Of a stretch of 64,000 bases of DNA, positions 1-64,000 are shown piece by piece (position 1 is the stretch's first letter; the number at the start of each line of letters is the position of its first letter). Origin of the DNA: Prevotella sp. Rep29 (lineage in GTDB: Bacteria; Bacteroidota; Bacteroidia; Bacteroidales; Bacteroidaceae). The position numbers were made by a program, and so were the translations under genes. Under the pieces are notes generated by a model. It saw only the letters and a list, made by a program, of their open reading frames with translations. It ran no database searches and was not told the DNA's origin. The stretch spans positions 868,001 to 932,000 of the forward strand of contig NZ_CP047159.1 of NCBI RefSeq assembly GCF_019551475.1, in the 5' to 3' direction.

Positions 1-920
1 TATTCTTTCGTTCCTTCGGGGCGTGTGTAGATGTCGCACGTCAGGTATTCCGGTTCGTCGGGCTGGGCTTCCAGACGGCTGCTGCAGAGTGTGCAGAGGT
101 CTTTGTCGATGATGTTGAAATAGGTGTCAAGGTGCATTTGCATCTGCCAGAATTTATGGTCGCGCACGACGATGACGGTGTCGTGTCCGAACGCATCGGC
201 TTCCATCAGCTGCCGGATGCCTTCGTCGTTTGTGCGCATGCCGCATCCGATGAGCGACATGTTGCCTGCGGGGATATAGTCGCCGCCTTCGAGTCGTCCC
301 TCTCCCGTGATGCGGAGGATGGGGTCTTTCCCGAGATGTTTGTAGCACAGTTCGATGATATCAGCCTCTGGTGAGCGCTGCGTGGTGTTGATGTGGCAGA
401 TGATGTGTCCGCGCGGGGTAGTGATGCTCTGGTCTCTGGTGAAGTAGAGGTTCATCAGCGGTCGCTGCGAATATTGTGCTGCGTAGCCTGTGTTGAGGCT
501 GGTCCTGTAGAGCGTGACGGTCGGTTGCAGGAGGATGCAGCGTATGAGGTCTGCCCGGCTCATCTGCGAGAGGATGTAGAGTCGGTATTCTGCCATCTTC
601 GTGGCGTCTTCGCCGTCGATGTGGCTGATGTCGTAGGTCAGCAATTTTTCGGCGAGCGAGCGCAGATTGTTGATGTCCACCTCTTCAAAGATTTCCCTGA
701 TGGTATATACGCGGATGTTGTTGGCTTCCAGCATGTTGATGTATTGTTTGTGTTCTGCGGCAGCCTTGTCCACGTCAAAATAATATTCGAACAGTCCTGC
801 GGACGGATGTATCACGCCGTTGAAGAGTTCCTGTCCCGGTGTGTGCATGAGAATACTGCCCGCCTGCGACCATTCCGCCTGCGGGAAATCCATCCTTTGA
901 TTGAGCGTATTTCGTTCCAT
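1..920 (-). CDS. Arginine deiminase-family (guanidine-modifying) hydrolase, 3' end cut by window edge
   Basis: The minus-strand frame is open from an ATG at 920 to base 1, giving about 306 residues, so the C-terminus lies outside the window. Visible family landmarks are an LEGGD motif followed by IPAGN, and later an MHLDT motif; both are active-site blocks of the arginine deiminase/amidinotransferase fold. The catalytic Cys of this family lies near the C-terminus and cannot be checked here. Members hydrolyse arginine, citrulline or related guanidino compounds in the cytoplasm. The N-terminus (MERNTLNQRMDF) directly follows a good TAnnTTTG box, which supports this start. The exact substrate cannot be decided: arginine deiminase and citrulline hydrolase (CtlX-like) are both possible. 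The neighbouring genes give no metabolic clue. Confidence 0.8.
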   Translation of the reverse strand, partial: MERNTLNQRMDFPQAEWSQAGSILMHTPGQELFNGVIHPSAGLFEYYFDVDKAAAEHKQYINMLEANNIRVYTIREIFEEVDINNLRSLAEKLLTYDISHIDGEDATKMAEYRLYILSQMSRADLIRCILLQPTVTLYRTSLNTGYAAQYSQRPLMNLYFTRDQSITTPRGHIICHINTTQRSPEADIIELCYKHLGKDPILRITGEGRLEGGDYIPAGNMSLIGCGMRTNDEGIRQLMEADAFGHDTVIVVRDHKFWQMQMHLDTYFNIIDKDLCTLCSSRLEAQPDEPEYLTCDIYTRPEGTKE

Positions 921-938
921 AACTTATGATTTTGTGTG

Positions 939-946
939 CAAAAATA
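939..946 (-). promoter_or_regulatory. Bacteroidota -7 promoter box for the arginine deiminase-family gene
   Basis: Read on the minus strand this is TATTTTTG, a perfect TAnnTTTG box, 18 bases before the ATG at 920. The leader would be very short. No clean TTTG is seen at the ideal -33 distance; a GTTG lies near 963-966. Confidence 0.55.
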
Positions 947-990
947 CAAAAAAAATACGAAACAACGTAAAGTTTTTTGATATTTTTGTG

Positions 991-1299
991 TTATTTATCA
1001 AAAAGTGGGTGGGATTGGTTGGCAACTACTCTCACATTGCCCTGATGGTCGGTGATATAGAAATGGTATTCTGGTTGATTAATATCATCATTGGTAAAAG
1101 TCATGTACCCGCCAGGGAAAAGCATCCTTTTAAGGGTGCCGTTGACATAGATAAAATCTCCACAATAATCTACCGTTGTCACTTCGCAGGGAATTCTCTT
1201 TCCTGTATTATACATATGTTTTATCACGCTTCCGCTTGCGAAGTATATCTGTTTCGGTACGTTGCTGAGATCATTCATTTCAAGCAATTTAGTGTTCAT
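991..1299 (-). CDS. RHS/YD-repeat-type fragment, small protein
   Basis: This 102-residue protein contains the block YHFYITDHQGNVRVVAN (about residues 77-93), the characteristic pre-cleavage motif of Bacteroidota RHS/YD-repeat proteins. It lacks the long repeat region and the core domain that normally continues after this motif, and it stops ten residues later (QSHPLFDK). It starts 15 bases after the stop of the lipoprotein gene, with GAGGAG in between, so the two look co-transcribed. It is most simply a stand-alone remnant or a recombination cassette derived from a full-length rhs gene. A function as an intact small protein cannot be excluded. The family assignment is good; the role is unknown. 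Confidence 0.6.
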   Translation of the reverse strand: MNTKLLEMNDLSNVPKQIYFASGSVIKHMYNTGKRIPCEVTTVDYCGDFIYVNGTLKRMLFPGGYMTFTNDDINQPEYHFYITDHQGNVRVVANQSHPLFDK

Positions 1300-1314
1300 A
1301 GAATTTATTCTCCT

Positions 1315-1947
1315 CTACTTACGCTGACCAATTCGGACTAAAATTCTGTCCCGATGTTCTTTTTTCAATATAGATTTATCTTGTGGTATCTCATAATAAA
1401 ACTGAGGCGAATTACCGAATTTTATATTAGGAATTTCATAATCCTTTTTTACATCTTTCTGACTTTTATGATACTCAATATGCAATTTATCAATAAGAAC
1501 ATCAAGGTTAGTACTCACATTTATTTCTTTTTTACTCCACTTTTCAAAATTGTAAATTTTTACAAATACAATCAAAGAATCTCCTTTGCATATATAATTA
1601 GATTTATAAGGGATTTTCTTTATGGAATAAATAGGGTAAATTGTATCTTTTTTATTAATAAAGAACACATTTATAGATGAATGTGTTGTGCTGTCAGACC
1701 ATGTTTGAATAGGAAGGTATAATTTCTCAACTGTATAATTGTGGATAACATACTGCAATTCTATTTCTCTTGGATTAATAGCATTTCCTTCTTTTAACCA
1801 TTCGGTAAATAAATAGTCCGAATAAGGTTTCGAATCTGTGACACATAAAAACTCACCATGTACATTTTTTGTTGCTTCATTGGTACATCCACATAAACAA
1901 AACAAAATAAATGACATTATAAACGTTTTATTATCAGTCATAACCAT
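1315..1947 (-). CDS. Putative lipoprotein of unknown function
   Basis: This is a 210-residue protein. The N-terminus has a short hydrophobic stretch ending FCLCGC, a plausible lipobox with lipidated Cys at about residue 21, so it should be an exported lipoprotein. The mature part is rich in Lys, Ile and Tyr with alternating hydrophobic residues that suggest beta structure. I do not recognise a family. A second ATG (codon 3) is an alternative start, and the start overlaps the stop of a 58-codon frame just upstream. It lies between that small frame and the RHS fragment, so it may be an accessory or immunity-type lipoprotein of an RHS cassette. That link is inference from position only. AT content is clearly higher than in the flanking housekeeping genes. 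Confidence 0.55.
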   Translation of the reverse strand: MVMTDNKTFIMSFILFCLCGCTNEATKNVHGEFLCVTDSKPYSDYLFTEWLKEGNAINPREIELQYVIHNYTVEKLYLPIQTWSDSTTHSSINVFFINKKDTIYPIYSIKKIPYKSNYICKGDSLIVFVKIYNFEKWSKKEINVSTNLDVLIDKLHIEYHKSQKDVKKDYEIPNIKFGNSPQFYYEIPQDKSILKKEHRDRILVRIGQRK

Positions 1948-2110
1948 TTTCTTTTATTATTGTATTTTGATATTTTTTAAATTTCATTGTTGTTTTGTTC
2001 CAAATAGGAGAATCTTTCTGCATTTTAAAAGTGGAGTCTGGAGTATTTCCGTTCGGAGCAATAATAGTAATATTTTTAAATCTTCTTTTATCAAACTTAC
2101 GGCAAAACAT
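1934..2110 (-). CDS. Possible small ORF (58 aa) upstream of the lipoprotein
   Basis: A minus-strand frame from ATG at 2110 to TGA at 1934 encodes 58 residues, rich in Lys and Asn, with the motif IIAPNGNTPDS. Its stop overlaps the start region of the lipoprotein gene (ATGACTGA), as seen with translationally coupled genes. An in-frame stop lies a few codons upstream of the ATG, so it may equally be the remaining 3' end of a longer, lost gene. No family is recognised. Confidence 0.3.
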   Translation of the reverse strand: MFCRKFDKRRFKNITIIAPNGNTPDSTFKMQKDSPIWNKTTMKFKKYQNTIIKENGYD

Positions 2111-2156
2111 ATATAAAAGGACGTTGTTAAAAAAATACCATTAGTTGGGCATTTTC

Positions 2157-3257
2157 TCACTTTATGGTTACCTGTGTGGCGCCATAGCCATATTCTTTGA
2201 ATGAAGCGTCTTGGTAGGTGTATTGTTTGTATCTGTATTTCAGTTCATGGATGAGTGCTTGCCTGAGCACTCCTTCGCCCTTTCCGTGGATGAAGACGAT
2301 GCGTTGTCCTTTCCGCTTCTTGTATTGTTCGAGGGTCTTCCGGAAGGTCTCTATCTGGTAGTTCAGTATGTCGGCTGCCGACATGCCCGCCTCGGTTTCC
2401 AACAGTTCGTGTGCGTGGAGGTCGATGACGATGATGCCCGGGTCGGCGTGTCGTGCCTGGGTGGCATCAAACTTTCTCACTGCCGTGTTGTCCTGCCGTG
2501 CTTCATCGTTCTTGGCATAAAGTTGCTGTTTCAGTTGTTTGGCATCGATGACCAGCGGTCTTTTCACCTCGTCGTTTTCCATAATCGTGTAGAGCAGTGC
2601 GGGTGTGTCGAAGAAATCGTTCTCCTGGAACGTGTGAAGTTTGTAGAACTTGACGGGGTCGATGCGGATTTGAGCCTCGATGGCAGGCTTCAGCATGAAT
2701 GGCTTGTCGCGTTTGTAGGCAATCACTTGGATGCACACGCGCTCGAAATCATTGAGTATGTCGCGTCCGAATTCCTCCACACACTCTTTCGTGTTGGGTT
2801 CCAATTCCCCCTGTGCGCGCAGTGTCCAGCTGTTACCTTCTGCCGACAGGTAGGTGTAGTTGAGGAAATAGTTGCTGTCGTTGACGAGGTAGGTTTCGAA
2901 GCGTGTCTGTGTGATTTCCTTGATATCGACAGGCACGAATGCGAGATAGGCGGAGAGGGCGTCTCCTCCCTGTCGCTCCCAAACGGGTTCGGGCACCGTC
3001 AGAGGCTGGGTGGCAGTCTTTTCTTTTTCCGTGTCCGCTTTCGGCCCCTCCGCTTTTTTGATGTATTGCGGAGCCTTGTACGTCGGTTTCCGGTCTTTCT
3101 CTCCATCGCCATCGTCCACCACTACGACCTCGTTGGTCATCATCGGAATCTCAAACCCGTCTTCATCCTCGACGAGCACGATGTTTTTCCCTTGGAAGGC
3201 AGTGATTTTTCCACCGCCCGTCTCGTTCAGGAATCTTACATAATCACCTATTTTCAT
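2157..3257 (-). CDS. DUF2027 and Smr domain-containing protein
   Basis: The preferred start is the ATG at 3257 (MKIGDYVRFLNETGGG), giving 366 residues. A longer upstream extension of the frame reaches into the divergent promoter region and is unlikely to be translated. The N-terminal 70 residues form a small beta domain (IGDYVRF ... GKITAF ... GFEIPM) typical of the Bacteroidota DUF2027 family. The middle is the DUF2027 body. The C-terminal 80 residues contain IDLHAHEL and FIHGKGEGVLRQAL, the conserved blocks of the Smr (small MutS-related) domain. Smr domains are nucleic acid-binding or nicking domains. This domain pairing is common in Bacteroidota, but the cellular role of the protein is not established. 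It is a single gene transcribed away from the B12 operon. Confidence 0.85.
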   Translation of the reverse strand: MKIGDYVRFLNETGGGKITAFQGKNIVLVEDEDGFEIPMMTNEVVVVDDGDGEKDRKPTYKAPQYIKKAEGPKADTEKEKTATQPLTVPEPVWERQGGDALSAYLAFVPVDIKEITQTRFETYLVNDSNYFLNYTYLSAEGNSWTLRAQGELEPNTKECVEEFGRDILNDFERVCIQVIAYKRDKPFMLKPAIEAQIRIDPVKFYKLHTFQENDFFDTPALLYTIMENDEVKRPLVIDAKQLKQQLYAKNDEARQDNTAVRKFDATQARHADPGIIVIDLHAHELLETEAGMSAADILNYQIETFRKTLEQYKKRKGQRIVFIHGKGEGVLRQALIHELKYRYKQYTYQDASFKEYGYGATQVTIK

Positions 3258-3281
3258 CGTCTCAATTTGCTTAACCGTCCA

Positions 3282-3289
3282 CAAAGTTA
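3282..3289 (-). promoter_or_regulatory. -7 promoter box for the DUF2027/Smr gene
   Basis: On the minus strand this reads TAACTTTG, a perfect TAnnTTTG box 24 bases before the ATG at 3257. It diverges from the B12 operon promoter, so about 50 bases hold both promoters. No convincing -33 TTTG is seen. Confidence 0.55.
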
Positions 3290-3339
3290 TAAAAATATTC
3301 TTGGTTTTGCATTTTTTACTCAAAAAAAACAGAACATTG

Positions 3340-3370
3340 TTTGGCATATTAATATTTATACTTAACTTTG
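3340..3370 (+). promoter_or_regulatory. Promoter of the B12 uptake operon
   Basis: TTTG at 3340-3343 and TAACTTTG at 3363-3370 are separated by 19 bases, a full match to the Bacteroidota sigma-factor consensus. Transcription would begin a few bases later, directly at the front of the cobalamin riboswitch. Confidence 0.8.
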
Positions 3371-3376
3371 CACCCG

Positions 3377-3535
3377 CAATTGGTTCACAACCGAATGTGA
3401 TTAAAATGGGAATCAGGTGCGAATCCTGAACAGTCCCGCTGCTGTAAGCAGCTTTGTAGAAGTGAACACATGTCACTGATATTATTGGGAAGACGTTCAC
3501 TTGTTAGCTGTAAGTCAGAAGACCTGCCATTGCTG
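3377..3535 (+). promoter_or_regulatory. Cobalamin (adenosylcobalamin) riboswitch
   Basis: The leader contains the conserved cobalamin aptamer blocks in order: TTGGTTCACAA, then GGGAATCAGGTGCGAATCC with ACAGTCCCGCTGCTGTAAGC, a variable stem, and the 3' block GTAAGTCAGAAGACCTGCC ending near 3528. It lies between a perfect promoter and a BtuB-like receptor gene, the classic arrangement. In this class, coenzyme B12 binding represses expression of the downstream uptake genes. The remaining 55 bases before the ATG at 3591 would hold the expression platform. Edges are approximate. Confidence 0.95.
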
Positions 3536-3590
3536 ACACTTCATAAGTCTCTGGGGTTAGACTGAGAAGGTGCAAAATACTTATTGATTT

Positions 3591-5600
3591 ATGGGAAAAA
3601 GAATTGCTGCTATGGCGATGCTATGCGCCATTGTTGCAAATATGTGGTCGCAGCAGGTCACAGGTGATTTGCAGGATTCGGTAAGAAGAATCGACGAGGT
3701 GGTTGTCACCGGCAAGCTCACGTTTCAGGAAGTAATGCCTTCGCAAAAACTGAAAGGTGAGCAGTTGGAGCGTTTGAACACCCATTCCGTTGCCGATGCC
3801 TTGCGCTATTTCTCGGGATTGCAGATAAAAGACTACGGGGGCGTGGGAGGCATCAAGACGGTGAATATCCGCTCGATGGGTACCAACCATCTGGGCATCT
3901 ATTATGACGGCATTGAACTGGGCAATGCGCAGAACGGTCAGATAGACCTCGGACAGTTCTCCCTGGACAATGTTCAGGAGATAACGCTGTACAATGGGCA
4001 GAAGAGCGCCATCTTCCAGACAGCCAGCGATTTCGGCAATGCCGGCTCTGTGTATATCCGGACGCGCCTTCCCCGCTTCTCCTACGACAAGAGTTACAAT
4101 CTGAAACTGAAGGCGAAGTATGGCTCCAGCGATATGTTCCGCTTCTCCACGCTTTGTGAGCAGAAACTTTCGCAGGCAGTCAGTGCCTCGCTGGCAGGAG
4201 GAGTGTTGACGTCAAGCGGCAAGTACAAGTTCCGCTATCGCCGTCTGAATCTGGACAAGACAGTGGCGTATGACACGACGGCGACCCGCCAGAACGGTGA
4301 TATATGGGCTGTGCGCATGGAAGGAAACGTGCATGGAGTGCTCGAGCAGGGCTATTGGAACTTCAAACTCTACACCTATCATTCCGAGCGAGGCATTCCC
4401 GGCGCTATCGTTAATAACGTCTGGCGCAGGGGAGAGCGGCAGTGGGACCATAACTATTTCACGCAGGCATCGTGGCAGAAGAGCTTCGGCGACCGTTTCA
4501 GCACACGCTTACAGGCAAAATATGCCTATTACGACACCCGTTACGTGAACAACGACACCACGCAGATGCATGTGGACAACCGCTATAAACAGCAGGAACT
4601 GTACATATCCACGTCGAACGTGTATGAGATACTTCCCAACTGGAGTGCGTCACTCAGCTATGATTTCCGTTGGAACAAGCTGCGGAGCGACATGGTGAAC
4701 TTCGCTTTCCCGCACCGCTTTTCCAATCTTATAGCCCTGGCTTCCGCATTAGACCTCAAGCGCTTGAAGATTCAAGGAAGCCTGTTGGCTACATTCATCA
4801 AAGACCATACAGAAAACAGGGCAGACAAGAAATCGACCCACGAGCTGACACCAGCCATCTTCGTGAATGTATATCCGTTCAGGACGCAGAGCTTCTCGGT
4901 GCGTGCCTTTGTGAAACGTAGCTTCCGCATGCCGACATTCAACGATATGTATTATACGGAAGTGGGGAATGCCAACCTGAAACCAGAAGCGGCATTGCAA
5001 TATAACGTAGGCGTGGTTTATGACAAGGCATGGAAAGACGGCTTCTGGAAACACTTTCGCATTCAGACCGACGGCTATTACAACACCGTTCATGACAAGA
5101 TTATCGCCTATCCGAAAGGACAGCAGTTCCGTTGGACGATGATGAATCTCGGCAGGGTGCATATCACAGGCGTCGATGTGGAGACCGAACTGACCGTCCA
5201 GCCGGCGAAAGACCTGCAGGTTTCCGGCAGACTGCAATACACTTATCAGGACGCAAGAGACGTGACCAATCCGCAAAATTCATTCTACAAGGACCAGATA
5301 CCCTACATTCCATGGAACAGCGGTTCTGCCATCCTCAATGTCACTTATAAAGACTGGGACTTTACTTATAGCTTTATCTATGCCGGTGAGCGGTATAATC
5401 AGCAGGAGAATATCCGATATAACCACATGCAGCCCTGGTACACGAGCGACTTGAGCCTGATGTATCGTTTCAAATGGGGCAAGACCTTGTGGAAAGCGAC
5501 GTTGGAAGTGAACAACGTGTTCAGTCAGGACTACGATGTCATTCTCAACTATCCGATGCCGAAGCGCAACTATGGAATCAGTCTGGACGTAACGATATAA
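3591..5600 (+). CDS. btuB: TonB-dependent vitamin B12 receptor (BtuB-like)
   Basis: This 669-residue outer-membrane protein has a signal peptide ending near the MWSQQ segment, then a TonB-box-like region (DEVVVTGK). The plug domain follows (about residues 35-150: ADALRYFSGLQIKDYGGVGGIKTVNIRSMG and DGIELGNAQNGQIDL, quoted here only as landmarks in pieces). The rest is a 22-strand-type beta barrel rich in aromatic girdle residues, ending in an alternating ISLDVTI strand. Length and plug motifs fit BtuB-type transporters. Placement directly behind a cobalamin riboswitch and before a BtuG-like lipoprotein makes B12/corrinoid uptake by far the best substrate. Energy would come from TonB-ExbBD, which is not encoded in this window. 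Confidence 0.92.
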   Translation: MGKRIAAMAMLCAIVANMWSQQVTGDLQDSVRRIDEVVVTGKLTFQEVMPSQKLKGEQLERLNTHSVADALRYFSGLQIKDYGGVGGIKTVNIRSMGTNHLGIYYDGIELGNAQNGQIDLGQFSLDNVQEITLYNGQKSAIFQTASDFGNAGSVYIRTRLPRFSYDKSYNLKLKAKYGSSDMFRFSTLCEQKLSQAVSASLAGGVLTSSGKYKFRYRRLNLDKTVAYDTTATRQNGDIWAVRMEGNVHGVLEQGYWNFKLYTYHSERGIPGAIVNNVWRRGERQWDHNYFTQASWQKSFGDRFSTRLQAKYAYYDTRYVNNDTTQMHVDNRYKQQELYISTSNVYEILPNWSASLSYDFRWNKLRSDMVNFAFPHRFSNLIALASALDLKRLKIQGSLLATFIKDHTENRADKKSTHELTPAIFVNVYPFRTQSFSVRAFVKRSFRMPTFNDMYYTEVGNANLKPEAALQYNVGVVYDKAWKDGFWKHFRIQTDGYYNTVHDKIIAYPKGQQFRWTMMNLGRVHITGVDVETELTVQPAKDLQVSGRLQYTYQDARDVTNPQNSFYKDQIPYIPWNSGSAILNVTYKDWDFTYSFIYAGERYNQQENIRYNHMQPWYTSDLSLMYRFKWGKTLWKATLEVNNVFSQDYDVILNYPMPKRNYGISLDVTI

Positions 5601-5614
5601 AATAAAGAAAGAAA

Positions 5615-6802
5615 ATGAAACAGTCTATGAACACACATTATTATATATATATTGGCATGAGCATCTTGCTGATGCTGGTCAGTTCGTGTCGTGGCGACGA
5701 ATACATCGTCTTTTCAGAAGAGACGGACACGGGCGGCGAAGTCGTGTTGAGCGATATTGTCGGAATGTACGTCCTCAACGAGGGGAACATGGGAAGCAAT
5801 AAAGCGACCGTCGATTATCTCGATTTGTCGGGAAACCATGAGACGGTCCGCTACTTCCGCAACATCTATTCGGAGCGCAATCCGAATACGGTCAAGGAGT
5901 TGGGCGACGTGGGCAATGATATTCAGATATACGGCAGCCAACTTTGGATGGTGATCAACTGCTCCAACAAGGTAGAGGTGGCAATAGCCGATAGTTGTCG
6001 AAAAATCGCGAAGATAGATATTCCAAACTGCCGATACCTCGCTTTCGACGGCGGCTATGCCTATGTCAGCTCTTATGTCGGTCCCGTTTCAATCTCAAAC
6101 GATGCCCCCCTCGGGCGAATCTATAAAGTAGATACTCTGACCTTCGAGAAAGTGGATTCCGTAGTCGTAGGCTATCAGCCGGACGAATTGACGATACTTG
6201 ACGGAAAAATCTATGTGGCAAATAGCGGTGGCTATCGGGTGCCCAACTATGACAAACGGGTGAGTGTCATCGATATCAGCACCTTCACGGTGGAGCGTTC
6301 GATAGATGTGTATCCGAACCTGCACCGCATCCGTGCCGACAAATACGGGCAGTTGTGGGTGACTTCGCGTGGAGATTATTACAAAAACCCGGCATGCCTG
6401 ATATGGATGTATGAGAACAACAGCGGCGAGATGGTGGTCGGCGATACCATCAATACAGCAGTCTCCGACATGTGCATTGTGGGCGATTCCCTTTATTATG
6501 TGGGTGTGGCGTTCAATTATGAGACGTTCTCCAATCAGATAACTTACGGCATTATCAACGTGCGAACGCACCAGGCGGTTACGACCCAGCTCTTTTCCGC
6601 ACCGGAGATTGCCGGCATCGAGATGCCGTATGGTATTATCGTCAACCCGATTAACCGCGACTTCTATATCATGGATGCAAAGAACTATGTGTCCAGTGGC
6701 GAACTGCTGCACTTCCATGCCGACGGAACGTTTGACTGGCGCGTGTGGACGGGCGACATTCCGGCGCATGCCGTGTTTGTATATAAGAAACGAGAAGAAT
6801 AA
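5615..6802 (+). CDS. btuG: BtuG-like surface B12-binding lipoprotein (beta-propeller)
   Basis: The protein has 395 residues. The hydrophobic N-terminus ends LMLVSSC, a good lipobox with lipidated Cys at about residue 25. The mature protein has repeated YncE/DUF5074-type beta-propeller blades: VLNEGN, GNDIQIYGSQLWMV, DELTILDGKIYVANSGG and VSVIDISTFTVERSI. BtuG of gut Bacteroides is a surface lipoprotein of this fold that captures B12 with very high affinity and forms a lid on BtuB. Here the gene starts 14 bases after the btuB stop in the same riboswitch-controlled operon, so the same role is well supported. In-frame ATGs at codons 1 and 5 (5615 and 5627) are both possible starts. Confidence 0.88.
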   Translation: MKQSMNTHYYIYIGMSILLMLVSSCRGDEYIVFSEETDTGGEVVLSDIVGMYVLNEGNMGSNKATVDYLDLSGNHETVRYFRNIYSERNPNTVKELGDVGNDIQIYGSQLWMVINCSNKVEVAIADSCRKIAKIDIPNCRYLAFDGGYAYVSSYVGPVSISNDAPLGRIYKVDTLTFEKVDSVVVGYQPDELTILDGKIYVANSGGYRVPNYDKRVSVIDISTFTVERSIDVYPNLHRIRADKYGQLWVTSRGDYYKNPACLIWMYENNSGEMVVGDTINTAVSDMCIVGDSLYYVGVAFNYETFSNQITYGIINVRTHQAVTTQLFSAPEIAGIEMPYGIIVNPINRDFYIMDAKNYVSSGELLHFHADGTFDWRVWTGDIPAHAVFVYKKREE

Positions 6803-6817
6803 AAACCAAGATAGCTT

Positions 6818-7879
6818 ATGAAGAAACTTTTACTTTTAACAGCACTCTTTTTGGGTGGAACAAGCCATCTCGCAGCACAGCGGATGGACGACAAGACGGA
6901 ACACAGCAAGTATATTCAGGCTGTGGACGAATATTGTCCTGCACCCGGACAATTCGTTAACGAGCTTCCGCCGTACGCTGAGGGCAACTCTGCGCAGGAT
7001 ATGGCAGACAAATGTACCGCCAGACTGGCGGAAAACAAGGGAGGACTTGTGTCGCTTGGCGCCTATGGTGGGTATATCACCTTCCATTTCGACCATAGCA
7101 TTGCCAACATTGCAGGCAAAGCCGACTTCTATGTTGCCGGAAATGCTTTTTCAGGAAGTGGAGAACCTGGTATCGTTATGGTGTCGAAAGACCTCAATAA
7201 GAACGGACTTCCCGATGATCCGTGGTATGAACTGAGCGGCAGCGCCGACACGGATTGTCCGGAAAAAGTGACCTATAACTACCAAATCACCTATACCGCA
7301 GCGCCCATGCACGACATTCCTTGGACGGATAATCAGGGAGCGTCAGGTACGGTTCCGCGTAATGGGTTTCATAAACAGGAATATTTTCCCCAATGGATGA
7401 GCAGTCCCTTGACGTTCACAGGCACCTGTCTGCCGAAGAATGGTACCAACACTGGCGGTGAAGGCGAAAATCAGTATTGGGTCTTGACATCTTTCAACTA
7501 CGGCTATGTAGATAATAAATCCAACACAGACAGCATCGCCAATGGTTTCAACATTGAGTGGGCTGTGGATGCTGAGCGCAATCCCGTCACACTCGACTTT
7601 ATCGATTTCGTCCGCGTCTATACAGCGGTCAATCAAAATGCAGGATGGCTTGGTGAAACCAGTACCGAAGTGACAGGAGCCGAGGACTTGCATCTGGAGG
7701 AATCCATCGCTGCTATCAACAATGCATTGACAGGAATTGACAACATCAATGAAAACGATGACAGCCAGCAAATACAGGCAATCTATACAATTGACGGAAG
7801 ACGGATTGAGAAATTACAGCATGGCTTGAATATCTTAAAAATAAAAAATGGAAAAACAAAGAAAATCTTTATTCGATAA
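6818..7879 (+). CDS. Secreted cell-surface protein of the B12 operon
   Basis: The protein has 353 residues with a signal peptide (LLLLTALFLGGTSHLAAQ). The mature part resembles the cell-surface proteins that accompany btuB-btuG in Bacteroidota: conserved landmarks are VSLGAYGGYITFHFDH, DFYVAGNAF, GEPGIVMVS, DPWYELSGS and VDFIDFVRVY-like text near residue 270. The last 30 residues form the Prevotella-type tail (IYTIDGRRIEK ... GLNILK), resembling a short type IX secretion sorting signal. It begins 15 bases after the btuG-like gene and should share riboswitch control. It likely binds a ligand at the surface (B12 or a carrier), but no biochemical function can be read from the sequence. Confidence 0.75.
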   Translation: MKKLLLLTALFLGGTSHLAAQRMDDKTEHSKYIQAVDEYCPAPGQFVNELPPYAEGNSAQDMADKCTARLAENKGGLVSLGAYGGYITFHFDHSIANIAGKADFYVAGNAFSGSGEPGIVMVSKDLNKNGLPDDPWYELSGSADTDCPEKVTYNYQITYTAAPMHDIPWTDNQGASGTVPRNGFHKQEYFPQWMSSPLTFTGTCLPKNGTNTGGEGENQYWVLTSFNYGYVDNKSNTDSIANGFNIEWAVDAERNPVTLDFIDFVRVYTAVNQNAGWLGETSTEVTGAEDLHLEESIAAINNALTGIDNINENDDSQQIQAIYTIDGRRIEKLQHGLNILKIKNGKTKKIFIR

Positions 7880-7883
7880 AAAA

Positions 7884-10800
7884 ATGAGCAGTGTATTAAA
7901 TGTAAAAAGACGATTGCACGCTCAAATAAACCATCGGCTAATCCTTCAACTAACATCGTTAGCCATGTTGCTGCTTATCCCTTCACGGCTTCTTGCTACG
8001 GACAAGGTCGTGCAGAGACAGTTCGGAAAGCAGATGGTTACCATAAAAGCAAATGAAGAAATAACGTATTATGATTTCAAGGAGGGAAAAGGATTTACCG
8101 ACTCCTATTTGAACAACACCCAATCACTGACGGTTTTCAAACCGGCAACAAGCGGTGCTGTAATTCAGATTACTTTTGAACGGTTTGATGTGCAGAGCGA
8201 TGGCCAAGGTTGGCCGGGCTATGTAAACATCTATAACGGAATTGCCGATGCTGACAATAGTTTCTCATGGGCTTCATCCGTTTATGACGTAACGGAGAAT
8301 CCAAGTATTTGTGGCGGAGATATTATGGAAAAAATGGACGGCACTTATACAAACAAAACGTTCACTTCCACGTCAACAGATGGCTGTCTGTCTGTTGGAA
8401 TGCTATGGAAAAGAGGAAAAGCCGGCAAAGGATGGGTCGCTAAAGTACGTTGTATTGAACCTCAAACTATGGAAGTAAAGGATGCTGGAGAGTATTATTC
8501 AAATGTAGTGGTCAATCCACGTACAAAGGATAACATCTTATTAACCAATTTCTATATAGAGACTGAGGGAGAAAATAATGCCGATAGGCTGACTGCTATA
8601 AACGTCACATTGCCAGACAACGAAAACGTCATCAACCCTCAATCAATAAAAGTTTATCTGAAAGAGAATATTGATGCCGACGGGGCTATGCTTATTAACA
8701 GTACCGTCACTGAAGATGGCAGTGGGTATAAGATAAACCTGAATCAGACACTTGAAAAAGGAAATAATACCTTTGCCATTTTGTGTGACTTTCTGGATGA
8801 TGGAACTATCGGAGGAAAAGTAAGTATTGACATCACAAGACTAATTACCTTAAAATGTCCTGACGGAATCGCTCCTTTTGAGAAAAAAGATCCTGTTGCC
8901 GTACACTGCCCAGGAATTATTCTGATAGCAACGAACGACACAATAGTCGTTGGAGACTATCCGTTAGATTTCTTTGACGACGGAGGATTGAATGGAAACA
9001 TTTCTCCCTATTTTGAGGGACGAGTGACTTTTATACCAGAAACGGCAGGCAAAAAAGTACAAATAGATTTTTCCAAAGTAAGACTTTTTGTTGCTGGACA
9101 ATATGGAAACTACGGACAATATATTAAAGTATATAACGGAATGAATACGGATGAGGATAATTTCCTCATGGAAGTGAAGAATTACCAACAACCTATTGTC
9201 AAATCCAGTTCTGAAGACGGTGCTCTGACCGTTACATTCTTAAGCACTGTCAGTTCAGCCAACAGCGAAGGTTTTGAGGCTAAAGTCAGTCAAATCGTTC
9301 CAGAACCTATGACAATTGATGAAATAAAAGTTTCACAATATGTAAAAGATGTCGTTAGTCCAGGGGATATCAATCAACCTGTCATATACTGGAATATAAA
9401 GACAAAAGAAAACGGGAACGCACTCTCTGCAGAACAATTCTTTTTTACGACAAACGGGACGGATGCCCCTATTACAAAAGCGTCCCTTTACTACGGTAGA
9501 ATGCTAAATGAGTTTGAAAAAGCAAAAAAGATTGGTGAAATTACTGTTTCTGACACAAATATAGACTTGACCACAGAAGAGCCTGTTCGCTTGATAGAAG
9601 GAGACAACTATTTCTGGCTGACGTTCGATATTGATGAAAATGCCTTAAACGGACAGCGCATTGACGCCCAGCTGCTTTCTTTTATCGTGGACGGGAATAC
9701 CCACACGGTTAATGAAGGTGACCCATACGGCAATCGCATGGTCAAACACACTGTATATTCACATAAAGAACAAGGCATTGTAGTCAGCGTTGTAAATGAT
9801 TTCCTGACTTTCAAGAACAAACCATTTCTTGGCGAATTAGAATATTATGAATTCGGGAAAGATGACCGTATCAATATTTTTGTTCCAAAACATGAGAACA
9901 TGCGTTGTCAAATCGATTTCAGCAAATTTGTACTTTATTGGAAAGACGGAGATGAACCTGTAAAGGCCAGTTTCAAAATCTATAGCGGTTATGGCGTTGA
10001 AGGCGAACTATTATGGGAAGCTAAAACATCATCAGACATAGAAAACGGTCCGAATACTCCCATCTCCTCGAAATCTGAAGATGGTGCCCTTACCATCGTT
10101 TTTAATAGCGATGCTAAAAAATTTGCACATACAGGAAAGGGATTCGAGGCTATTGTCCGGGAATATGACCCCATAGCTCCTGTTATAGAGGCAAAAAATA
10201 CGCTAGCTGATTTGGGTACTGAAATCACATTGGAAGCAAAAGTAAAAGACGGAACTAAGCCCTATAATATCGTATGGATGAACGGAAAACATCAAGTTCT
10301 CAGTGAAGAGACCACTAATGCTGAGACATTGACATTCCGACACGTTCCGACCGAATGTGATGATTACTTGGTAAAAGTAACCGATGCTAATGGGAAAACC
10401 GCTATTGACACTTGTCGGGTGATTGTGATGGGAGAAGCAATCACTGCTACCTTTGAAAATCTCTATCTCACTCCCGAATCTTATAACGACGGCGAGCGCC
10501 TGCCTGGTTCCTTTGTTAGCGGCACATACCTGTTCAACAACACGTGTGTACCCGAAATGAACTATTGGTATGGCTGTTCGTTCTCCAACCGCACTTCTAT
10601 CCTTTTTGAAAACATTCGTACCGACCAGTTCAATTCAGCAGCAGGAGCCGGTTACAACGGGTCAAATAATTATGTCGTTTGCTATCCACAGGGAACAGCC
10701 ATTGAAATTCTGAACGATTTCGAAGATAATATCAAAGGATTTTATGTTACCAACAATGCGTGGGTCATAGATGCCATACGCAATGGTGACGGATACACAG

Positions 10801-11444
10801 AAGGAGGATTTAGAAAGGGAGATTACCTTCGATTGAACGTCAAAGGTATTGATTCTTTCGGAGAAGAAAAGAGTTTCGACTATTTCCTTGCCGATTATCG
10901 CGCAGAAAAAGAGGAAGACCACTATTATCTTGACACATGGCAATGGGTCGATATGAGCGAATTAGGGAAAATGAAAAAGATTGTATTTACAATGGGAAGC
11001 ACACGTGGCAATCTCTATGGAATGACTACTCCTTCTTATTTCTGTATTGACAACTTCAATGGAGAGCGCCAAATTACTGAAGTGCAGCTCGAAGCAAATT
11101 CTTCTCTTGTGGACATCTCACAATATTTCTCTTTCGACCATCCCACCGCAACGATAAAATACACTATCGACGATAAGAACACATCCTTTTCATTGTCTGA
11201 AACAGGAATACTGAACACCAACGGGCAGAAAGACGTCAGCGTTATCATACGAGCTATTCAGCGCGGAAAAATTCAGTTTATACGATTGAATATCGGAAAC
11301 ACATCATCAATAGGCAACACACCTCCTTCCAAAGCAACTATAAAAGCCATATATACAGCTGAAGGAAAACGCCTCACGAAATTACAACGCGGATTGAACA
11401 TCGTAAAAATGAGCGATGGAAGCTTCCGAAAAATAATAAAATAA
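7884..11444 (+). CDS. Large surface protein with CUB-like, BNR-associated-like and DUF4465-like domains
   Basis: The frame opens at 7848, but the ATG at 7884, just after the stop of the previous gene, is preferred (1186 residues). A hydrophobic export segment lies at about residues 18-40. Then CUB-like modules (ITFERFDV ... YVNIYNG; VTFIPETAGKKVQIDFSK) alternate with modules containing LIEGDNYFWLTFDID, which resembles the BNR_assoc_N fold of Bacteroidota sialidases. A PKD/Ig-like segment follows (about 770-850). The DUF4465-like domain spans about 852-1070 (ATFENLYL, SGTYLFNN, YFLADYRA, YLDTWQWVDMSELG, YFCIDNFNGER). The end is a sorting-type tail (IYTAEGKRLTK ... GLNIVKM). It lies in the B12 operon and is paralogous to the next gene. 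A surface corrinoid-capture role is inference; related DUF4465 proteins occur in Bacteroidota B12 loci. Confidence 0.72.
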   Translation: MSSVLNVKRRLHAQINHRLILQLTSLAMLLLIPSRLLATDKVVQRQFGKQMVTIKANEEITYYDFKEGKGFTDSYLNNTQSLTVFKPATSGAVIQITFERFDVQSDGQGWPGYVNIYNGIADADNSFSWASSVYDVTENPSICGGDIMEKMDGTYTNKTFTSTSTDGCLSVGMLWKRGKAGKGWVAKVRCIEPQTMEVKDAGEYYSNVVVNPRTKDNILLTNFYIETEGENNADRLTAINVTLPDNENVINPQSIKVYLKENIDADGAMLINSTVTEDGSGYKINLNQTLEKGNNTFAILCDFLDDGTIGGKVSIDITRLITLKCPDGIAPFEKKDPVAVHCPGIILIATNDTIVVGDYPLDFFDDGGLNGNISPYFEGRVTFIPETAGKKVQIDFSKVRLFVAGQYGNYGQYIKVYNGMNTDEDNFLMEVKNYQQPIVKSSSEDGALTVTFLSTVSSANSEGFEAKVSQIVPEPMTIDEIKVSQYVKDVVSPGDINQPVIYWNIKTKENGNALSAEQFFFTTNGTDAPITKASLYYGRMLNEFEKAKKIGEITVSDTNIDLTTEEPVRLIEGDNYFWLTFDIDENALNGQRIDAQLLSFIVDGNTHTVNEGDPYGNRMVKHTVYSHKEQGIVVSVVNDFLTFKNKPFLGELEYYEFGKDDRINIFVPKHENMRCQIDFSKFVLYWKDGDEPVKASFKIYSGYGVEGELLWEAKTSSDIENGPNTPISSKSEDGALTIVFNSDAKKFAHTGKGFEAIVREYDPIAPVIEAKNTLADLGTEITLEAKVKDGTKPYNIVWMNGKHQVLSEETTNAETLTFRHVPTECDDYLVKVTDANGKTAIDTCRVIVMGEAITATFENLYLTPESYNDGERLPGSFVSGTYLFNNTCVPEMNYWYGCSFSNRTSILFENIRTDQFNSAAGAGYNGSNNYVVCYPQGTAIEILNDFEDNIKGFYVTNNAWVIDAIRNGDGYTEGGFRKGDYLRLNVKGIDSFGEEKSFDYFLADYRAEKEEDHYYLDTWQWVDMSELGKMKKIVFTMGSTRGNLYGMTTPSYFCIDNFNGERQITEVQLEANSSLVDISQYFSFDHPTATIKYTIDDKNTSFSLSETGILNTNGQKDVSVIIRAIQRGKIQFIRLNIGNTSSIGNTPPSKATIKAIYTAEGKRLTKLQRGLNIVKMSDGSFRKIIK

Positions 11445-11496
11445 ACAAGAAAATCACATTTAATATTTTAATAACTAACATTTAATTTTAAACAAG

Positions 11497-14400
11497 ATGA
11501 AACAACATTTACAAAAGTTGATGGTTGTTTTGACCTTATTGTTGCTTTGCATACCAATACAGATGTATGCGCAGTCAACAAGAACGGTCAATCAGCTACA
11601 GTTCGGAAAGCAGACCGTCACGGTTGCTTCCGACGAAGAGATTACGTTTTATGACCCTTGGGGGACTGCTGACATTGTTGACAACAATAGTTACAATAGT
11701 CAGTCTCTGACAGTATTTAAGCCCGCAGAGGAAGGCAAATCTATTCAAATCACGTTCGAAACGATAGATTTGAATCAATATTCAGCCAATTATTTCCTCT
11801 ACATGAACCTCTATGACGGAGAAGCTGATGCCGATAATACATTCACTTGGGCAAGCTCTTCAAGTCAAGTTACATCATCTTCCAGCTTAACTGGTTTATC
11901 GGGAACTCTTATCGCAGAAAAAATCAATAACTCAAACAAGCCGTCCCTTCCTGTTGTTTATACTGCTGGGACTGCCAATGGTGCCCTTTCTGTTGGATTC
12001 ATGCACCGTAATTCCAATAAATGTGCAGGATGGGTTGCAAAAGTAAAATGCATTAAGCTTGAGAACATGACCGTGACCGGTGCTGGTTCTAACTATGACG
12101 GAGTCATTAACACCCCAAATGCTAAGCAAAACATCTCTTTAGCAAATGTTTTTGTTACGGCAACTGGTGTGATGAGTCCCGACCATGTAACGGGAATTCA
12201 TTTCAATCTCACAAAAAACGAGAACGCTATCGATCCTACAGCCTTAAAACTTTTCAAAGACAATACACAGGTTGATGCGACGGTCGTTGCCGATGGTACT
12301 GGCTATAAATTTACCTTGAACGAAGCGCTCGGCGAAGGAACCACATCATTTACCGTGAAAGGAGACTTCTTAGGAACTGCCGAAATTGGTGCGAAAGTAC
12401 AAATCGACATTACCAAAGTCACGACAAACGGAATACCTGACGGCGTCACTCCGTTTACACCTGGAACATCTGTTGAAGTCACCAATCCTGCAATTGTCTT
12501 GATGACTACTGCCCCACAGACGATTACCGTAAACGAAACGCCACTTAACTTCTTTGACGAAGGAGGACCTCAAGCTGGTGTCGAATGTCGTGCAAACGGA
12601 ACTGTTACTTTCATTCCTGGAGTTACCGGTAAAAAAGTAATGGTTGATTTCAGCATGATTGACATCTTCAGAGGTTCACTCTACAACCAAGAAATACGCG
12701 TTTACAATGGAACATCCGCTAATGCAGACAACTTGGTCAAAACTTTCCAAGATGGAGAAACAGGAACAGTGCGTTCTACATCTCCCGACGGAGCGCTTAC
12801 CATTGTGTTGTTCAGCGATGCATTGACGGCTACACTCAACGATGGTTTTGAAGCACTTGTTTCGCTATTCACACCGCAGGCAATGACGCTCAATACAATC
12901 ACGGCCAACCATCCTACTAACGAAACATTGGTGGCTGCTGACGAAGACCAACAAATCTTGTCATTCAACATCACAACCGAAAATACCGAACCTGCTTTGG
13001 AGGCACAGAAATTTGCATTCAACACCAACGGAACCTATCCACAAATCACAAAGGCTACATTGTATTACACTGCTGCGGAAAATGCGTTCAAAACGTCTAA
13101 GAAAGTTGGAGAAACCGTCATTTCCGCTGATGCTTTTGAGATTACAGCAACAATGCCTGTGACACTGTTAGAAGGCGACAACTATTTTTGGTTGGCATAC
13201 AACATCAACGACGAAGCCATCAACGGACAGAAGGTAGATGCAGCGATTCTTTCTGCAACAATCAGTGGAACAACAACCAATGTTGTCAACGGAAGCCCGG
13301 ATGGCGAACGAATCGTTGAAAATGTGGCACTCTCCTATCAAAATATGGGAACCATAACCAAAAAAGTCAACGGCTCGCTTGAATTCAAGACAAAGCCATA
13401 CAGCGCCGTGCCATCGAAATATGAACCGGGAACGGACGACCGAACCAACGTCTTCATACCGATGCACGAAGGAAAAGTTATCCAACTCGATTTCACCGCT
13501 TTTGATGTTTATTATTCCACCTCTTCATGGGGACAGAAAGCTGACTTCAAAGTATATAGCGGACAAGGAACCAGTGGCGAACTCCTTTGGAGTATCGACA
13601 ACCAGAAAGGACCTGGAAAAGTGCTCCGTTCTACAGCAGCTGACGGTTCAATGACCATTGTTTTCAATCCGAAAGCATCCACATCTACCTATTGCGCTGC
13701 AGGTTGGACCGCCACCGTCAGCGAATACCAGTCACAGCCGATGCAAATCGACAGCATCGTTGCTACTCATCCTTCTACTGCTGTCGTATCGGTTGGTGCC
13801 AAGAAGCAGGAACTGCTCGATGTCAAAGTCTTCACAACCGGCGACCAAGACGCTGTGAGCCTGAGCGAGATGACTTTCGACTTGAAGGGCAAGCAGCAGA
13901 ATGTGGAAAAACTCTATGTGACTCAGAACGATGCTGTAATCGGTGAAACAACTGTTGCCGAAGAGCAAACCGTCACCGTTACTTTGACAACACCAGTAGA
14001 ACTCGCTGAAGGTGAAAACACCTTCAAGATGTCTGTCGATGTAAGTCCAACGGCTGATGATGGAGAAACCATCGACGCAAAGATTATTTCTGTCAAGGCG
14101 GGCGAAAGCAACGTTAACGCAACAAACGGCGACCCTGAAGGAGAACGTCTCCTGAAGAGCATGATTATTGCAACCAATGGTGACAACGGAGAAATCAAAG
14201 TCGGAACTGGGAAAAGCGTCATGTTCTATGATGATGGAGGTCCCAACGCCGATGGTGCCGATGGCGTAGAAGCGACCATTACGTTTGCTCCACTCGAAGA
14301 AGGCGCGACCATCAAACTCATTGACAAAGGAATCGCATTTGCTTCTACAGCACACCTATATATATATGAAGGTGGAGAGGTTGATAATGACAAGCTGATT

Positions 14401-17400
14401 GTCGATCTGAGCGGTTCGTCTGCTAAGTTCGATCCGATTGTGTCTAACTCAGCCGATGGCAAGATAACCATTAAATATGTCGGTAAAGGAAGCTACACGC
14501 GTCCGAACTTCGCTATCGAAGTGCAAGGCTATCAGAAGAAAGCCTTCGAGGTGAAGAACTACACGGTGACCGATGTCAGCACAACCAACGTGATGGCTGG
14601 TCAGGAAGACGTGCAGATGCTGCGCGTGGACATGACGGTGGAGGGCGACTATACTCCGCTGGAGGTTCAGCAGTTCACCATTGACGCAACTCAGAATGCT
14701 GCGCTCGACAAGGTGTTTGTCTATACCACAGACACGATTGGTGCTTTCTCGGCAGTCAACAAGTTTGGTGAAGCACAAGGCACAACCAATGTGACGGGCA
14801 GTTATACCATCGACAAGGAAGGCGTATATAAGTTCTGGGTCGCTTACAACATCAAGAGCGATGCAACTGTCGGTGCACAGGCATCTGCGAAACTGACTTC
14901 GTTCACAATCAACGGAGCGCAGACTAATGTGACGGAAGATGTGACGGCTTCGGTTACCGTCAAATCCGGTATGCACGGTACGTTCACTGTCGGTACGGGT
15001 GGTGACTATGCTACGATTCAGGCGGCTGTTGACGCTGTTTCTTCCGGCGTGGACGGACCGGTTGTCATCAACATCAAGAATGGTGAGTACAACGAGCAGG
15101 TGGTTATCCCGCATATCCCGGGCACTTCGTCGACGAACACCATTACGCTGCAGTCTGAAAGCGGTGACTATCTCGATGTGAAGATTTATCACGACAGTTA
15201 CACCTATCCGTTTGGCGCTGAGCACCAGGTGAGACAAAAAGGTGTCATTACAGTTGCCGGATGTGACTGGCTTACGTTGAAGAACCTTGAGGTGACAACC
15301 ACCGACAATGCCTATCCGGGTGTTATCCAGTTGAAGAACGAGAGCCGCCACGTGACCATCGAAGGCTGTTACCTGCATGCTTCAGTATCGACCAATGCAC
15401 AACAAAGTATTGGTATTATCAATATGACGGCTATCGATGAAGCGAACCGCAACAACGACTATATCACCGTCAAGGACAACTTGATTGAAGGTGGTTACAT
15501 CAGTATGCGTATCGGTGGTACCGGTTATGTCCGTCTGCCGAAGGAAGTAGGTGCTGTCATCGAGGGCAACACCATCCGCAACGGCGGTACGAAGTCTATC
15601 TACGTGATGGACGAGCTGGGTGCGAAGATTCGCAACAATACGGTCATTATCGATGCCGATGCAGAGACAAAGATCAGCGTGGGTATCTTCGATATGCAGC
15701 TGCGCGATGAGTATGATGAGCCATTCGAAGTGACAGGAAACATCTTCAATGTGGCTCCGAAGACTTATGCCCCAGTATTCAATCTGCGTCAGGTGGAAGC
15801 TTCTGCAGCAGCACCGATGCTGATTGCCAACAACGTTGTCAACCTGACTTCGCTCAACGCAAGCTACAGTTCGTTCAAGCTCGCAGCTGCGAAAATCAAG
15901 AACGTGAATATCGCCCATAACACATTCCGCATGACGGGTACGAACGGTGGTGCAGCGTTCTGGCTGAACAGTAAGCTGGATGCAGGTTACGGCAACATCA
16001 ACGTCGTGAACAACATCATTCAGAACGAGACCAACGGCTTGGCTGTCAACCTCTACAATGATGACAACCTCGGAAAAATCAACTTCCAGAACAACGTTGT
16101 CTATACCGAAGGAACCGACTTCTTCCGCGCAGCTTCTGCAACGAAGGGCGACTTCGATTTCTTCGTCACAAAGACAGGTGCAACGGGTAGTGTGAACAAG
16201 AAGGTCAACTTCTTGAGCGAGAATGTGCTGGAACCGGCTGATGACCTCGATGGTGACCTGCTCACGGCAACGGCACTGAGCTACGTGACCACTGATATCG
16301 CCGGAAAGGCTCGCCCGACGGAGAACATCACCATCGGTGCATACGAATATAGTGCCGACAACCAGGCACCCGTGATGCTCGAGACCTATCCGAAGGTGGT
16401 TACGGCTATCGACGGAAAGGCGACACTCGCCGTGAAGACCGACCTCGCAGCAACGGTTTACTGCATCGTGAAGAAAGCCACCGAGACGGCTCCGACCGTT
16501 GACGAGCTCAAGGCGTCAGAGATAAAGAAGGACGTTTCTGCTGAGACAGAGACGACCATCGAGGTGGAAGGTCTGGAGATTGGCGAGCAGTATATCGCAT
16601 ACTTCCTGCCCGTCGGACTGCGCGGTGCAGAAGGTGAAATCAGTCAGACAGAGACCTTCACAATGACTGCGACACCTCCTGTAACCGACAAGCCGGAGGC
16701 TGACGTCTATATCAACAACTCTACCGACGAAGAGACGGTTGAGGCAGGAACGGGCGTTACCCTCATGGCAATGGTGACCGTCGATGAGCGCACCGCTCCC
16801 TACACGCTCACATGGATGGACGGCAAGCACAATGTCCTGCTGACCGAAACCTTCGAGAGTGCAGATGATATCGACGCCATCTTCACTACTACTCATACGC
16901 CGACCGAGTGTACCGACTATATCTTCATCGTCAAAGACAATGCAGAGAAAGCCGATACAGCCTTCGTTCGTGCTTATGTGACTGGCGATGCCGTTACGGC
17001 TACGTTCGAGAACCTCTATCTCGACAGCGAAAGCTATTGGCACTGCAACGACAGCCGTACCTCGTTCGTTAGCGGAAGCTATAAGTTCGACAGCGGCGCA
17101 ATGCCTGGATATAACTACTACTATGACTTCTCTTATTCGAACCAGACCTCTACCGTCTATGAAACACTCGCCGACCAGCACAAGTCGGTTGTGGGAAGCG
17201 GTGTCAACGGTTCAGAGAACTATGTGGTGGCTTATCCGCAGGGCGGTAAGATTCACGTGATGAACAACGCCGAGGGCGACTCTATCCGTGGATTCTATAT
17301 CACGAACAACGCTTGGACTGCTGACGCAATAGTCAATGGCGACGGATTTCTGGGTGCATTCGCACAGGGTGATTACCTCAAGGTGATTATCAGTGGCGAC

Positions 17401-18009
17401 AACGGTAAATCGGTGGAGGCTTACCTAGCTGACTACCGTGCAAGCAATGCAGCCGACCACTACTATCTCGACACATGGCAGTGGGTGGACCTCACGTCGC
17501 TCGGTAAGGTGAAGAACCTCTCGTTCACGTTCGACGGCAGCAAGAAGAACAGCTACGGTCTGACGACACCAGCCTACTTCTGTCTTGACAATTTCAACGG
17601 TGAGCGCAACGAGACGACTGCTGCCACACAGACCGCTGACAACGGCAGTCTGACGGTGGATGTGGACGACTTCACGACACTCAATGAAGGCAGTGCGACG
17701 AAGACCTATGAGATTGTCGATCAGTTGCCCGAAGGCATTACCGCAACGGTCAATGCTGACGGTACGCTGAACGTGACGGGAACAACCGACGGCACTTACG
17801 AGATTGTTGTCAAAGTGACGCAAAAAGGTAAGGTCGAGTATGTGCGCATTCCTGTAACGATTGCGACGGGTATCCGCCTTATCGGTATCGATGCAGCCGA
17901 CGTGGAAGGTTACTACACCCTCGACGGCAAGCGCATCGACCAACCGCAGCGTGGCATCAACATCGTACGCATGAAGAATGGAGAAACGAAGAAACTGATT
18001 GTGAGATAA
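11497..18009 (+). CDS. Giant (2170 aa) multidomain surface protein, paralogue of upstream gene
   Basis: A signal peptide (LLLLCIPIQMYAQ) precedes at least four CUB-like modules (each with FYD..G, ITF.P...GK.. and an IY/VY-G strand) alternating with BNR_assoc_N-like modules (LLEGDNYFWLAYNI and related), covering about residues 25-1150. A right-handed parallel beta-helix follows at about 1160-1620, opening GDYATIQAAVDAV and continuing with NosD-like turns. An Fn3/Ig-like region and a DUF4465-like domain (about 1830-2050) come next, then a cadherin-like segment and a sorting-type tail (YYTLDGKRIDQ ... GINIVRM). The N-terminal modules and C-terminal domain are clearly homologous to the 1186-aa neighbour. 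Base composition is AT-rich up to roughly 13.7 kb and more GC-rich after it. It is the last gene of the B12 operon before the terminator. Surface binding or adhesion is likely; a specific ligand is not shown. Confidence 0.72.
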   Translation: MKQHLQKLMVVLTLLLLCIPIQMYAQSTRTVNQLQFGKQTVTVASDEEITFYDPWGTADIVDNNSYNSQSLTVFKPAEEGKSIQITFETIDLNQYSANYFLYMNLYDGEADADNTFTWASSSSQVTSSSSLTGLSGTLIAEKINNSNKPSLPVVYTAGTANGALSVGFMHRNSNKCAGWVAKVKCIKLENMTVTGAGSNYDGVINTPNAKQNISLANVFVTATGVMSPDHVTGIHFNLTKNENAIDPTALKLFKDNTQVDATVVADGTGYKFTLNEALGEGTTSFTVKGDFLGTAEIGAKVQIDITKVTTNGIPDGVTPFTPGTSVEVTNPAIVLMTTAPQTITVNETPLNFFDEGGPQAGVECRANGTVTFIPGVTGKKVMVDFSMIDIFRGSLYNQEIRVYNGTSANADNLVKTFQDGETGTVRSTSPDGALTIVLFSDALTATLNDGFEALVSLFTPQAMTLNTITANHPTNETLVAADEDQQILSFNITTENTEPALEAQKFAFNTNGTYPQITKATLYYTAAENAFKTSKKVGETVISADAFEITATMPVTLLEGDNYFWLAYNINDEAINGQKVDAAILSATISGTTTNVVNGSPDGERIVENVALSYQNMGTITKKVNGSLEFKTKPYSAVPSKYEPGTDDRTNVFIPMHEGKVIQLDFTAFDVYYSTSSWGQKADFKVYSGQGTSGELLWSIDNQKGPGKVLRSTAADGSMTIVFNPKASTSTYCAAGWTATVSEYQSQPMQIDSIVATHPSTAVVSVGAKKQELLDVKVFTTGDQDAVSLSEMTFDLKGKQQNVEKLYVTQNDAVIGETTVAEEQTVTVTLTTPVELAEGENTFKMSVDVSPTADDGETIDAKIISVKAGESNVNATNGDPEGERLLKSMIIATNGDNGEIKVGTGKSVMFYDDGGPNADGADGVEATITFAPLEEGATIKLIDKGIAFASTAHLYIYEGGEVDNDKLIVDLSGSSAKFDPIVSNSADGKITIKYVGKGSYTRPNFAIEVQGYQKKAFEVKNYTVTDVSTTNVMAGQEDVQMLRVDMTVEGDYTPLEVQQFTIDATQNAALDKVFVYTTDTIGAFSAVNKFGEAQGTTNVTGSYTIDKEGVYKFWVAYNIKSDATVGAQASAKLTSFTINGAQTNVTEDVTASVTVKSGMHGTFTVGTGGDYATIQAAVDAVSSGVDGPVVINIKNGEYNEQVVIPHIPGTSSTNTITLQSESGDYLDVKIYHDSYTYPFGAEHQVRQKGVITVAGCDWLTLKNLEVTTTDNAYPGVIQLKNESRHVTIEGCYLHASVSTNAQQSIGIINMTAIDEANRNNDYITVKDNLIEGGYISMRIGGTGYVRLPKEVGAVIEGNTIRNGGTKSIYVMDELGAKIRNNTVIIDADAETKISVGIFDMQLRDEYDEPFEVTGNIFNVAPKTYAPVFNLRQVEASAAAPMLIANNVVNLTSLNASYSSFKLAAAKIKNVNIAHNTFRMTGTNGGAAFWLNSKLDAGYGNINVVNNIIQNETNGLAVNLYNDDNLGKINFQNNVVYTEGTDFFRAASATKGDFDFFVTKTGATGSVNKKVNFLSENVLEPADDLDGDLLTATALSYVTTDIAGKARPTENITIGAYEYSADNQAPVMLETYPKVVTAIDGKATLAVKTDLAATVYCIVKKATETAPTVDELKASEIKKDVSAETETTIEVEGLEIGEQYIAYFLPVGLRGAEGEISQTETFTMTATPPVTDKPEADVYINNSTDEETVEAGTGVTLMAMVTVDERTAPYTLTWMDGKHNVLLTETFESADDIDAIFTTTHTPTECTDYIFIVKDNAEKADTAFVRAYVTGDAVTATFENLYLDSESYWHCNDSRTSFVSGSYKFDSGAMPGYNYYYDFSYSNQTSTVYETLADQHKSVVGSGVNGSENYVVAYPQGGKIHVMNNAEGDSIRGFYITNNAWTADAIVNGDGFLGAFAQGDYLKVIISGDNGKSVEAYLADYRASNAADHYYLDTWQWVDLTSLGKVKNLSFTFDGSKKNSYGLTTPAYFCLDNFNGERNETTAATQTADNGSLTVDVDDFTTLNEGSATKTYEIVDQLPEGITATVNADGTLNVTGTTDGTYEIVVKVTQKGKVEYVRIPVTIATGIRLIGIDAADVEGYYTLDGKRIDQPQRGINIVRMKNGETKKLIVR

Positions 18010-18035
18010 CCTCTCACTCGACAGTTTTGCTTGCA

Positions 18036-18072
18036 ACAGCCATGTTCCGCAGAGGGACATGGCTGTTTTTTT
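18036..18072 (+). terminator. Rho-independent terminator of the B12 operon
   Basis: ACAGCCATGT (18036-18045) and ACATGGCTGT (18057-18066) form a perfect 10-bp stem, followed by a run of T to 18072. It lies 27 bases after the stop of the giant surface protein. Confidence 0.92.
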
Positions 18073-18162
18073 ATTTCCAGTTCATATAGCCTATATCGTC
18101 TCTCTATTTTATATAGTCTCTATGCCCCTTTTGGTGCGTCGCCTCGTCAAGAAACCTCCCGA

Positions 18163-18197
18163 TTTTTTTAGCGAACGGAAAATAATCGCTATATTTG
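18163..18197 (+). promoter_or_regulatory. Promoter of the SDR gene, nearly leaderless
   Basis: TATATTTG (18190-18197) is a perfect -7 box. The -33 element is a weak T-run at 18163-18169. The ATG at 18207 is only 10 bases after the box, so the transcript should have almost no 5' leader. Confidence 0.6.
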
Positions 18198-18206
18198 CAG
18201 CTACCA

Positions 18207-18929
18207 ATGAAAAGAGCAATCGTCATAGGAGCGTCGTCCGGCATCGGATTCGAAATGAGTCGGCTGCTGATAGGGAAAGGGTGGACCGTGGCTGTGGCAG
18301 CGCGCAGGAGCGAGCGGCTGGAGCCTTTACGGCTGTTGGCTCCCGAAAGGGTCATTCCCATCGCGCTCGACGTAAACCAGGATACGGCTCCCGAACAGCT
18401 CCACGAACTTATCACGCACATGGAAGGCGTCGAACTCTATATCCACGTGGCAGGCATCGGACGGCAGAACCGGCTGCTTGATGCAGACATCGAGAACCGT
18501 ACGGCGGCGACCAATGTCTGGGGATTTACGCGCATGGTGGGGGAGGTGTTCAGATACATGGCTGAGCACGGTGGAGGACACATCGCTGTCATCTCTTCCA
18601 TTGCAGGCACCAAAGGACTGGGACCGGCACCGGCATATTCAGCGACGAAAGCTTTCCAAGCCACTTACATCCAGTCGCTCGAGCAGTTGGCGAACAGCAG
18701 GAAACTCCCCATCAACTTTACCGACATACGTCCGGGATTTGCGGATACCGAACTGCTCAGTGGCGACAATAACTATCCGATGATGATGACAGCCGAATAT
18801 GTGGCACGAAAAGCCGTCCGGGCGATTGAAAGGCGGAAGCACGTGGCGATTATCGACTGGCGCTACCGATTGCTCACAGCAGGATGGCGATGCCTTCCCA
18901 ACTGGATTTGGCGACGGCTCAAACTATGA
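18207..18929 (+). CDS. Short-chain dehydrogenase/reductase (SDR)
   Basis: The protein has 240 residues from ATG 18207; a TTG 12 bases earlier falls inside the -7 promoter box and is rejected as a start. The NAD(P)-binding motif GASSGIG is at residues 7-13, AGIG sits in the central sheet, the catalytic Ser is in VISSIAG, and the catalytic pair is YSATK. It is a complete classical SDR that would catalyse a reversible oxidoreduction of a hydroxyl or keto substrate with NAD(P)H. The C-terminus (IIDWRYRLLTAGWRCLPNWIWRRLKL, landmark DWRYR) is basic and amphipathic, common in SDRs that touch membranes. It stands alone between a terminator and a long intergenic region, so the substrate cannot be inferred. 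Confidence 0.85.
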   Translation: MKRAIVIGASSGIGFEMSRLLIGKGWTVAVAARRSERLEPLRLLAPERVIPIALDVNQDTAPEQLHELITHMEGVELYIHVAGIGRQNRLLDADIENRTAATNVWGFTRMVGEVFRYMAEHGGGHIAVISSIAGTKGLGPAPAYSATKAFQATYIQSLEQLANSRKLPINFTDIRPGFADTELLSGDNNYPMMMTAEYVARKAVRAIERRKHVAIIDWRYRLLTAGWRCLPNWIWRRLKL

Positions 18930-19560
18930 CGAACCGCTGCTAAAAAACACGTTAACATCCAATAACTATTTTAACTTAAAAAACGAACGCTTTAAGGCAG
19001 AATGTTTTACAAACAGAGAGTCGATTCTGAGGAATTTGCGGGCGAAAGTTTTGCATAAACAAACGGGGAATATGTGATTTATGGGTCAAACCTGCATATT
19101 TCCGCGATGAGTATGCGTTTTCTCGTTCTAAAACTTCAACTTTTGTCGTCAAAAAGTGCCACTTTTAGCTTGCAAAAGTTCCCCTTTTAGGATGCGAAAG
19201 TTGAACTTTGGGAAAACGAAAAAATAGCACAAAATCGTAAGAAGTTGATAGTCAGCGCCTTAAAAAATCGTCAAAAATCGCCATTTTTCCCCACCGAACA
19301 GCATCTTTTCCCAAAAAACGGGCAAAATAACGCAAAAAACCGAAAAACGGGAATGCCGAGTTAGTTGCATATAGAACACATCTCGGGATACAAGTCAAGC
19401 ATTTTTTAGGATTTTTACTCAAATTTCTGTAGTTAAGTAGTAGAGAATTTGTCACGGCTTTAGGTCGTTTTGAAGTTAAGTCAATAGTTCTATCGGGCAG
19501 GTTATAACTGAAAAAAAGGACCACTTTTCTTGCTCTTCGCTTGAAAAAATCAGTTGAAAC
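18930..19560. other. Long intergenic region without a convincing gene
   Basis: About 630 bases separate the SDR gene from the mntA promoter. The region holds the four-unit 22-base-period palindrome array described separately (19130-19210), followed by a stretch rich in AAAAA and CG-containing words (AAAATCGTCAAAAATCGCC). A 105-codon minus-strand frame at 19252-19569 has no recognisable protein character. Nothing else is supported. Confidence 0.6.
19130..19210. repeat. Four-unit palindrome array, exact 22-base period (copy 1)
   Basis: Four 15-base near-palindromes start at 19130, 19152, 19174 and 19196, exactly 22 bases apart: AAAACTTCAACTTTT, AAAAGTGCCACTTTT, AAAAGTTCCCCTTTT and GAAAGTTGAACTTTG. 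The consensus arms are AAAAGT and ACTTTT, with 7-base spacers of unrelated sequence. CGTTTTC (19116-19122) and GAAAACG (19212-19218) flank the array as an inverted pair. The same arrangement recurs at 34704-34784. No CRISPR features are present. Confidence 0.85.
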
Positions 19561-19591
19561 TTTGTTCACAAAGAAATTTTCTTTATATTTG
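19561..19591 (+). promoter_or_regulatory. Promoter of the mntA-hepT operon
   Basis: TTTG (19561-19564), 19 bases, then TATATTTG (19584-19591): a full consensus match. It leaves a leader of about 20-25 bases before the ATG at 19619. Confidence 0.8.
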
Positions 19592-19618
19592 CAGGGTAGT
19601 AACCTGAAGTAAGACGAT

Positions 19619-19918
19619 ATGAGTACTCAAGCAATGACCCAACTTATAGCCGAATATTTCAAGACGCAGCCCGTCTTGAAGGCATGGCTCTTCGGTTCGT
19701 ATGCCCGTGGAGAAGAGCATGAGGACTCTGATGTTGACATACTTTTCGAGCCCGATATGTCCCAGCGTTTCAGTCTTTTGACCCTTGGGGGTATGTATAT
19801 GGACTTAAAAGAGATTCTGGGCAGGGAGGTTGACCTCGTTCCTGAAGGTTCTTTACTCCCTTTTGCTTCAGGGGATGCGGAAAAAGATAAAATTCTGATA
19901 TATGAGAGAGCCAGTTAA
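19619..19918 (+). CDS. mntA: MntA-like minimal nucleotidyltransferase (antitoxin of a type VII toxin-antitoxin pair)
   Basis: This 99-residue protein has the minimal nucleotidyltransferase signature GS-x10-DxD: G26 S27 ... D38 V D40, within LFGSYARGEEHEDSDVDILF. MntA enzymes transfer AMP groups to the HEPN toxin HepT and so neutralise it. The gene overlaps the following hepT by 17 bases, as usual for the pair, and is driven by a consensus promoter. All three metal-binding acidic positions expected of an active enzyme seem present (D38, D40 and an Asp/Glu in EVDLVPEG). Family assignment is firm. Whether this pair is an active toxin-antitoxin system is inferred from the known family. Confidence 0.88.
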   Translation: MSTQAMTQLIAEYFKTQPVLKAWLFGSYARGEEHEDSDVDILFEPDMSQRFSLLTLGGMYMDLKEILGREVDLVPEGSLLPFASGDAEKDKILIYERAS

Positions 19919-20246
19919 AGATAAAGGTAGTCTGGCGCATATGTTAGATGCTATAGACACCATCTTGAAGAGGTGCGCAGGCATGACGCTTGAAAACATT
20001 GATGCCGACAAAGTTGTTTATGGCGGGCTTGCCTATTACACAATGATTATAGGCGAAGCCGCATATATGTTGAGCAAAGAATTTAAGGATGCTCATCCGG
20101 CTACATCTTGGCGGCAGATAGAGGGCATGCGTCATCATATTGTGCATGGATACTTTCAAGTTCGTAAGGATTTGTTGTGGAATGTCATAGATAATGACCT
20201 TCAACCTTTGAAAGAGCAGGTAGAATCATATCTGGCTGAAATGTAG
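19902..20246 (+). CDS. hepT: HepT-like HEPN-domain ribonuclease toxin (DUF86)
   Basis: This 114-residue, largely helical protein carries the HEPN catalytic motif R-x4-H-x-Y: R77, H82, Y84 within RHHIVHGY. All three residues are intact. HepT proteins cleave RNA (tRNA or mRNA) and are inactivated when the partner MntA adenylylates the Tyr of this motif. The gene overlaps mntA by 17 bases, so translation is probably coupled. Length and order are typical of the family. The following 290 bases hold a palindromic element and no further partner gene. Confidence 0.88.
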   Translation: MREPVKDKGSLAHMLDAIDTILKRCAGMTLENIDADKVVYGGLAYYTMIIGEAAYMLSKEFKDAHPATSWRQIEGMRHHIVHGYFQVRKDLLWNVIDNDLQPLKEQVESYLAEM

Positions 20247-20340
20247 AATTATAAAAATGTTGAACTAACAAACAATGATTGCCTATGGGTTGAAAATAGT
20301 AGATAAGAAAATATAGGATGAACATCCACTTTTGATTCTT

Positions 20341-20459
20341 GTCATCTGAAATCGGCAAATTTTCAAAATGTAATCAAGAACTGAAGTTGGAAGTTCACGC
20401 CACATGGCGTGGGCTTTTACTCGTTTGGATTACATGGTGTTTGCCGATACCAAGATGAC
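20341..20459. repeat. 119-base imperfect palindromic element
   Basis: GTCATCT at 20341 and its complement AGATGAC ending at 20459 are the outer ends. Inside them ATCGGCAAA pairs with TTTGCCGAT, and ATGTAATC with GATTACAT. The centre is a perfect hairpin CACGCC-ACAT-GGCGTG (20396-20411). The whole forms one long imperfect hairpin, in the manner of a REP-like or MITE-like element. It lies between hepT and the broken lipoprotein gene and could also end hepT transcription, although no T-run follows. Confidence 0.7.
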
Positions 20460-20538
20460 GTAGACGAAGTAATTTGTCCACGTTTTTTTGTGCGTGTTTC
20501 AAACAATATAGTTAATAACAATTTAAAACAAAACAATT

Positions 20539-21087
20539 ATGAGAAAAATAAAAAAATGGAGCATGATAATGCTCATGTTTGTCGCTCTTCCTTTGATAGT
20601 ATCTTGTGGCGATGATGATAATGCCACCGATTTGACTACGGAGGAAATTGTGAATATGCTGACCGGTAAATAGGATATAAAAGGCACAGTGAGGGTAGAC
20701 TATGTATATTCAGATATAGTATTGGAAGGAGACTATACTGGGACTAAAGATTATGATTTGAAATGGGAAGGAGACTATACAGGAACGATAGAATTTACGG
20801 AAAATAAGGACTGTTATATCCATAATTCTTCTAAAATTTATCTAAGAGATAAACAGGGGAATATATATAGAGAGAATGGAATTTCGTTAACTTCTGAGCT
20901 TTCATATTTCTTGGAAGAAAAGTATTCTATCCTTCGCAAAAACGGTAAAACCTATATTGCTTTTGGCAAGCAGAGTTTTCAAATTGTGTCGCTCAATAAA
21001 AATTCATTTAAATTATTAGAAGATGAAGATATTGATTATGGGTATGGAGAGACAGTTCATTATTATATAACAATTATTTCAAAATGA
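20539..21087 (+). pseudogene. Lipoprotein gene interrupted by an in-frame TAG
   Basis: From ATG 20539 the frame encodes a lipoprotein signal peptide (MFVALPLIVSC, lipidated Cys at residue 23), then DDDNATDLTTEEIVNMLTGK. It meets TAG at 20671-20673 (codon 45) and continues in the same frame without a shift for 138 codons to 21087 (DIKGTVRVDYVYSD ... YYITIISK). In related Bacteroidota lipoproteins a Trp commonly follows the GK/GT of this segment, and TGG to TAG is a single base change, so a nonsense mutation is the simplest reading. The 45-residue lipopeptide could still be made. A GTG at 20689 could restart translation, but the product would lack an export signal. The body is beta-rich with two copies of EGDYTGT. 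Confidence 0.75.
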
Positions 21088-21099
21088 TGTAAAAACTGA

Positions 21100-21265
21100 T
21101 TGAGGGTGTGTCAAAATAGGAATTCAGTCGTCCTACGGACGAGAAATCCAACAAATCTATACAAATCTAACAAATCAAAGTGCTGATACACAGAATGAAA
21201 GATTTTGGATAGATTTGTGAGATTTCTGCGCGAAGCGCACTTCCGCCATTTTGACACACCCTCAA
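21100..21265. mobile_element. MITE-like element, 166 bases, with perfect 18-base terminal inverted repeats
   Basis: TTGAGGGTGTGTCAAAAT (21100-21117) is matched by its exact reverse complement at 21248-21265. There is no coding capacity. The interior holds two small hairpins (GTCCTACGGAC and TGCGCGAAGCGCA). Terminal repeats of the form GGGTGTGTCAAAA are typical of non-autonomous insertion-sequence derivatives in Bacteroidota; this is from general knowledge and was not searched. No clear target duplication is visible. It lies 13 bases after the broken lipoprotein gene. Confidence 0.8.
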
Positions 21266-21517
21266 TAAAATAAAATGTATTAATGTAAAAATCCTGATTA
21301 TTTGTTCACAGAGTAACGAGTTTATTTGAGTTGAAATTTCCATCTAGCTGTCTTTCTTTTACCAATTTTCCCAAAATGATGCCGACGTTACAATTTTGTG
21401 AAAATTCGGGGAATTGTTTGCTGATGTCATAGATTTTTCGGAACTTTGCTTCGCTAAAAGTAACGTTGTTCGTCCGTGCAGCGGGAAAGTCTGTGCGGAA
21501 AAAACTTATGCATAAAC
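21266..21517. other. Intergenic region before the MutT-like gene
   Basis: About 250 AT-rich bases hold no gene. GAACTTTG at 21441-21448 is a one-mismatch -7 box (TAnnTTTG) about 70 bases before the MutT-like start and may be its promoter; confidence is low. Confidence 0.4.
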
Positions 21518-21919
21518 ATGATAAAGAAGGAAAAGAAACACTATCAGGTGGTTGCCGCTGTCGTTGAGGAGGATGGAAAGATTCTCTGCATGCAGCGTTG
21601 CAGGAGCCGTCTGCCTTACATCAGCGAGCGCTGGGAATTTCCCGGCGGGAAGAGAAAGGCAGGGGAGAGCGACCATGAAGCCCTCGTTCGTGAGATAAAA
21701 GAAGAGATGGATTGGGATGTGTACGTGGGTAGGCAGCTTGGACAGGTGACACACGAGTATCCCGACTTCACCATCACCCTCACAGCCTATTGGTGCAAGG
21801 GTGGCGACGGCGAGTTTAAGATGCTCGAACATCTCGACTATAAATGGCTCGACAAGAGCGAGATGACAGCGTTGGAGTGGACCGAAGCCGACCGCAAATT
21901 GTTGGAAATGATTATCTGA
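21518..21919 (+). CDS. mutT: MutT-like Nudix hydrolase
   Basis: The chosen start is ATG 21518 (MIKKEKKHYQVVAAVV), giving 133 residues; the frame is open further upstream but without family similarity. The Nudix box reads G-x5-E-x7-REIKEEMDW (from GGKRKAGESDHEALVREIKEE), complete in its acidic metal-binding residues, with Asp where the usual Gly follows. MutT-type enzymes hydrolyse oxidised or non-canonical (deoxy)nucleoside triphosphates to monophosphates and limit mutation. Length and the N-terminal QVVAAVVEEDGKILCMQR fit this subfamily. It lies 10 bases ahead of the terC-like gene and may be co-transcribed with it. Confidence 0.85.
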   Translation: MIKKEKKHYQVVAAVVEEDGKILCMQRCRSRLPYISERWEFPGGKRKAGESDHEALVREIKEEMDWDVYVGRQLGQVTHEYPDFTITLTAYWCKGGDGEFKMLEHLDYKWLDKSEMTALEWTEADRKLLEMII

Positions 21920-21929
21920 AGAAACAGTT

Positions 21930-22937
21930 ATGAATATGCATGTTGCGGAAATCCCGGTGTGGGGATGGGTGATGTTCTATGTTTCGGTGCTGTTGATGTT
22001 GGCAGCCGACTTGAAACTTTTTGGGCGTAAGGGACAGCATGAGGTTGGTATGCGCGAAGCCCTGTTCATGACAGGTGTATGGATAGCGGTCTCGCTGCTC
22101 TTCGCGTTGGGCATCTATCTGTTCTATCCCGTGGATCCCCACGAGCAGACGATGGAGTTCCTCGCAGCCTATCTGATAGAGAAATCGTTGTCGGTGGACA
22201 ACCTTTTTGTCTTCCTGATGCTCTTCTCGTTTTTCGGTGTCGAGCGGAAATATCAGCACGAAGTGCTCTTCTGGGGCATCATCGGTGCCTTGGTCTTGCG
22301 CAGCATCTTCATCTTTACCGGTGCCGCCATCGTCAGTCGCTTCGAGTGGGTTCTCGGTTTGTTCGGACTGTTCCTGCTCTATACCGGCTTCAAGATGTTC
22401 GTCCACAACGATTCGCAGACGGATGTGCACACCGAAAACTTCCTCGTGCGGCTGTTCCGGCGTGTCTATCCCGTGACCGACAAGATGCACGGCGGAAAGT
22501 TTTTTGTCCATGAAAACGGTCGGAAGATGGCGACCCCCTTGTTCGTTGCGCTGATAGCCATTGAGACGAGCGACGTGATTTTTGCCGTCGATTCCATTCC
22601 TGCCGTTTTTTCCGTTTCGCGCGACACTTTCATCATCCTCACGAGTAACATCTTCGCCATTCTGGGCTTGCGGTCGCTCTATTTCGCGCTGGCAGCCCTT
22701 GCGAAATATTTCACCTATCTCAAATACGGCATTGCGCTCATCCTGGTTTTTGTGGGAGTGAAGATGCTATTGTCCACCACCGAGTATTTCAACGAGTTTT
22801 TCGCCATGCTGGGCATCAGTGTGAATGTTCCCCACGTTGAGATACCGACCCTGGTCAGCCTTTTGGTCATCTTCGGTGTACTGACTCTCTCCATCGTCCT
22901 GTCGCTGGTGTGCAGGAAAAAGGAAGCTGCGGAGTAG
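21930..22937 (+). CDS. TerC-family integral membrane protein
   Basis: The protein has 335 residues with about nine hydrophobic segments. It has the conserved acidic TM blocks of the TerC/Alx family: AADLKLFG near residue 25, EKSLSVDNLFVFLMLFSFF near 85, and ETSDVIFAVDSIPAVF with FAILGLRSLYFAL in the second half. Members are linked to metal-ion (notably manganese) homeostasis and tellurite resistance, and probably move or sense cations at the inner membrane. A second ATG six bases later is an equally plausible start. The gene follows mutT closely; no regulatory motif is evident. Confidence 0.88.
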   Translation: MNMHVAEIPVWGWVMFYVSVLLMLAADLKLFGRKGQHEVGMREALFMTGVWIAVSLLFALGIYLFYPVDPHEQTMEFLAAYLIEKSLSVDNLFVFLMLFSFFGVERKYQHEVLFWGIIGALVLRSIFIFTGAAIVSRFEWVLGLFGLFLLYTGFKMFVHNDSQTDVHTENFLVRLFRRVYPVTDKMHGGKFFVHENGRKMATPLFVALIAIETSDVIFAVDSIPAVFSVSRDTFIILTSNIFAILGLRSLYFALAALAKYFTYLKYGIALILVFVGVKMLLSTTEYFNEFFAMLGISVNVPHVEIPTLVSLLVIFGVLTLSIVLSLVCRKKEAAE

Positions 22938-22993
22938 GGATGTGAGGATTTGGGAGATACAATAAATCCCCACGCATTCCGTTATAAAGAAGA

Positions 22994-24490
22994 ATGAAGA
23001 AACCAGAGGGCTCAGACGGATATTCCCATATTGTGAAATATACGGGACTGTTCGGTGGCGTGCAGGGATTAAACATCCTTGTGGGGCTTGTTCGTAACAA
23101 ATTGGTTGCGATGATTCTTGGTCCGGCGGGAATGGGACTTATCTCGCTCTTCAACTCAACCATCAAGCTGATTTCAGACTCAACAAATCTGGGCATCTCC
23201 ATGAGTGCGGTCCGGCAAGTGTCGGAGGCGTATGGCAGGGGAGATGAGGAGCAGGTGTGCTCTGCCGTTCAGGTGATACGCTCATGGAGTCTGCTGACAG
23301 CGTTGCTCGGCATGTTCGTGTGTATGGCGTTGAGCCCGTTGCTCAACATGTGGACGTTCACATGGGGCGACCATACGCTGCATTTCTTCCTGCTTTCGCC
23401 GGTTATCGCTCTGACAGCCATCACTGGTGGCGAACTGGCGATACTGAAAGGAATCAGAAGGCTGAAAACGCTGGCAAAGATTTCCATCTATAACGTGATT
23501 CTGCTGACATTGATTACCGTCCCCGTCTATTATTATTGGGGACAGGCGGGTATCGTGCCGTCGCTGGTCATCGGTGCGTTGGTTCAGATGTGTCTGACGA
23601 TAGCCTATTCCTACAACTTTTATCCGTTGCGATTGAAAGGACATGCGTTCCGCTTGGGCGACGGTGTGGGGATGGTCAGGCTGGGTATTGCGTTTGTTTC
23701 GGCAGGAATTTTAGGCAGTGGCGCGGAATTTCTGATTCGCACGTTCCTCAATACGGAAGGCGGACTTGCCGACGTGGGCTACTATAATGCGGGACTGATG
23801 CTGACCATGACTTATGCTGGCGTGGTGTTCGCTTCGTTGGAGTCGGACTATTTTCCGCGCCTGTCAGCAGTGGGTGGCGACAGGGACGCTTTGAACCTGA
23901 TGGTGAATCGCCAGATTGAAGTATCGCTGCTGATTATCGCTCCGATGCTGGTCATCTTCATCTTCGGTTTGCCGATACTGGTTCCCTTGTTGTATAGCAG
24001 CAAATTCCTGCCCACCATCGGGATGATGCAGGCGGCATTGCTCGCCATGTATATGCGTGCCGTCGAGCTTCCGATTGCCTATATTCCATTGGCGAAAGGC
24101 GATTCGTGGTCATACTTTTTCATAGAAGCGTTTTATGATATCCTGTTGGTCGTTTCGGTAATTGTCGGTTATCGTCACTGGGGACTGACGGGCGTCGGCT
24201 GGGCGATTGTGCTGACGGGCGTGCTGGACGTGATAGGCATCATGCTTTACGCGCGTTATAAATATAAATATGTGATATCGAAGGCTGCCTGTCGCTATCT
24301 GTTGATGCAGCTGCCGTTCGGCATCTTGGCATCCCTCTGCGTGTCCAACTTTGAAGGCTGGATATATTGGGGGATAGGAGGGCTCTTGTCGGCAGGGAGT
24401 CTCTTGATTAGTTTTTATGTGTTGCGCAGCAAATCCCGCTTATGGGAGGCGTTGTTGAACAAAATAAAAGACAAATTCAGACATGGCTAA
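22994..24490 (+). CDS. Wzx-type O-antigen/polysaccharide flippase
   Basis: The protein has 498 residues with about 12-14 hydrophobic segments. The N-terminus (KYTGLFGGVQGLNILVGLVRNKLVAMILGPAGMG) matches the MATE/MVF-like polysaccharide transporter family, particularly WzxE-like proteins; GPAGMGLISLFNS is a recognisable block. Such flippases move undecaprenyl-linked oligosaccharides across the inner membrane. The gene overlaps the following glycosyltransferase by 8 bases, so the two are translationally coupled. It lies 11 kb ahead of the main polysaccharide locus, separated by the antiporter and ATP synthase genes, so it may serve a different glycan such as enterobacterial-common-antigen-like or exopolysaccharide material. 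Confidence 0.88.
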   Translation: MKKPEGSDGYSHIVKYTGLFGGVQGLNILVGLVRNKLVAMILGPAGMGLISLFNSTIKLISDSTNLGISMSAVRQVSEAYGRGDEEQVCSAVQVIRSWSLLTALLGMFVCMALSPLLNMWTFTWGDHTLHFFLLSPVIALTAITGGELAILKGIRRLKTLAKISIYNVILLTLITVPVYYYWGQAGIVPSLVIGALVQMCLTIAYSYNFYPLRLKGHAFRLGDGVGMVRLGIAFVSAGILGSGAEFLIRTFLNTEGGLADVGYYNAGLMLTMTYAGVVFASLESDYFPRLSAVGGDRDALNLMVNRQIEVSLLIIAPMLVIFIFGLPILVPLLYSSKFLPTIGMMQAALLAMYMRAVELPIAYIPLAKGDSWSYFFIEAFYDILLVVSVIVGYRHWGLTGVGWAIVLTGVLDVIGIMLYARYKYKYVISKAACRYLLMQLPFGILASLCVSNFEGWIYWGIGGLLSAGSLLISFYVLRSKSRLWEALLNKIKDKFRHG

Positions 24491-25463
24491 GGTCTCAATA
24501 CTTGTGGCGGTTTATAACGCAGAGAAGTACCTTCGAAAGTGTTTGGACTCGCTGCTTGAACAGCATCTTCGCGAAATACAGATAATTTGTGTGGACGATG
24601 CTTCTACGGACAGCTCGCGGGACATATTAGATGAATATGCCTCGCGAGATAATAGGGTGGAGGTAATAGCACTGCCGGAGAACGTTGGACAGGCGCGGGC
24701 ACGAAATCGAGGGCTGCAAGTGGCGAAGGGAGAATATGTCTGTTTCCTCGACAGCGACGACTGGTTCTCGCCCGATGCGTTGCAGCAGGCAGTGGATACG
24801 TTTGATGAGAATCCCGAGACCGACTGCGTGCTTTTTCAGGCGCAAATGGTCAGTGGGGAGACAGAGGAAACCTATCCGATGCCTGCGTTTGAATGGCTTT
24901 CGGGAGAGGAGGCGTTTGAGAAAAGTCTGACATGGGAGATTCATGGCATTTACATGGCGCGGACTCAATTGTATCAGGAATTTCCTTACGACGAAACAGC
25001 ACATTCATACAGCGACGACAACACCACACGCATCCATTTTCTGCATTCACGAGAGGTGAGACAGTGTAAGGGGATTTACTATTACAGGCAACATGCGGAG
25101 TCGGTCACGCATCAAGTCAGCGTGCGGCGCTTCGACTATCTGCGTGCCAATGAGAGCATGATGGGGGAATTGGTTAACAGAGGCGTATTTTACAAGTGGG
25201 TCAAGATGTATGAGAACGTGCGATGGCTGAATTTGATAGACACATATATGTTCTATTTTCAGAACCGCCACAGGTTGTCGCAAGACGAATGCCAATACGG
25301 ACTCAGCGAGATGAAAAGGGTGTGGAATACCATTGACCCGTCGGCACTGAAATGGCGCAACCGCTACAAATTCGGATACATGCCCCTGCATTTCTCCTGG
25401 CGGCTCTTCCGGCTGCAGGAAGAAACATACTTCACGCTGCGGAAACTGATAAAAGGCAAGTGA
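24483..25463 (+). CDS. Family 2 glycosyltransferase
   Basis: This 326-residue protein opens with the GT-A fold signature VSILVAVYNAEKYLRKCLDSLL. It contains DDASTD near residue 37 and the metal/nucleotide-binding FLDSDDWFSPDAL near residue 90. These are the canonical GT2 motifs, so it should transfer a sugar from a nucleotide-sugar donor on the cytoplasmic face. The C-terminal third is unremarkable and rich in aromatic residues. Its overlap with the flippase gene indicates a two-gene unit. The acceptor and sugar cannot be inferred. Confidence 0.88.
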   Translation: MAKVSILVAVYNAEKYLRKCLDSLLEQHLREIQIICVDDASTDSSRDILDEYASRDNRVEVIALPENVGQARARNRGLQVAKGEYVCFLDSDDWFSPDALQQAVDTFDENPETDCVLFQAQMVSGETEETYPMPAFEWLSGEEAFEKSLTWEIHGIYMARTQLYQEFPYDETAHSYSDDNTTRIHFLHSREVRQCKGIYYYRQHAESVTHQVSVRRFDYLRANESMMGELVNRGVFYKWVKMYENVRWLNLIDTYMFYFQNRHRLSQDECQYGLSEMKRVWNTIDPSALKWRNRYKFGYMPLHFSWRLFRLQEETYFTLRKLIKGK

Positions 25464-25558
25464 AGGAAAGGCAATGATAGGCATCGGAGAAAGAAAGCGT
25501 CTCATGCCCTCAAACAAAGAAAATAACGGAAAGAAATGATTTTCTGTCCCGTAATCGA

Positions 25559-25588
25559 TTTGTTTTTCGAAAAAAATATTTAAATTTG
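25559..25588 (+). promoter_or_regulatory. Promoter of the NhaD-type antiporter gene
   Basis: TTTG (25559-25562), 18 bases, then TAAATTTG (25581-25588): a good consensus match. The -7 box is 26 bases before the ATG at 25615. Confidence 0.75.
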
Positions 25589-25614
25589 CAATCAGAATAC
25601 ATCGTGCTCTTGTT

Positions 25615-27006
25615 ATGACGCTACTGATTGTTGCAATACTACTGATAAGTTTTCTGCTCATTGCCACGGAAACGGTGACAAAAATGAACAAGGCTGCCGT
25701 TGCCATCTTTGCCGGAACGGTGGGGTGGGTGCTCTATATCTGTTGGGGAACAGACTTCGTGATGAGCCAGCACGGCGATGAATATGTAAACTGGCTTAAC
25801 GGTGCGGTGGCAACCAGTTCGGCTGTCAAACATTATATCGCAGAAAATATCTTCCTGAAATATGTGGGGCGCGCGGCAGAAGTCGTGCTGTTCCTCTTGT
25901 CAACCATGACAATAGTGGAGATACTCAACAATAACGGCTGCTTCGATTTTCTTGCCAGATGGATGCGTACACGAAGCAGTCAGCGCTTCCTGTGGATGCT
26001 GTCGGCATTCACTTTCATTATTTCTGCCAATCTGGACAACCTCACGACCACGGTGATGATGCTGACGATGATGCGTAGCATGGTCTCCAATCGTCGTCAA
26101 CGCATGATTTACGGTTCGGCGGTCGTCCTTGCAGCCAATACCGGCGGTGCACTGACGGTGATAGGCGACACGTCGGGACTGGTGTTGTGGAACATCGGGG
26201 CAGTTACGGCATCGAACTTCTCTTTCTCCCTGCTGGCACCATGTTTGATAGCATGGGCGTTGCCCACCTATCTGTTAGGCAGAATGTTGCCTTCGCGTCT
26301 GGATATCGAAAGCATGGTCATGCCCTACCGGGGCGATGATACCAACCTGAATCTGTGGCAGCGCCTGCTGATGCTCCTTGTCGGCATCGGCGGACTGTGG
26401 TTCATTCCTACTTTCCACAGCATCACCAAACTGAGCCCGTTCCTCGGGGCGTTGTGCGTACTGTCGGTGTTGTGGATTGTTAATGAGATATTCAACCGCA
26501 AGTTGAACGATGTCGATAAGATGACACAACGACGCATTCCCCGCGTCCTGCAATATGGTGTTATTCAGATGATGTTGTTTGTGATGGGATTGATGCTTGC
26601 CATTGGTGTCGTTCAGGAGACTGGAGCCATTCGCTGGTTGTCGCATCTGTGTGACGAACACATCCATGATGTCTGGATTATGGGAGTCATTGCAGGAGCA
26701 TTCAGTAGTGTGTTGGACAGTTTTGCCTCTGCCATGAGTTTCTTCTCGTTCCACGATGTATGGATTCCGGGGGTACATGGCGTGGCAGACGCTTATAACA
26801 GCTCGTTCATGGAGAATGGAATCTATTGGAAGGTCATTGCCTATGCGACTGCCGTAGGCGGTAATGTGCTATGCATCGGTTCGATGAGCGGACTGGCACT
26901 GATGAAGATGGAGCGAATACACGTAGGATGGTATTTGCGGCATGTCGGGTGGAAAGTGTTGTTGGGAGCCGTGGCAGGACTTGTCGTTTTGTGGGCATTT
27001 TCATGA
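25615..27006 (+). CDS. nhaD: NhaD-type Na+/H+ antiporter
   Basis: This 463-residue membrane protein has about 12 hydrophobic segments and the ion-transporter (ArsB/NhaD) superfamily pattern. Landmarks are ATETVTKMNKAAVAIFAG at the N-terminus, IVEILNNNGCFDFLARW, ISANLDNLTTTVMMLTM, and AANTGGALTVIGDTSGLVLWNIG. The NLDNLTT and ANTGGA blocks match the NhaD family closely. It would exchange cytoplasmic Na+ for external H+. It has its own consensus promoter and is followed by the ATP synthase operon, which has a separate promoter, so the two are neighbours without clear co-transcription. Confidence 0.85.
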   Translation: MTLLIVAILLISFLLIATETVTKMNKAAVAIFAGTVGWVLYICWGTDFVMSQHGDEYVNWLNGAVATSSAVKHYIAENIFLKYVGRAAEVVLFLLSTMTIVEILNNNGCFDFLARWMRTRSSQRFLWMLSAFTFIISANLDNLTTTVMMLTMMRSMVSNRRQRMIYGSAVVLAANTGGALTVIGDTSGLVLWNIGAVTASNFSFSLLAPCLIAWALPTYLLGRMLPSRLDIESMVMPYRGDDTNLNLWQRLLMLLVGIGGLWFIPTFHSITKLSPFLGALCVLSVLWIVNEIFNRKLNDVDKMTQRRIPRVLQYGVIQMMLFVMGLMLAIGVVQETGAIRWLSHLCDEHIHDVWIMGVIAGAFSSVLDSFASAMSFFSFHDVWIPGVHGVADAYNSSFMENGIYWKVIAYATAVGGNVLCIGSMSGLALMKMERIHVGWYLRHVGWKVLLGAVAGLVVLWAFS

Positions 27007-27096
27007 TTCCCACCTGGGAAAATTAACGCATGTTCTCGAAAAAAAGAAGAAAAACAAGGTTTTTTAGGATATATTCTGAACAAATTATTGATAATA

Positions 27097-27128
27097 TTTG
27101 CACCAGAAATATTAAATTCGTAATTTTG
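27097..27128 (+). promoter_or_regulatory. Promoter of the ATP synthase operon
   Basis: TTTG (27097-27100), 20 bases, then TAATTTTG (27121-27128): a full Bacteroidota consensus. It leaves a leader of about 50 bases before atpD. Confidence 0.85.
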
Positions 27129-27171
27129 CACGTCCTTAGTTGGATTCTTGTTGAAAATATAAATCTAATAA

Positions 27172-28710
<1,539 letters not shown>

Positions 28711-28750
28711 AGAATAGACTCAGCGGTTTCACGTAAATTACTGATAGAGT

Positions 28751-29011
28751 ATGAGTTTGAATCTAAAGATAGTTTCTCCGCGCAGGGTCGAGTTCCAAGG
28801 CGAAGTCGAGAACGTTTTCGTTCCCGGTGTCATGGGGCAGTTTGAGATTCTGACAGGGCATGCCGCAATCATCTCTTTGCTGACAAAAGGCGATGTCATC
28901 TATACGGATGCAGACGGAAGGCATTCGATAGGAGTTGCCGGAGGTTTTGTCGAAGTGAAGAAAAACCAGGTGAGTCTTTGTGTGGAATTAAAAGAGGAAC
29001 TGAGTGAATAA
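28751..29011 (+). CDS. atpC: F1Fo ATP synthase epsilon subunit, short form
   Basis: The protein has only 86 residues. It comprises the N-terminal beta-sandwich domain (LKIVSPRRVEFQGEVENVFVPG, GQFEILTGHAAIISLL, IGVAGGFVEV) and ends right after it. The C-terminal helix-turn-helix of longer (about 130-residue) epsilon subunits, which can reach into F1 and inhibit ATP hydrolysis, is absent. Short epsilon subunits are common in Bacteroidota. It should still connect gamma to the c-ring. It lies 40 bases after atpD. Confidence 0.95.
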   Translation: MSLNLKIVSPRRVEFQGEVENVFVPGVMGQFEILTGHAAIISLLTKGDVIYTDADGRHSIGVAGGFVEVKKNQVSLCVELKEELSE

Positions 29012-29041
29012 GAAACGGAGTTGAATCGTTTGAAGAGAGAC

Positions 29042-29443
29042 ATGACAGCAGTTGCGCATAAATACATCAAACAGAGTATCCTGCTCATCGCAGCGATGTT
29101 CTTGTTGTCCCTTCTCTATATACAATTATGTGGAGACAGGGAGGTGATGATTGTGCCACTGGTGGTTACCGTTGTGTTCCAATTAGTCTGTTGTCTGGTG
29201 TATGGCTTGCTTTGGAAACGGATAGCCGTGAGCTCTCCGGAAAGTCTTCCGACACTCTATATGTCGGCTTCAGGACTGCGTATATTGGCAGGTGCCATCA
29301 CGGTCTTGCTGTTTTGTTTTCTTGCAGACGACAAAGCATCAATTCGTTTCTTTATCATCATTTTCCTCATCTATTATTTCATCATTCTCATCTACGATAC
29401 GGTATATTTCGTCAGCGTAGAGAAGAAATCAAAAAAGATATGA
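29042..29443 (+). CDS. Small membrane protein of the ATP synthase operon (AtpI-like position)
   Basis: From ATG 29042 it has 133 residues; a TTG 21 bases earlier is a weaker start. It has four hydrophobic segments (LLIAAMFLLSLLYIQL, MIVPLVVTVVFQLVCCLVYGLL, LRILAGAITVLLFCFLA, FFIIIFLIYYFIILIYD), separated by short charged loops, and a Lys-rich C-terminus. Its size, topology and position between atpC and atpB fit the AtpI/UncI-type assembly factor that helps c-ring formation, although sequence similarity to AtpI is not obvious. Its stop overlaps the atpB start (ATGA), indicating coupled translation. Confidence 0.75.
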   Translation: MTAVAHKYIKQSILLIAAMFLLSLLYIQLCGDREVMIVPLVVTVVFQLVCCLVYGLLWKRIAVSSPESLPTLYMSASGLRILAGAITVLLFCFLADDKASIRFFIIIFLIYYFIILIYDTVYFVSVEKKSKKI

Positions 29444-30516
29444 AGCAAATGAAAACATTGAGATATTTCCTGCTGTTCCTCTCGTTGTTTGTCTGCGACC
29501 AGGCGAATCTGCGCGCTGCAGAAGAAAAGGGAGTGGACGTGAAGGAAATCGTGTTGGGACACATGGCAGATGCTTATGAATGGCACATCACGACGTTCAA
29601 TCATAAGCATATCAGTATCCCCCTCCCCGTGATTGTGAGGAGTGAGGCTACCGGTAAATGGCATGTTTTCAGTAGTTCCCGTATCGTAGAGGCAGCCCAT
29701 GAGGGGCGCGATTATATGGGGTTCTATATCAATGAAGAGAAGAATGGCAAGATATATGAGATTCTTCCGGACGGAACCACCAAACGTCCTTGGGATCTGA
29801 GCATTACGAAGAGTGTCCTGCAGATATGGATTGTTGTGTTCATCCTGTTGGCGGTATTCCTGTCGTGTGCACGTTGGTATAAGAAGCATGATGCGAAGAA
29901 AGAAGCACCGGGCGGTTTCGTGGGAATGATAGAGATGCTGGTGATGTCTATCCATGATGATTTAATCAAGGATTCCATTGGCGAAAAGCACTATCGTCCT
30001 TATGCTCCTTATCTGCTGACCGCATTCTTCTTCATCTTTGTGACAAACCTGCTGGGACTCCTTCCCATCTTCCCGGGTGGAGCAAACGTGACGGGTAACA
30101 TCAATGTCACCTTCTTCCTCGCACTGTGTACGATGCTTGCCATCAACCTGTTCGGAAACAAAGAATATTGGAAGGAAATCTTCTGGCCCGATGTGCCGAT
30201 GTTCTTGAAAGCATATCCCGTGGCAATCATGCCGTTTATCGAACTGTTCGGTATTATCACCAAGCCGTTCGCCCTGATGGTTCGTCTTTTTGCCAACATG
30301 ATGGCAGGACATGCCATTATCCTTTCGTTCACAGCCATCATATTCATCGCTTGGCAGATGAATGCTGTCCTCGGTTCCGGACTTACCATCATGAGTTTCG
30401 TGATGATGCTCTTTATGAACTGTCTGGAGTTCCTGGTGGCGTTCATTCAGGCGTATGTCTTTACGATGTTGAGCGCCGTGTTCATCGGTCTTGCTCATCC
30501 GGAGCATCATGAATAA
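29440..30516 (+). CDS. atpB: F1Fo ATP synthase subunit a, with N-terminal export-type segment
   Basis: The start is the ATG at 29440, overlapping the previous stop; this gives 358 residues. Unusually for subunit a, the N-terminus looks like a signal peptide (LRYFLLFLSLFVCDQANLRAA) and is followed by a roughly 110-residue hydrophilic domain. The membrane part then follows, with the conserved proton-channel helices: YLLTAFFFIFVTNLLGLLP, the essential Arg within MVRLFANMMAGH, and FLVAFIQAYVFTMLSAVFIG. This extended N-terminal form is known in Bacteroidota. It forms the stator half-channels next to the c-ring. Confidence 0.95.
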   Translation: MKQMKTLRYFLLFLSLFVCDQANLRAAEEKGVDVKEIVLGHMADAYEWHITTFNHKHISIPLPVIVRSEATGKWHVFSSSRIVEAAHEGRDYMGFYINEEKNGKIYEILPDGTTKRPWDLSITKSVLQIWIVVFILLAVFLSCARWYKKHDAKKEAPGGFVGMIEMLVMSIHDDLIKDSIGEKHYRPYAPYLLTAFFFIFVTNLLGLLPIFPGGANVTGNINVTFFLALCTMLAINLFGNKEYWKEIFWPDVPMFLKAYPVAIMPFIELFGIITKPFALMVRLFANMMAGHAIILSFTAIIFIAWQMNAVLGSGLTIMSFVMMLFMNCLEFLVAFIQAYVFTMLSAVFIGLAHPEHHE

Positions 30517-30566
30517 AGAAAATATATAATAAGAAATAAAGTATAACAATTAAAACATTTAAAACT

Positions 30567-30818
30567 ATGGTATCATTATTATTAGAAGCAGCTGCTGCTG
30601 CAGGTCTTGCAAAGTTTGGCGCTGGTATCGGCGCTGGTATCGCAGCTATTGGTGCCGGTCTTGGTATCGGTCGTATCGGTGGAAACGCTATGGACGCTAT
30701 TGCACGTCAGCCCGAGGCTGCCGGAACAATCCGTACGAACATGATTCTTACCGCAGCGTTTGTCGAGGGTGTTGCCCTTTTCGCTGTTGTTGTTTGTGCA
30801 CTCTGCGTATTTTTGTAA
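30567..30818 (+). CDS. atpE: F1Fo ATP synthase subunit c
   Basis: This 83-residue hairpin protein has a Gly/Ala-rich first helix (GAGIGAGIAAIGAGLGIGRIGG), the polar loop RQPE (R47 Q48 P49) and the ion-binding Glu67 in AAFVEGVALF of the second helix. The first helix lacks the Gln that marks Na+-type c-rings, and Gly follows the key Glu, so proton coupling is the likely mode. It forms the rotating ring in the membrane. Confidence 0.97.
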   Translation: MVSLLLEAAAAAGLAKFGAGIGAGIAAIGAGLGIGRIGGNAMDAIARQPEAAGTIRTNMILTAAFVEGVALFAVVVCALCVFL

Positions 30819-30839
30819 ACCAACAAATCAACTTCGCTC

Positions 30840-31364
30840 ATGGAGTCATTAAATTTGCCCGCCATATTGACCCCCGACTTCGGACTCTTCTTCTGGATGC
30901 TGGTGGCATTTCTGGTGGTGTTCTTCCTTCTTGCCAAGTTCGGTTTCCCAGTGATTACCGGGATGGTGCAGGAGCGCAAGGATTTCATTGATGAAAGTCT
31001 GCGCAAGGCACACGAGGCTTCGGAAAGATTGGAGAACATCAAGCAAGAAGGTGAGGCGATTCTCCAGGAAGCTCGTGAGAAGCAGGCTCAGATAATGAAA
31101 GAGGCTGCCGAGACGCGGGACACAATCGTGCAGAAAGCACAGGAGAAAGCAAAAGATGAGGGTGCCCGGTTGTTGAGTGAGGCTAAGGCAGAAATTGAAG
31201 CCGAAAAACAGAACGCTATTCGTGACATTCGCGGTCAGGTGGCAGAACTCTCCGTACTGATAGCAGAAAAAGTGCTGCGGGAGAAGTTGGACACCGAGAC
31301 ACAGCAGATGGAACTGATAGACCGGCTGTTGAACGAGGTGGCTTCGAAAAACCAGATGGAGTAA
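30840..31364 (+). CDS. atpF: F1Fo ATP synthase subunit b
   Basis: The protein has 174 residues: a single N-terminal membrane helix (FGLFFWMLVAFLVVFFLLAKFGFP) followed by a long charged helix (KAHEASERLENIKQEGEAIL and onwards) that forms the dimeric peripheral stalk. The C-terminal part (AELSVLIAEKVLREKL) binds delta. Length and layout are normal. It is spaced 21 bases from atpE and 6 from atpH. Confidence 0.96.
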   Translation: MESLNLPAILTPDFGLFFWMLVAFLVVFFLLAKFGFPVITGMVQERKDFIDESLRKAHEASERLENIKQEGEAILQEAREKQAQIMKEAAETRDTIVQKAQEKAKDEGARLLSEAKAEIEAEKQNAIRDIRGQVAELSVLIAEKVLREKLDTETQQMELIDRLLNEVASKNQME

Positions 31365-31370
31365 ACGTAT

Positions 31371-31907
31371 ATGAACTTAGGTGTAATATCGATGCGGTAT
31401 GCAAAGGCATTGCTGAAAAGCAGTGTCCAGGCAAGTCTCGAAGAGGCAGTATATGCTGACATGCAGACGTTGTCGCAGAGCTACCTGCAAGTACCCGAAC
31501 TTCGGTTTACGATAGACAACCCTATGCTTCCGAAAGAAGAGAAAGAGAAACTGTTGCTGACTGCCTGTGGGAAAACTCCGACGGAGCAGACGCAGCGGTT
31601 TATCCGACTTGTGCTTGACGAAGACAGGGAAAATGCCTTGCAGTTCATGGCAAACTCCTATATCACTCTTTACCGGAAACAGCGCAACATCACCAACGGG
31701 AAATTGATTACCGCAGCTGCCGTCAGTCCCGATGTGGAGCAGAAAATGCGGCAGATGGTGGAACAGAATACGAAAGGTGTTGTTGAATTCCAAACCGAGG
31801 TGAATCCCGACATTATCGGCGGGTTCATCCTCGAGTATGATACTTATCGCATGGATGCCAGCGTGCAAAGCAAGCTGCGTTCTATCTTGACACAGTTGAA
31901 GAAATAA
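31371..31907 (+). CDS. atpH: F1Fo ATP synthase delta subunit
   Basis: The protein has 178 residues with the family pattern: N-terminal helical bundle starting [13 protein letters not shown], and the C-terminal block [22 protein letters not shown], in which GGF is diagnostic. Delta links the b-stalk to the top of F1. It begins 6 bases after the atpF stop and precedes atpA by 11 bases. Confidence 0.95.
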
Positions 31908-31918
31908 ATAAAAGAAAA

Positions 31919-33505
31919 ATGTCAGACAAAATAAAACCAAGTGAAGTCTCTGAAGTGCTCCTTCAGCAACTGCAAGGCATCAAAGACAAAGAGAAGTTTG
32001 ATGAGGTGGGAACCGTCCTTCAGGTGAGTGACGGTGTTGCCCGCATATACGGTCTTCGCAATGCAGAGGCAAATGAGCTGCTTGAGTTCGAGAACGGAAC
32101 GATGGCAATCGTGATGAACCTCGAGGAAGACAATGTCGGTTGTGTGCTCTTGGGACCTACAGCAGGTATCAAGGAGGGACAAATCGTCAAGCGCACGAAG
32201 CGCATCGCTTCTATTCGGGTGAACGACAATATGCTCGGACGTGTAATCAATCCGCTGGGACAGGCTATCGACGGAAAAGGCGAAATCGACCTGACCGACT
32301 CTTTCGAAATGCCGCTCGACCGTAAGGCGCCTGGTGTAATCTACCGTCAGCCCGTGAAAGAGCCACTGCAGACCGGTCTGAAAGCCGTTGACTCGATGAT
32401 TCCTATCGGGCGCGGACAGCGCGAGTTGATTATCGGTGACCGCCAGACGGGAAAAACGGCTATTGCAGTCGATACCATCATCAACCAGAAGAGCTTCTAT
32501 GAAGCAGGAAAACCGGTGTATTGCATCTATGTTGCCATCGGTCAGAAAGCATCAACCGTTGCAGCGCTCGTACAGAATCTGAAAGAACACGGAGCACTGC
32601 CTTATACCATCATCGTCTCAGCCACAGCGGCAGACCCTGCAGCCATGCAGTATTATGCACCTTTTGCCGGTGCAGCCATCGGAGAATATTTCCGTGACCG
32701 CGGACATGCTGCCTTGGTGGTGTATGACGACCTGTCGAAGCAGGCAGTCGCATACCGTGAGGTGTCGTTGATTCTTCGTCGTCCTTCTGGACGTGAAGCA
32801 TATCCAGGTGATGTGTTCTATCTGCATAGTCGTCTGTTGGAACGTGCAGCGAAAATCAATGAGCAGCAGGAAGTGGCAGAACAGATGAACGACCTTCCCG
32901 AGAGTCTGAAGGGACATGTGCGTGGAGGCGGTTCGTTGACAGCCCTCCCAATCATCGAGACACAGGCAGGCGACGTGTCGGCATACATCCCCACCAACGT
33001 GATTTCAATCACCGACGGACAGATTTATCTGGAGTCCGACCTCTTCAATCAGGGCTTCCGTCCAGCCATCAACGTAGGTATCTCCGTATCCCGTGTAGGT
33101 GGTTCGGCACAGATTAAGTCCATGAAGAAAGTGGCAGGAACCTTGAAAATCGACCAGGCGCAGTATCGTGAGTTGGAGGCGTTCTCCAAATTCTCCAGCG
33201 ATATGGATGCCGTGACAGCCATGACGCTCGACCGCGGACGCAAAAACAATCAGTTGCTCATTCAGCCACAGTATTCACCGATGGCGGTTGGAGAACAGAT
33301 TGCCATCCTTTATTGCGGTACGCACGGGCTGATGCATGCCGTTCCGGTTGAAAAGGTTCGTGAGTGCCAAGACACATTCCTTGAGAAAATGCGCTCTAAT
33401 CACCAGGATGTGCTCGACTTGCTCGGCAGCGGACAGCTAACGGACGAGGCGACTGCAACCATCGAGCGTGTCATGGAAGATATTGCCGGATCTTATAAAG
33501 GATAA
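31919..33505 (+). CDS. atpA: F1Fo ATP synthase alpha subunit
   Basis: This 528-residue protein has the nucleotide-binding P-loop [11 protein letters not shown] near residue 178. Other conserved blocks are [29 protein letters not shown] (Walker B region), [25 protein letters not shown], and [16 protein letters not shown] with the arginine-finger-bearing SRVGG region. It forms the non-catalytic, regulatory sites of F1. It starts 11 bases after atpH, within the single operon. Confidence 0.98.
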
Positions 33506-33508
33506 CCT

Positions 33509-34480
33509 ATGCCGTCACTCAAAGAGATAAAAAACCGCATAGCCAGCGTCAACAGCACCCGTAAGATTACGAGTGCCATGAAGATGGTGGCTTCCTCCAA
33601 GCTCCATCATGCGCAGCAGCTGATAGAGAACATGCTGCCCTACGAGGAGATGCTTGAGCATATTCTGAAGACATTCCTCGCTTCCGAGGCACATGCACAG
33701 AGTAAATACGACGAGGAGCGCCCTGTCGTCCGGCGGGTGGCGCTTGTCGTCTATGCTTCCAACAGCAGCCTTTGCGGAGGCTTCAATGCCAATATCTTAA
33801 AGATGATGCAGCAGGTGATAGACGGCTATCAGCATCTCGGCAAAGAGAATATAGTCATCTATCCCATCGGACGGAAGGTTGCGGAGAAAGTGGCAAAGCT
33901 CGGACTGCAGTCGGGAGGTGACTTCACAGCGCTTGCCGATAAGCCAAATGTGCCGCAGTGCATCAGTCTGGCAAAAGAGCTCGGGAAGAAATTTGTTGAC
34001 CATGAAATAGACCGCGTGGAGATGGTTTATCACCACTTCAAGTCTGCCGGTTCGCAGATTCTCACGCATAAGACCTTCCTGCCCATCGACATCACGGAAG
34101 AACTGAAGCGTGACCATGAGCGCGACCTGACTTCTACTGTCGCAACCCTGCAGTCACAGGAGTATCTGCGGAAACGTGGCGAACGGAAGACAGAGCACAA
34201 AGAGGAGAATGTCAAACCGCTTAACGATAATTTTATCGTAGAGCCGGATATGGAAACGGTGCTTAATCAGCTGATTCCAAAGATGTTGCACCTGATGCTC
34301 TACACAGCGCTTCTTGACAGCAATGCCAGTGAGCACGCCGCCCGTATGGTGGCAATGCAGACGGCAACCGATAATGCGGATGAACTGTTGCGCGAACTGA
34401 ACTTGCAGTACAACAAGAGCCGCCAGCAGGCAATCACCAGCGAACTGCTCGATATTGTCGGCGGTTCCGTCAATAACTGA
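33509..34480 (+). CDS. atpG: F1Fo ATP synthase gamma subunit
   Basis: This 323-residue protein has the N-terminal rotor helix KEIKNRIASVNSTRKITSAMKMVASSKLHHAQ and the C-terminal helix ALLDSNASEHAARMVAMQTATDNADELLRELNLQYNKSRQQAIT (landmarks only). Both pack in the centre of F1. It is longer than the roughly 287-residue E. coli protein because of an insert around residues 205-245 (LQSQEYLRKRGERKTEHKEE). It is the last gene of the operon and is followed after 17 bases by a terminator. Confidence 0.97.
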   Translation: MPSLKEIKNRIASVNSTRKITSAMKMVASSKLHHAQQLIENMLPYEEMLEHILKTFLASEAHAQSKYDEERPVVRRVALVVYASNSSLCGGFNANILKMMQQVIDGYQHLGKENIVIYPIGRKVAEKVAKLGLQSGGDFTALADKPNVPQCISLAKELGKKFVDHEIDRVEMVYHHFKSAGSQILTHKTFLPIDITEELKRDHERDLTSTVATLQSQEYLRKRGERKTEHKEENVKPLNDNFIVEPDMETVLNQLIPKMLHLMLYTALLDSNASEHAARMVAMQTATDNADELLRELNLQYNKSRQQAITSELLDIVGGSVNN

Positions 34481-34497
34481 CAATATTGTTAATACTA

Positions 34498-34543
34498 CAA
34501 GAGCCTGCCATGGGAATACTCCCGTGGCAGGCTCTTGTTTTTC
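34498..34543 (+). terminator. Rho-independent terminator of the ATP synthase operon
   Basis: CAAGAGCCTGCCATGGGA (34498-34515) pairs with TCCCGTGGCAGGCTCTTG (34520-34537) across a four-base loop, with one mismatch in the stem. A T-run follows. It lies directly after atpG. Confidence 0.95.
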
Positions 34544-34624
34544 AGTGGATGTCTATGTCGTGGATAACTTTTTGAGAGCACGTTCTGGAGTCTGGTAGTC
34601 AACTCACGAACAGGAGAAAGTGGA

Positions 34625-34818
34625 GTTGTATTTTTATGCAGTGAGTGAATATTTATTCGTGTGCTTAAACTGTTGATATCCAATAGTTTAAGGGGTGCTT
34701 TTCAAAAGTTCAACTTTTGGCTCCTAAAAGTTGAACTTTCGCACTCTAAAAGTTGAACTTTTGGAGGCTAAAAGTTCAACTTTCGGAAAGCGATAGTTGT
34801 ACTGCATAAAAATACAAC
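34625..34818. repeat. Inverted repeat enclosing the second palindrome array
   Basis: GTTGTATTTTTATGCAG (34625-34641) is matched by its exact reverse complement at 34802-34818. The pair encloses the 22-base-period array and suggests that the array with its flanks is one 194-base element. Confidence 0.8.
34704..34784. repeat. Four-unit palindrome array, exact 22-base period (copy 2)
   Basis: AAAAGTTCAACTTTT (34704), AAAAGTTGAACTTTC (34726), AAAAGTTGAACTTTT (34748) and AAAAGTTCAACTTTC (34770) start exactly 22 bases apart, with three 7-base spacers (GGCTCCT, GCACTCT, GGAGGCT). Unit sequence, unit number, period and the following GGAAA-x-CGA word are all shared with the array at 19130-19210. Confidence 0.9.
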
Positions 34819-34981
34819 GGCAATTTGCCGGAAAACGTCCCTTTTCTGAGTGTTCGGAAAAACATCTTTCTTAAAAAGTTTTAAGCGGGATAAATGCCGA
34901 TACATCAAACGCTTGCGGCTGATGTCGGTTCTTATTTTCATGTTTTTTTATTTCAGGCAGGCAGACAAAATGTTTAAAAAG

Positions 34982-35012
34982 TTGTGAGATACAAATAAAA
35001 TTTGTATTTTTG
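34982..35012 (+). promoter_or_regulatory. Promoter of the polysaccharide locus
   Basis: TATTTTTG (35005-35012) is a perfect -7 box. TTGTG at 34982-34986 is a partial -33 element at the right distance. It is the only good promoter seen before ugd and would produce a leader of nearly 300 bases. Confidence 0.6.
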
Positions 35013-35311
35013 CATCCGAATTCAGCACATGCGTCAGGCGTGTGGAAAACTATATATAGTAACAGTCGATTTAAATAAATCTGCGAGCGTTAGTTAAGAT
35101 GAGGGAAGCACGAAGGGGTGTATGGTTTATCCCCTTTAAATGCTGATATTCTCCTTATCCGTACGTCTCAAAGGCGGAGGCATTGGAAAGGCTTGGACAT
35201 GTTGTCTTCAACTCTCATTTCTGCACTTTTTTGAAATGGGGGAAAGGGGAGAGTGTGTGCCCGGATGTCTCGGAGTTTGTTTGAATCGGTATTTTGTTTT
35301 TTGAGATTTTT
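35013..35311 (+). promoter_or_regulatory. Long untranslated leader before ugd
   Basis: Roughly 300 bases lie between the promoter and the ugd ATG with no convincing ORF. A hairpin AAGGGG ... CCCCTT spans 35113-35136, followed by only a short T-run (TTT). Long leaders that host transcript-elongation control are known upstream of Bacteroides capsule operons. A similar role here is inference; no UpxY/NusG-like gene is present in the window. Confidence 0.4.
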
Positions 35312-36616
35312 ATGACGAAGATTGCTGTAGCAGGAACAGGCTATGTGGGCATGTCTATCGCAACGCTGTTGTCGCAACACAATAGCGTGACGGCTGTTGA
35401 TGTCGTTCCCGAGAAGGTGGAGATGATCAACCGCCGCCGTTCGCCGATTCAGGACGACTACATTGAGCAGTATTTGGCAGAGAAGGAATTGCATCTGACG
35501 GCTACGCTGGACGGTGCTGCCGCTTATCGCGATGCAGACTTTGTGGTCATTGCGGCACCGACTAACTACGACCCGGTGAAAAATTTCTTCGATACGCATC
35601 ACATCGAAGACGTTATCGACCTGGTGCTGTCGGTCAATCCCGATGCGGTGATGGTCATCAAGAGCACCATCCCCGTGGGTTATTGCCGCTCGCTGTATAT
35701 GAAGTATGCAGCAAAGGGCGTGAAACAGTTCAACCTGTTGTTCTCACCCGAGTTTCTGCGGGAAAGCAAAGCGCTGTACGACAACCTCTATCCCTCGCGG
35801 ATTATTGTGGGTTACCCCAAACTGATTCCGCAATTCCCGGAGGAGAACGAAGCCATTCGGAAAGTGACCGATGTGGAGAAACTGCGTATGGCTGCAGAAA
35901 CATTTGCGAAGCTATTGCAGCAAGGTGCCATCAAGGAAGACATCCCCGTTCTCTATATGGGGATGAAAGAGGCGGAAGCCGTGAAACTCTTTGCCAACAC
36001 CTATCTTGCATTGCGTGTTAGCTATTTCAATGAACTGGATACCTATGCCGAAGTGAAAGGGCTTGATGCACAGGCAATTATCGAAGGTGTAGGGCTTGAT
36101 CCGCGCATCGGGACCCATTACAACAACCCGTCGTTCGGTTACGGAGGCTACTGTCTGCCGAAAGACACCAAGCAGTTGCTCGCCAACTATGCCGACGTTC
36201 CTCAGCAGATGATGACCGCCATCGTCGAGAGCAATCGCACCCGTAAGGACTTCATTGCCGACCAGGTGTTGAAGAAAGCCGGCTATTACAGCTACAGTTC
36301 AGAAAACCACTACGACAGCAATACGGAGAAAGAAGTAACCATTGGCGTATTCCGACTCACGATGAAGTCCAACTCCGACAATTTCCGCCAGAGCAGCATA
36401 CAGGGTGTGATGAAGCGCATTAAGGCGAAAGGCTCGAAAGTCATCATCTACGAGCCGACACTCGAAGACGGAACCACCTTCTTCGGAAGCCTTATAGTTA
36501 ACGACCTGCAGCAATTCAAGCAGCAGAGCGATGCCATCATCGCCAACCGTTATGACACCCGCCTTGACGACGTGCAGAACAAAGTCTATACAAGAGATTT
36601 GTTTCGGAGGGATTGA
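35312..36616 (+). CDS. ugd: UDP-glucose 6-dehydrogenase
   Basis: Starting at ATG 35312 ([15 protein letters not shown]) it has 434 residues. The NAD-binding GxGYVG motif is at residues 8-13, [11 protein letters not shown] lies in the middle, and the catalytic Cys281 is in [15 protein letters not shown]. These are close to the E. coli-type Ugd. It oxidises UDP-glucose to UDP-glucuronate with two NAD+, supplying uronic acid for polysaccharides. It carries about 45 extra residues relative to the 388-residue E. coli enzyme, partly around [15 protein letters not shown] near residue 330. It is the first gene of the large polysaccharide locus and follows a long leader. Confidence 0.93.
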
Positions 36617-36700
36617 GGAAAGAAATAAGCACCATGGGTGTGTTTGAAGACAATCGAACTTCAAGGTCAGAGTATCAATTATTTGAATAGCATTTCAATC

Positions 36701-37360
36701 ATGATAAAGTTTTTCTGGAATAATCCAAATAGTAAATGGTTTTTAGCCATTAATACTCGGTTTCGCAAATTGCGGTGGAAACGAAAGCGCAGGAAATTAA
36801 AGAATAAAACATTTACGATTATAACAGATAACTGTATGGCTGGATTGTTGTGTAATGATTTGGACGTTGATTTTAATACTCCCTTTTTGAATGGTGGAAT
36901 GGGGACACTTGATTTTGTAAAACTACTGAAGAACTTCGACTATTATATGAATGAACCATTGGAATTTGTCACAGATCCAATTTATAAGTGTCCAATCGCA
37001 AAGATAAATGATATAAAGTATTGTTTTGCTCATTATAAATCAGAAAAGCAAGCTCAATCATTTTGGCGAATAGGAAAAAAAAGAATGGTACAAAAGAACA
37101 TGTTCTATATTCTCACAGAAAAAGATGATTGCACAATAGAATTGATGCGTGAGTTTGATGCATTGCCTTATAGAAATAAAGTGATATTGACACACAAACC
37201 ATATCCAGACATTAAATGTGCATATTACATACGGGGGTTTGAAGAATATGGCCATTGTCTTGTAGTGTCAGACTATGTCAAAGGACAGTTTTTTGGACGT
37301 CGCTATTATGATGATTTTGATTTTGTAAAGTGGTTTAATGATAATTATGATAAAAGCTGA
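36701..37360 (+). CDS. DUF1919-family protein, probable glycan-locus enzyme
   Basis: The preferred start is ATG 36701 (MIKFFWNNPNSK), giving 219 residues. Landmarks are FTIITDNCMAGLLCNDL near residue 35, NTPFLNGGMGTLDFVKLLKNF and CPIAKINDIKYCFAHYKS. They match the DUF1919 family, which is found almost only in capsule, O-antigen and exopolysaccharide clusters. The biochemical function of the family is not established, to my knowledge. The protein is soluble and basic at the N-terminus. It lies between ugd and the aminotransferase. Confidence 0.72.
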   Translation: MIKFFWNNPNSKWFLAINTRFRKLRWKRKRRKLKNKTFTIITDNCMAGLLCNDLDVDFNTPFLNGGMGTLDFVKLLKNFDYYMNEPLEFVTDPIYKCPIAKINDIKYCFAHYKSEKQAQSFWRIGKKRMVQKNMFYILTEKDDCTIELMREFDALPYRNKVILTHKPYPDIKCAYYIRGFEEYGHCLVVSDYVKGQFFGRRYYDDFDFVKWFNDNYDKS

Positions 37361-37389
37361 TGGCTAACAATTATTTGTGAAAATAGACA

Positions 37390-38952
37390 ATGCTCATAAA
37401 ACAAATGCAAGATAATAAAACTTTGACAGTCACATCACCATTGCTTCCCAATCTTGATGAGTTCCGTGAACTTCTCAAGGATATTTGGGATAGGAAGTGG
37501 ATTACCAACAATGGGCATTACCACCAGATGTTGGAGCAGGCACTGGCAGAATATTTAAAAGTGCCATACGTCAGCCTTTTTACCAATGGGACGTTGCCGT
37601 TGTTGACTGCTTTGCAGGCACTGCGAATTTCTGGCGAAGTTATCACGACACCTTATAGTTTCGTGGCAACAACCCATGCTCTGTGGTGGAATGGCATTAA
37701 ACCGGTTTTTGTGGATATAGAGTGGGAAACAGGTTGTATGGACCCCAATAAGATTGAGGCAGCCATCACGCCTAAGACCACAGCTATCATGCCAGTACAC
37801 GTTTATGGCAAGCCCTGCAATGTAAAAGCTATTCAAGAGATTGCCGATAAATACGGACTGAAAGTCATTTACGACGCAGCACATGCTTTTGGGGTGGAAG
37901 TACCAGCCCCCCTATCCCCCCTAAAGGGGGCGAATACTGGCAGGGTGTTGCATTCAGCAGACCCTGTTTACTATGGTAAATTGAAGGAATATGCACAGGA
38001 AAATCGCAATCATCCAACAGAGGCTGAAGCCCTTTTGTGGAACGTGCTTAGTGGCAAAGGACTTGATGGGGTTAAGTTCCGCCGTCAGCATATCATAGGC
38101 CAATACATCGCCGATTTTGTTTGTCTCGACAAGCGCCTTGTTATTGAACTAGACGGGCGTCATCACAGCCTGCCTCCAGTCAGCGAGGATGATCTTATTC
38201 GCACTGAGTATTTGAATGAAGAGGGTTATAGTGTTATTCGTTTCTCTAACGAGCAAGTACTTCATCACCTTGACAATACTTTAGGGCAAATCCGCACTGC
38301 CCTTCAAGACCCACCCTTTAGGGGGGATAGGGGGGCTGGTCGTGTCTCTGTTTTATCATTTGGCGACATGTCAACTTTGAGTTTCCATGCTACCAAAGTC
38401 TATAACACAATCGAAGGCGGTGCAATGGTCATGCATGACGAGAAAACGAAACAGCGCATTGATTACTTAAAGAATTTTGGGTTTGCTGGAGAAACGGAAG
38501 TAGTAGGTCCGGGTATCAATAGCAAGATGGACGAAATGCGCGCAGCATACGGTTTGTTAAACCTGAAACAAGTGGATGATGCGATAGAAGCACGTCATCA
38601 GGTGGCTATCAGATATCGTGAGGCATTGAAAGATGTAGATGGCATAGAATATTGGAATGACCTGCCAGGAGTAAAACACAACTACAGCTATTTCCCTATT
38701 TTTGTTCATCAGAAGACTTTCGGCATGACACGCGACGAGCTTTACTTCAAACTAAAAGAACAAGGCATTTTCGCCCGTCGTTATTTCTATCCACTCATCA
38801 GCGATTTCTCCACTTATCGTGGTTTGCCCAGTGCGACGAAAGAAAATCTGCCCGTAGCCAACGAAATGGCACGGGAAGTCATCTGCCTGCCGATGCACCA
38901 TGCGCTGAGTGAGGATGAGGTAGATAGAATAATAAAACTCATAGCGAGATAA
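37390..38952 (+). CDS. DegT/DnrJ/EryC1/StrS sugar aminotransferase carrying an in-frame DUF559 nuclease insertion
   Basis: One open frame of 520 codons. Residues 1-171 and 318-520 together form a normal DegT-type PLP aminotransferase of about 374 residues: TNGTLPLLTALQAL, PYSFVATTHALWW, DAAHAFG (Asp162 to the PLP ring) and LSFHATK (PLP Lys336). Such enzymes make amino sugars on nucleotide carriers. Residues 172-317 (146 codons) are foreign: a low-complexity edge, a complete DUF559 endonuclease-like domain at about 197-305 (NHPTEAEALLWNVL, FRRQHIIGQYIADFVC, VIELDGRHH with D242, E253 and D255, and GYSVIRFSNEQVL), and another low-complexity edge. The inserted DNA is bounded by a 27-base perfect inverted repeat. 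The insertion replaces a surface loop between Asp162 and Lys336, and no frame is lost. Whether the enzyme still works is unknown. Confidence 0.88.
   Translation: MLIKQMQDNKTLTVTSPLLPNLDEFRELLKDIWDRKWITNNGHYHQMLEQALAEYLKVPYVSLFTNGTLPLLTALQALRISGEVITTPYSFVATTHALWWNGIKPVFVDIEWETGCMDPNKIEAAITPKTTAIMPVHVYGKPCNVKAIQEIADKYGLKVIYDAAHAFGVEVPAPLSPLKGANTGRVLHSADPVYYGKLKEYAQENRNHPTEAEALLWNVLSGKGLDGVKFRRQHIIGQYIADFVCLDKRLVIELDGRHHSLPPVSEDDLIRTEYLNEEGYSVIRFSNEQVLHHLDNTLGQIRTALQDPPFRGDRGAGRVSVLSFGDMSTLSFHATKVYNTIEGGAMVMHDEKTKQRIDYLKNFGFAGETEVVGPGINSKMDEMRAAYGLLNLKQVDDAIEARHQVAIRYREALKDVDGIEYWNDLPGVKHNYSYFPIFVHQKTFGMTRDELYFKLKEQGIFARRYFYPLISDFSTYRGLPSATKENLPVANEMAREVICLPMHHALSEDEVDRIIKLIAR
37902..38340 (+). 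mobile_element. DUF559 nuclease cassette with 27-base terminal inverted repeats
   Basis: Bases 37902-37928 (ACCAGCCCCCCTATCCCCCC, then TAAAGGG) are the exact reverse complement of 38314-38340. Between them lies a complete DUF559 (PD-(D/E)xK, Vsr-like) domain in the same frame as the host gene, with no start or stop codon of its own in that frame. In host numbering the cassette replaces nothing essential and adds 146 codons (37903-38340). No target duplication can be fixed; two extra bases would be needed to keep frame, and none is obvious. The G/C-tract palindrome is unlike any other sequence in the window. Confidence 0.85.
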
Positions 38953-38959
38953 TTTTATA

Positions 38960-39345
38960 TTCCGAACATACCCTAAAAAGCCGAACACGACGAAAACTAC
39001 AATTTTCGGGCATTTCGATGTTTTCGAATACTTTCGGGATACAAAAAGAGTAGTTTCCGAAAAAGCACGAAAAACCGAAAAGTAGTTAAAACCTTTATTT
39101 CTGGGTATTTCGACATTTTAGGAAACTTTCTGGATAAAAGATAATTCAACATTCCGAAAACACCCTAAAAAGCCGAACACGACGAAAACTACAATTTTCG
39201 GGCATTTCGATGTTTTCGAATGCTTTCGGAATAAAGATAATTTATGGATTCCGAACATGCCTAAAAAACGAAAAGTAGCGAAAACTTATATTTCGTGTAT
39301 TTCGACATTTTAGGAAACTTTCGGAATTAAAACAACAAATTAAAA
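38960..39345. repeat. Tandem array of four approximately 96-base palindromic units (left of the GxxExxY gene)
   Basis: Units start with TTCCGAA at 38960, 39055, 39152 and 39249, a period of 95-97 bases. Units 1 and 3 are nearly identical; units 2 and 4 are a second variant. Each unit is an imperfect hairpin: an outer CCGAAxAxxCCCTAAAA arm pairs with TTTTxGxxxxxTTTCGG, and an inner CGAAAA pairs with TTTTCG. The array fills the whole gap from the aminotransferase stop to the start of the GxxExxY gene. No coding frame is visible. Confidence 0.85.
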
Positions 39346-39726
39346 ATGCTCGTATATAAGGACGAGTCGTACAAGATTAGCGGAGCACTATATGAAGTAC
39401 ACAAACGTCTTGGTGTAGGGTTGTTAGAAAAAGTATATCAAGAGGCACTTGCAATAGAACTAAAATACCGAAATATTCCCTTTGAAAGGGAAAAACGGTT
39501 TGACGTTTACTATAGGAATCAAAAACTCGATGCACAATACATTGCAGACTTTATATGCTATGACAAAATAATAGTGGAGATAAAGGCTGTGAGCGAACTT
39601 ACAGATGTTCACAAGGCTCAGGTTCGTAATTATCTTACGATAACGGGCTATGAACTCGGAATTTTGTGCAACTTTAACGAGCTGTACATGGAACCAGTTA
39701 GGGTACTTAATACAAATTTAAAATAA
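39346..39726 (+). CDS. GxxExxY-family PD-(D/E)xK protein
   Basis: This 126-residue protein has the name-giving motif G25-x2-E28-x2-Y31 (GVGLLEKVYQEAL). The nuclease-fold core is D68 ... E78-I-K80 (YIADFICYDKIIVEIK), a complete PD-(D/E)xK signature. The family is widespread in Bacteroidota and other phyla; its function is not known. It is a free-standing gene with ATG and stop, but it lies inside an array of palindromic units, four before and two after, with no other gene in the interval. This looks like an element carrying its own small nuclease-like protein. It is unlikely to take part in sugar synthesis. Confidence 0.85.
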   Translation: MLVYKDESYKISGALYEVHKRLGVGLLEKVYQEALAIELKYRNIPFEREKRFDVYYRNQKLDAQYIADFICYDKIIVEIKAVSELTDVHKAQVRNYLTITGYELGILCNFNELYMEPVRVLNTNLK

Positions 39727-39734
39727 AAAATGGT

Positions 39735-39925
39735 TTCCGAAAACACCCTAAAAAACGAAAAGTAGCGAAAACCTTTATTTTCGGGCATTTCGATGTTTTA
39801 GGGCATTTTCGGGATAAAAGATAAATTTAGGTATCTAAAATACCCTAAAAAGTTGGACATGACTAAAACTTTTATTTCTGGGTATTTCGATACTTTCGGA
39901 ACACCAATAATTTACGAATAAGGTC
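39735..39925. repeat. Two further palindromic units (right of the GxxExxY gene)
   Basis: Units begin near 39735 (TTCCGAAAACACCC) and 39832, again 97 bases apart, and belong to the same family as the four units at 38960-39345. The first shows the hairpin most clearly: TTCCGAAAACACCCTAAAA (39735-39753) pairs with TTTTAGGGCATTTTCGGGA (39796-39814) with two mismatches. The second is more diverged. Confidence 0.8.
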
Positions 39926-39928
39926 ATT

Positions 39929-40393
39929 ATGACAGAATTATCAAAAAAAGAACATCAAGCCCAAATGCAGAGTATGAAGGCTTTTGACGAGTCGATGCCT
40001 TGCATAGGAATTTTTTGGTATGCCCCCACTGACCATTCTTTTTTTGGTGTTAGGAAATCGGAGCTAACCCCCAAGATGGTGGAAGAGGCAGCAGAGAAAG
40101 GACTTCCTTTTATCAACTATCCTCACCTTCACCGTCAAGTCTGGGCAAAAGAATATTTCCGCGCCCAAGCCATGAAGGAGGATACAAAATTCAAAGGAGA
40201 TTACACTCAGATTCCACGAGGACGTGTGGCATGGAATATTAATAAGTTTATTGTCCTTGTCGGCAAGTGGGCAGAACCGATTCAAGCAGAACTGACCACT
40301 CTTATCGAACAAGAATTCTCCCTTCCTTATTTTGAGTATGTATATGACGAGCACTGGGATCTCGGTCACGGGTGGTCGGGAGATATGAAATAA
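39929..40393 (+). CDS. Conserved Bacteroidota protein of unknown function
   Basis: This 154-residue soluble protein has conserved-looking blocks MPCIGIFWY, FFGVRKSELTP, GLPFINYPHLHRQVW, GDYTQIPRGRVAW, FIVLVGKWAEP and a terminal YDEHWDLGHGWSGDM. I recognise this text as a family often seen in Prevotella and Bacteroides, without a known function. The invariant-looking His and Asp residues near the C-terminus (DEHWDLGHGWSGD) could bind a metal, but this is inference. It starts right after the palindrome array and precedes the ATP-grasp gene by one base, so it may be transcribed with the polysaccharide genes. Confidence 0.65.
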   Translation: MTELSKKEHQAQMQSMKAFDESMPCIGIFWYAPTDHSFFGVRKSELTPKMVEEAAEKGLPFINYPHLHRQVWAKEYFRAQAMKEDTKFKGDYTQIPRGRVAWNINKFIVLVGKWAEPIQAELTTLIEQEFSLPYFEYVYDEHWDLGHGWSGDMK

Positions 40394-40394
40394 G

Positions 40395-41624
40395 ATGCAA
40401 AAAAACATGTTGACAACAAGACAAAAGAAGTTAATGCTTCTTGGTGGTATACGTTACTTGTTGCCAGTTATCAAAGCGGCACACGAGCAGGGATATTATG
40501 TTATCACTGCAGATTACCTACCAGACAATATTGCTCACAAGTATAGTGACGAGTATGTCAATGTGAGCATTATTGATAAGGATGCAGTACTAAAGGTAGC
40601 ACAAGAAAAGCAAATTGACGGGATTATGTCTTTTGGAGTTGATCCTGGTGTTGTTAGTGCATCTTACGTGCAAAATCAAATAGGACTTCCCTCTTTTGGT
40701 CCTTTCGAGTCAGTTGAGATTCTTCAAAATAAGGATAAGTTCCGTGCTTTTCTGACCGAGCATGGTTTCAATGTGCCTAAAGCTAAGGGATTCTCATCCA
40801 AGCAAGAAGCATTGAGTGATTTGTCGTGGTATGATTTTCCTGTTATCGTGAAGCCTACAGACTCGGCAGGTTCAAAAGGAGTTACAAAAGTTGATTCCGA
40901 GAATCAATTGTCTGTCGCTTTAGACTATGCTTTTGCACATTCTATGTCGAAACATGTTATTGTTGAAGAATTCATTGAGAAAAAAGGCTGTTCGTCTGAT
41001 ACAGATTGTTTTTCAATAGATGGAAAATTAACATTTGTAAGTTTCAATGCTCAACGGTTTGATGACAATGCAAGTAACCCGTTTACTCCAGCTGCATATT
41101 CTTGGCCTTCCACTTTTACAAGGAAGGAAGAAGAGTATTTGACATTAGAAATTCAAAGGTTGATAACTTTGTTAAATTTAAAAACAGCAGTTTATAATGT
41201 TGAAACTCGTATAGGTGTAAATGGTCAACCCTACATCATGGAGCTGACCCCACGTGGAGGTGGTAATCGTTTGTGCGAAATGCTGCACTATGCTACTGGG
41301 GTTGACATGATTACAGCCATTACTCGTGCAGTAGTTGGCGACTCTATATTAGAACCTGTTGAGCAGAAGCCATATAAAGGTCATTGGGCTGAAATCATTC
41401 TTCATGCTGACAAAAATGGTCGTTTTGACCGAATTGAGATAGATGATAAATTGCCTGTAGATATTATAGAACAAGACCTCTGGGTAAGGCAAGGAGATAA
41501 AGTTGAATCTTTTGAAGGTGCAAACAACGCCATTGGCACGTTGGTTTTGAAATTCAATACAGCAAAAGAGTTAGAATATGCCATCACGCATCAGCGTGAA
41601 TGGCTTGAGGTTGTCGTGAAATGA
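40395..41624 (+). CDS. ATP-grasp carboxylate-amine ligase-like enzyme
   Basis: The protein has 409 residues. The N-terminal domain opens KLMLLGGIRYLLPVIKAAHEQGYYVITADY, a PurK/CarB-like pre-ATP-grasp fold. The ATP-grasp core follows: DKFRAFLTEHGFNVPKA, FPVIVKPTDSAGSKGV (nucleotide-binding), EEFIEKKGCSSDTDCF, and the metal-binding ELTPRGGGNRLCEML near residue 285. Such enzymes activate a carboxylate with ATP and join it to an amine or thiol. The gene overlaps the next (PLP-fold) gene by four bases (ATGA), so the two products probably act together. In this locus it may couple an amino or hydroxy acid to a sugar amine. The substrate is not determined. Confidence 0.82.
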   Translation: MQKNMLTTRQKKLMLLGGIRYLLPVIKAAHEQGYYVITADYLPDNIAHKYSDEYVNVSIIDKDAVLKVAQEKQIDGIMSFGVDPGVVSASYVQNQIGLPSFGPFESVEILQNKDKFRAFLTEHGFNVPKAKGFSSKQEALSDLSWYDFPVIVKPTDSAGSKGVTKVDSENQLSVALDYAFAHSMSKHVIVEEFIEKKGCSSDTDCFSIDGKLTFVSFNAQRFDDNASNPFTPAAYSWPSTFTRKEEEYLTLEIQRLITLLNLKTAVYNVETRIGVNGQPYIMELTPRGGGNRLCEMLHYATGVDMITAITRAVVGDSILEPVEQKPYKGHWAEIILHADKNGRFDRIEIDDKLPVDIIEQDLWVRQGDKVESFEGANNAIGTLVLKFNTAKELEYAITHQREWLEVVVK

Positions 41625-42697
41625 AAAAAGAGATAGGTAGCATCTTTCCATTAAATGACCAGCAGATTTCTTCAGCTGAAGATAAATGTGCTTCATTTGC
41701 AGAGGGGCGTATATATTATTCTCTTTGTCGTGAGGCTCTGCATGACATAGCATTGTCTCTTGCTGACACTAATAAATGTGTGTTGATACCTGCTTATACG
41801 TGTCAAACTGTTATAACACCTTTTGAAGAGGCTGGGTGGAAGTGTCAATATTACTCAATACACACATCTCTTCGAGTTGATGTTAGCCATTTGTTGCAGT
41901 TAGTTGATAGTTATCATCCATCTCTGGTTGTGGCACACCCATATTTCGGGATGGATTTAAATCCTGAAGAACGGTTGGCATTTGGAACTATACACAACAA
42001 TGGAGTAAAGGTGGTCTTAGATTTAACGCAGTGCATTTTTTCTGAGCAGGATACTTCTTTTGCCGATTATGTTGTTGGTAGTTATAGAAAGTGGTTCCCA
42101 ATTCCTGATGGTGGTTTTCTGATAAAAACAGAGGTGGCTAATAATATTATCCAACCAGAGCAGGAAAATGTAGAATTTGTGGAAAGAGAACTTGCAGCAA
42201 TGTATTTGCGCGGTCAGTATTTTGGGAATGGAGAGTTGCGAACAAAAGATATTTCCATTCGTTTAAGTAAATCTGCTGATAATGTTGCAGAAAACAATAT
42301 TCGTCCCCATAAAATGTCGCAAGTTGCATATAATCTTTTACAAAAAGAGGACAAAATAAGAAATCAGCAAGTACGTAAAGAAAACTTTCAGTTTTTATTT
42401 GAGCATATACATGATAACGATAAAATAACAAAAGTGTGTAGCAGTCTTGACAACCTAACTACAGCTCCTTTGTATTTTACTATTTATGTACAAGATAGAA
42501 ACGCATTGCAATCCGAGTTGATTAAAGACGCAATCTATGCTCCTGTTATTTGGCCAGTGGAAGATGAAAATATTTTAATCAATGATGAAGTAATATATAT
42601 ATATGAGCATCTCCTTGCCATTCCTTGTGACCAGCGATATAATGTGGCGGATATGAAAAGGATTCTTAAATTGTTAGTTGATTTTTATAATAGATGA
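41621..42697 (+). CDS. PLP-dependent DegT-like aminotransferase-fold protein
   Basis: This 358-residue protein resembles fold-type I DegT/aminotransferase members: VLIPAYTCQTVITPFEEAG (substrate loop), VVAHPYFGMDL, VVLDLTQCIFSE (the PLP-ring Asp in LDLTQ), and SYRKWFPIPDGGFL, which contains the likely PLP Lys in YRKWFP. Divergence from the sugar aminotransferase at 37.4 kb is strong. It may transaminate or otherwise process a small amine donor used by the coupled ATP-grasp enzyme. Its start overlaps the ATP-grasp stop by four bases. Base composition is AT-rich like the following genes. Confidence 0.72.
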   Translation: MKKEIGSIFPLNDQQISSAEDKCASFAEGRIYYSLCREALHDIALSLADTNKCVLIPAYTCQTVITPFEEAGWKCQYYSIHTSLRVDVSHLLQLVDSYHPSLVVAHPYFGMDLNPEERLAFGTIHNNGVKVVLDLTQCIFSEQDTSFADYVVGSYRKWFPIPDGGFLIKTEVANNIIQPEQENVEFVERELAAMYLRGQYFGNGELRTKDISIRLSKSADNVAENNIRPHKMSQVAYNLLQKEDKIRNQQVRKENFQFLFEHIHDNDKITKVCSSLDNLTTAPLYFTIYVQDRNALQSELIKDAIYAPVIWPVEDENILINDEVIYIYEHLLAIPCDQRYNVADMKRILKLLVDFYNR

Positions 42698-42741
42698 TAT
42701 CCCCTTTTGGGTAAAGAATATAAGGGCAAAAATTAATAATT

Positions 42742-43365
42742 ATGTTGAAAGGAAAAATTGTTTATCTGAGATTGTTTGAACCGGAGGATTATGAAAAAAC
42801 TTATCTGTGGCATAGTGATTTCAATCTAATGAAATCAACTTGTGGACCTTTACGGTTGGTGTCAAAGGACATAGAACGTCGGTGGGTACAATCAAAAACA
42901 ACGAATAATCAGGAAAATATATATTTAGCAATTTGTCTAAATGAAACAGATGAAATGATAGGCTGGTATTCTATTTCTAATATAGACTTTCTGAACCGTA
43001 AATGTCATTGTAGCGGTGAAGTAATAGGCGATAGACAATATAGGGATGGCGCAGCTTACAGAGAAGCAGGTGATTTGGCTTTTCAATATATCATTAATGA
43101 GCTTAATATGAATCGCATATCAGGATCTTGTCTTCGTGAACATGTTTTGTCAAGAGCTGTTATGGAAGCAGGCTATTGGACTCTTGAAGGTATTGAAAGG
43201 CAAGCAATATTCAAGAATGGGAAGTATCATGATATCTGTCATTATTCAATACTGAGAGATGAGTACTTCGAACATTTGAAAAATGGTGATTACTCAGATC
43301 TTACTTTAAAAATTGCCAAAATAGTAATGAGGTTGCGTAAACAAGAAAAACTTAATTCTAATTGA
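42742..43365 (+). CDS. GNAT-family N-acetyltransferase (RimJ/RimL-like)
   Basis: The protein has 207 residues. The N-terminal part VYLRLFEPEDYEKTYLWHSD and the central block GEVIGDRQYRDGAAYREAGDLAFQYIINELNMNRISG match RimJ/RimL-type GNAT acetyltransferases, the latter covering the acetyl-CoA-binding loop. The C-terminal part EAGYWTLEGIERQAIFKNGKYHDICHYSIL is also characteristic of the family. In polysaccharide loci such enzymes usually N-acetylate an amino sugar made by a DegT-type enzyme. That assignment here is inferred from context. Confidence 0.8.
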   Translation: MLKGKIVYLRLFEPEDYEKTYLWHSDFNLMKSTCGPLRLVSKDIERRWVQSKTTNNQENIYLAICLNETDEMIGWYSISNIDFLNRKCHCSGEVIGDRQYRDGAAYREAGDLAFQYIINELNMNRISGSCLREHVLSRAVMEAGYWTLEGIERQAIFKNGKYHDICHYSILRDEYFEHLKNGDYSDLTLKIAKIVMRLRKQEKLNSN

Positions 43366-43534
43366 TAAATTCTTTATCATTTAATTTCTTTTTATTAATG
43401 ACTTTTTAATGAAAACTTTAGATGCATTTGTAATTTATAGTTTAGTTTGATAATATTGACATTGGCGAGTTGAAACTAAAGAATAGAGGGATTGGGGCAT
43501 GTCTCACTAAGAACAGGTTATAAATAATATAAAG
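43366..43534. other. AT-rich gap before the transposase remnant
   Basis: About 170 bases hold no gene. They include TTTATTAATGACTTTTTA at 43391-43408, an 18-base word found again at 57812-57829 between other genes of the locus. Confidence 0.5.
43391..43408 (+). repeat. 18-base direct repeat shared by two intergenic junctions
   Basis: TTTATTAATGACTTTTTA occurs here and, identically, at 57812-57829. In both places it is followed about 12 bases later by CTTAGAT or TTTAGAT. Both sit between unrelated gene blocks of the polysaccharide locus. Confidence 0.5.
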
Positions 43535-43853
43535 ATGTTTCAGCAGTCCAGACGTTTATCAGATTTCGGTATTTATCATGTAATGATACGAGGAATTAGC
43601 CATAAGAATATTTTTGCAGAATCGGAAGATTACTGTCAGTTTCCAACTACTTTGAATAAACAAGATAATCATTCGAATCTGCCGGCACGACTCTATACAG
43701 TACTATGCTTACTGTCTGATGTTAAGTTATTTCCAGATGCTTATTCGTGGCAAAGGATACAATTGTACAGTTGACGCAAGAGTTATTGCTATTAAAAAAA
43801 ATAAATATGGAGAAACGATTTATAAAAATCCGGCAAAGAAATTAGAATTTTGA
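43535..43853 (+). pseudogene. Remnant of a REP-associated tyrosine transposase (RAYT, IS200-like)
   Basis: The frame from ATG 43535 (79 codons to 43774) begins QSRRLSDFGIYHVMIRGISHKNIF and continues AESEDYCQF, the unmistakable N-terminus of Bacteroidota RAYT (Y1 transposase) proteins. The expected YCLM-x-NHVHLL block appears only in degraded form (LYTVLCLLSDVKLF), and the catalytic Tyr region is missing. In another frame, 43737-43853 encodes a 38-codon fragment (GYNCTVDARVIAIKKNKYG) that looks like the C-terminal end of a different, unrecognised protein. The gene is therefore decayed and probably recombined. Confidence 0.75.
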
Positions 43854-43885
43854 TGTTAGAAAATTATTATAATTGATTAGTGTAT

Positions 43886-45421
43886 ATGAAAATAAATTTA
43901 ATTGAGTTTTTTGTTGAGACGGTCAGACATTTCGGGGAGAAAATAGCCGTAGTTGATGGTGAACGAAATATTACATTCAATGAGGTGGATATGCGTGCAC
44001 GGCAGTTGGCGCAGGTAATCATAGATTCCTGCCAGTGCAAGAATCGTCCAATAGCGATGTTTGTGCCCAAATGTGGTGAGGCTGCAATAATAGACCTTGC
44101 CATTACATATAGCGGCAATGCCTATATGAACCTCGATGTCAAAAATCCAGCAGAACGTCTTGGTAACATCTTGGCATTGATACAGCCAACAGCTGTTGTG
44201 ACGAATAACAGATTTAAGGCTATTATCGAACCGATTGCTGTCGCGAATAATGTAGTTGTTGTCAACATTGATGAAATAGCCGAAGACGCCGTTGTGCCTT
44301 CACAGGAGGAATTACTCGTACGCATATCTGACCTTATAGATACCGACCCTTATTGCATCATTAATACCAGCGGTTCTACGGGGACACCTAAAGGGGTAGT
44401 TCTAAATCACAAGAGTTTCATAGATTTCATGGCTCAGACGTTTGATGAATATTGTTTCACAGAAAATGATATCATTGGTTCTTTATCGCCAGTCGTGTTT
44501 GACATTTGGAGTTATGAATTATGCCTGTTGCAAGGAAAGGGGGCTAGCATCGTGGTGATACCCGATACTTGGTCGGCTTTTCCTGTAAAAATCTTACAGT
44601 TGATGCAGCAGCAACAGGTGAGCTATATCTTCTGGGTACCAACCATCATGGTAAATATTGCTAACATGGGATTGCTACAGCAGATAAAGTTACCAAGTCT
44701 TCGTCTCTGTTGGTATGCAGGAGAGGTGTTTCCAACTAAACAATTCAACATGTGGCGTCATAGTTTACCACAGACAATATTTGCAAATTTCTATGGTCCA
44801 ATAGAGATTACGCTTGATTGTGTATATTATACCGTTGAGCGTGAGATTGCTGACGATGAACCTATTCCTATAGGTAAAGCGTTCCGCAATACCGACATAC
44901 TCATACTCAATGAAAACGACCAAAGGGTAACAGAACCCAATGTAGAGGGTGAACTCTGTGTCCGTGGCACTTCGTTAGCTATGGGGTATTATAACAATCC
45001 AGAGAAGACTGCCGCTGCTTTTGTACAAAATCCGCTCAACCACAGTTATTCGGAACTTATCTATCGTACGGGAGATTTGGTATTCATTAACGAGCGTGGT
45101 GAAATCGTGTTCAAGGGGCGCAAAGATAGTCTTATCAAACATATGGGGTACCGCATTGAACTTGGTGAGATTGAGCACGTAATTATCAATACCTTGAAAC
45201 TGGTGAAAAACGGCTGTATCGTTTATAACCAAACTGAAAAGGAAATCACTCTTTTTTATGAATCAGAACAGGAGATTCCTGTTTCAGAGTTCCGCAAAAA
45301 AATTGGTCAGGCACTGCCCAAATATATGATACCTACAGTCTACAAGCACTTGGAGCTGCTCCAGCGTAACACTAATGGTAAGATAGATCGTCTGTATTAC
45401 AAGAATTTAGTAAATGGATAA
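43886..45421 (+). CDS. Stand-alone adenylation (acyl/amino-acid activating) enzyme
   Basis: The protein has 511 residues from ATG 43886; a GTG six bases earlier is less likely. AMP-binding superfamily motifs are complete: the P-loop NTSGSTGTPKGV near residue 165, NFYGPIEITL near 310, YRTGDL near 400, the hinge FKGRKDSLIKHMGYRIELGEIE, and the catalytic Lys in NTNGKIDR near the C-terminus. It resembles NRPS-type and DltA-like adenylation domains without attached carrier or condensation domains. It should activate an acid as acyl-AMP and load it onto one of the carrier proteins encoded downstream. It overlaps the next gene by 8 bases. Confidence 0.88.
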   Translation: MKINLIEFFVETVRHFGEKIAVVDGERNITFNEVDMRARQLAQVIIDSCQCKNRPIAMFVPKCGEAAIIDLAITYSGNAYMNLDVKNPAERLGNILALIQPTAVVTNNRFKAIIEPIAVANNVVVVNIDEIAEDAVVPSQEELLVRISDLIDTDPYCIINTSGSTGTPKGVVLNHKSFIDFMAQTFDEYCFTENDIIGSLSPVVFDIWSYELCLLQGKGASIVVIPDTWSAFPVKILQLMQQQQVSYIFWVPTIMVNIANMGLLQQIKLPSLRLCWYAGEVFPTKQFNMWRHSLPQTIFANFYGPIEITLDCVYYTVEREIADDEPIPIGKAFRNTDILILNENDQRVTEPNVEGELCVRGTSLAMGYYNNPEKTAAAFVQNPLNHSYSELIYRTGDLVFINERGEIVFKGRKDSLIKHMGYRIELGEIEHVIINTLKLVKNGCIVYNQTEKEITLFYESEQEIPVSEFRKKIGQALPKYMIPTVYKHLELLQRNTNGKIDRLYYKNLVNG

Positions 45422-46220
45422 AATCCTATCATACGAGCAAATCCAAAGTTTTATCGGTGAAATTAGAAATCTCCGACAGGGTTTTGTAACGAATCTCTTT
45501 TGGGATGAGCAGAAACATTCCTATTGGGTTACTAAAGGTCATTTCTTCTGGGAAAAGCATGAGTCATGTTATATCCTACAACATCAGGAAGAAAATTTCT
45601 GCAACCTTTTCTATATAGCGACCTCTATGGCTGTTGTTGGGAAAGCTCTTTCTGTAGTAAACCTTGTTTGTGATGGAGTAATAGATGTTGTCTGTAAGAA
45701 TGAAGGTAAAGACGAAGTCGCTTCACTGCAAAATGCGGGATTCATGCCATATAAGCATCTTTACCGTATGAGTCATATTGGCATTCTGGCAGACGATAAT
45801 TGGGAAAAGTCTGATAAAGTTGAATATGGCAATAGCGAAGATGCTTGTTTGGTGTATAAAATTTTACAAAAAAACTTTGACCCGCTATGTGAGCAATTGC
45901 CTTCTTTACAAGAAGTGAAAGACTATGCCCATCGTAAGCAATTGCTTGTCATTAAAGATAGCGTAAATCTTTGCGGTTTTTTGATCTTTGAACTTTCTGG
46001 CAAAACATCATGGTATTTGCGCTACTGGTACACTTCACCAGATTACCGCAATCAAAGAATCGGAGCCAGTTTATTAAAGAACGCTTTACTCATAGGAAAA
46101 GAAACCAAACGTCAGCAGTTATGGGTGATTTCCGACAACGATAATGCCATCAAGCGTTATGAGCATTATGGTTTTAAGAAAGAAAACATTAATGACTATG
46201 TAATGATAAAACGAAAATAA
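45414..46220 (+). CDS. GNAT-family acetyltransferase
   Basis: The protein has 268 residues. The C-terminal half contains the GNAT acyl-CoA-binding signature YTSPDYRNQRIGASLLKNALL and ends NAIKRYEHYGFKKENINDYVM, a typical GNAT terminus. The N-terminal half (WVTKGHFFWEKHESCYIL ... NLFYIATSMA) is a second, more diverged domain, perhaps a degenerate GNAT copy. The gene overlaps the adenylation gene and precedes the first carrier protein by three bases. It may therefore transfer the acyl group assembled by this module, from ACP or CoA, to a sugar amine. The substrate is inference. Confidence 0.75.
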   Translation: MDKILSYEQIQSFIGEIRNLRQGFVTNLFWDEQKHSYWVTKGHFFWEKHESCYILQHQEENFCNLFYIATSMAVVGKALSVVNLVCDGVIDVVCKNEGKDEVASLQNAGFMPYKHLYRMSHIGILADDNWEKSDKVEYGNSEDACLVYKILQKNFDPLCEQLPSLQEVKDYAHRKQLLVIKDSVNLCGFLIFELSGKTSWYLRYWYTSPDYRNQRIGASLLKNALLIGKETKRQQLWVISDNDNAIKRYEHYGFKKENINDYVMIKRK

Positions 46221-46223
46221 ATT

Positions 46224-46454
46224 ATGAAAGAAAAGATTATTGAAATTTTGACCGAACTCCGACCAGAGTTTGATTTTACAGAAAAAGTTGATTTTATCGA
46301 AGAAGGAATGTTGGATTCCTTTGATGTGGTAAGTTTGGTAGATGAACTAGATTCTACTTATGGAATTTCTATTGATGGTGTTGATGTTATACCAGAAAAT
46401 TTTTCATCTATAGAATCTATTGAAAACTTGCTAAAGAAAAACGGTGCAAAATAA
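46224..46454 (+). CDS. Acyl carrier protein 1
   Basis: This 76-residue acidic protein has the phosphopantetheine attachment site at Ser32 (GMLDSFDVVSLV) and the four-helix ACP layout. It is dedicated to this locus: it lies three bases after the acetyltransferase gene and its stop overlaps the start of the first KAS III gene. It should carry the starter unit activated by the adenylating enzyme, or the growing acyl chain. It is distinct from the two other carriers of the cluster, which have different serine contexts. Confidence 0.88.
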   Translation: MKEKIIEILTELRPEFDFTEKVDFIEEGMLDSFDVVSLVDELDSTYGISIDGVDVIPENFSSIESIENLLKKNGAK

Positions 46455-47518
46455 TGGATTTCGTATTTAAAAACAAGCGAATTAGTGGTGTTCTCACTAT
46501 TCTGCCTAAAAAGGCGGTGAAGTTTGAGGACGAGATGGCAAACTATAGTTTCTCGCCAGCCAAGTGTATGAAACTGAAGTTAGCAATGGGCTATAATGAG
46601 CATCGCATCGCAGAACCAGGACAGTGTTCGTCGGATTTTTGTAAGTATGGATTACAGTATCTGTTTGACAACGATTTGCTGAGGAAGGAGGAAATTGATG
46701 CATTACTATTTGTATCCCAATCCCCCGATTATTATATGCCACCTACTAGTAATATCCTCCATGGTGCATTTGGCTTGAAGCATGATTGTTTGTGTATGGA
46801 CATCAACCAAGGTTGTGCAGGATTTGAACTGGGATTAATACAAGCCTTTATGCTTCTTGAGCAGCCCACAATTACTAAGGTCGTACTGATGAATGCAGAT
46901 GTATTAAGTCCTAAAGTGTCAGACCAAGACCGTAATAGCAAGCCTCTTATTGGCGATGGTGCCTCTATCACTATTGTAGAAAAGTCGAATGATGATTCTA
47001 CAATTTATGCCAATATTAAGATGGATGGTACAGGAGCTTTTGCCTTGAACATCCCTGCAGGTGGTTTTCGTATGCCAAGCACTCCTGAAACGGCTATAAT
47101 GGAAGAAGATGCTGCTGGTAACTGGCGTAGTAAGGACAATTTGGTAATGCAGGGCGATGATGTGTTTAATTTCGTTCAGCGTGAAGTACCTCCGATGATA
47201 GAGCATTTATGTGAGCAAAGCGGAGTTTCCAAAGAAGAAATTGACTGGTATATGTTCCATCAGCCAAATAAGTTTATGCTTAATAAGTTGGCAGACAAAT
47301 TGGGCGTGCCACGTGAAAAGATGCCTGCCAATATAGTGGAGAACTTCGGTAATGCCAGTGGTGTAACGGTACCAACTTGTATTAGTTTCAATCTTGGTGA
47401 AAAGTTGTGTAATGAAACGATGCAACTTTGTATGGCTGGTTTTGGTGTGGGACTGACTTGGAGTTCTATCATGATGAAAGTAGGAAATCTAAATTTTAAC
47501 AAAATAATAGAATTTTAA
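46454..47518 (+). CDS. 3-oxoacyl-ACP synthase III family enzyme, copy 1
   Basis: The protein has 354 residues. The thiolase-fold catalytic triad of FabH-type enzymes is intact: Cys121 (DINQGCAGFELG), His269 (FHQPN) and Asn300 (NFGNASG). It would catalyse decarboxylative condensation of a primed acyl group with malonyl-ACP, or, as some KAS III relatives do, acyl transfer without elongation. It is the most diverged of the three copies: HQPN instead of HQAN and an N-terminal extension FKNKRISGVLTILPKK. It overlaps the carrier protein 1 stop by one base, so the two are a coupled pair. Confidence 0.88.
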   Translation: MDFVFKNKRISGVLTILPKKAVKFEDEMANYSFSPAKCMKLKLAMGYNEHRIAEPGQCSSDFCKYGLQYLFDNDLLRKEEIDALLFVSQSPDYYMPPTSNILHGAFGLKHDCLCMDINQGCAGFELGLIQAFMLLEQPTITKVVLMNADVLSPKVSDQDRNSKPLIGDGASITIVEKSNDDSTIYANIKMDGTGAFALNIPAGGFRMPSTPETAIMEEDAAGNWRSKDNLVMQGDDVFNFVQREVPPMIEHLCEQSGVSKEEIDWYMFHQPNKFMLNKLADKLGVPREKMPANIVENFGNASGVTVPTCISFNLGEKLCNETMQLCMAGFGVGLTWSSIMMKVGNLNFNKIIEF

Positions 47519-47549
47519 AATAAAGTAATAACATTAAAAGTAAACGAAA

Positions 47550-47780
47550 ATGGAAATCAAAGAATTTATTGAGAATTTTGCTGATCAGTTTGATGAAACG
47601 GATATCAGCGAGTTGAAACCGGAAACCGAGTTCAAAGAACTTGACGAGTGGTCTTCACTGATTGCTCTAAGTGTGATTGCAATGGTCGATGAGGAGTATG
47701 ACGTTACTATCAAAGGTGACGACATCCGTAATTCTAAAACTATAGAGAATTTGTTTAATATTGTAAGCGAAAGAGCATAA
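47550..47780 (+). CDS. Acyl carrier protein 2
   Basis: The protein has 76 residues. The attachment site lies in DEWSSLIALSVIAM, with Ser36 aligned to the Ser of the usual DSL motif. Very acidic first half. Its stop overlaps the start of the second KAS III gene by one base, so carrier and synthase form a coupled pair, as with copy 1. The Trp-Ser-Ser-Leu site resembles the carrier proteins found in polysaccharide and small-acyl clusters, and differs from the housekeeping AcpP type (DSLD). Confidence 0.85.
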   Translation: MEIKEFIENFADQFDETDISELKPETEFKELDEWSSLIALSVIAMVDEEYDVTIKGDDIRNSKTIENLFNIVSERA

Positions 47781-48847
47781 TGGCATTCTTTTCTATCAAA
47801 AATGTTTCAATTAGGGGGATGGTTGCCTGTGTCCCCCCTTTCATCGAAGATAACAGGTTGCTCCCATTTTATAAAGAAGGGGAAGTCGAAGAAGTCATTA
47901 AATCAACAGGCATTGAGAGAAGACATGTCGTTAAAAATGGGCTTACTGCTTCTGATCTCTGCTTAAAAGCAGGAGAAAATCTTATCCAAGAGCTGGGATG
48001 GGAGAAAGATAGTATCGATGCTATATGTTATGTTACTCAAACTCCAGACTACATCAATCATCCTACGGGTTTTGTAATTCATGAAAAACTAGGACTCAGC
48101 GATGATTGCTCTGTCCTTGATGTTTATCATGGGTGTCCAGGATGGGTTGTAGGAATGTGCTCGATATCTTCTATGATGGTAACTGGCTCGTTGAAAAGAG
48201 TTCTTCTATTTGATGGAGATAGTACAACTCCATGGGGATATAAAAACGATAGAGAGAGTAGACCACTTTTTGGCGATTGTGGAACCGCTACAGCACTCGA
48301 ATTTCAAGAGTCCGCCCCCCCCATGTATTTTAATATAGGAACTAAAAGTTCTGATGGTTGGGCGTTAGTACGCAGAGAAGGTGGAGCTCGTTTCCCATAC
48401 AATAGAGAGAACTTTGAGAAAGAGATGAGATTAAGAGAAGGAACCTTAGAGCTTGAAGGTAATGCAGATACCATGGATGGTATGAGCGTTTTTTCTTTTG
48501 GTATAACAGTACCTCCAAAGAGTATAAAGAAACTTTGTGAATATGTACATGTGAAATTAGAAGATGTCGATAAAGTTATCATACATCAGGCAAATCTGTT
48601 CATGGTGGAAAAAATAGTAAAAAAACTTAAGATTGAACCTTCGAAGGCTCCCATTAGCCTAAAAGAATACGGAAATACTACAAGCGCCTCTATACCTCTG
48701 ACAATATGTTCTCAATGTCATGAAGAATACAGTAGAGGGAAGGTGAGCACTATCGCATGTAGTTTTGGTACAGGCTTATCATGGGGTACTGTCTATTTAG
48801 AAACTGACAGAATAATTTGTCCTGATGTTATTGTTTACAAAATATAA
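47780..48847 (+). CDS. 3-oxoacyl-ACP synthase III family enzyme, copy 2
   Basis: The protein has 355 residues with intact catalytic Cys119 (DVYHGCPGWVVG), His269 (IIHQAN) and Asn299 (EYGNTTSAS). GFGTGLSWG-like text near the C-terminus (CSFGTGLSWGTV) is the conserved terminal glycine motif. It is more similar to copy 3 than to copy 1 (both begin MAFF-x-x-KNV and share FSFGIT-VPKS-type text). This suggests duplication within the locus or between related loci. It likely performs one condensation or acyl-transfer step of a short dedicated chain. Confidence 0.88.
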   Translation: MAFFSIKNVSIRGMVACVPPFIEDNRLLPFYKEGEVEEVIKSTGIERRHVVKNGLTASDLCLKAGENLIQELGWEKDSIDAICYVTQTPDYINHPTGFVIHEKLGLSDDCSVLDVYHGCPGWVVGMCSISSMMVTGSLKRVLLFDGDSTTPWGYKNDRESRPLFGDCGTATALEFQESAPPMYFNIGTKSSDGWALVRREGGARFPYNRENFEKEMRLREGTLELEGNADTMDGMSVFSFGITVPPKSIKKLCEYVHVKLEDVDKVIIHQANLFMVEKIVKKLKIEPSKAPISLKEYGNTTSASIPLTICSQCHEEYSRGKVSTIACSFGTGLSWGTVYLETDRIICPDVIVYKI

Positions 48848-48852
48848 ATGAT

Positions 48853-49608
48853 ATGTATAATCCATTCACATTACAGGGTAAGAAAATATTGGTTACTGGT
48901 TCATCATCAGGCATTGGTAGGGCAACGGCATTGGAATGCTCACGACTTGGAGCCCAAGTCGTATTATCAGCACGCAATATTAAACGTTTGGAAGAAACTC
49001 TTTCAATGATGGAAGGCGATAAGTCTATCCATCAGATATTAGTGGCAGATTTGACTGTGCAGGAAGAACTTAATGAACTTGTAAAGAGAGTACCAGTCCT
49101 TGACGGAATTGTTCTTTGTTCAGGAAGGACTGGGAATGCGCTACCCATTAAGTTTGACAAACGAGAAAAAATAAATCCAGTTTTTGAAGCAAATTTCTTT
49201 GCTCCATTCGAGTTAATGCGTTCTTTGTATAAATCAAAGAAGCTTAAAAACGGAGCCTCGGTTGTTACAATAGCCTCAATAGGTGGAGTTAAGGCGTTTG
49301 CCACAGGAAATGGTGATTATGGCGCAGCAAAAGCTGCACTTAATTCAATTATGAAATTTGCGGCAAAAGAATTTGCAGCTAAAGGTATTAGAGTAAATTG
49401 TATATGTCCAGGAATGATTCAAACACCAATGGTAGATAGTTGTGAATTTTCAGAAGAACAACTAAAGACGGATATTGCAACCTATCCATTGAAAAGATAT
49501 GGTAAACCTGAAGAAGTTGCATATGGAGCAGTCTATCTGCTGTCAGATGCTACAGTTTGGGTAACAGGAATAGAACTCTATATAGACGGAGGTGTGACAG
49601 TTTTGTGA
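48853..49608 (+). CDS. FabG-like short-chain reductase 1
   Basis: The protein has 251 residues. The NADPH-binding motif is VTGSSSGIGRA, the catalytic Ser lies in TIASIGG, and the YGAAK pair (Tyr-x3-Lys) is intact. NCICPGMIQTPM and the C-terminal YIDGGVTVL are typical of FabG. It would reduce a 3-oxoacyl-ACP to a 3-hydroxyacyl-ACP. It lies 5 bases after KAS III copy 2 and 28 bases before KAS III copy 3. It may instead act on a sugar-nucleotide keto group; the flanking carrier-synthase genes favour the acyl role. Confidence 0.85.
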   Translation: MYNPFTLQGKKILVTGSSSGIGRATALECSRLGAQVVLSARNIKRLEETLSMMEGDKSIHQILVADLTVQEELNELVKRVPVLDGIVLCSGRTGNALPIKFDKREKINPVFEANFFAPFELMRSLYKSKKLKNGASVVTIASIGGVKAFATGNGDYGAAKAALNSIMKFAAKEFAAKGIRVNCICPGMIQTPMVDSCEFSEEQLKTDIATYPLKRYGKPEEVAYGAVYLLSDATVWVTGIELYIDGGVTVL

Positions 49609-49636
49609 TACTAGTATAATATGGAATTATAAAATT

Positions 49637-50713
49637 ATGGCTTTTTTCGAATTTAAAAATGTAAAGATTGCAGGTCTGTCGGCTGGCGTACCCAGTAAAA
49701 TATCCAAGATTGATCAAGAATCGTTAGGAGGAACTAAATATAGTGCAGAGGATTATTCGAAATCTGTAGGTATCTATCAGAGAAGAGTATCCGATAGTTT
49801 AACGACTAGTGACTTATGTTACTGGGCTTCAGAACGTCTAATTGCAGACATTGGTTGGGATAGACGTGAAATAGAGGGTATTGTATTTGTTTCACTCTCG
49901 CCCGATTATATGCAACCTGCAACAGCAGGTATTTTGCAAGATCGGCTGGCTCTGAGTAAAGAATGTTTTGCTGAGGATATTTTGTTAGGATGCTCAGGAT
50001 GGGTTTATGGATTATGTAATGCCGTATCACTTGTATCATCTGGAAATATGAAGAAGGTACTATTAATGGCTGGTGATGCAAGGTTTCGAGCACAGCATCC
50101 TTTGGATCCTCTTTTTGGATTTGCAGGAACGGTGACTGCTTTAGAGTATGACGAGAGTGCTGAACCAATATGTTTCCATATGGGGACTGATGGTAGCGGA
50201 TATGATGCTCTTATTATTCCTGATGGAGGCGCAAGAAATCAATTGTCTGAAAAGTCATTTATTATTGAAAATGTTGATGGTAAGCCCATGCATCGTATTC
50301 AAGCCAGAATGAAGGGCATGGATGTATTCTCTTTTGGAATAACTACAGTTCCAAAGTCGTTAAAGAAATTCTGCGAGCATTTCAATATCACATTAGAAAA
50401 TTTTGATTATTATGTGCTTCATCAAGCTAACAAAAAGATGGATGATGCAATTGTTAAGAAATTGAACTTGAAGCCGGAACGTGTTCCTTATAGTCTGCAT
50501 GACTTTGGAAATACTTCATCAGCTTCCATACCACTAACGATAGTTACTATGCTTAAAAAAGCATGTTTAAGGGAGAAGAAAAGTATTTTGTGCTGTGGTT
50601 TCGGTATTGGATTATCATGGGGAACCGTTTCGTTTAAGATTGGCCCTGAGTGCAATATATCCGATTTGGTTGAAGTTAATGAGGATGGTGACGACAAGAT
50701 ACATGTTATTTAA
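49637..50713 (+). CDS. 3-oxoacyl-ACP synthase III family enzyme, copy 3
   Basis: The protein has 358 residues with catalytic Cys119 (DILLGCSGWVYG), His262 (VLHQAN) and Asn292 (DFGNTSSAS) all present. Its N-terminus (MAFFEFKNVKIAGLSAGVPS) parallels copy 2. It is 22 bases upstream of the third carrier protein, again a synthase-carrier neighbour pair, but in reverse order compared with copies 1 and 2. It is a third, independently usable condensation or transfer enzyme of the module. Confidence 0.88.
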   Translation: MAFFEFKNVKIAGLSAGVPSKISKIDQESLGGTKYSAEDYSKSVGIYQRRVSDSLTTSDLCYWASERLIADIGWDRREIEGIVFVSLSPDYMQPATAGILQDRLALSKECFAEDILLGCSGWVYGLCNAVSLVSSGNMKKVLLMAGDARFRAQHPLDPLFGFAGTVTALEYDESAEPICFHMGTDGSGYDALIIPDGGARNQLSEKSFIIENVDGKPMHRIQARMKGMDVFSFGITTVPKSLKKFCEHFNITLENFDYYVLHQANKKMDDAIVKKLNLKPERVPYSLHDFGNTSSASIPLTIVTMLKKACLREKKSILCCGFGIGLSWGTVSFKIGPECNISDLVEVNEDGDDKIHVI

Positions 50714-50735
50714 TAATAAACTTAATTTAGAAACA

Positions 50736-50954
50736 ATGAAAGAATTAATTGAAAAACTATCTGAAATCCTTGAGGTGGACGAGTTGGACATCAACAAAAA
50801 GTTTACTGATTACGAAGAATGGGATAGCCTTGCTGGATTGTCGCTAATCGCTTTGCTTGATTCGGACTATCATATGACGATGAAAAACAAAGAGGTGATG
50901 TCATTCGACTCTATAAAGGAGTTCTGTGAGGCAGTTATAAACAACAAACAGTAG
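50736..50954 (+). CDS. Acyl carrier protein 3
   Basis: The chosen start is ATG 50736 (MKELIEKLSEILEV), giving 72 residues; the frame is open upstream but overlaps the KAS III gene without ACP character. The attachment site is Ser31 in YEEWDSLAGLSLIALLD, a classic WDSLAxL form found in carrier proteins of polysaccharide clusters. It is acidic and helical. It ends one base before the next SDR gene. Confidence 0.86.
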   Translation: MKELIEKLSEILEVDELDINKKFTDYEEWDSLAGLSLIALLDSDYHMTMKNKEVMSFDSIKEFCEAVINNKQ

Positions 50955-50955
50955 T

Positions 50956-51714
50956 ATGACAGACTTATTACAAGTAAAGAACCGTCGCTATCTGGTGACG
51001 GGCGCTGCATCAGGGATCGGCAGAGCAACGGCTCTGCTACTCTCTGATTTAGGAGCAAAGGTGTTGCTCGCTGACATCAATGCTGAGAAGTTGGAAGAAG
51101 TTCGGGAAGAATGTAAGGGTGAAGGCGATACGCTGATAATTGATTTGATGAAAACAGAAACTATAAAGCAAGCTATTAAGGATAAAGTTTCTTCTTTTGG
51201 TAAATTGCATGGATTTGTACATTGTGCGGGAATCCCTTATATTGCCCCATTGAAAGTGGTTAGTGCAGAAAAAGTAGAGAAAGTCTATAAGTTGAACACA
51301 TATGCAGCTATAGAACTAGCAAAAGTTTGTTCTAATAAACAGATTTATACGGGTGAGCATGGGTCATTTGTGTTGATTTCGTCCGTATATGGATTAGTAG
51401 GCTCAGCTGCAAATGTTGGTTATGCCATGAGCAAGGGAGCAATTGTCGCTATCACCAAATCGCTTGCAATGGAATTAGTAAATAATAGCATTCGTGTGAA
51501 TTGTGTCGCCCCCGGCTTTATAAAGACCCCGATGGCAGATAAGGTAGATGGTATGATGGATTCGGAATACGATGTTCGCTTGAACCTATTACATCCAATG
51601 GGGCTGGGAAGGACTGAGGATGTTGCTAAAGGCATACTCTTTCTTCTTTCTGACATGAGTAGTTGGATGACAGGAGCAGTGCTTAACGTAGATGGAGGTT
51701 TTACCGCTCAATAA
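50956..51714 (+). CDS. FabG-like short-chain reductase 2
   Basis: The protein has 252 residues. The cofactor motif is VTGAASGIGRA. The catalytic Ser lies in LISSVYG and the pair YAMSK is intact. RVNCVAPGFIKTPM and C-terminal NVDGGFTAQ complete the FabG pattern. It starts one base after carrier protein 3, so it is probably the reductase partner of the copy 3 synthase and carrier. Substrate specificity cannot be read from sequence. Confidence 0.85.
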   Translation: MTDLLQVKNRRYLVTGAASGIGRATALLLSDLGAKVLLADINAEKLEEVREECKGEGDTLIIDLMKTETIKQAIKDKVSSFGKLHGFVHCAGIPYIAPLKVVSAEKVEKVYKLNTYAAIELAKVCSNKQIYTGEHGSFVLISSVYGLVGSAANVGYAMSKGAIVAITKSLAMELVNNSIRVNCVAPGFIKTPMADKVDGMMDSEYDVRLNLLHPMGLGRTEDVAKGILFLLSDMSSWMTGAVLNVDGGFTAQ

Positions 51715-51723
51715 GAAAAAACT

Positions 51724-52467
51724 ATGGAAGAAAGAAAGTACGTTCTTGTAACAGGCTCTTCATCAGGAATGGGTGAGGAGATTGCTGTTCAGTTGTCTCG
51801 CGATTATAATATCATTCTCAATGGTCGTGATACAGCAAGGCTGTCAGGAGTTTGCGAAAGGTTGACAGGGGAGAATCATGTTGTATGGCAATATGATTTA
51901 GATGATGTACAGAATGTTGAACAGTCTTTGCTTTCTCTTATTTCTGAGAAAGGTATCAAGATTTCGTATTTTGTTCATTGTGCTGGATTTATGAAAATGT
52001 ATCCTGTAAAAATGCTGACAGCAGAATTGTTCAATACATCATATAACATTAATGTTGTATCTGCTGCTTTAATCACTAAAACACTTGTTGGACGTAAGAA
52101 CAAAAAAGCATTAGAAAATGCAGTATTTATTTCAAGTAATATCAGTAATTTCGGGGCGAAAGCTTTTAGTGTCTATAGTTCGGCTAAATCTGGTTTAGAT
52201 GGGCTGATGCGTTCACTAGCTATGGAACTCGCACCTGCAGTGCGTATTAATTCAGTACTGCCAGGAGGTATTCGCACACGCATGACTGAACATATGTATG
52301 AGGATGAAGATTTGATTAATCGTATGGCTGCTACATATCCACTGGGATTAGGAAAGGTTAACGATATCTATCAAGTCGTTCGCTTTTTGTTGAGTGAGAA
52401 GGCAAGATGGATTACTGGTCAGCAAATAATAGTTGATGGGGGAAGAACTGTGAATATTACTGGTTAA
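51724..52467 (+). CDS. FabG-like short-chain reductase 3
   Basis: The protein has 247 residues. The cofactor motif is VTGSSSGMGEE, slightly unusual in having Met for Ile. The catalytic Ser lies in FISSNIS and the pair YSSAK is intact. RINSVLPGGIRTRM and IIVDGGRTVNITG close the domain. It follows reductase 2 by 9 bases and is the last intact gene of the acyl module. With three reductases and no visible dehydratase or enoyl reductase, the product is likely to keep hydroxyl groups, for example a 3-hydroxyacyl group; this is inference. Confidence 0.85.
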   Translation: MEERKYVLVTGSSSGMGEEIAVQLSRDYNIILNGRDTARLSGVCERLTGENHVVWQYDLDDVQNVEQSLLSLISEKGIKISYFVHCAGFMKMYPVKMLTAELFNTSYNINVVSAALITKTLVGRKNKKALENAVFISSNISNFGAKAFSVYSSAKSGLDGLMRSLAMELAPAVRINSVLPGGIRTRMTEHMYEDEDLINRMAATYPLGLGKVNDIYQVVRFLLSEKARWITGQQIIVDGGRTVNITG

Positions 52468-52474
52468 ATCTTTT

Positions 52475-52996
52475 ATGGAACGAGGAGCACAGAAACGGTT
52501 CTACTATCCATTTTTTAAAAATCATATGAGATTCTTGGTTTCTCAACAACCTTTTTTATTTAATTCTAGAATAAGAAGGGACTGGCTTGATACCGATTCC
52601 TTACCAAAATTATTTTTCGTCCATCCTATTGCTTTCTTGTTGGTAATACCTTAAACTAGTTGATATTCCGTTGATTACCATTATAATCGTGTTTTTCGTG
52701 GTAACGTAACGATTGATGATAAAACAACTGTTGAAGAGTATGCTCTCTTTGTTCGCTATAAGAGTGTAATACCTAATATTGCTTCATATAACTATGAACA
52801 GAAGATGTATGACAACGGAACTGCTTTTATTGCGAATTGTGGCGACGGAACAATCTCCATTGTTGACGAAAAGAACGCATCCATAGAGTATAAGAAGTGT
52901 TTGGATATTAATCCATACTATTTCGTGAATTTTGAGAATGGTGTATTTGTTAAAGACAAGACTTTCAGACTTGATCACGAGATGGTAGCCATGTGA
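52475..52996 (+). pseudogene. Broken gene remnants, family not recognised
   Basis: Two fragments in different frames occupy this stretch. 52475-52654 encodes 59 residues (MERGAQKRFYYPFF ... DSLPKLFFVHPIAFLLVIP), then a stop. From about 52678 another frame, lacking its own ATG for 42 codons, runs to 52996 (DYHYNRVFRGNVTIDDKTTVEEYALF ... NFENGVFVKDKTFRLDHEM). They may be the two ends of one decayed gene or of two different genes. An ATG at 52805 could express the last 63 residues. I recognise no family. The tract separates the acyl module from the ABC transporter genes and looks like a recombination scar. Confidence 0.5.
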
Positions 52997-53169
52997 TATT
53001 AAGGTTAAATATGTTGAAAACAATCCTTATAGTCTAATCTGTTTCATCATTTAAAGAAACCAATTGGGAAAAAGGTCGTGGTCGCGTTAAGTTGTAACTT
53101 CTAAAGTGAGACATAGAAATACCAGTGGGGAACCATTAAAATAAATAATACGAAAAAATAATTAACTTT
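52997..53169. other. Non-coding tract before the ABC transporter genes
   Basis: About 170 AT-rich bases. A short in-frame stretch at about 53048-53098 (ETNWEKGRGRVKL, then a stop) looks like the C-terminal end of a lost gene. No promoter with a full consensus is seen. Confidence 0.4.
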
Positions 53170-54015
53170 ATGGATAAAAAATGGACATTAGTCATTCAGC
53201 CCCACAAGAAATTGTGGAGTGTGGATTTTAAGGAAATTTGGCGGTACCGCGATTTGATTACTTTATTTATAAAAAGAAATATCATCGTGCAGTATAAGCA
53301 GACGATATTAGGTCCGCTTTGGTTTCTAATTCAGCCTGTACTGACAGTTATCATGAATATGGTTGTTTTCGGTGGAATTGCCAAAATGAGTACCGATGGA
53401 ATCCCACAACCTTTGTTCTATTTGGCTGGAAATGTTTGCTGGTTTTATTTCTCAGATTGTCTGAATCAGACATCAAGTACTTTCACAGCCAATCAAGGAA
53501 TGTTCGGTAAGGTTTATTTCCCGCGATTGGTAGTTCCGATATCGACTGTGCTCTCAAACCTATTACGTTTTGGCATACAGTTGCTTTTGTTTATTGCGAT
53601 GTATGTTTACTTTTTTGGAATCGGTGTGCCGATGCATCCTAATGTCACCATCCTGCTGATGCCAATATTGGTTTTGATGATGGCAGGTCTTGGGCTTGGA
53701 TTCGGTATATTGATATCATCGATGACAACTAAGTATCGTGATTTGTCTGTCCTGTTTGCTTTTATTGTTTCATTGTGGATGTATGCAACTCCGATTGTGT
53801 ATCCAATGAGTATGGTGCCGAACGGGAAACTTAAAACAATCATTCTGTTAAATCCGATGACATCTATCATAGAAGCATTTAAGTATTCTTTCTTTGGAGA
53901 AGGGTATTTTTCTTGGGGAGCATTAGGGTATAGTTTTGTTTTTATGTGTGTGTTGTTAACACTTGGCATCGTTATATTCAATCGGGTGCAACGGAGTTTT
54001 ATGGATACTGTGTAA
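53170..54015 (+). CDS. wzm: Polysaccharide ABC exporter permease (Wzm-like)
   Basis: This 281-residue ABC-2-type permease has about six hydrophobic segments. IWRYRDLITLFIKRNIIVQYKQTILGPLWFLIQP is the diagnostic N-terminal block of Wzm/TagG/RfbD proteins. It forms the membrane channel that exports completed, lipid-linked polysaccharide from the cytoplasm. It pairs with the ATPase 93 bases downstream. Its presence means the glycan of this locus is probably finished in the cytoplasm and exported whole, and does not depend on Wzx/Wzy. Confidence 0.92.
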   Translation: MDKKWTLVIQPHKKLWSVDFKEIWRYRDLITLFIKRNIIVQYKQTILGPLWFLIQPVLTVIMNMVVFGGIAKMSTDGIPQPLFYLAGNVCWFYFSDCLNQTSSTFTANQGMFGKVYFPRLVVPISTVLSNLLRFGIQLLLFIAMYVYFFGIGVPMHPNVTILLMPILVLMMAGLGLGFGILISSMTTKYRDLSVLFAFIVSLWMYATPIVYPMSMVPNGKLKTIILLNPMTSIIEAFKYSFFGEGYFSWGALGYSFVFMCVLLTLGIVIFNRVQRSFMDTV

Positions 54016-54108
54016 ATTATAAACGAACACGAATCACACTAATTGAAAAAATAATATAATGCAGTATTCGTGGGCTTCAAGTAATTTGTGTTCAATAAAT
54101 AATGTAAT

Positions 54109-55386
54109 ATGAGTTCTGCAATAGAAATTGAAAATGTAAGTAAACAATATAGGCTCGGACTTGTTTCTACAGGTACGATAGCCCATGACTTGAATCGGTG
54201 GTGGACGATGAATGTCCTCCGCAAGGAAGACCCCTATCTGAAAATAGGGGAGACTAATGACCGTTCCACGAAAGGCGAGAGTGAGTATGTGTGGGCATTG
54301 AAAGATATTAATTTCAGTGTAGAGCAAGGTGATGTCGTAGGTATTATCGGTAAGAATGGAGCAGGCAAATCCACCCTTTTGAAACTCCTTTCCCGCGTTA
54401 CGACACCAACGACTGGAGAAATCCGGGTTCGTGGGCGTATTGCCTCACTTTTAGAGGTGGGTACAGGTTTCCATCCCGAAATGACCGGTCGAGAGAACAT
54501 TTATTTGAATGGTGCCATTATGGGTATGACAAAGGCAGAAATTTCTCGCAAGTTGGATGAAATTGTCGATTTCTCAGGTTGTGAACGTTATATAGATACT
54601 CCAGTAAAACGTTACTCTTCTGGTATGACTGTACGTCTTGGTTTTGCCATTGCAGCCCATCTGGAGCCGGAAATCTTGATTGTGGATGAAGTTCTTGCTG
54701 TCGGTGATGCAGAGTTCCAAAAGAAAGCTATTGGCAAGATGAAAGATGTTTCGCAAGGTGGTGGGCGTACGGTCCTGTTTGTCAGTCACAATATGGCTGC
54801 TGTGAAGAGTTTGTGTAAGACGGGAGTTCTTTTGGAAAATGGTATGGTAAAAGAGACGGGAGACGTTGATACCATTGTCGGGCATTACCTCAAAGGTAAT
54901 AATGAGGTTGCAAACCATAAATGTTGGGCAGAACCGGAAATAAAGAAAGACAGCTTTGAACTTTTGGAGATTGGTGTGAGAAAGCAAGGTGGTGATTTTC
55001 GTGAAACCATGTGTGTTGACGACAATATAGAAGTTGTAGTAAGATATCGTGTAATACATAAGTATGATAAACTCCATATTACATACCATTTCAAGAATGA
55101 GCAGGGGCAGAAGATATTCTCCTGTAGCGGTGGCACTCGTTGTTATTCATTGGAGCATGAAGAAGGAGTATATGAGCAAATAATGAGTATCCCAGCAAAC
55201 TTCCTGAACTGGGGAAGTTATTTTATTGATTTATATGTGGTAAAAGATAGTAGTAGAGCAATTGTTGTTGAAGATGACATCATATCGTTCACTCTTGGCA
55301 ACAGAGCAATGGCATTAGGGTCATGGATGGGTAAGGAACCAGGTGATATTACGCCAATATTTGAATTCAATGAGAATAAATTGTAA
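54109..55386 (+). CDS. wzt: Polysaccharide ABC exporter ATPase with C-terminal substrate-recognition domain (Wzt-like)
   Basis: The protein has 425 residues. The ATPase domain (1-245) shows Walker A GKNGAGKST near residue 80, the ABC signature YSSGMTVRLGF near 165, Walker B EILIVDEVLAVGD near 185 and the switch His in VSHNMAAV. Residues about 270-425 (CVDDNIEVVVRYRVIHKY ... FSCSGGTRCYS ... ISFTLGNRAMALG) form a beta-sandwich Wzt C-terminal domain. In characterised systems that domain binds the modified end of the O-polysaccharide and makes export specific for it. The chain would therefore be expected to carry a terminal modification that this domain reads. It is 3 bases from the next glycosyltransferase gene. 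Confidence 0.92.
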   Translation: MSSAIEIENVSKQYRLGLVSTGTIAHDLNRWWTMNVLRKEDPYLKIGETNDRSTKGESEYVWALKDINFSVEQGDVVGIIGKNGAGKSTLLKLLSRVTTPTTGEIRVRGRIASLLEVGTGFHPEMTGRENIYLNGAIMGMTKAEISRKLDEIVDFSGCERYIDTPVKRYSSGMTVRLGFAIAAHLEPEILIVDEVLAVGDAEFQKKAIGKMKDVSQGGGRTVLFVSHNMAAVKSLCKTGVLLENGMVKETGDVDTIVGHYLKGNNEVANHKCWAEPEIKKDSFELLEIGVRKQGGDFRETMCVDDNIEVVVRYRVIHKYDKLHITYHFKNEQGQKIFSCSGGTRCYSLEHEEGVYEQIMSIPANFLNWGSYFIDLYVVKDSSRAIVVEDDIISFTLGNRAMALGSWMGKEPGDITPIFEFNENKL

Positions 55387-55389
55387 GTA

Positions 55390-56448
55390 ATGAATTATCC
55401 TAATTTCTTAGTTCGTATAGGTTGTATAACATATAATCATGCACCTTATATTGAGGATGCAATGAATGGCTTTTGCATGCAAGAAACCACGTTCCCGTTT
55501 GTTGCCACTATTATTGATGATGCATCAACCGATGGAGAACAAGAAGTCATTAAGAAATATCTGGATGATAAGTTTGATTTCTCTGAAAATTCCGTTTCAC
55601 GAAAGTGGGAAACGGACGATGCTCATTTCATCTATGCCCAGCATAAGGAAAATGCGAATTGTTATTTTGCGGTTGTGTTGCTGAAATATAATTTTTATAG
55701 TATAATGAAAGACAAGGTACCATTAATAAGAGAATGGGCTGATACAAAATATATCGCATTGTGCGAGGGTGACGATTTCTGGACGGATGGTGGAAAGTTG
55801 GAGATGCAGGTGGGGTTCTTGGAACGGAATAGTGTGTACTCATTATGTGCTCATGCTGTAAATTATATTCAAGATGGAGAGTTATTAAAGGTGGATCGGA
55901 TTTCTGAGAGCGAATGTGAATTGTCATTACCCGACTTAATTACTAATGGCGGAGATTTTTTATCTACTTGTTCGCTCGTATTAAGATCGGAAAATAATAA
56001 AAATATTCCATTTTTTCGGGAAAAAGCAAACGTTGGTGATTATCCTTTAGTATTGCATATGGGGCTTATGGGTAAAGTACATTATTTCCCTAATGTCATG
56101 AGTCACTATAGGTATATGTCTGCTGGTTCATGGACTCAAAGGAACCATGGAGAGAAAATGTATGAATATTTTTTGAACGAGGTAGAATGGTTGGGAGAAT
56201 TTAATAAAGAAACAAAATATAAGTTTGATGCTGAGGTGAATTATAGAATAATGGCTTTTGCTAGGACTTTGATGTACAGACGGATTATTGATGCAGATAC
56301 TTTTAAGAGTTACCTTAAATTTATTAATATTTTCAAGTTGAAAAAAGAATGCCGGGAAGATTACTTTTGGCAGATAGTGACTTACAAATACAGTAAGCAA
56401 TATCAATTCATATGTAAAATATGGAAAAAGGTCAAACTTTCTTCATGA
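55390..56448 (+). CDS. Family 2 glycosyltransferase
   Basis: The protein has 352 residues. The N-terminus FLVRIGCITYNHAPYIEDAMNGF and IIDDASTDGEQEVI form the nucleotide-sugar-binding half of GT-A. ALCEGDDFWTD near residue 122 holds the DxD-equivalent metal site (EGDDFW). This TYNH-type subfamily is frequent in Prevotella and Bacteroides glycan loci. It begins three bases after the wzt stop, so both are likely co-transcribed. The sugar is not predictable. Confidence 0.86.
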   Translation: MNYPNFLVRIGCITYNHAPYIEDAMNGFCMQETTFPFVATIIDDASTDGEQEVIKKYLDDKFDFSENSVSRKWETDDAHFIYAQHKENANCYFAVVLLKYNFYSIMKDKVPLIREWADTKYIALCEGDDFWTDGGKLEMQVGFLERNSVYSLCAHAVNYIQDGELLKVDRISESECELSLPDLITNGGDFLSTCSLVLRSENNKNIPFFREKANVGDYPLVLHMGLMGKVHYFPNVMSHYRYMSAGSWTQRNHGEKMYEYFLNEVEWLGEFNKETKYKFDAEVNYRIMAFARTLMYRRIIDADTFKSYLKFINIFKLKKECREDYFWQIVTYKYSKQYQFICKIWKKVKLSS

Positions 56449-56585
56449 CATTAGTGGCAATGAAATGTTTACATAGAAACCGGATGCGCAATCTAGTTAT
56501 AAGCCCCCAATTTATAAAGATTATGCTAGAGTAAGGGCAATAATCAAATAAGGGAAATAGTTTCTGTATAATAAACATTTATAAT

Positions 56586-57785
56586 ATGTCGAAAGTTATA
56601 GAAATAAAAAGCATCAATCAACATCAAAAAAATGATGTTTTGGAGGTCGTTTATGAAATTGGCGTGAACGATAGTTCGTTTTTGCTTGAGTATCAAATAT
56701 CAGGCTCGTGGGAGGGAGAAATCGCGGCGTATTGTGACAGCCCTATAGTAAGTTTCCTATATGATGCACTTCTGAATGGCTATGATTTTAAATCGGAGTA
56801 TCCTATTTCAGAAAAACTCTATTATAATCTGACAAAACATTTCATTCCGCACATGTGTGCGATGAATCACTTGCAGCCGATTCATATCGATGCTCCACTG
56901 AGTAATAAGAAATTTACAGGTAAGTGGGTTGGTACGGGTATTTCCTGTGGTGTTGACTCCATGGCAACACTGAAAGAATATACAACGGAAGATGTGGCAG
57001 ACGATTATAAGCTGACCCATTTGTTGTATTTCAAGATAGGGGCGCATCATGGCGGACATGCGCAACCTGTGCCGGAAGAACTTGAAAATCGTATTTTCAG
57101 GGATGAACTACAGGTCGTTAAAAGTTTCTGTAAAAAGTATAGTTATCCGTTAATAATAGTTGATTCTAATATCAATACACTCTCCAATCAGATGTGGGGA
57201 ACACATGACTTTTTTGAAGTTTTTGAATATCGGAATTCTGCTGTGATGTTAATGATGCAAAATCATTTTTCAAAATACTATCACGCAACGGGCTATGCTA
57301 CATTTATGGGTTTTGTCATGGATATACATAAAGGCTTAGAGCATAACGAGTGGTGGTCATTACCTCTTTTTTCTTCAGATAATCTGGCTGTCATACCAGC
57401 AAATATGGCAATGACACGTATTGAAAAAACCAAATATATATCAGATTTCGAGCCTTCTTACAATCACCTGATGGTATGCTGGAATGGCAAAAAAAATTGC
57501 GGTGTCTGTCCTAAATGTATCAGGACACAGGTGGCTTTGGATTGGTTGGGAGGATTGCAAAAATACAATAAAGTGTTTGACCTGGAAAAATATTATCAAG
57601 GCAAATCATATTATTTGAGGCAGATAGTTGACCAGCGAAAAACCGATCAGTTTTATTGTGAATTATACGAATATGCTTCCGAAAACGGAATCAAATTACC
57701 CCCCCCGTCAAACTTTTTCAGAGATACGTTCTATAAGTTGAAAAGTCTTTGCTATAGGATGACATTAGGGCAGTTGAGGCGTTAG
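56586..57785 (+). CDS. QueC-like PP-loop ATPase/zinc enzyme of the polysaccharide locus
   Basis: The protein has 399 residues. A PP-loop (adenine nucleotide alpha-hydrolase) motif is seen at residues 118-125: GISCGVDS, a variant of SGGxDS with Cys121. Near the C-terminus are four cysteines, C298-x6-C305-x2-C308-x2-C311 (CWNGKKNCGVCPKCIRTQ), spaced almost like the zinc site of QueC. Other landmarks are IGAHHGGHAQP and NSAVMLMM. PP-loop enzymes activate a carbonyl or carboxyl group as an adenylate, and QueC converts a carboxylate to a nitrile through an amide. Nothing else of queuosine synthesis is nearby, and the gene is wedged between glycosyltransferase and ATP-grasp genes. A role in modifying a sugar or its acyl group is plausible but unproven. 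The first 110 residues are a separate unknown domain. Confidence 0.72.
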   Translation: MSKVIEIKSINQHQKNDVLEVVYEIGVNDSSFLLEYQISGSWEGEIAAYCDSPIVSFLYDALLNGYDFKSEYPISEKLYYNLTKHFIPHMCAMNHLQPIHIDAPLSNKKFTGKWVGTGISCGVDSMATLKEYTTEDVADDYKLTHLLYFKIGAHHGGHAQPVPEELENRIFRDELQVVKSFCKKYSYPLIIVDSNINTLSNQMWGTHDFFEVFEYRNSAVMLMMQNHFSKYYHATGYATFMGFVMDIHKGLEHNEWWSLPLFSSDNLAVIPANMAMTRIEKTKYISDFEPSYNHLMVCWNGKKNCGVCPKCIRTQVALDWLGGLQKYNKVFDLEKYYQGKSYYLRQIVDQRKTDQFYCELYEYASENGIKLPPPSNFFRDTFYKLKSLCYRMTLGQLRR

Positions 57786-57811
57786 ACTTCCATTTCATAG
57801 TAGCATATACA

Positions 57812-57829
57812 TTTATTAATGACTTTTTA
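57812..57829 (+). repeat. Second copy of the 18-base direct repeat
   Basis: This is identical to 43391-43408 (TTTATTAATGACTTTTTA). It lies in the 90-base gap before the TupA-like gene. Confidence 0.5.
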
Positions 57830-57875
57830 TAAGATACCTTAGATACCTCACACCTCAAATTCTAAAATAAGGATT

Positions 57876-58754
57876 ATGAATTTATTTGCAAGTCTTAAGT
57901 ACAGATATGAGACATTTGTGTTAAACAGTAAATGGGATTTCCTCATTTGGGAAAAAACAAAAGTTCGTTATCGTCGGGAAACTGGGAAACAGCTTGACTA
58001 TCGCAATCCAAAAGACATCAATGAGAAACTTCATTGGCTGAACCGATATTGGCACAGCTCTCTTAAGACACAGTGTGCCGACAAGTATAGGGTTCGCGAG
58101 TATGTGGGGGGAGACAAGCAACTGTCGCATATATTGGTACCGCTAATCAATGTTTATGATCATGTAGATGAGATAGATTTTAATTTATTGCCAAATCAAT
58201 TCGTCCTTAAATGTAATCATGGATCCGGCTGTAATATTATCTGTACAGATAAGTCGAAACTTGATGTGGAAGCTGCAAAAGCACAATTAAAGAAATGGAT
58301 GGCTCAGGACTATTCCAAGATATTCGGTGAGATCCATTATAGGAAAATCAAGCGGAAGATAGTATGTGAGCAATTGATTAGTCAGACAGCTCCTATAGAA
58401 TATCAAGTGTGGTGTATCAATGGGGAACCTGACTCTTTTCTTGTTTGTCGTAAGAACTTTGACGGGACCTACGATGCTCGCTCGTATTCTTTGGATTGGG
58501 CACCTCTTTTTGAAAGGAAGGGTGAGACAGATATCTTTCATGTGGCTGACGACCCAATAAAAGATTCCATTCTCAAGTATGCACGGATATTGTCAGAGCC
58601 TTTCCCTTTTGTAAGGGCAGATTTCTATGTTGTTGACGGAAAGATTTATTTTGCAGAATTGACATTCACTCCTGCAGGTAATATCTTGTCTAAATATAAT
58701 GATGTGTTTCTGAATCGTTTAGGTAGTAAGTTGATTTTGCCTCGAAAGCAGTAA
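57876..58754 (+). CDS. TupA-like ATP-grasp protein
   Basis: The protein has 292 residues. The pattern RNPKDINEKLHWLNRY, CADKYRVREYV, FVLKCNHGSGCNIIC and the late acidic FVRADFYVVDGKIYFAELTFTPAG (metal-binding end of the ATP-grasp) match the TupA-like ATP-grasp family. TupA of Gram-positive bacteria takes part in teichuronopeptide synthesis, linking amino acids to a uronic-acid polymer. Because ugd supplies UDP-glucuronate in this same locus, ligation of an amine or amino acid to a uronic acid is a reasonable hypothesis. The family match is good; the reaction is inference. Confidence 0.82.
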   Translation: MNLFASLKYRYETFVLNSKWDFLIWEKTKVRYRRETGKQLDYRNPKDINEKLHWLNRYWHSSLKTQCADKYRVREYVGGDKQLSHILVPLINVYDHVDEIDFNLLPNQFVLKCNHGSGCNIICTDKSKLDVEAAKAQLKKWMAQDYSKIFGEIHYRKIKRKIVCEQLISQTAPIEYQVWCINGEPDSFLVCRKNFDGTYDARSYSLDWAPLFERKGETDIFHVADDPIKDSILKYARILSEPFPFVRADFYVVDGKIYFAELTFTPAGNILSKYNDVFLNRLGSKLILPRKQ

Positions 58755-58785
58755 TAGGAAAAAATTCTTTTTATAATTAGGAATT

Positions 58786-59775
58786 ATGAAAGTTTCAATA
58801 ATCATTCCAGTATATCATGTGGAAGAATATATAGAACGGTGTGTCCTTTCTGTATTAAAACAGACATATCGTCCATTGGAAGTTGTTCTTGTTGATGATT
58901 GTTCTAATGATAAAAGTATAGAAATAGCAAAGCGGACAATAGAAGAAAATTCTCCAACATCAACAGAATTCCAGTTTATAAAACACGAAAAAAATTTGGG
59001 GCAAAGTGGAGCAAGAAATACGGGAATAAGAAATTCGACGGGTGATTTTTTGTATTTTTTAGATAGTGATGATGAACTGGCAGATGATGCGATTAATAAT
59101 ATGATGGAGAAACAAAAAGGTTTTCCAGAAGTTGAGATTATACAAGGAACTATGGTTCATGCATTGGATAATGGAAACGTAGATGTTAATCACATGTCTT
59201 TTGTAAAAGATAATAGATCTATAAGGAAACTCTTTTTTTCTAGAAATTCTTTTTTGTTGGAATCTGCATGTGATAAGTTAATAAAGAAGAGCTTTATATT
59301 GTGTAATAATCTGTTTTTTAAAGAAGGCATTATTCTTGAGGATTATCATTGGTTAAATTATATGGTTAAGAAGGTAAACCAAATAGCATTTGTATTTCAA
59401 CCAACTTATATTAGATATCTTCGTGAAGGCTCTACCATGACTTCCTTGACAAGGGAAAGAGAGATTCGGAATATAGGAATTATTTTGAAAGATTTTGTAG
59501 TATCTATAGATGAACCATGTTATGATGAACAATTATTCACATATTACAATAAGTTTCTTACATATTATGGTGCATCTAAGGGTGAATATGGTTTTAATGA
59601 ATTATATGTGACGTTTAGAAATCTCTTTTTTAGGAGAAAGTTCTATAAGATGGGGATATTGATGATTTTATATAGAAAAAGATTTTTCTATAAAGAAGCA
59701 AATATAAAAGCTCGCATAAGGGGCTACATGTATCATAATATAAATGCATTTTTTGAAAGAAAGGACTGTTGTTAA
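58786..59775 (+). CDS. Family 2 glycosyltransferase
   Basis: The protein has 329 residues. VSIIIPVYHVEEYIERCVLSVLKQTYRPLEVVLVDDCSNDKSI is the N-terminal GT2 block; DFLYFLDSDDELADDAI near residue 90 gives the DxD-like site. The remainder is AT-rich, aromatic and Lys-rich, and ends with a basic segment (KARIRGYMYH). It is followed after one base by the next glycosyltransferase gene. Donor and acceptor are unknown. Confidence 0.87.
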   Translation: MKVSIIIPVYHVEEYIERCVLSVLKQTYRPLEVVLVDDCSNDKSIEIAKRTIEENSPTSTEFQFIKHEKNLGQSGARNTGIRNSTGDFLYFLDSDDELADDAINNMMEKQKGFPEVEIIQGTMVHALDNGNVDVNHMSFVKDNRSIRKLFFSRNSFLLESACDKLIKKSFILCNNLFFKEGIILEDYHWLNYMVKKVNQIAFVFQPTYIRYLREGSTMTSLTREREIRNIGIILKDFVVSIDEPCYDEQLFTYYNKFLTYYGASKGEYGFNELYVTFRNLFFRRKFYKMGILMILYRKRFFYKEANIKARIRGYMYHNINAFFERKDCC

Positions 59776-59776
59776 T

Positions 59777-60655
59777 ATGGAGATTCCTTTGTTTTCTGTT
59801 CTTATAGCCAATTATAATAATGGGCATTATCTGCAAGAGGCGATAGATAGTGTTTTTGAACAGAGTTATCATAATTGGGAAATCGTTGTCGTAGATGATG
59901 GTTCTACCGATCAGTCGAGTAAAATCTACCATAAGTATGAGAAGGATTCTCGTTTTCACATAGTTTATAATGAGCAAAATCGGGGATGTGGATATACTAA
60001 ATGGAGATGTGTAGAGGAAGCGCATGGGGAAATTTGTGGTTTCTTAGATCCCGATGATGTGTTATTGCCAGATGCTTTGGAGAAGATGGTAAAGGTACAT
60101 GAAAACCATCCTGAAGTTTCTATCGTGTATTCTCGCTGTTACAGATGTGATATCGAAATGAATATAAATGGCGAGAATAATTTGCTAAAGTTGAGAGAAG
60201 GAGAGTCCTTTTATACTTATCGATGGTATGGACCAATGAATTTGGCAACGTTCAAAAAAGCATTTTACGATAAGACAGAGGGAATAGCCCCATACATCTT
60301 AGCTGGAGTGGATCAGGATTTGTATTTTAAGATGGAGGAAGTTGGAGATATCTATGTTTTGAATGAGTTTACTTATAAATACAGACAGGGAGTTTCGACG
60401 GCTGTAACGAGTAATTGGTATCGGACGTGGTTTTGGAATTTGGAGGTGAGACGTAATGCTTGTATGAGGCGTGGATTGAGTTTAAGCGATGAAACCTATC
60501 AGGATTTTATTAAGGTCATTCAAGAAAGAGAACAGCGTGTAATGAATCAAAACAAACACGATATATTGTTCTCTTCGAAGGTGTTTCGTTTAGGATATGC
60601 GATTTTATATCCTTTCATTAAAATAAAGGAATTACTGAATCGTATTCGTAAATGA
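59777..60655 (+). CDS. Family 2 glycosyltransferase
   Basis: From ATG 59777 (MEIPLFSVLIANYNNGHYL), one base after the previous stop, it has 292 residues; the frame is open 33 bases further upstream but inside the preceding gene. GT2 motifs are ANYNNGHYLQEAIDSVFEQ, VVVDDGSTDQSS and GFLDPDDVLLPDAL. It overlaps the next gene by four bases (ATGA), indicating coupled translation of successive transferases of one assembly line. Confidence 0.87.
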   Translation: MEIPLFSVLIANYNNGHYLQEAIDSVFEQSYHNWEIVVVDDGSTDQSSKIYHKYEKDSRFHIVYNEQNRGCGYTKWRCVEEAHGEICGFLDPDDVLLPDALEKMVKVHENHPEVSIVYSRCYRCDIEMNINGENNLLKLREGESFYTYRWYGPMNLATFKKAFYDKTEGIAPYILAGVDQDLYFKMEEVGDIYVLNEFTYKYRQGVSTAVTSNWYRTWFWNLEVRRNACMRRGLSLSDETYQDFIKVIQEREQRVMNQNKHDILFSSKVFRLGYAILYPFIKIKELLNRIRK

Positions 60656-61578
60656 TTTTCTCTTTCGTCCTTCCCGCCTATAAGGGGAAATACCTTGAAC
60701 AGGCGATTAGTAGTATTATCGCCCAAGACTATAAAGAATTTGAATTGGTTGTCGTGGATGATTGCTCTCCGGATGATATTCGGGGAATTGTGTCAGGATT
60801 TCATGATGACCACATTTCTTATTACCTGAATGAGGATAATATAGGAGGACATGATTTAGTGGCACAGTGGAACCATTGTCTTGAATATGCCAAGGGAGAT
60901 TATGTCGTTCTTGCAACAGACGATGATTTGTATGAGCCGAATTTCTTGTCTTCATTTGTACCCCTGATTGAGAAATATCCAGAAGTGGGGCTGTTCCGTG
61001 CGAGGATATTGCAGGTGGATGACCAAAACGTGGTTAAAGATATAGATGCCTGCTATAAGGAATATCTGTCACCTGTGGAGTTTCGTTATCATATGTTGCA
61101 TGGAATGAGAGGCGGTATTCCGCAGTATATTTTCAAACGTAGGACTTTAGTCGAGAAAGGTGGTTTTGTGAATTTTCCGAAAGCATGGGCTTCGGATGAT
61201 GCAACAGCGTTGTTGATGTCAGATTGCGGGGTTGTCAACAGCCAGGAGCATTTGGTGCGTTTCCGTTGGAGCTGTATCAATATTTCTAATGACAGGAGAT
61301 GCGGTTTGGAGAAATTCCAAGCTAGATTATTGTTTTCAAAATGGCTTCAAGAGCATCAGGTGGCAGTTGGCGAAGATGAAAAATGGAAGACGTTTTATCA
61401 GCGAACAGTTACGGAATATCTGCCGATTTACAATAAGCTGACGATGATCACAACAATGAGTATGTTGACTTGTAGTCATTGGATAAAAAGCATAAAGGAA
61501 CTGTGGGCATGTGACACATTCTCACTCAAAGATAAATGTTCAATTATATTGAGGTCGTTTCAAAAAAGGATTAGATAG
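60652..61578 (+). CDS. Family 2 glycosyltransferase
   Basis: The protein has 308 residues. FSFVLPAYKGKYLEQAISSIIAQDYKEFELVVVDDCSPDDI opens the GT-A fold; VVLATDDDLYEPNFL near residue 87 is the DxD-like site, and GGHDLVAQWNHCLEYAKGD is conserved in this subfamily. It is the third glycosyltransferase in an overlapping series, and its stop overlaps the GTG start of the acyltransferase gene. Confidence 0.87.
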   Translation: MIFSFVLPAYKGKYLEQAISSIIAQDYKEFELVVVDDCSPDDIRGIVSGFHDDHISYYLNEDNIGGHDLVAQWNHCLEYAKGDYVVLATDDDLYEPNFLSSFVPLIEKYPEVGLFRARILQVDDQNVVKDIDACYKEYLSPVEFRYHMLHGMRGGIPQYIFKRRTLVEKGGFVNFPKAWASDDATALLMSDCGVVNSQEHLVRFRWSCINISNDRRCGLEKFQARLLFSKWLQEHQVAVGEDEKWKTFYQRTVTEYLPIYNKLTMITTMSMLTCSHWIKSIKELWACDTFSLKDKCSIILRSFQKRIR

Positions 61579-62609
61579 TGGAGAACAGTTTGAATAAAGC
61601 ATCAGGTAAAAGGAGAGAGCCTTGGATAGATATAGCTAAAGGGATTCTAATCTTGTTTGTGTTGCTGGGGCATGTCAACTATTTTGCTCACGACTTTGCA
61701 GGAATAGATGATTTTGAGTTTGTTACAAATACACACATATTCTTTATCACTTGGTATATGCCTGCCTTTTTTGTGATAACTGGCTATTGTACAAATTTTG
61801 ATATACCGTTTAAAGACTTTGCATTAAAGAATTTCAAGAGTTTGATTATCCCCAGTATCTTGATAGGGGTGTTTCTTTCTTCATGGATAGCATCATTCTT
61901 TACATCAGAAGGACTCTCTTGCTATAATTTTTTAGACAAAAATTGGTATGGAATATTGTTGACTTGTGGTCCTTGGTTCCTGATAGCATTGTTTGTCGCC
62001 AAGATAATCATGTATGGTATTAGGAAATGGATTAAAGTTGGGGATGTTTGGATTTTCCTGATTTTATTATTTGGGATGTTGGTCGGTTGTTCCATCTATA
62101 ATAAGAAAATGGTTCTAAATATATGGTATTTTGAGCATGCACTGATGTTACTTCCATTCCTTTTCTTTGGAAACGTGTTAAAAAAACACTCGCAGTGGTT
62201 GGATAAAGAAAAGTTATTGGTGTGTCTTGGTTTGGGATTTATATTGGTGGCAATATTGATGAAGCTATTCCATTTACCATACCCATATATAGTTGGGGTT
62301 GTTGGCATGTTTTGGGGTAATTTTTGGTTGTGTTTTTTAATGGGTGTCTCAGGTTCTTTAATGTTGTTTGTCATATGTAGATGGATTGGAAAATGCGGTT
62401 GGTTAGAATATTTGGGCAAGCACACAATTACGATTTATTTGCTTCAAGAAAGTATAATGGTTGTTCTTATTAAAGGGTACCTCCATTGGCAAGTGGGTAT
62501 CTCTAAATATTTTGTTGCTTTATTCTTAATTTTGTTTACAGCGTTTGTCTGTGCATGGTTGGATGTTGTGATAGATAAACATGCAAGATTTCTGAAAGGA
62601 AAATTTTAA
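61578..62609 (+). CDS. Membrane-bound acyltransferase (acyltransferase 3 family)
   Basis: The protein has 343 residues. The start is a GTG whose G is the last base of the previous stop (TAGTG); no in-frame ATG occurs before the first conserved motif, so GTG is needed. EPWIDIAKGILILFVLLGHVNYF carries the invariant His of the family and is followed by about nine further hydrophobic segments (for example WYMPAFFVITGY). Acyltransferase 3 proteins add acetyl or other short acyl groups to surface sugars. With a dedicated acyl-building module in the locus, the donor might be more than acetyl-CoA; this is inference. Confidence 0.85.
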   Translation: MENSLNKASGKRREPWIDIAKGILILFVLLGHVNYFAHDFAGIDDFEFVTNTHIFFITWYMPAFFVITGYCTNFDIPFKDFALKNFKSLIIPSILIGVFLSSWIASFFTSEGLSCYNFLDKNWYGILLTCGPWFLIALFVAKIIMYGIRKWIKVGDVWIFLILLFGMLVGCSIYNKKMVLNIWYFEHALMLLPFLFFGNVLKKHSQWLDKEKLLVCLGLGFILVAILMKLFHLPYPYIVGVVGMFWGNFWLCFLMGVSGSLMLFVICRWIGKCGWLEYLGKHTITIYLLQESIMVVLIKGYLHWQVGISKYFVALFLILFTAFVCAWLDVVIDKHARFLKGKF

Positions 62610-62662
62610 TTGTTTACACTGAAAGATTATAAGTCTTTGAGGAGCCTGTAAAAAATAATGAG

Positions 62663-63577
62663 ATGGTAAAAAATATTTCACGCCAATCGAATATGGAATT
62701 ATTAAGAGTCATTTCGATGATTCTTATCATGATGATTCATGCGCAGTTTTATTTGATACCACATTCTATACCTCGTTGGTTTATTTTGATAGGTGCAGAT
62801 GCCGGGGTCAATTGTTTTGTGCTTATTTCCGGATATTTTGGAATTCACCCCAAAATAAAGAGTTTTTCCTCTTTCATATTTCAGATATTGTTCTTTGTTT
62901 TAATAGGGAATCTAATCTCGTTTTGTGGGGGTAAGGCTTCGGTCACAAGTTTTAATTTTATAAATTTCTCATGGTTTATTAATGCATATATTGCGTTATA
63001 TGTTTTTTCGCCAGTTTTAAATGCTTATGCTGAAAAAGCCACAAAAAGGCAGTTTCAGTGGTTCTTGGTTTTATGGGCAATGGTCGAAGTTGTAATGGGA
63101 TACGCTATCGATTATTTAAAGTTCGATAGGGGGTATTCTTTTCAAGCATTTATTTTCCTTTACATGGTTGCCCGTTATATAAAGATTCATGGAGGACGAT
63201 GGTGTTCATTAGACAAGCGCAATGATCTCTTTTTGTTTGTTTTGTTTACTTTGATAAGTGCCTTTCTTATGTCTTATAGCGAATATATAGGAAAGTCTGC
63301 TGGTGGTGAGTATTATTTGCGTGCCTATAATTCACCATTGATGATATTAGCAAGTGTCTTTTTCACATTGTTTTTCTCAAAGTTGAAGCTACAAAGCGGA
63401 GTTGTGAATTGGATGGGAAAGTCAGCCTATGCTGCATTCCTGTTTCATTGCGTGATATTGGAATGGTATAGAGGCACTTGTCTTAATTTCTACAATTCAA
63501 ACCATTATATTCTTGCAAGTTTGTATTCTGTAGGATTTATTTTACTTATATTTATGGTAGCTATTTTGATAGATTAG
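62663..63577 (+). CDS. Membrane-bound acyltransferase, second copy
   Basis: The protein has 304 residues. SNMELLRVISMILIMMIHAQFYL contains the conserved His of acyltransferase 3 proteins, followed by DAGVNCFVLISGYFGI, another family block (the SGYF segment). About eight to nine hydrophobic stretches span the rest. It is shorter than typical (about 330-380) but ends normally with a membrane segment. Two acyltransferases side by side suggest more than one acylated position in the glycan. Confidence 0.83.
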   Translation: MVKNISRQSNMELLRVISMILIMMIHAQFYLIPHSIPRWFILIGADAGVNCFVLISGYFGIHPKIKSFSSFIFQILFFVLIGNLISFCGGKASVTSFNFINFSWFINAYIALYVFSPVLNAYAEKATKRQFQWFLVLWAMVEVVMGYAIDYLKFDRGYSFQAFIFLYMVARYIKIHGGRWCSLDKRNDLFLFVLFTLISAFLMSYSEYIGKSAGGEYYLRAYNSPLMILASVFFTLFFSKLKLQSGVVNWMGKSAYAAFLFHCVILEWYRGTCLNFYNSNHYILASLYSVGFILLIFMVAILID

Positions 63578-63662
63578 TTGCGGATTGTCGTTTGGAATGG
63601 CTTTTTATGGGTAATTGAAATATTTCAAAAGAGAATAAGCTTAAAATAATTTTTGTGAGAGA

Positions 63663-64000
63663 ATGAAGTTTTCTGTCATTACCATTAATTACAACCATGC
63701 AGAGGGATTGCAACGGACTATTGAGAGTGTTGCGTCCCAATCTTCCCATGATTATGAGTATATTGTGATTGATGGAGGAAGTACAGATGGTAGTGTGGAA
63801 ATAATCAGGGAACATGCCTCTCAAATCGATTTCTGGATAAGCGAGAAGGATGGGGGAATCTACCCGGCGATGAACAAAGGCGTGAAGGCTGCGCATGGGG
63901 ACTATTGCATCTTTATGAATTCCGGTGATGAATTTTATGCTCCGGATGTCATTACGGAATTTGCAAGGTTAGATTTGACTGAAGACATTGTGTGTGGAGA
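63663..64000 (+). CDS. Family 2 glycosyltransferase, 3' end cut by window edge
   Basis: The frame from ATG 63663 is open to the last base (112 residues visible). KFSVITINYNHAEGLQRTIESVASQS, VIDGGSTDGSVEII and ISEKDGGIYPAMNKGVKAAHGDYCIFMNSGDEF are classic for the WcaA/WcaE-like GT2 subfamily, with NSGDEF at the metal-binding position. The DGGIYPAMNKG block is highly typical. The C-terminal part lies beyond the window. Confidence 0.9.
   Translation, partial: MKFSVITINYNHAEGLQRTIESVASQSSHDYEYIVIDGGSTDGSVEIIREHASQIDFWISEKDGGIYPAMNKGVKAAHGDYCIFMNSGDEFYAPDVITEFARLDLTEDIVCG

Follow-up and report, generated by a model that had tools for sequence, protein, structure and literature searches.

Within the window (the whole 64,000-nucleotide stretch of DNA analysed), a gene for a DegT-type sugar aminotransferase carries a DUF559 nuclease element that is mobile, sits in frame inside the host gene, has been gained and lost recurrently and has kept its active-site residues. 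In the window gene it is a recent insertion, and the insert has moved horizontally between DegT host lineages. The reading preferred here is that of a homing-type selfish element which lives in protein genes and is translated as a loop insertion without splicing, to which we assign a probability of roughly 0.68. That figure applies to the mechanism as a whole; the mobility of the element is held with greater confidence and the cutting of the empty allele with less.

The aminotransferase gene (37390–38952, forward strand) reads through as one frame of 520 codons, as the initial annotation had stated. Pfam splits the DegT_DnrJ_EryC1 match in two (E 8e-95) around a complete DUF559 domain of the Vsr-like PD-(D/E)xK type in the 520-residue protein (residues 197–305; 37978–38304, forward; E 2e-33). 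The N-terminal part of the aminotransferase (residues 1–171; 37390–37902, forward) contains Asp162 (37873–37875, forward) and the C-terminal part (38341–38952, forward) contains Lys336 (38395–38397), the pair noted at the outset; both are invariant in 51 aligned sequences. Empty-site relatives and scars delimit the inserted element to codons 172–317 (37903–38340, forward; 438 nt), within which the nuclease domain leaves 75 nt before it (37903–37977) and 36 nt after it (38305–38340). The element is bounded by the 27-nt arms of an inverted repeat that are 100% complementary. The left arm (37902–37928, forward) reads approximately PAPLSPLKG in frame, and across the right arm (38314–38340, reverse) the host frame reads approximately PFRGDRGAG. 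The absence of an intein signature, also claimed initially, is corroborated by Pfam, which finds no intein or Hint family in the protein at E ≤ 1e-3. The first residue of the insert is Pro172 and its last is Gly317, next to Arg318 of the host, so that it has neither the nucleophile nor the terminal Asn of an intein.

The nuclease residues D242, E253 and D255 (38113–38154, forward), which the initial annotation had described as retained, occupy invariant columns in 17/17 aligned DUF559 domains found by the Pfam model. All three are also kept in 122/122 database copies with a residue at these positions (129 aligned rows) and in 80/80 named loci (81 rows), although in the latter set only the first Asp is independent because the search pattern required the Glu and the second Asp. 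A profile of the nuclease matches two PDB chains, 3hrl (‘Endonuclease-Like Protein’, E 1e-28) and 3r3p (‘Mobile intron protein’, E 2.5e-7), the second of which we take to be I-Bth0305I, an enzyme encoded by a self-splicing intron. Among the six phage records with a relative of the nuclease, two are annotated as homing endonuclease, one as hedgehog/Hint and one as HNH endonuclease, and two are unannotated. Phages and plasmids were considered as vehicles, but the 6 phage and 40 plasmid records hold only distant relatives (<60% identity). A DUF559 gene has been placed in the EDxHD homing family in the available part of one report (PMC9403480), and an excerpt of another describes the Caulobacter DUF559 protein VsrA as able to act on DNA in vivo (PMC12907096).

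Empty, scarred and full alleles at the DegT site

Relatives of the aminotransferase were drawn from a nuclease search that selects for the domain and from a search with the DegT N-terminal part that makes no such selection (8000 scored, best 120 taken; mostly natural proteins without the insert). Of the 156 aligned relatives, 117 lack the insert and 39 carry it, a proportion that is not a population frequency because one of the source searches selects for the domain. An ancient fusion common to all homologues, which had been named as the outcome that would undo the initial interpretation, is thereby ruled out, and the expected insertion-tolerant place with empty-site relatives is confirmed. 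The best empty relatives are up to 99% identical to the window protein in the N-terminal part and up to 98% in the C-terminal part, and the lengths of those listed are mostly 365–381 residues. These lengths qualify the earlier figure of about 374 residues for a DegT enzyme without the insert, and the predicted loss of 146 codons requires correction, since 155 residues in the window protein stand against 10 in the empty state between HAFGV and GDMST, a net insertion of 145 codons. At the DNA level, 18 other loci from the same genus were scanned for the site (between HAFGV and GDMSTLSF), and the 13 that matched the site motif were all empty (13/13; 5 unmatched by the motif).

Intermediate states are also present. 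Seven proteins carry in-frame scars of 14, 17, 19, 21 or 37 residues at the DegT site, several of which retain repeat-coded ends (EVPAPAGRVSVLSF), and one (P0222) retains both repeat-coded ends together with a stub of the nuclease. The earlier suggestion of a cassette that can leave precisely is not supported by these remnants, which are all longer than the 10 residues of empty alleles. Full inserts span at least 150 residues, and some proteins (for example, P0009, P0010, P0026 and P0036) combine a full insert with an extra nuclease-free mini copy. The site has been occupied by more than one lineage of the element: P0195 carries a distant nuclease (37% identity) at the same position in a host that is 85–91% identical. 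In an alignment with 2po3, the nearest solved DegT relative by sequence, a short ‘DG’ stretch falls at the insertion site, which makes a surface turn the probable location of the insert in the host enzyme.

The closest relatives of the window's host are empty (highest identity 97% over 359 columns). An identical insert (100%) is found in P0001, a distinct allele represented by 17 member sequences on 3 contigs, whose host halves are 96% and 98% identical to those of the window. An assembly error is therefore unlikely as the origin of the window frame. Beyond P0001, the closest inserts (92–94%) occur in P0002, P0003 and P0006, in which the DegT C-terminal halves are only 75–86% identical. These four and the window form a clade in the insert tree with moderate support (81) and inserts that are 92–100% identical, and the host halves reject this clade (p-AU 4.3e-7; 77 of the 123 rows of the host tree). 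The host tree comprised 123 DegT rows (38 full, 7 scarred and 78 of the 122 empty proteins, kept after thinning). It is a quick tree in which 50/120 inner branches have less than 80% support, and it implies at least 20 changes in the presence or absence of the insert, of which 8 are forced by the starred branches alone. The starred set to which the window belongs has 23 rows, and 21 of these are empty. Presence of the insert is nonetheless clustered on this tree, with none of 500 label shuffles giving as low a value.

A short flank appears to travel with the insert. The window protein and the empty allele P0136 differ at 5/202 C-terminal residues, and four of these five are residues 321–324, just past the insert; with uniform placement such clustering has a chance of 2.5e-6, in a test framed after seeing the data. 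Similarly, S/N-F precedes GDMST in 27/39 full and 6/7 scarred alleles and in 0/110 empty alleles. Residues 319–324 (38344–38361, forward), where the window differs from its nearest empty alleles, are thus a candidate co-conversion tract, though the differences could alternatively be structural adaptation to the insert. Co-conversion of flanks is linked with homing in the accessible portions of two reports (PMC3943268, PMC2988022).

Recurrence in other genes

The element belongs to a large class, a membership that the initial annotation missed. In a DNA survey of named genomes with a query built from one family, the best 80 DUF559 loci all come from Bacteroidota or their relatives by title; 35 lie inside a longer frame (≥80 codons on each side), 7 occupy a C-terminal position or the end of a contig, and 38 form an ORF of their own. 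Because a long shared frame served as the criterion for an internal copy, those lying out of frame may have escaped. Pfam was run on 21 of the 35 internal loci and named a host in all 21; 10 further internal loci are isoleucyl-tRNA synthetases (IleRS) by full-length protein match, and the hosts of the other four (L056, L067, L096 and L114) were read by eye. When the terminal cases are included, Pfam named a host for 25 of the 28 proteins scanned from the 42 with long frames, with no host family in L073, L088 and L108.

The hosts in the best 80 loci include the tRNA synthetases IleRS, LeuRS and ValRS, together with UvrA, PurL, CinA, MazG, urocanase, Ham1, RecG, DegT (at several sites), an ABC-F-type ATPase, methylmalonyl-CoA mutase and an epimerase/polysaccharide protein, while GcpE bears C-terminal DUF559 fusions. 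A protein search with the nuclease part (query-length range 0.55–1.75×; 295 proteins of 386 candidates) adds MetRS, MetH, UDP-glucose dehydrogenase-type proteins, M23 peptidase, a PP2C-type protein and CoA-transferase, as judged from precomputed Pfam matches in the best 120 of the 295. Additional hosts are MiaB-type and SpoIID proteins, guanylate kinase and LeuB (both N-terminal) and phosphoglycerate mutase (C-terminal). In total, more than 20 host families are represented, with the class I tRNA synthetases counted as four. Within the window's phylum, 109/198 genomes have a DUF559 match, and 28 of the matches listed, besides that of the window, lie in frames of 417–1484 codons.

Inverted repeats with a score of at least 14 flank 45/80 loci versus 1/258 random placements; the window's own arm sequence is unique in its genome. 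The repeats accompany 25/38 own-ORF copies but only 20/42 long-frame copies, suggesting that the ends erode or are sometimes dispensable. The own-ORF copies were considered as out-of-frame interruptions of genes, but the ten loci that were read looked like two neighbouring genes. Scripted removal of 25 repeat-bounded copies gave long junction-crossing frames (≥60 residues on each side) in 20, including the ten loci read, a count that is no evidence of interruption because the script trims the junction. Eight of the ten loci read form four pairs that share a junction across two genomes, namely korA/korB (L041, L042), gltX and its neighbour (L046, L093), leuA/leuC (L070, L110) and argG/argC (L049, L104), with gene names assigned by eye. 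By the same inspection, the repeat reads into the start of the downstream frame in 8/8 of these loci and also forms the end of the upstream gene in about 5/8. These operon-junction loci fit a site preference of the element and a tolerance at protein ends.

Insertion into IleRS bears on whether the interrupted hosts still function. In none of the 12 genomes examined was an IleRS found other than the inserted one. Metagenome assemblies, which may be incomplete, make up most of this set, but it also includes the isolates Salegentibacter holothuriorum DSM 23405 and Flavivirga rizhaonensis RZ03. Eleven of the genomes have one full-length IleRS match, and a draft (L058) has one gene in pieces on contigs; all other matches are to the insert alone or are weak, short matches (~20–40% identity) to other class I synthetases. 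Presumably, then, either the enzyme functions with the insert in place or the insert is taken out. Across the 12 IleRS genes, insert identity is correlated with host identity (rho 0.53), suggesting that some insertions are old and largely vertical. The S. holothuriorum isolate carries inserts in IleRS, LeuRS and MetH. In the window's genome, two other DegT proteins among the matches listed are 30–31% identical to the query.

Hairpins and mini-elements in the genome

The window's own repeat was considered as a multicopy family and rejected as such: with up to three mismatches allowed, its arm pattern occurs only in these two arms, both in the window and in the 2.73-Mb genome (0 expected from shuffles). 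A related hairpin is dispersed instead, at 28 places in the window's genome versus 0 for a reversed control, and complete pairs bounded by ACCCCACCCC...GGGGTGGGGT form nuclease-free mini-elements of 104, 105, 158 and 176 bp. Single-stranded folding of the window's two ends showed no significant excess over shuffles (z −1.2 and +0.65).

The genome's other close DUF559 gene is a free-standing 129-residue ORF (C1:1686389) located among hairpins. It was examined as a second complete copy of the window design, which was not borne out: it is flanked by a right-hand end reaching to 1686315 and a left-hand end running from 1686752, whose arms face the opposite way to those of the window and of the mini-elements, and it is accordingly placed outside such an element. 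Another interval between hairpins (G000:C1:68484-68956) gave no significant tblastn match when searched for a relic nuclease. In other genomes of the window's family, a C-rich tract usually lies outside and the hairpin inside around the nuclease (for example, L014, L023 and L029), which is the same flank order as in the window.

Abundance of the hairpin is associated with DUF559. A DUF559 match (E < 1e-20) is present in 12/16 genomes with at least five hairpins versus 17/105 others (Fisher 4.3e-6 across 121 family genomes, with kinship ignored). Four hairpin-rich genomes (G017, G065, G083 and G089) are without a DUF559 match, which the homing-element reading does not explain.

Proposed mechanism, alternatives and known systems

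The element is a frame for a DUF559 nuclease with a GC-rich inverted repeat on either side; these repeats are free of stops in the frame used and code for short Pro/Gly-rich linkers. Lying in a probable surface turn, it would be translated within the host enzyme, which most likely keeps its function despite the additional nuclease domain inside it; we infer that the unspliced enzyme is fully active. The nuclease would cut alleles that lack the element, and repair templated by a copy that has it would transfer the element, along with a short stretch of flank, to the cut allele, amounting to nuclease-driven homing. Old copies would decay through in-frame deletion into scars, nuclease-free miniature copies would arise, and rare jumps to new sites, by a route that is likewise inferred, would bring the element into new host genes. 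Across the Bacteroidota, it appears somewhat probable that such elements constitute a self-sustaining class of non-splicing, in-frame homing elements with palindromic-repeat linkers and nuclease-free minis, spread over more than 20 protein families, many of them essential, and found in several of these at once in one isolate.

The most serious competitor is passive spread, in which the insert entered by some route, such as palindrome mobility of the REPIN type with help from DUF559, and then moved between alleles only by ordinary transfer and recombination of the polysaccharide locus, with the nuclease not being the driver. Sugar-biosynthesis loci recombine often, and the insert with its flanks could likewise be carried along when polysaccharide loci undergo ordinary homologous recombination with one another. 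The 28 related hairpins, including the paired mini-elements, point to dispersal within the genome, and the association of hairpin abundance with DUF559 speaks for this route. However, passive spread needs no kept nuclease residues, yet these are retained in every aligned domain (17/17) and every database copy (122/122) in which they could be read. It also does not anticipate that two distant element lineages took the same DegT site, nor that the leuA/leuC and argG/argC junctions were each used in two genomes; this reuse suggests that the element recognises its sites. Passive spread is thus considered unlikely.

Removal of the insert after transcription or translation, whether by a novel form of protein splicing, RNA excision across the 27-bp repeat or ribosome bypass, would account for its presence in conserved and presumably essential enzymes for which no second copy was found (IleRS), and the inverted repeats could pair in mRNA. 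Against this, insert and host form one continuous frame at the window locus, the end sequences of the element differ from copy to copy, and neither a Hint or intein domain nor suitable terminal residues (Pro172, Gly317) are present, making removal very improbable. A bifunctional protein, as raised in the initial annotation, would be a fusion kept by selection because its nuclease benefits the host enzyme or the cell, perhaps through defence or repair. Conservation of the nuclease domain and the in vivo action on DNA described for VsrA in the excerpt cited above are in keeping with such a role, but the hosts share no common function (tRNA synthetases, urocanase, CinA and sugar enzymes), the insert is patchily gained and lost between near-identical hosts, and scars record its loss with the host frame kept. 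Selection for a fusion is consequently given even less credence. A sequencing or assembly artefact, including the joining of two genes that had been envisaged as a refutation, has a negligible chance of being correct, since P0001 and further alleles in the database share these junctions.

The homing-type reading invites comparison with several known systems. The EDxHD/Vsr-like enzymes, represented by I-Bth0305I (3r3p), resemble the window element in their profile-related nuclease, patchy distribution and repeated occupation of one site, but I-Bth0305I is intron-encoded, whereas the window insert forms one frame with its host and contains no intein that could be found. Inteins likewise place a nuclease in frame in conserved enzymes, have empty and full alleles and reoccupy the same site. 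In contrast to the window element, they possess a splicing domain, in place of which the window element has GC-rich inverted repeats that code for linkers; unlike inteins, DUF559 elements also occur at protein ends and leave lasting short scars. In phage Aeh1, mobE is a homing endonuclease gene within nrdA without a splicing element, and the split nrdA still yields functional enzyme, as stated in the consulted portion of PMC2988022. The mobE/nrdA (Aeh1) and mobA/T4 gene 60 arrangements share with the window an endonuclease gene in a host gene without splicing, but their hosts are split into separate polypeptides, while the window frame is continuous.

Rickettsia palindromic elements are also in-frame insertions of palindromic DNA within unrelated genes, according to the available part of PMC10969869. 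A complete nuclease lies between the window's repeats, in contrast to these elements, which are nuclease-free. They measure about 150 bp, compared with a full DUF559 element with its nuclease, and nuclease-free minis are a minority among the DegT proteins seen. In the literature searched (mostly open-access), no description was found of a palindromic element that bears a nuclease and is read through inside many essential enzymes as one of their domains. It is regarded here as a variant of the homing-element kind, with a real chance of deserving a class of its own.

To our knowledge, homing parasites have been thought to require self-splicing within an essential gene, or else to split it. Here, a 145-codon nuclease is seemingly tolerated as a loop, without a splicing signature, in enzymes as demanding as isoleucyl-tRNA synthetase. 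If the proposed mechanism is correct, it would add to introns and inteins a third mode by which a homing nuclease can reside in an unsplit essential gene, would account for many puzzling ‘DUF559 domain-containing’ tRNA ligases and other enzymes, and would suggest a role for a widespread and unexplained nuclease family. It would also supply a natural catalogue of enzyme sites that accept whole-domain insertion, make directly testable how parasites turn into splicing elements, and may tie palindromic repeats to a nuclease other than RAYT.

This last link concerns REPIN/RAYT systems, in which, as in the window's genome, pairs of inverted hairpins are dispersed; the related hairpin family has the paired inverted palindromes that characterise REPINs, and hairpin-rich genomes tend to have DUF559. 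REPs inside genes are already known, as noted in the available section of PMC3733652. The systems differ in the enzyme, a Y1 transposase there and a PD-(D/E)xK-type DUF559 protein here, and a REPIN-like architecture with a different nuclease, with DUF559 as the putative mobiliser, is plausible. RAYT was considered as the mobiliser of the hairpins and was not supported, since Y1 matches are no commoner in hairpin-rich genomes (5/16 versus 38/105 others). The Y1 transposase family PF01797 gave 0 matches at E ≤ 1e-3 in the window's genome and likewise in G056 and G092, which have 44 and 33 hairpins, respectively. Separately, a 79-residue ORF in the window (43535–43774) resembles a Y1 fragment by eye.

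Operon junctions and a synthetase with an insert

Nuclease elements lie at operon junctions at eight loci, which by gene names assigned by eye are korA/korB (L041, L042), gltX and its neighbour (L046, L093), leuA/leuC (L070, L110) and argG/argC (L049, L104). In all eight, the start of the next frame is read from the repeat, and the end of the preceding gene is often supplied by the repeat. A DUF559 insert also occurs within a ValRS gene (L057:252-3518), where Pro/Gly-rich linker blocks, identified by eye, are repeated at the insert ends, which look as though several mini-elements had been nested.

Hairpins, mini-elements and a Y1-like frame

REPIN-like miniature elements of 104-176 bp are scattered over the window's genome (L184, L185, L192, L195). 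The hairpin arms flanking its other close DUF559 gene (L190, G000:C1:1685000-1687800) are oriented opposite to those of the mini-elements. Among the family genomes, a DUF559 search returned no match in four hairpin-rich members, G017, G065, G083 and G089, which carry 137, 14, 26 and 34 hairpin copies, respectively. A genome search for Y1 returned no match at E <= 1e-3 in the window's genome; the start of a 79-aa ORF at window positions 43535-43774 resembles, by eye, a truncated REP-associated Y1 transposase.

A second nuclease gene among direct repeats

Direct repeats of ~96 bp (window positions 38947-39913) flank on either side a PDDEXK_3 / GxxExxY gene (39346-39726), the second PD-(D/E)xK nuclease of the window, and this gene and its repeat array may constitute another nuclease-repeat element. 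In a genome-wide search, a 24-nt piece of the repeat occurred nowhere else in the window's genome.
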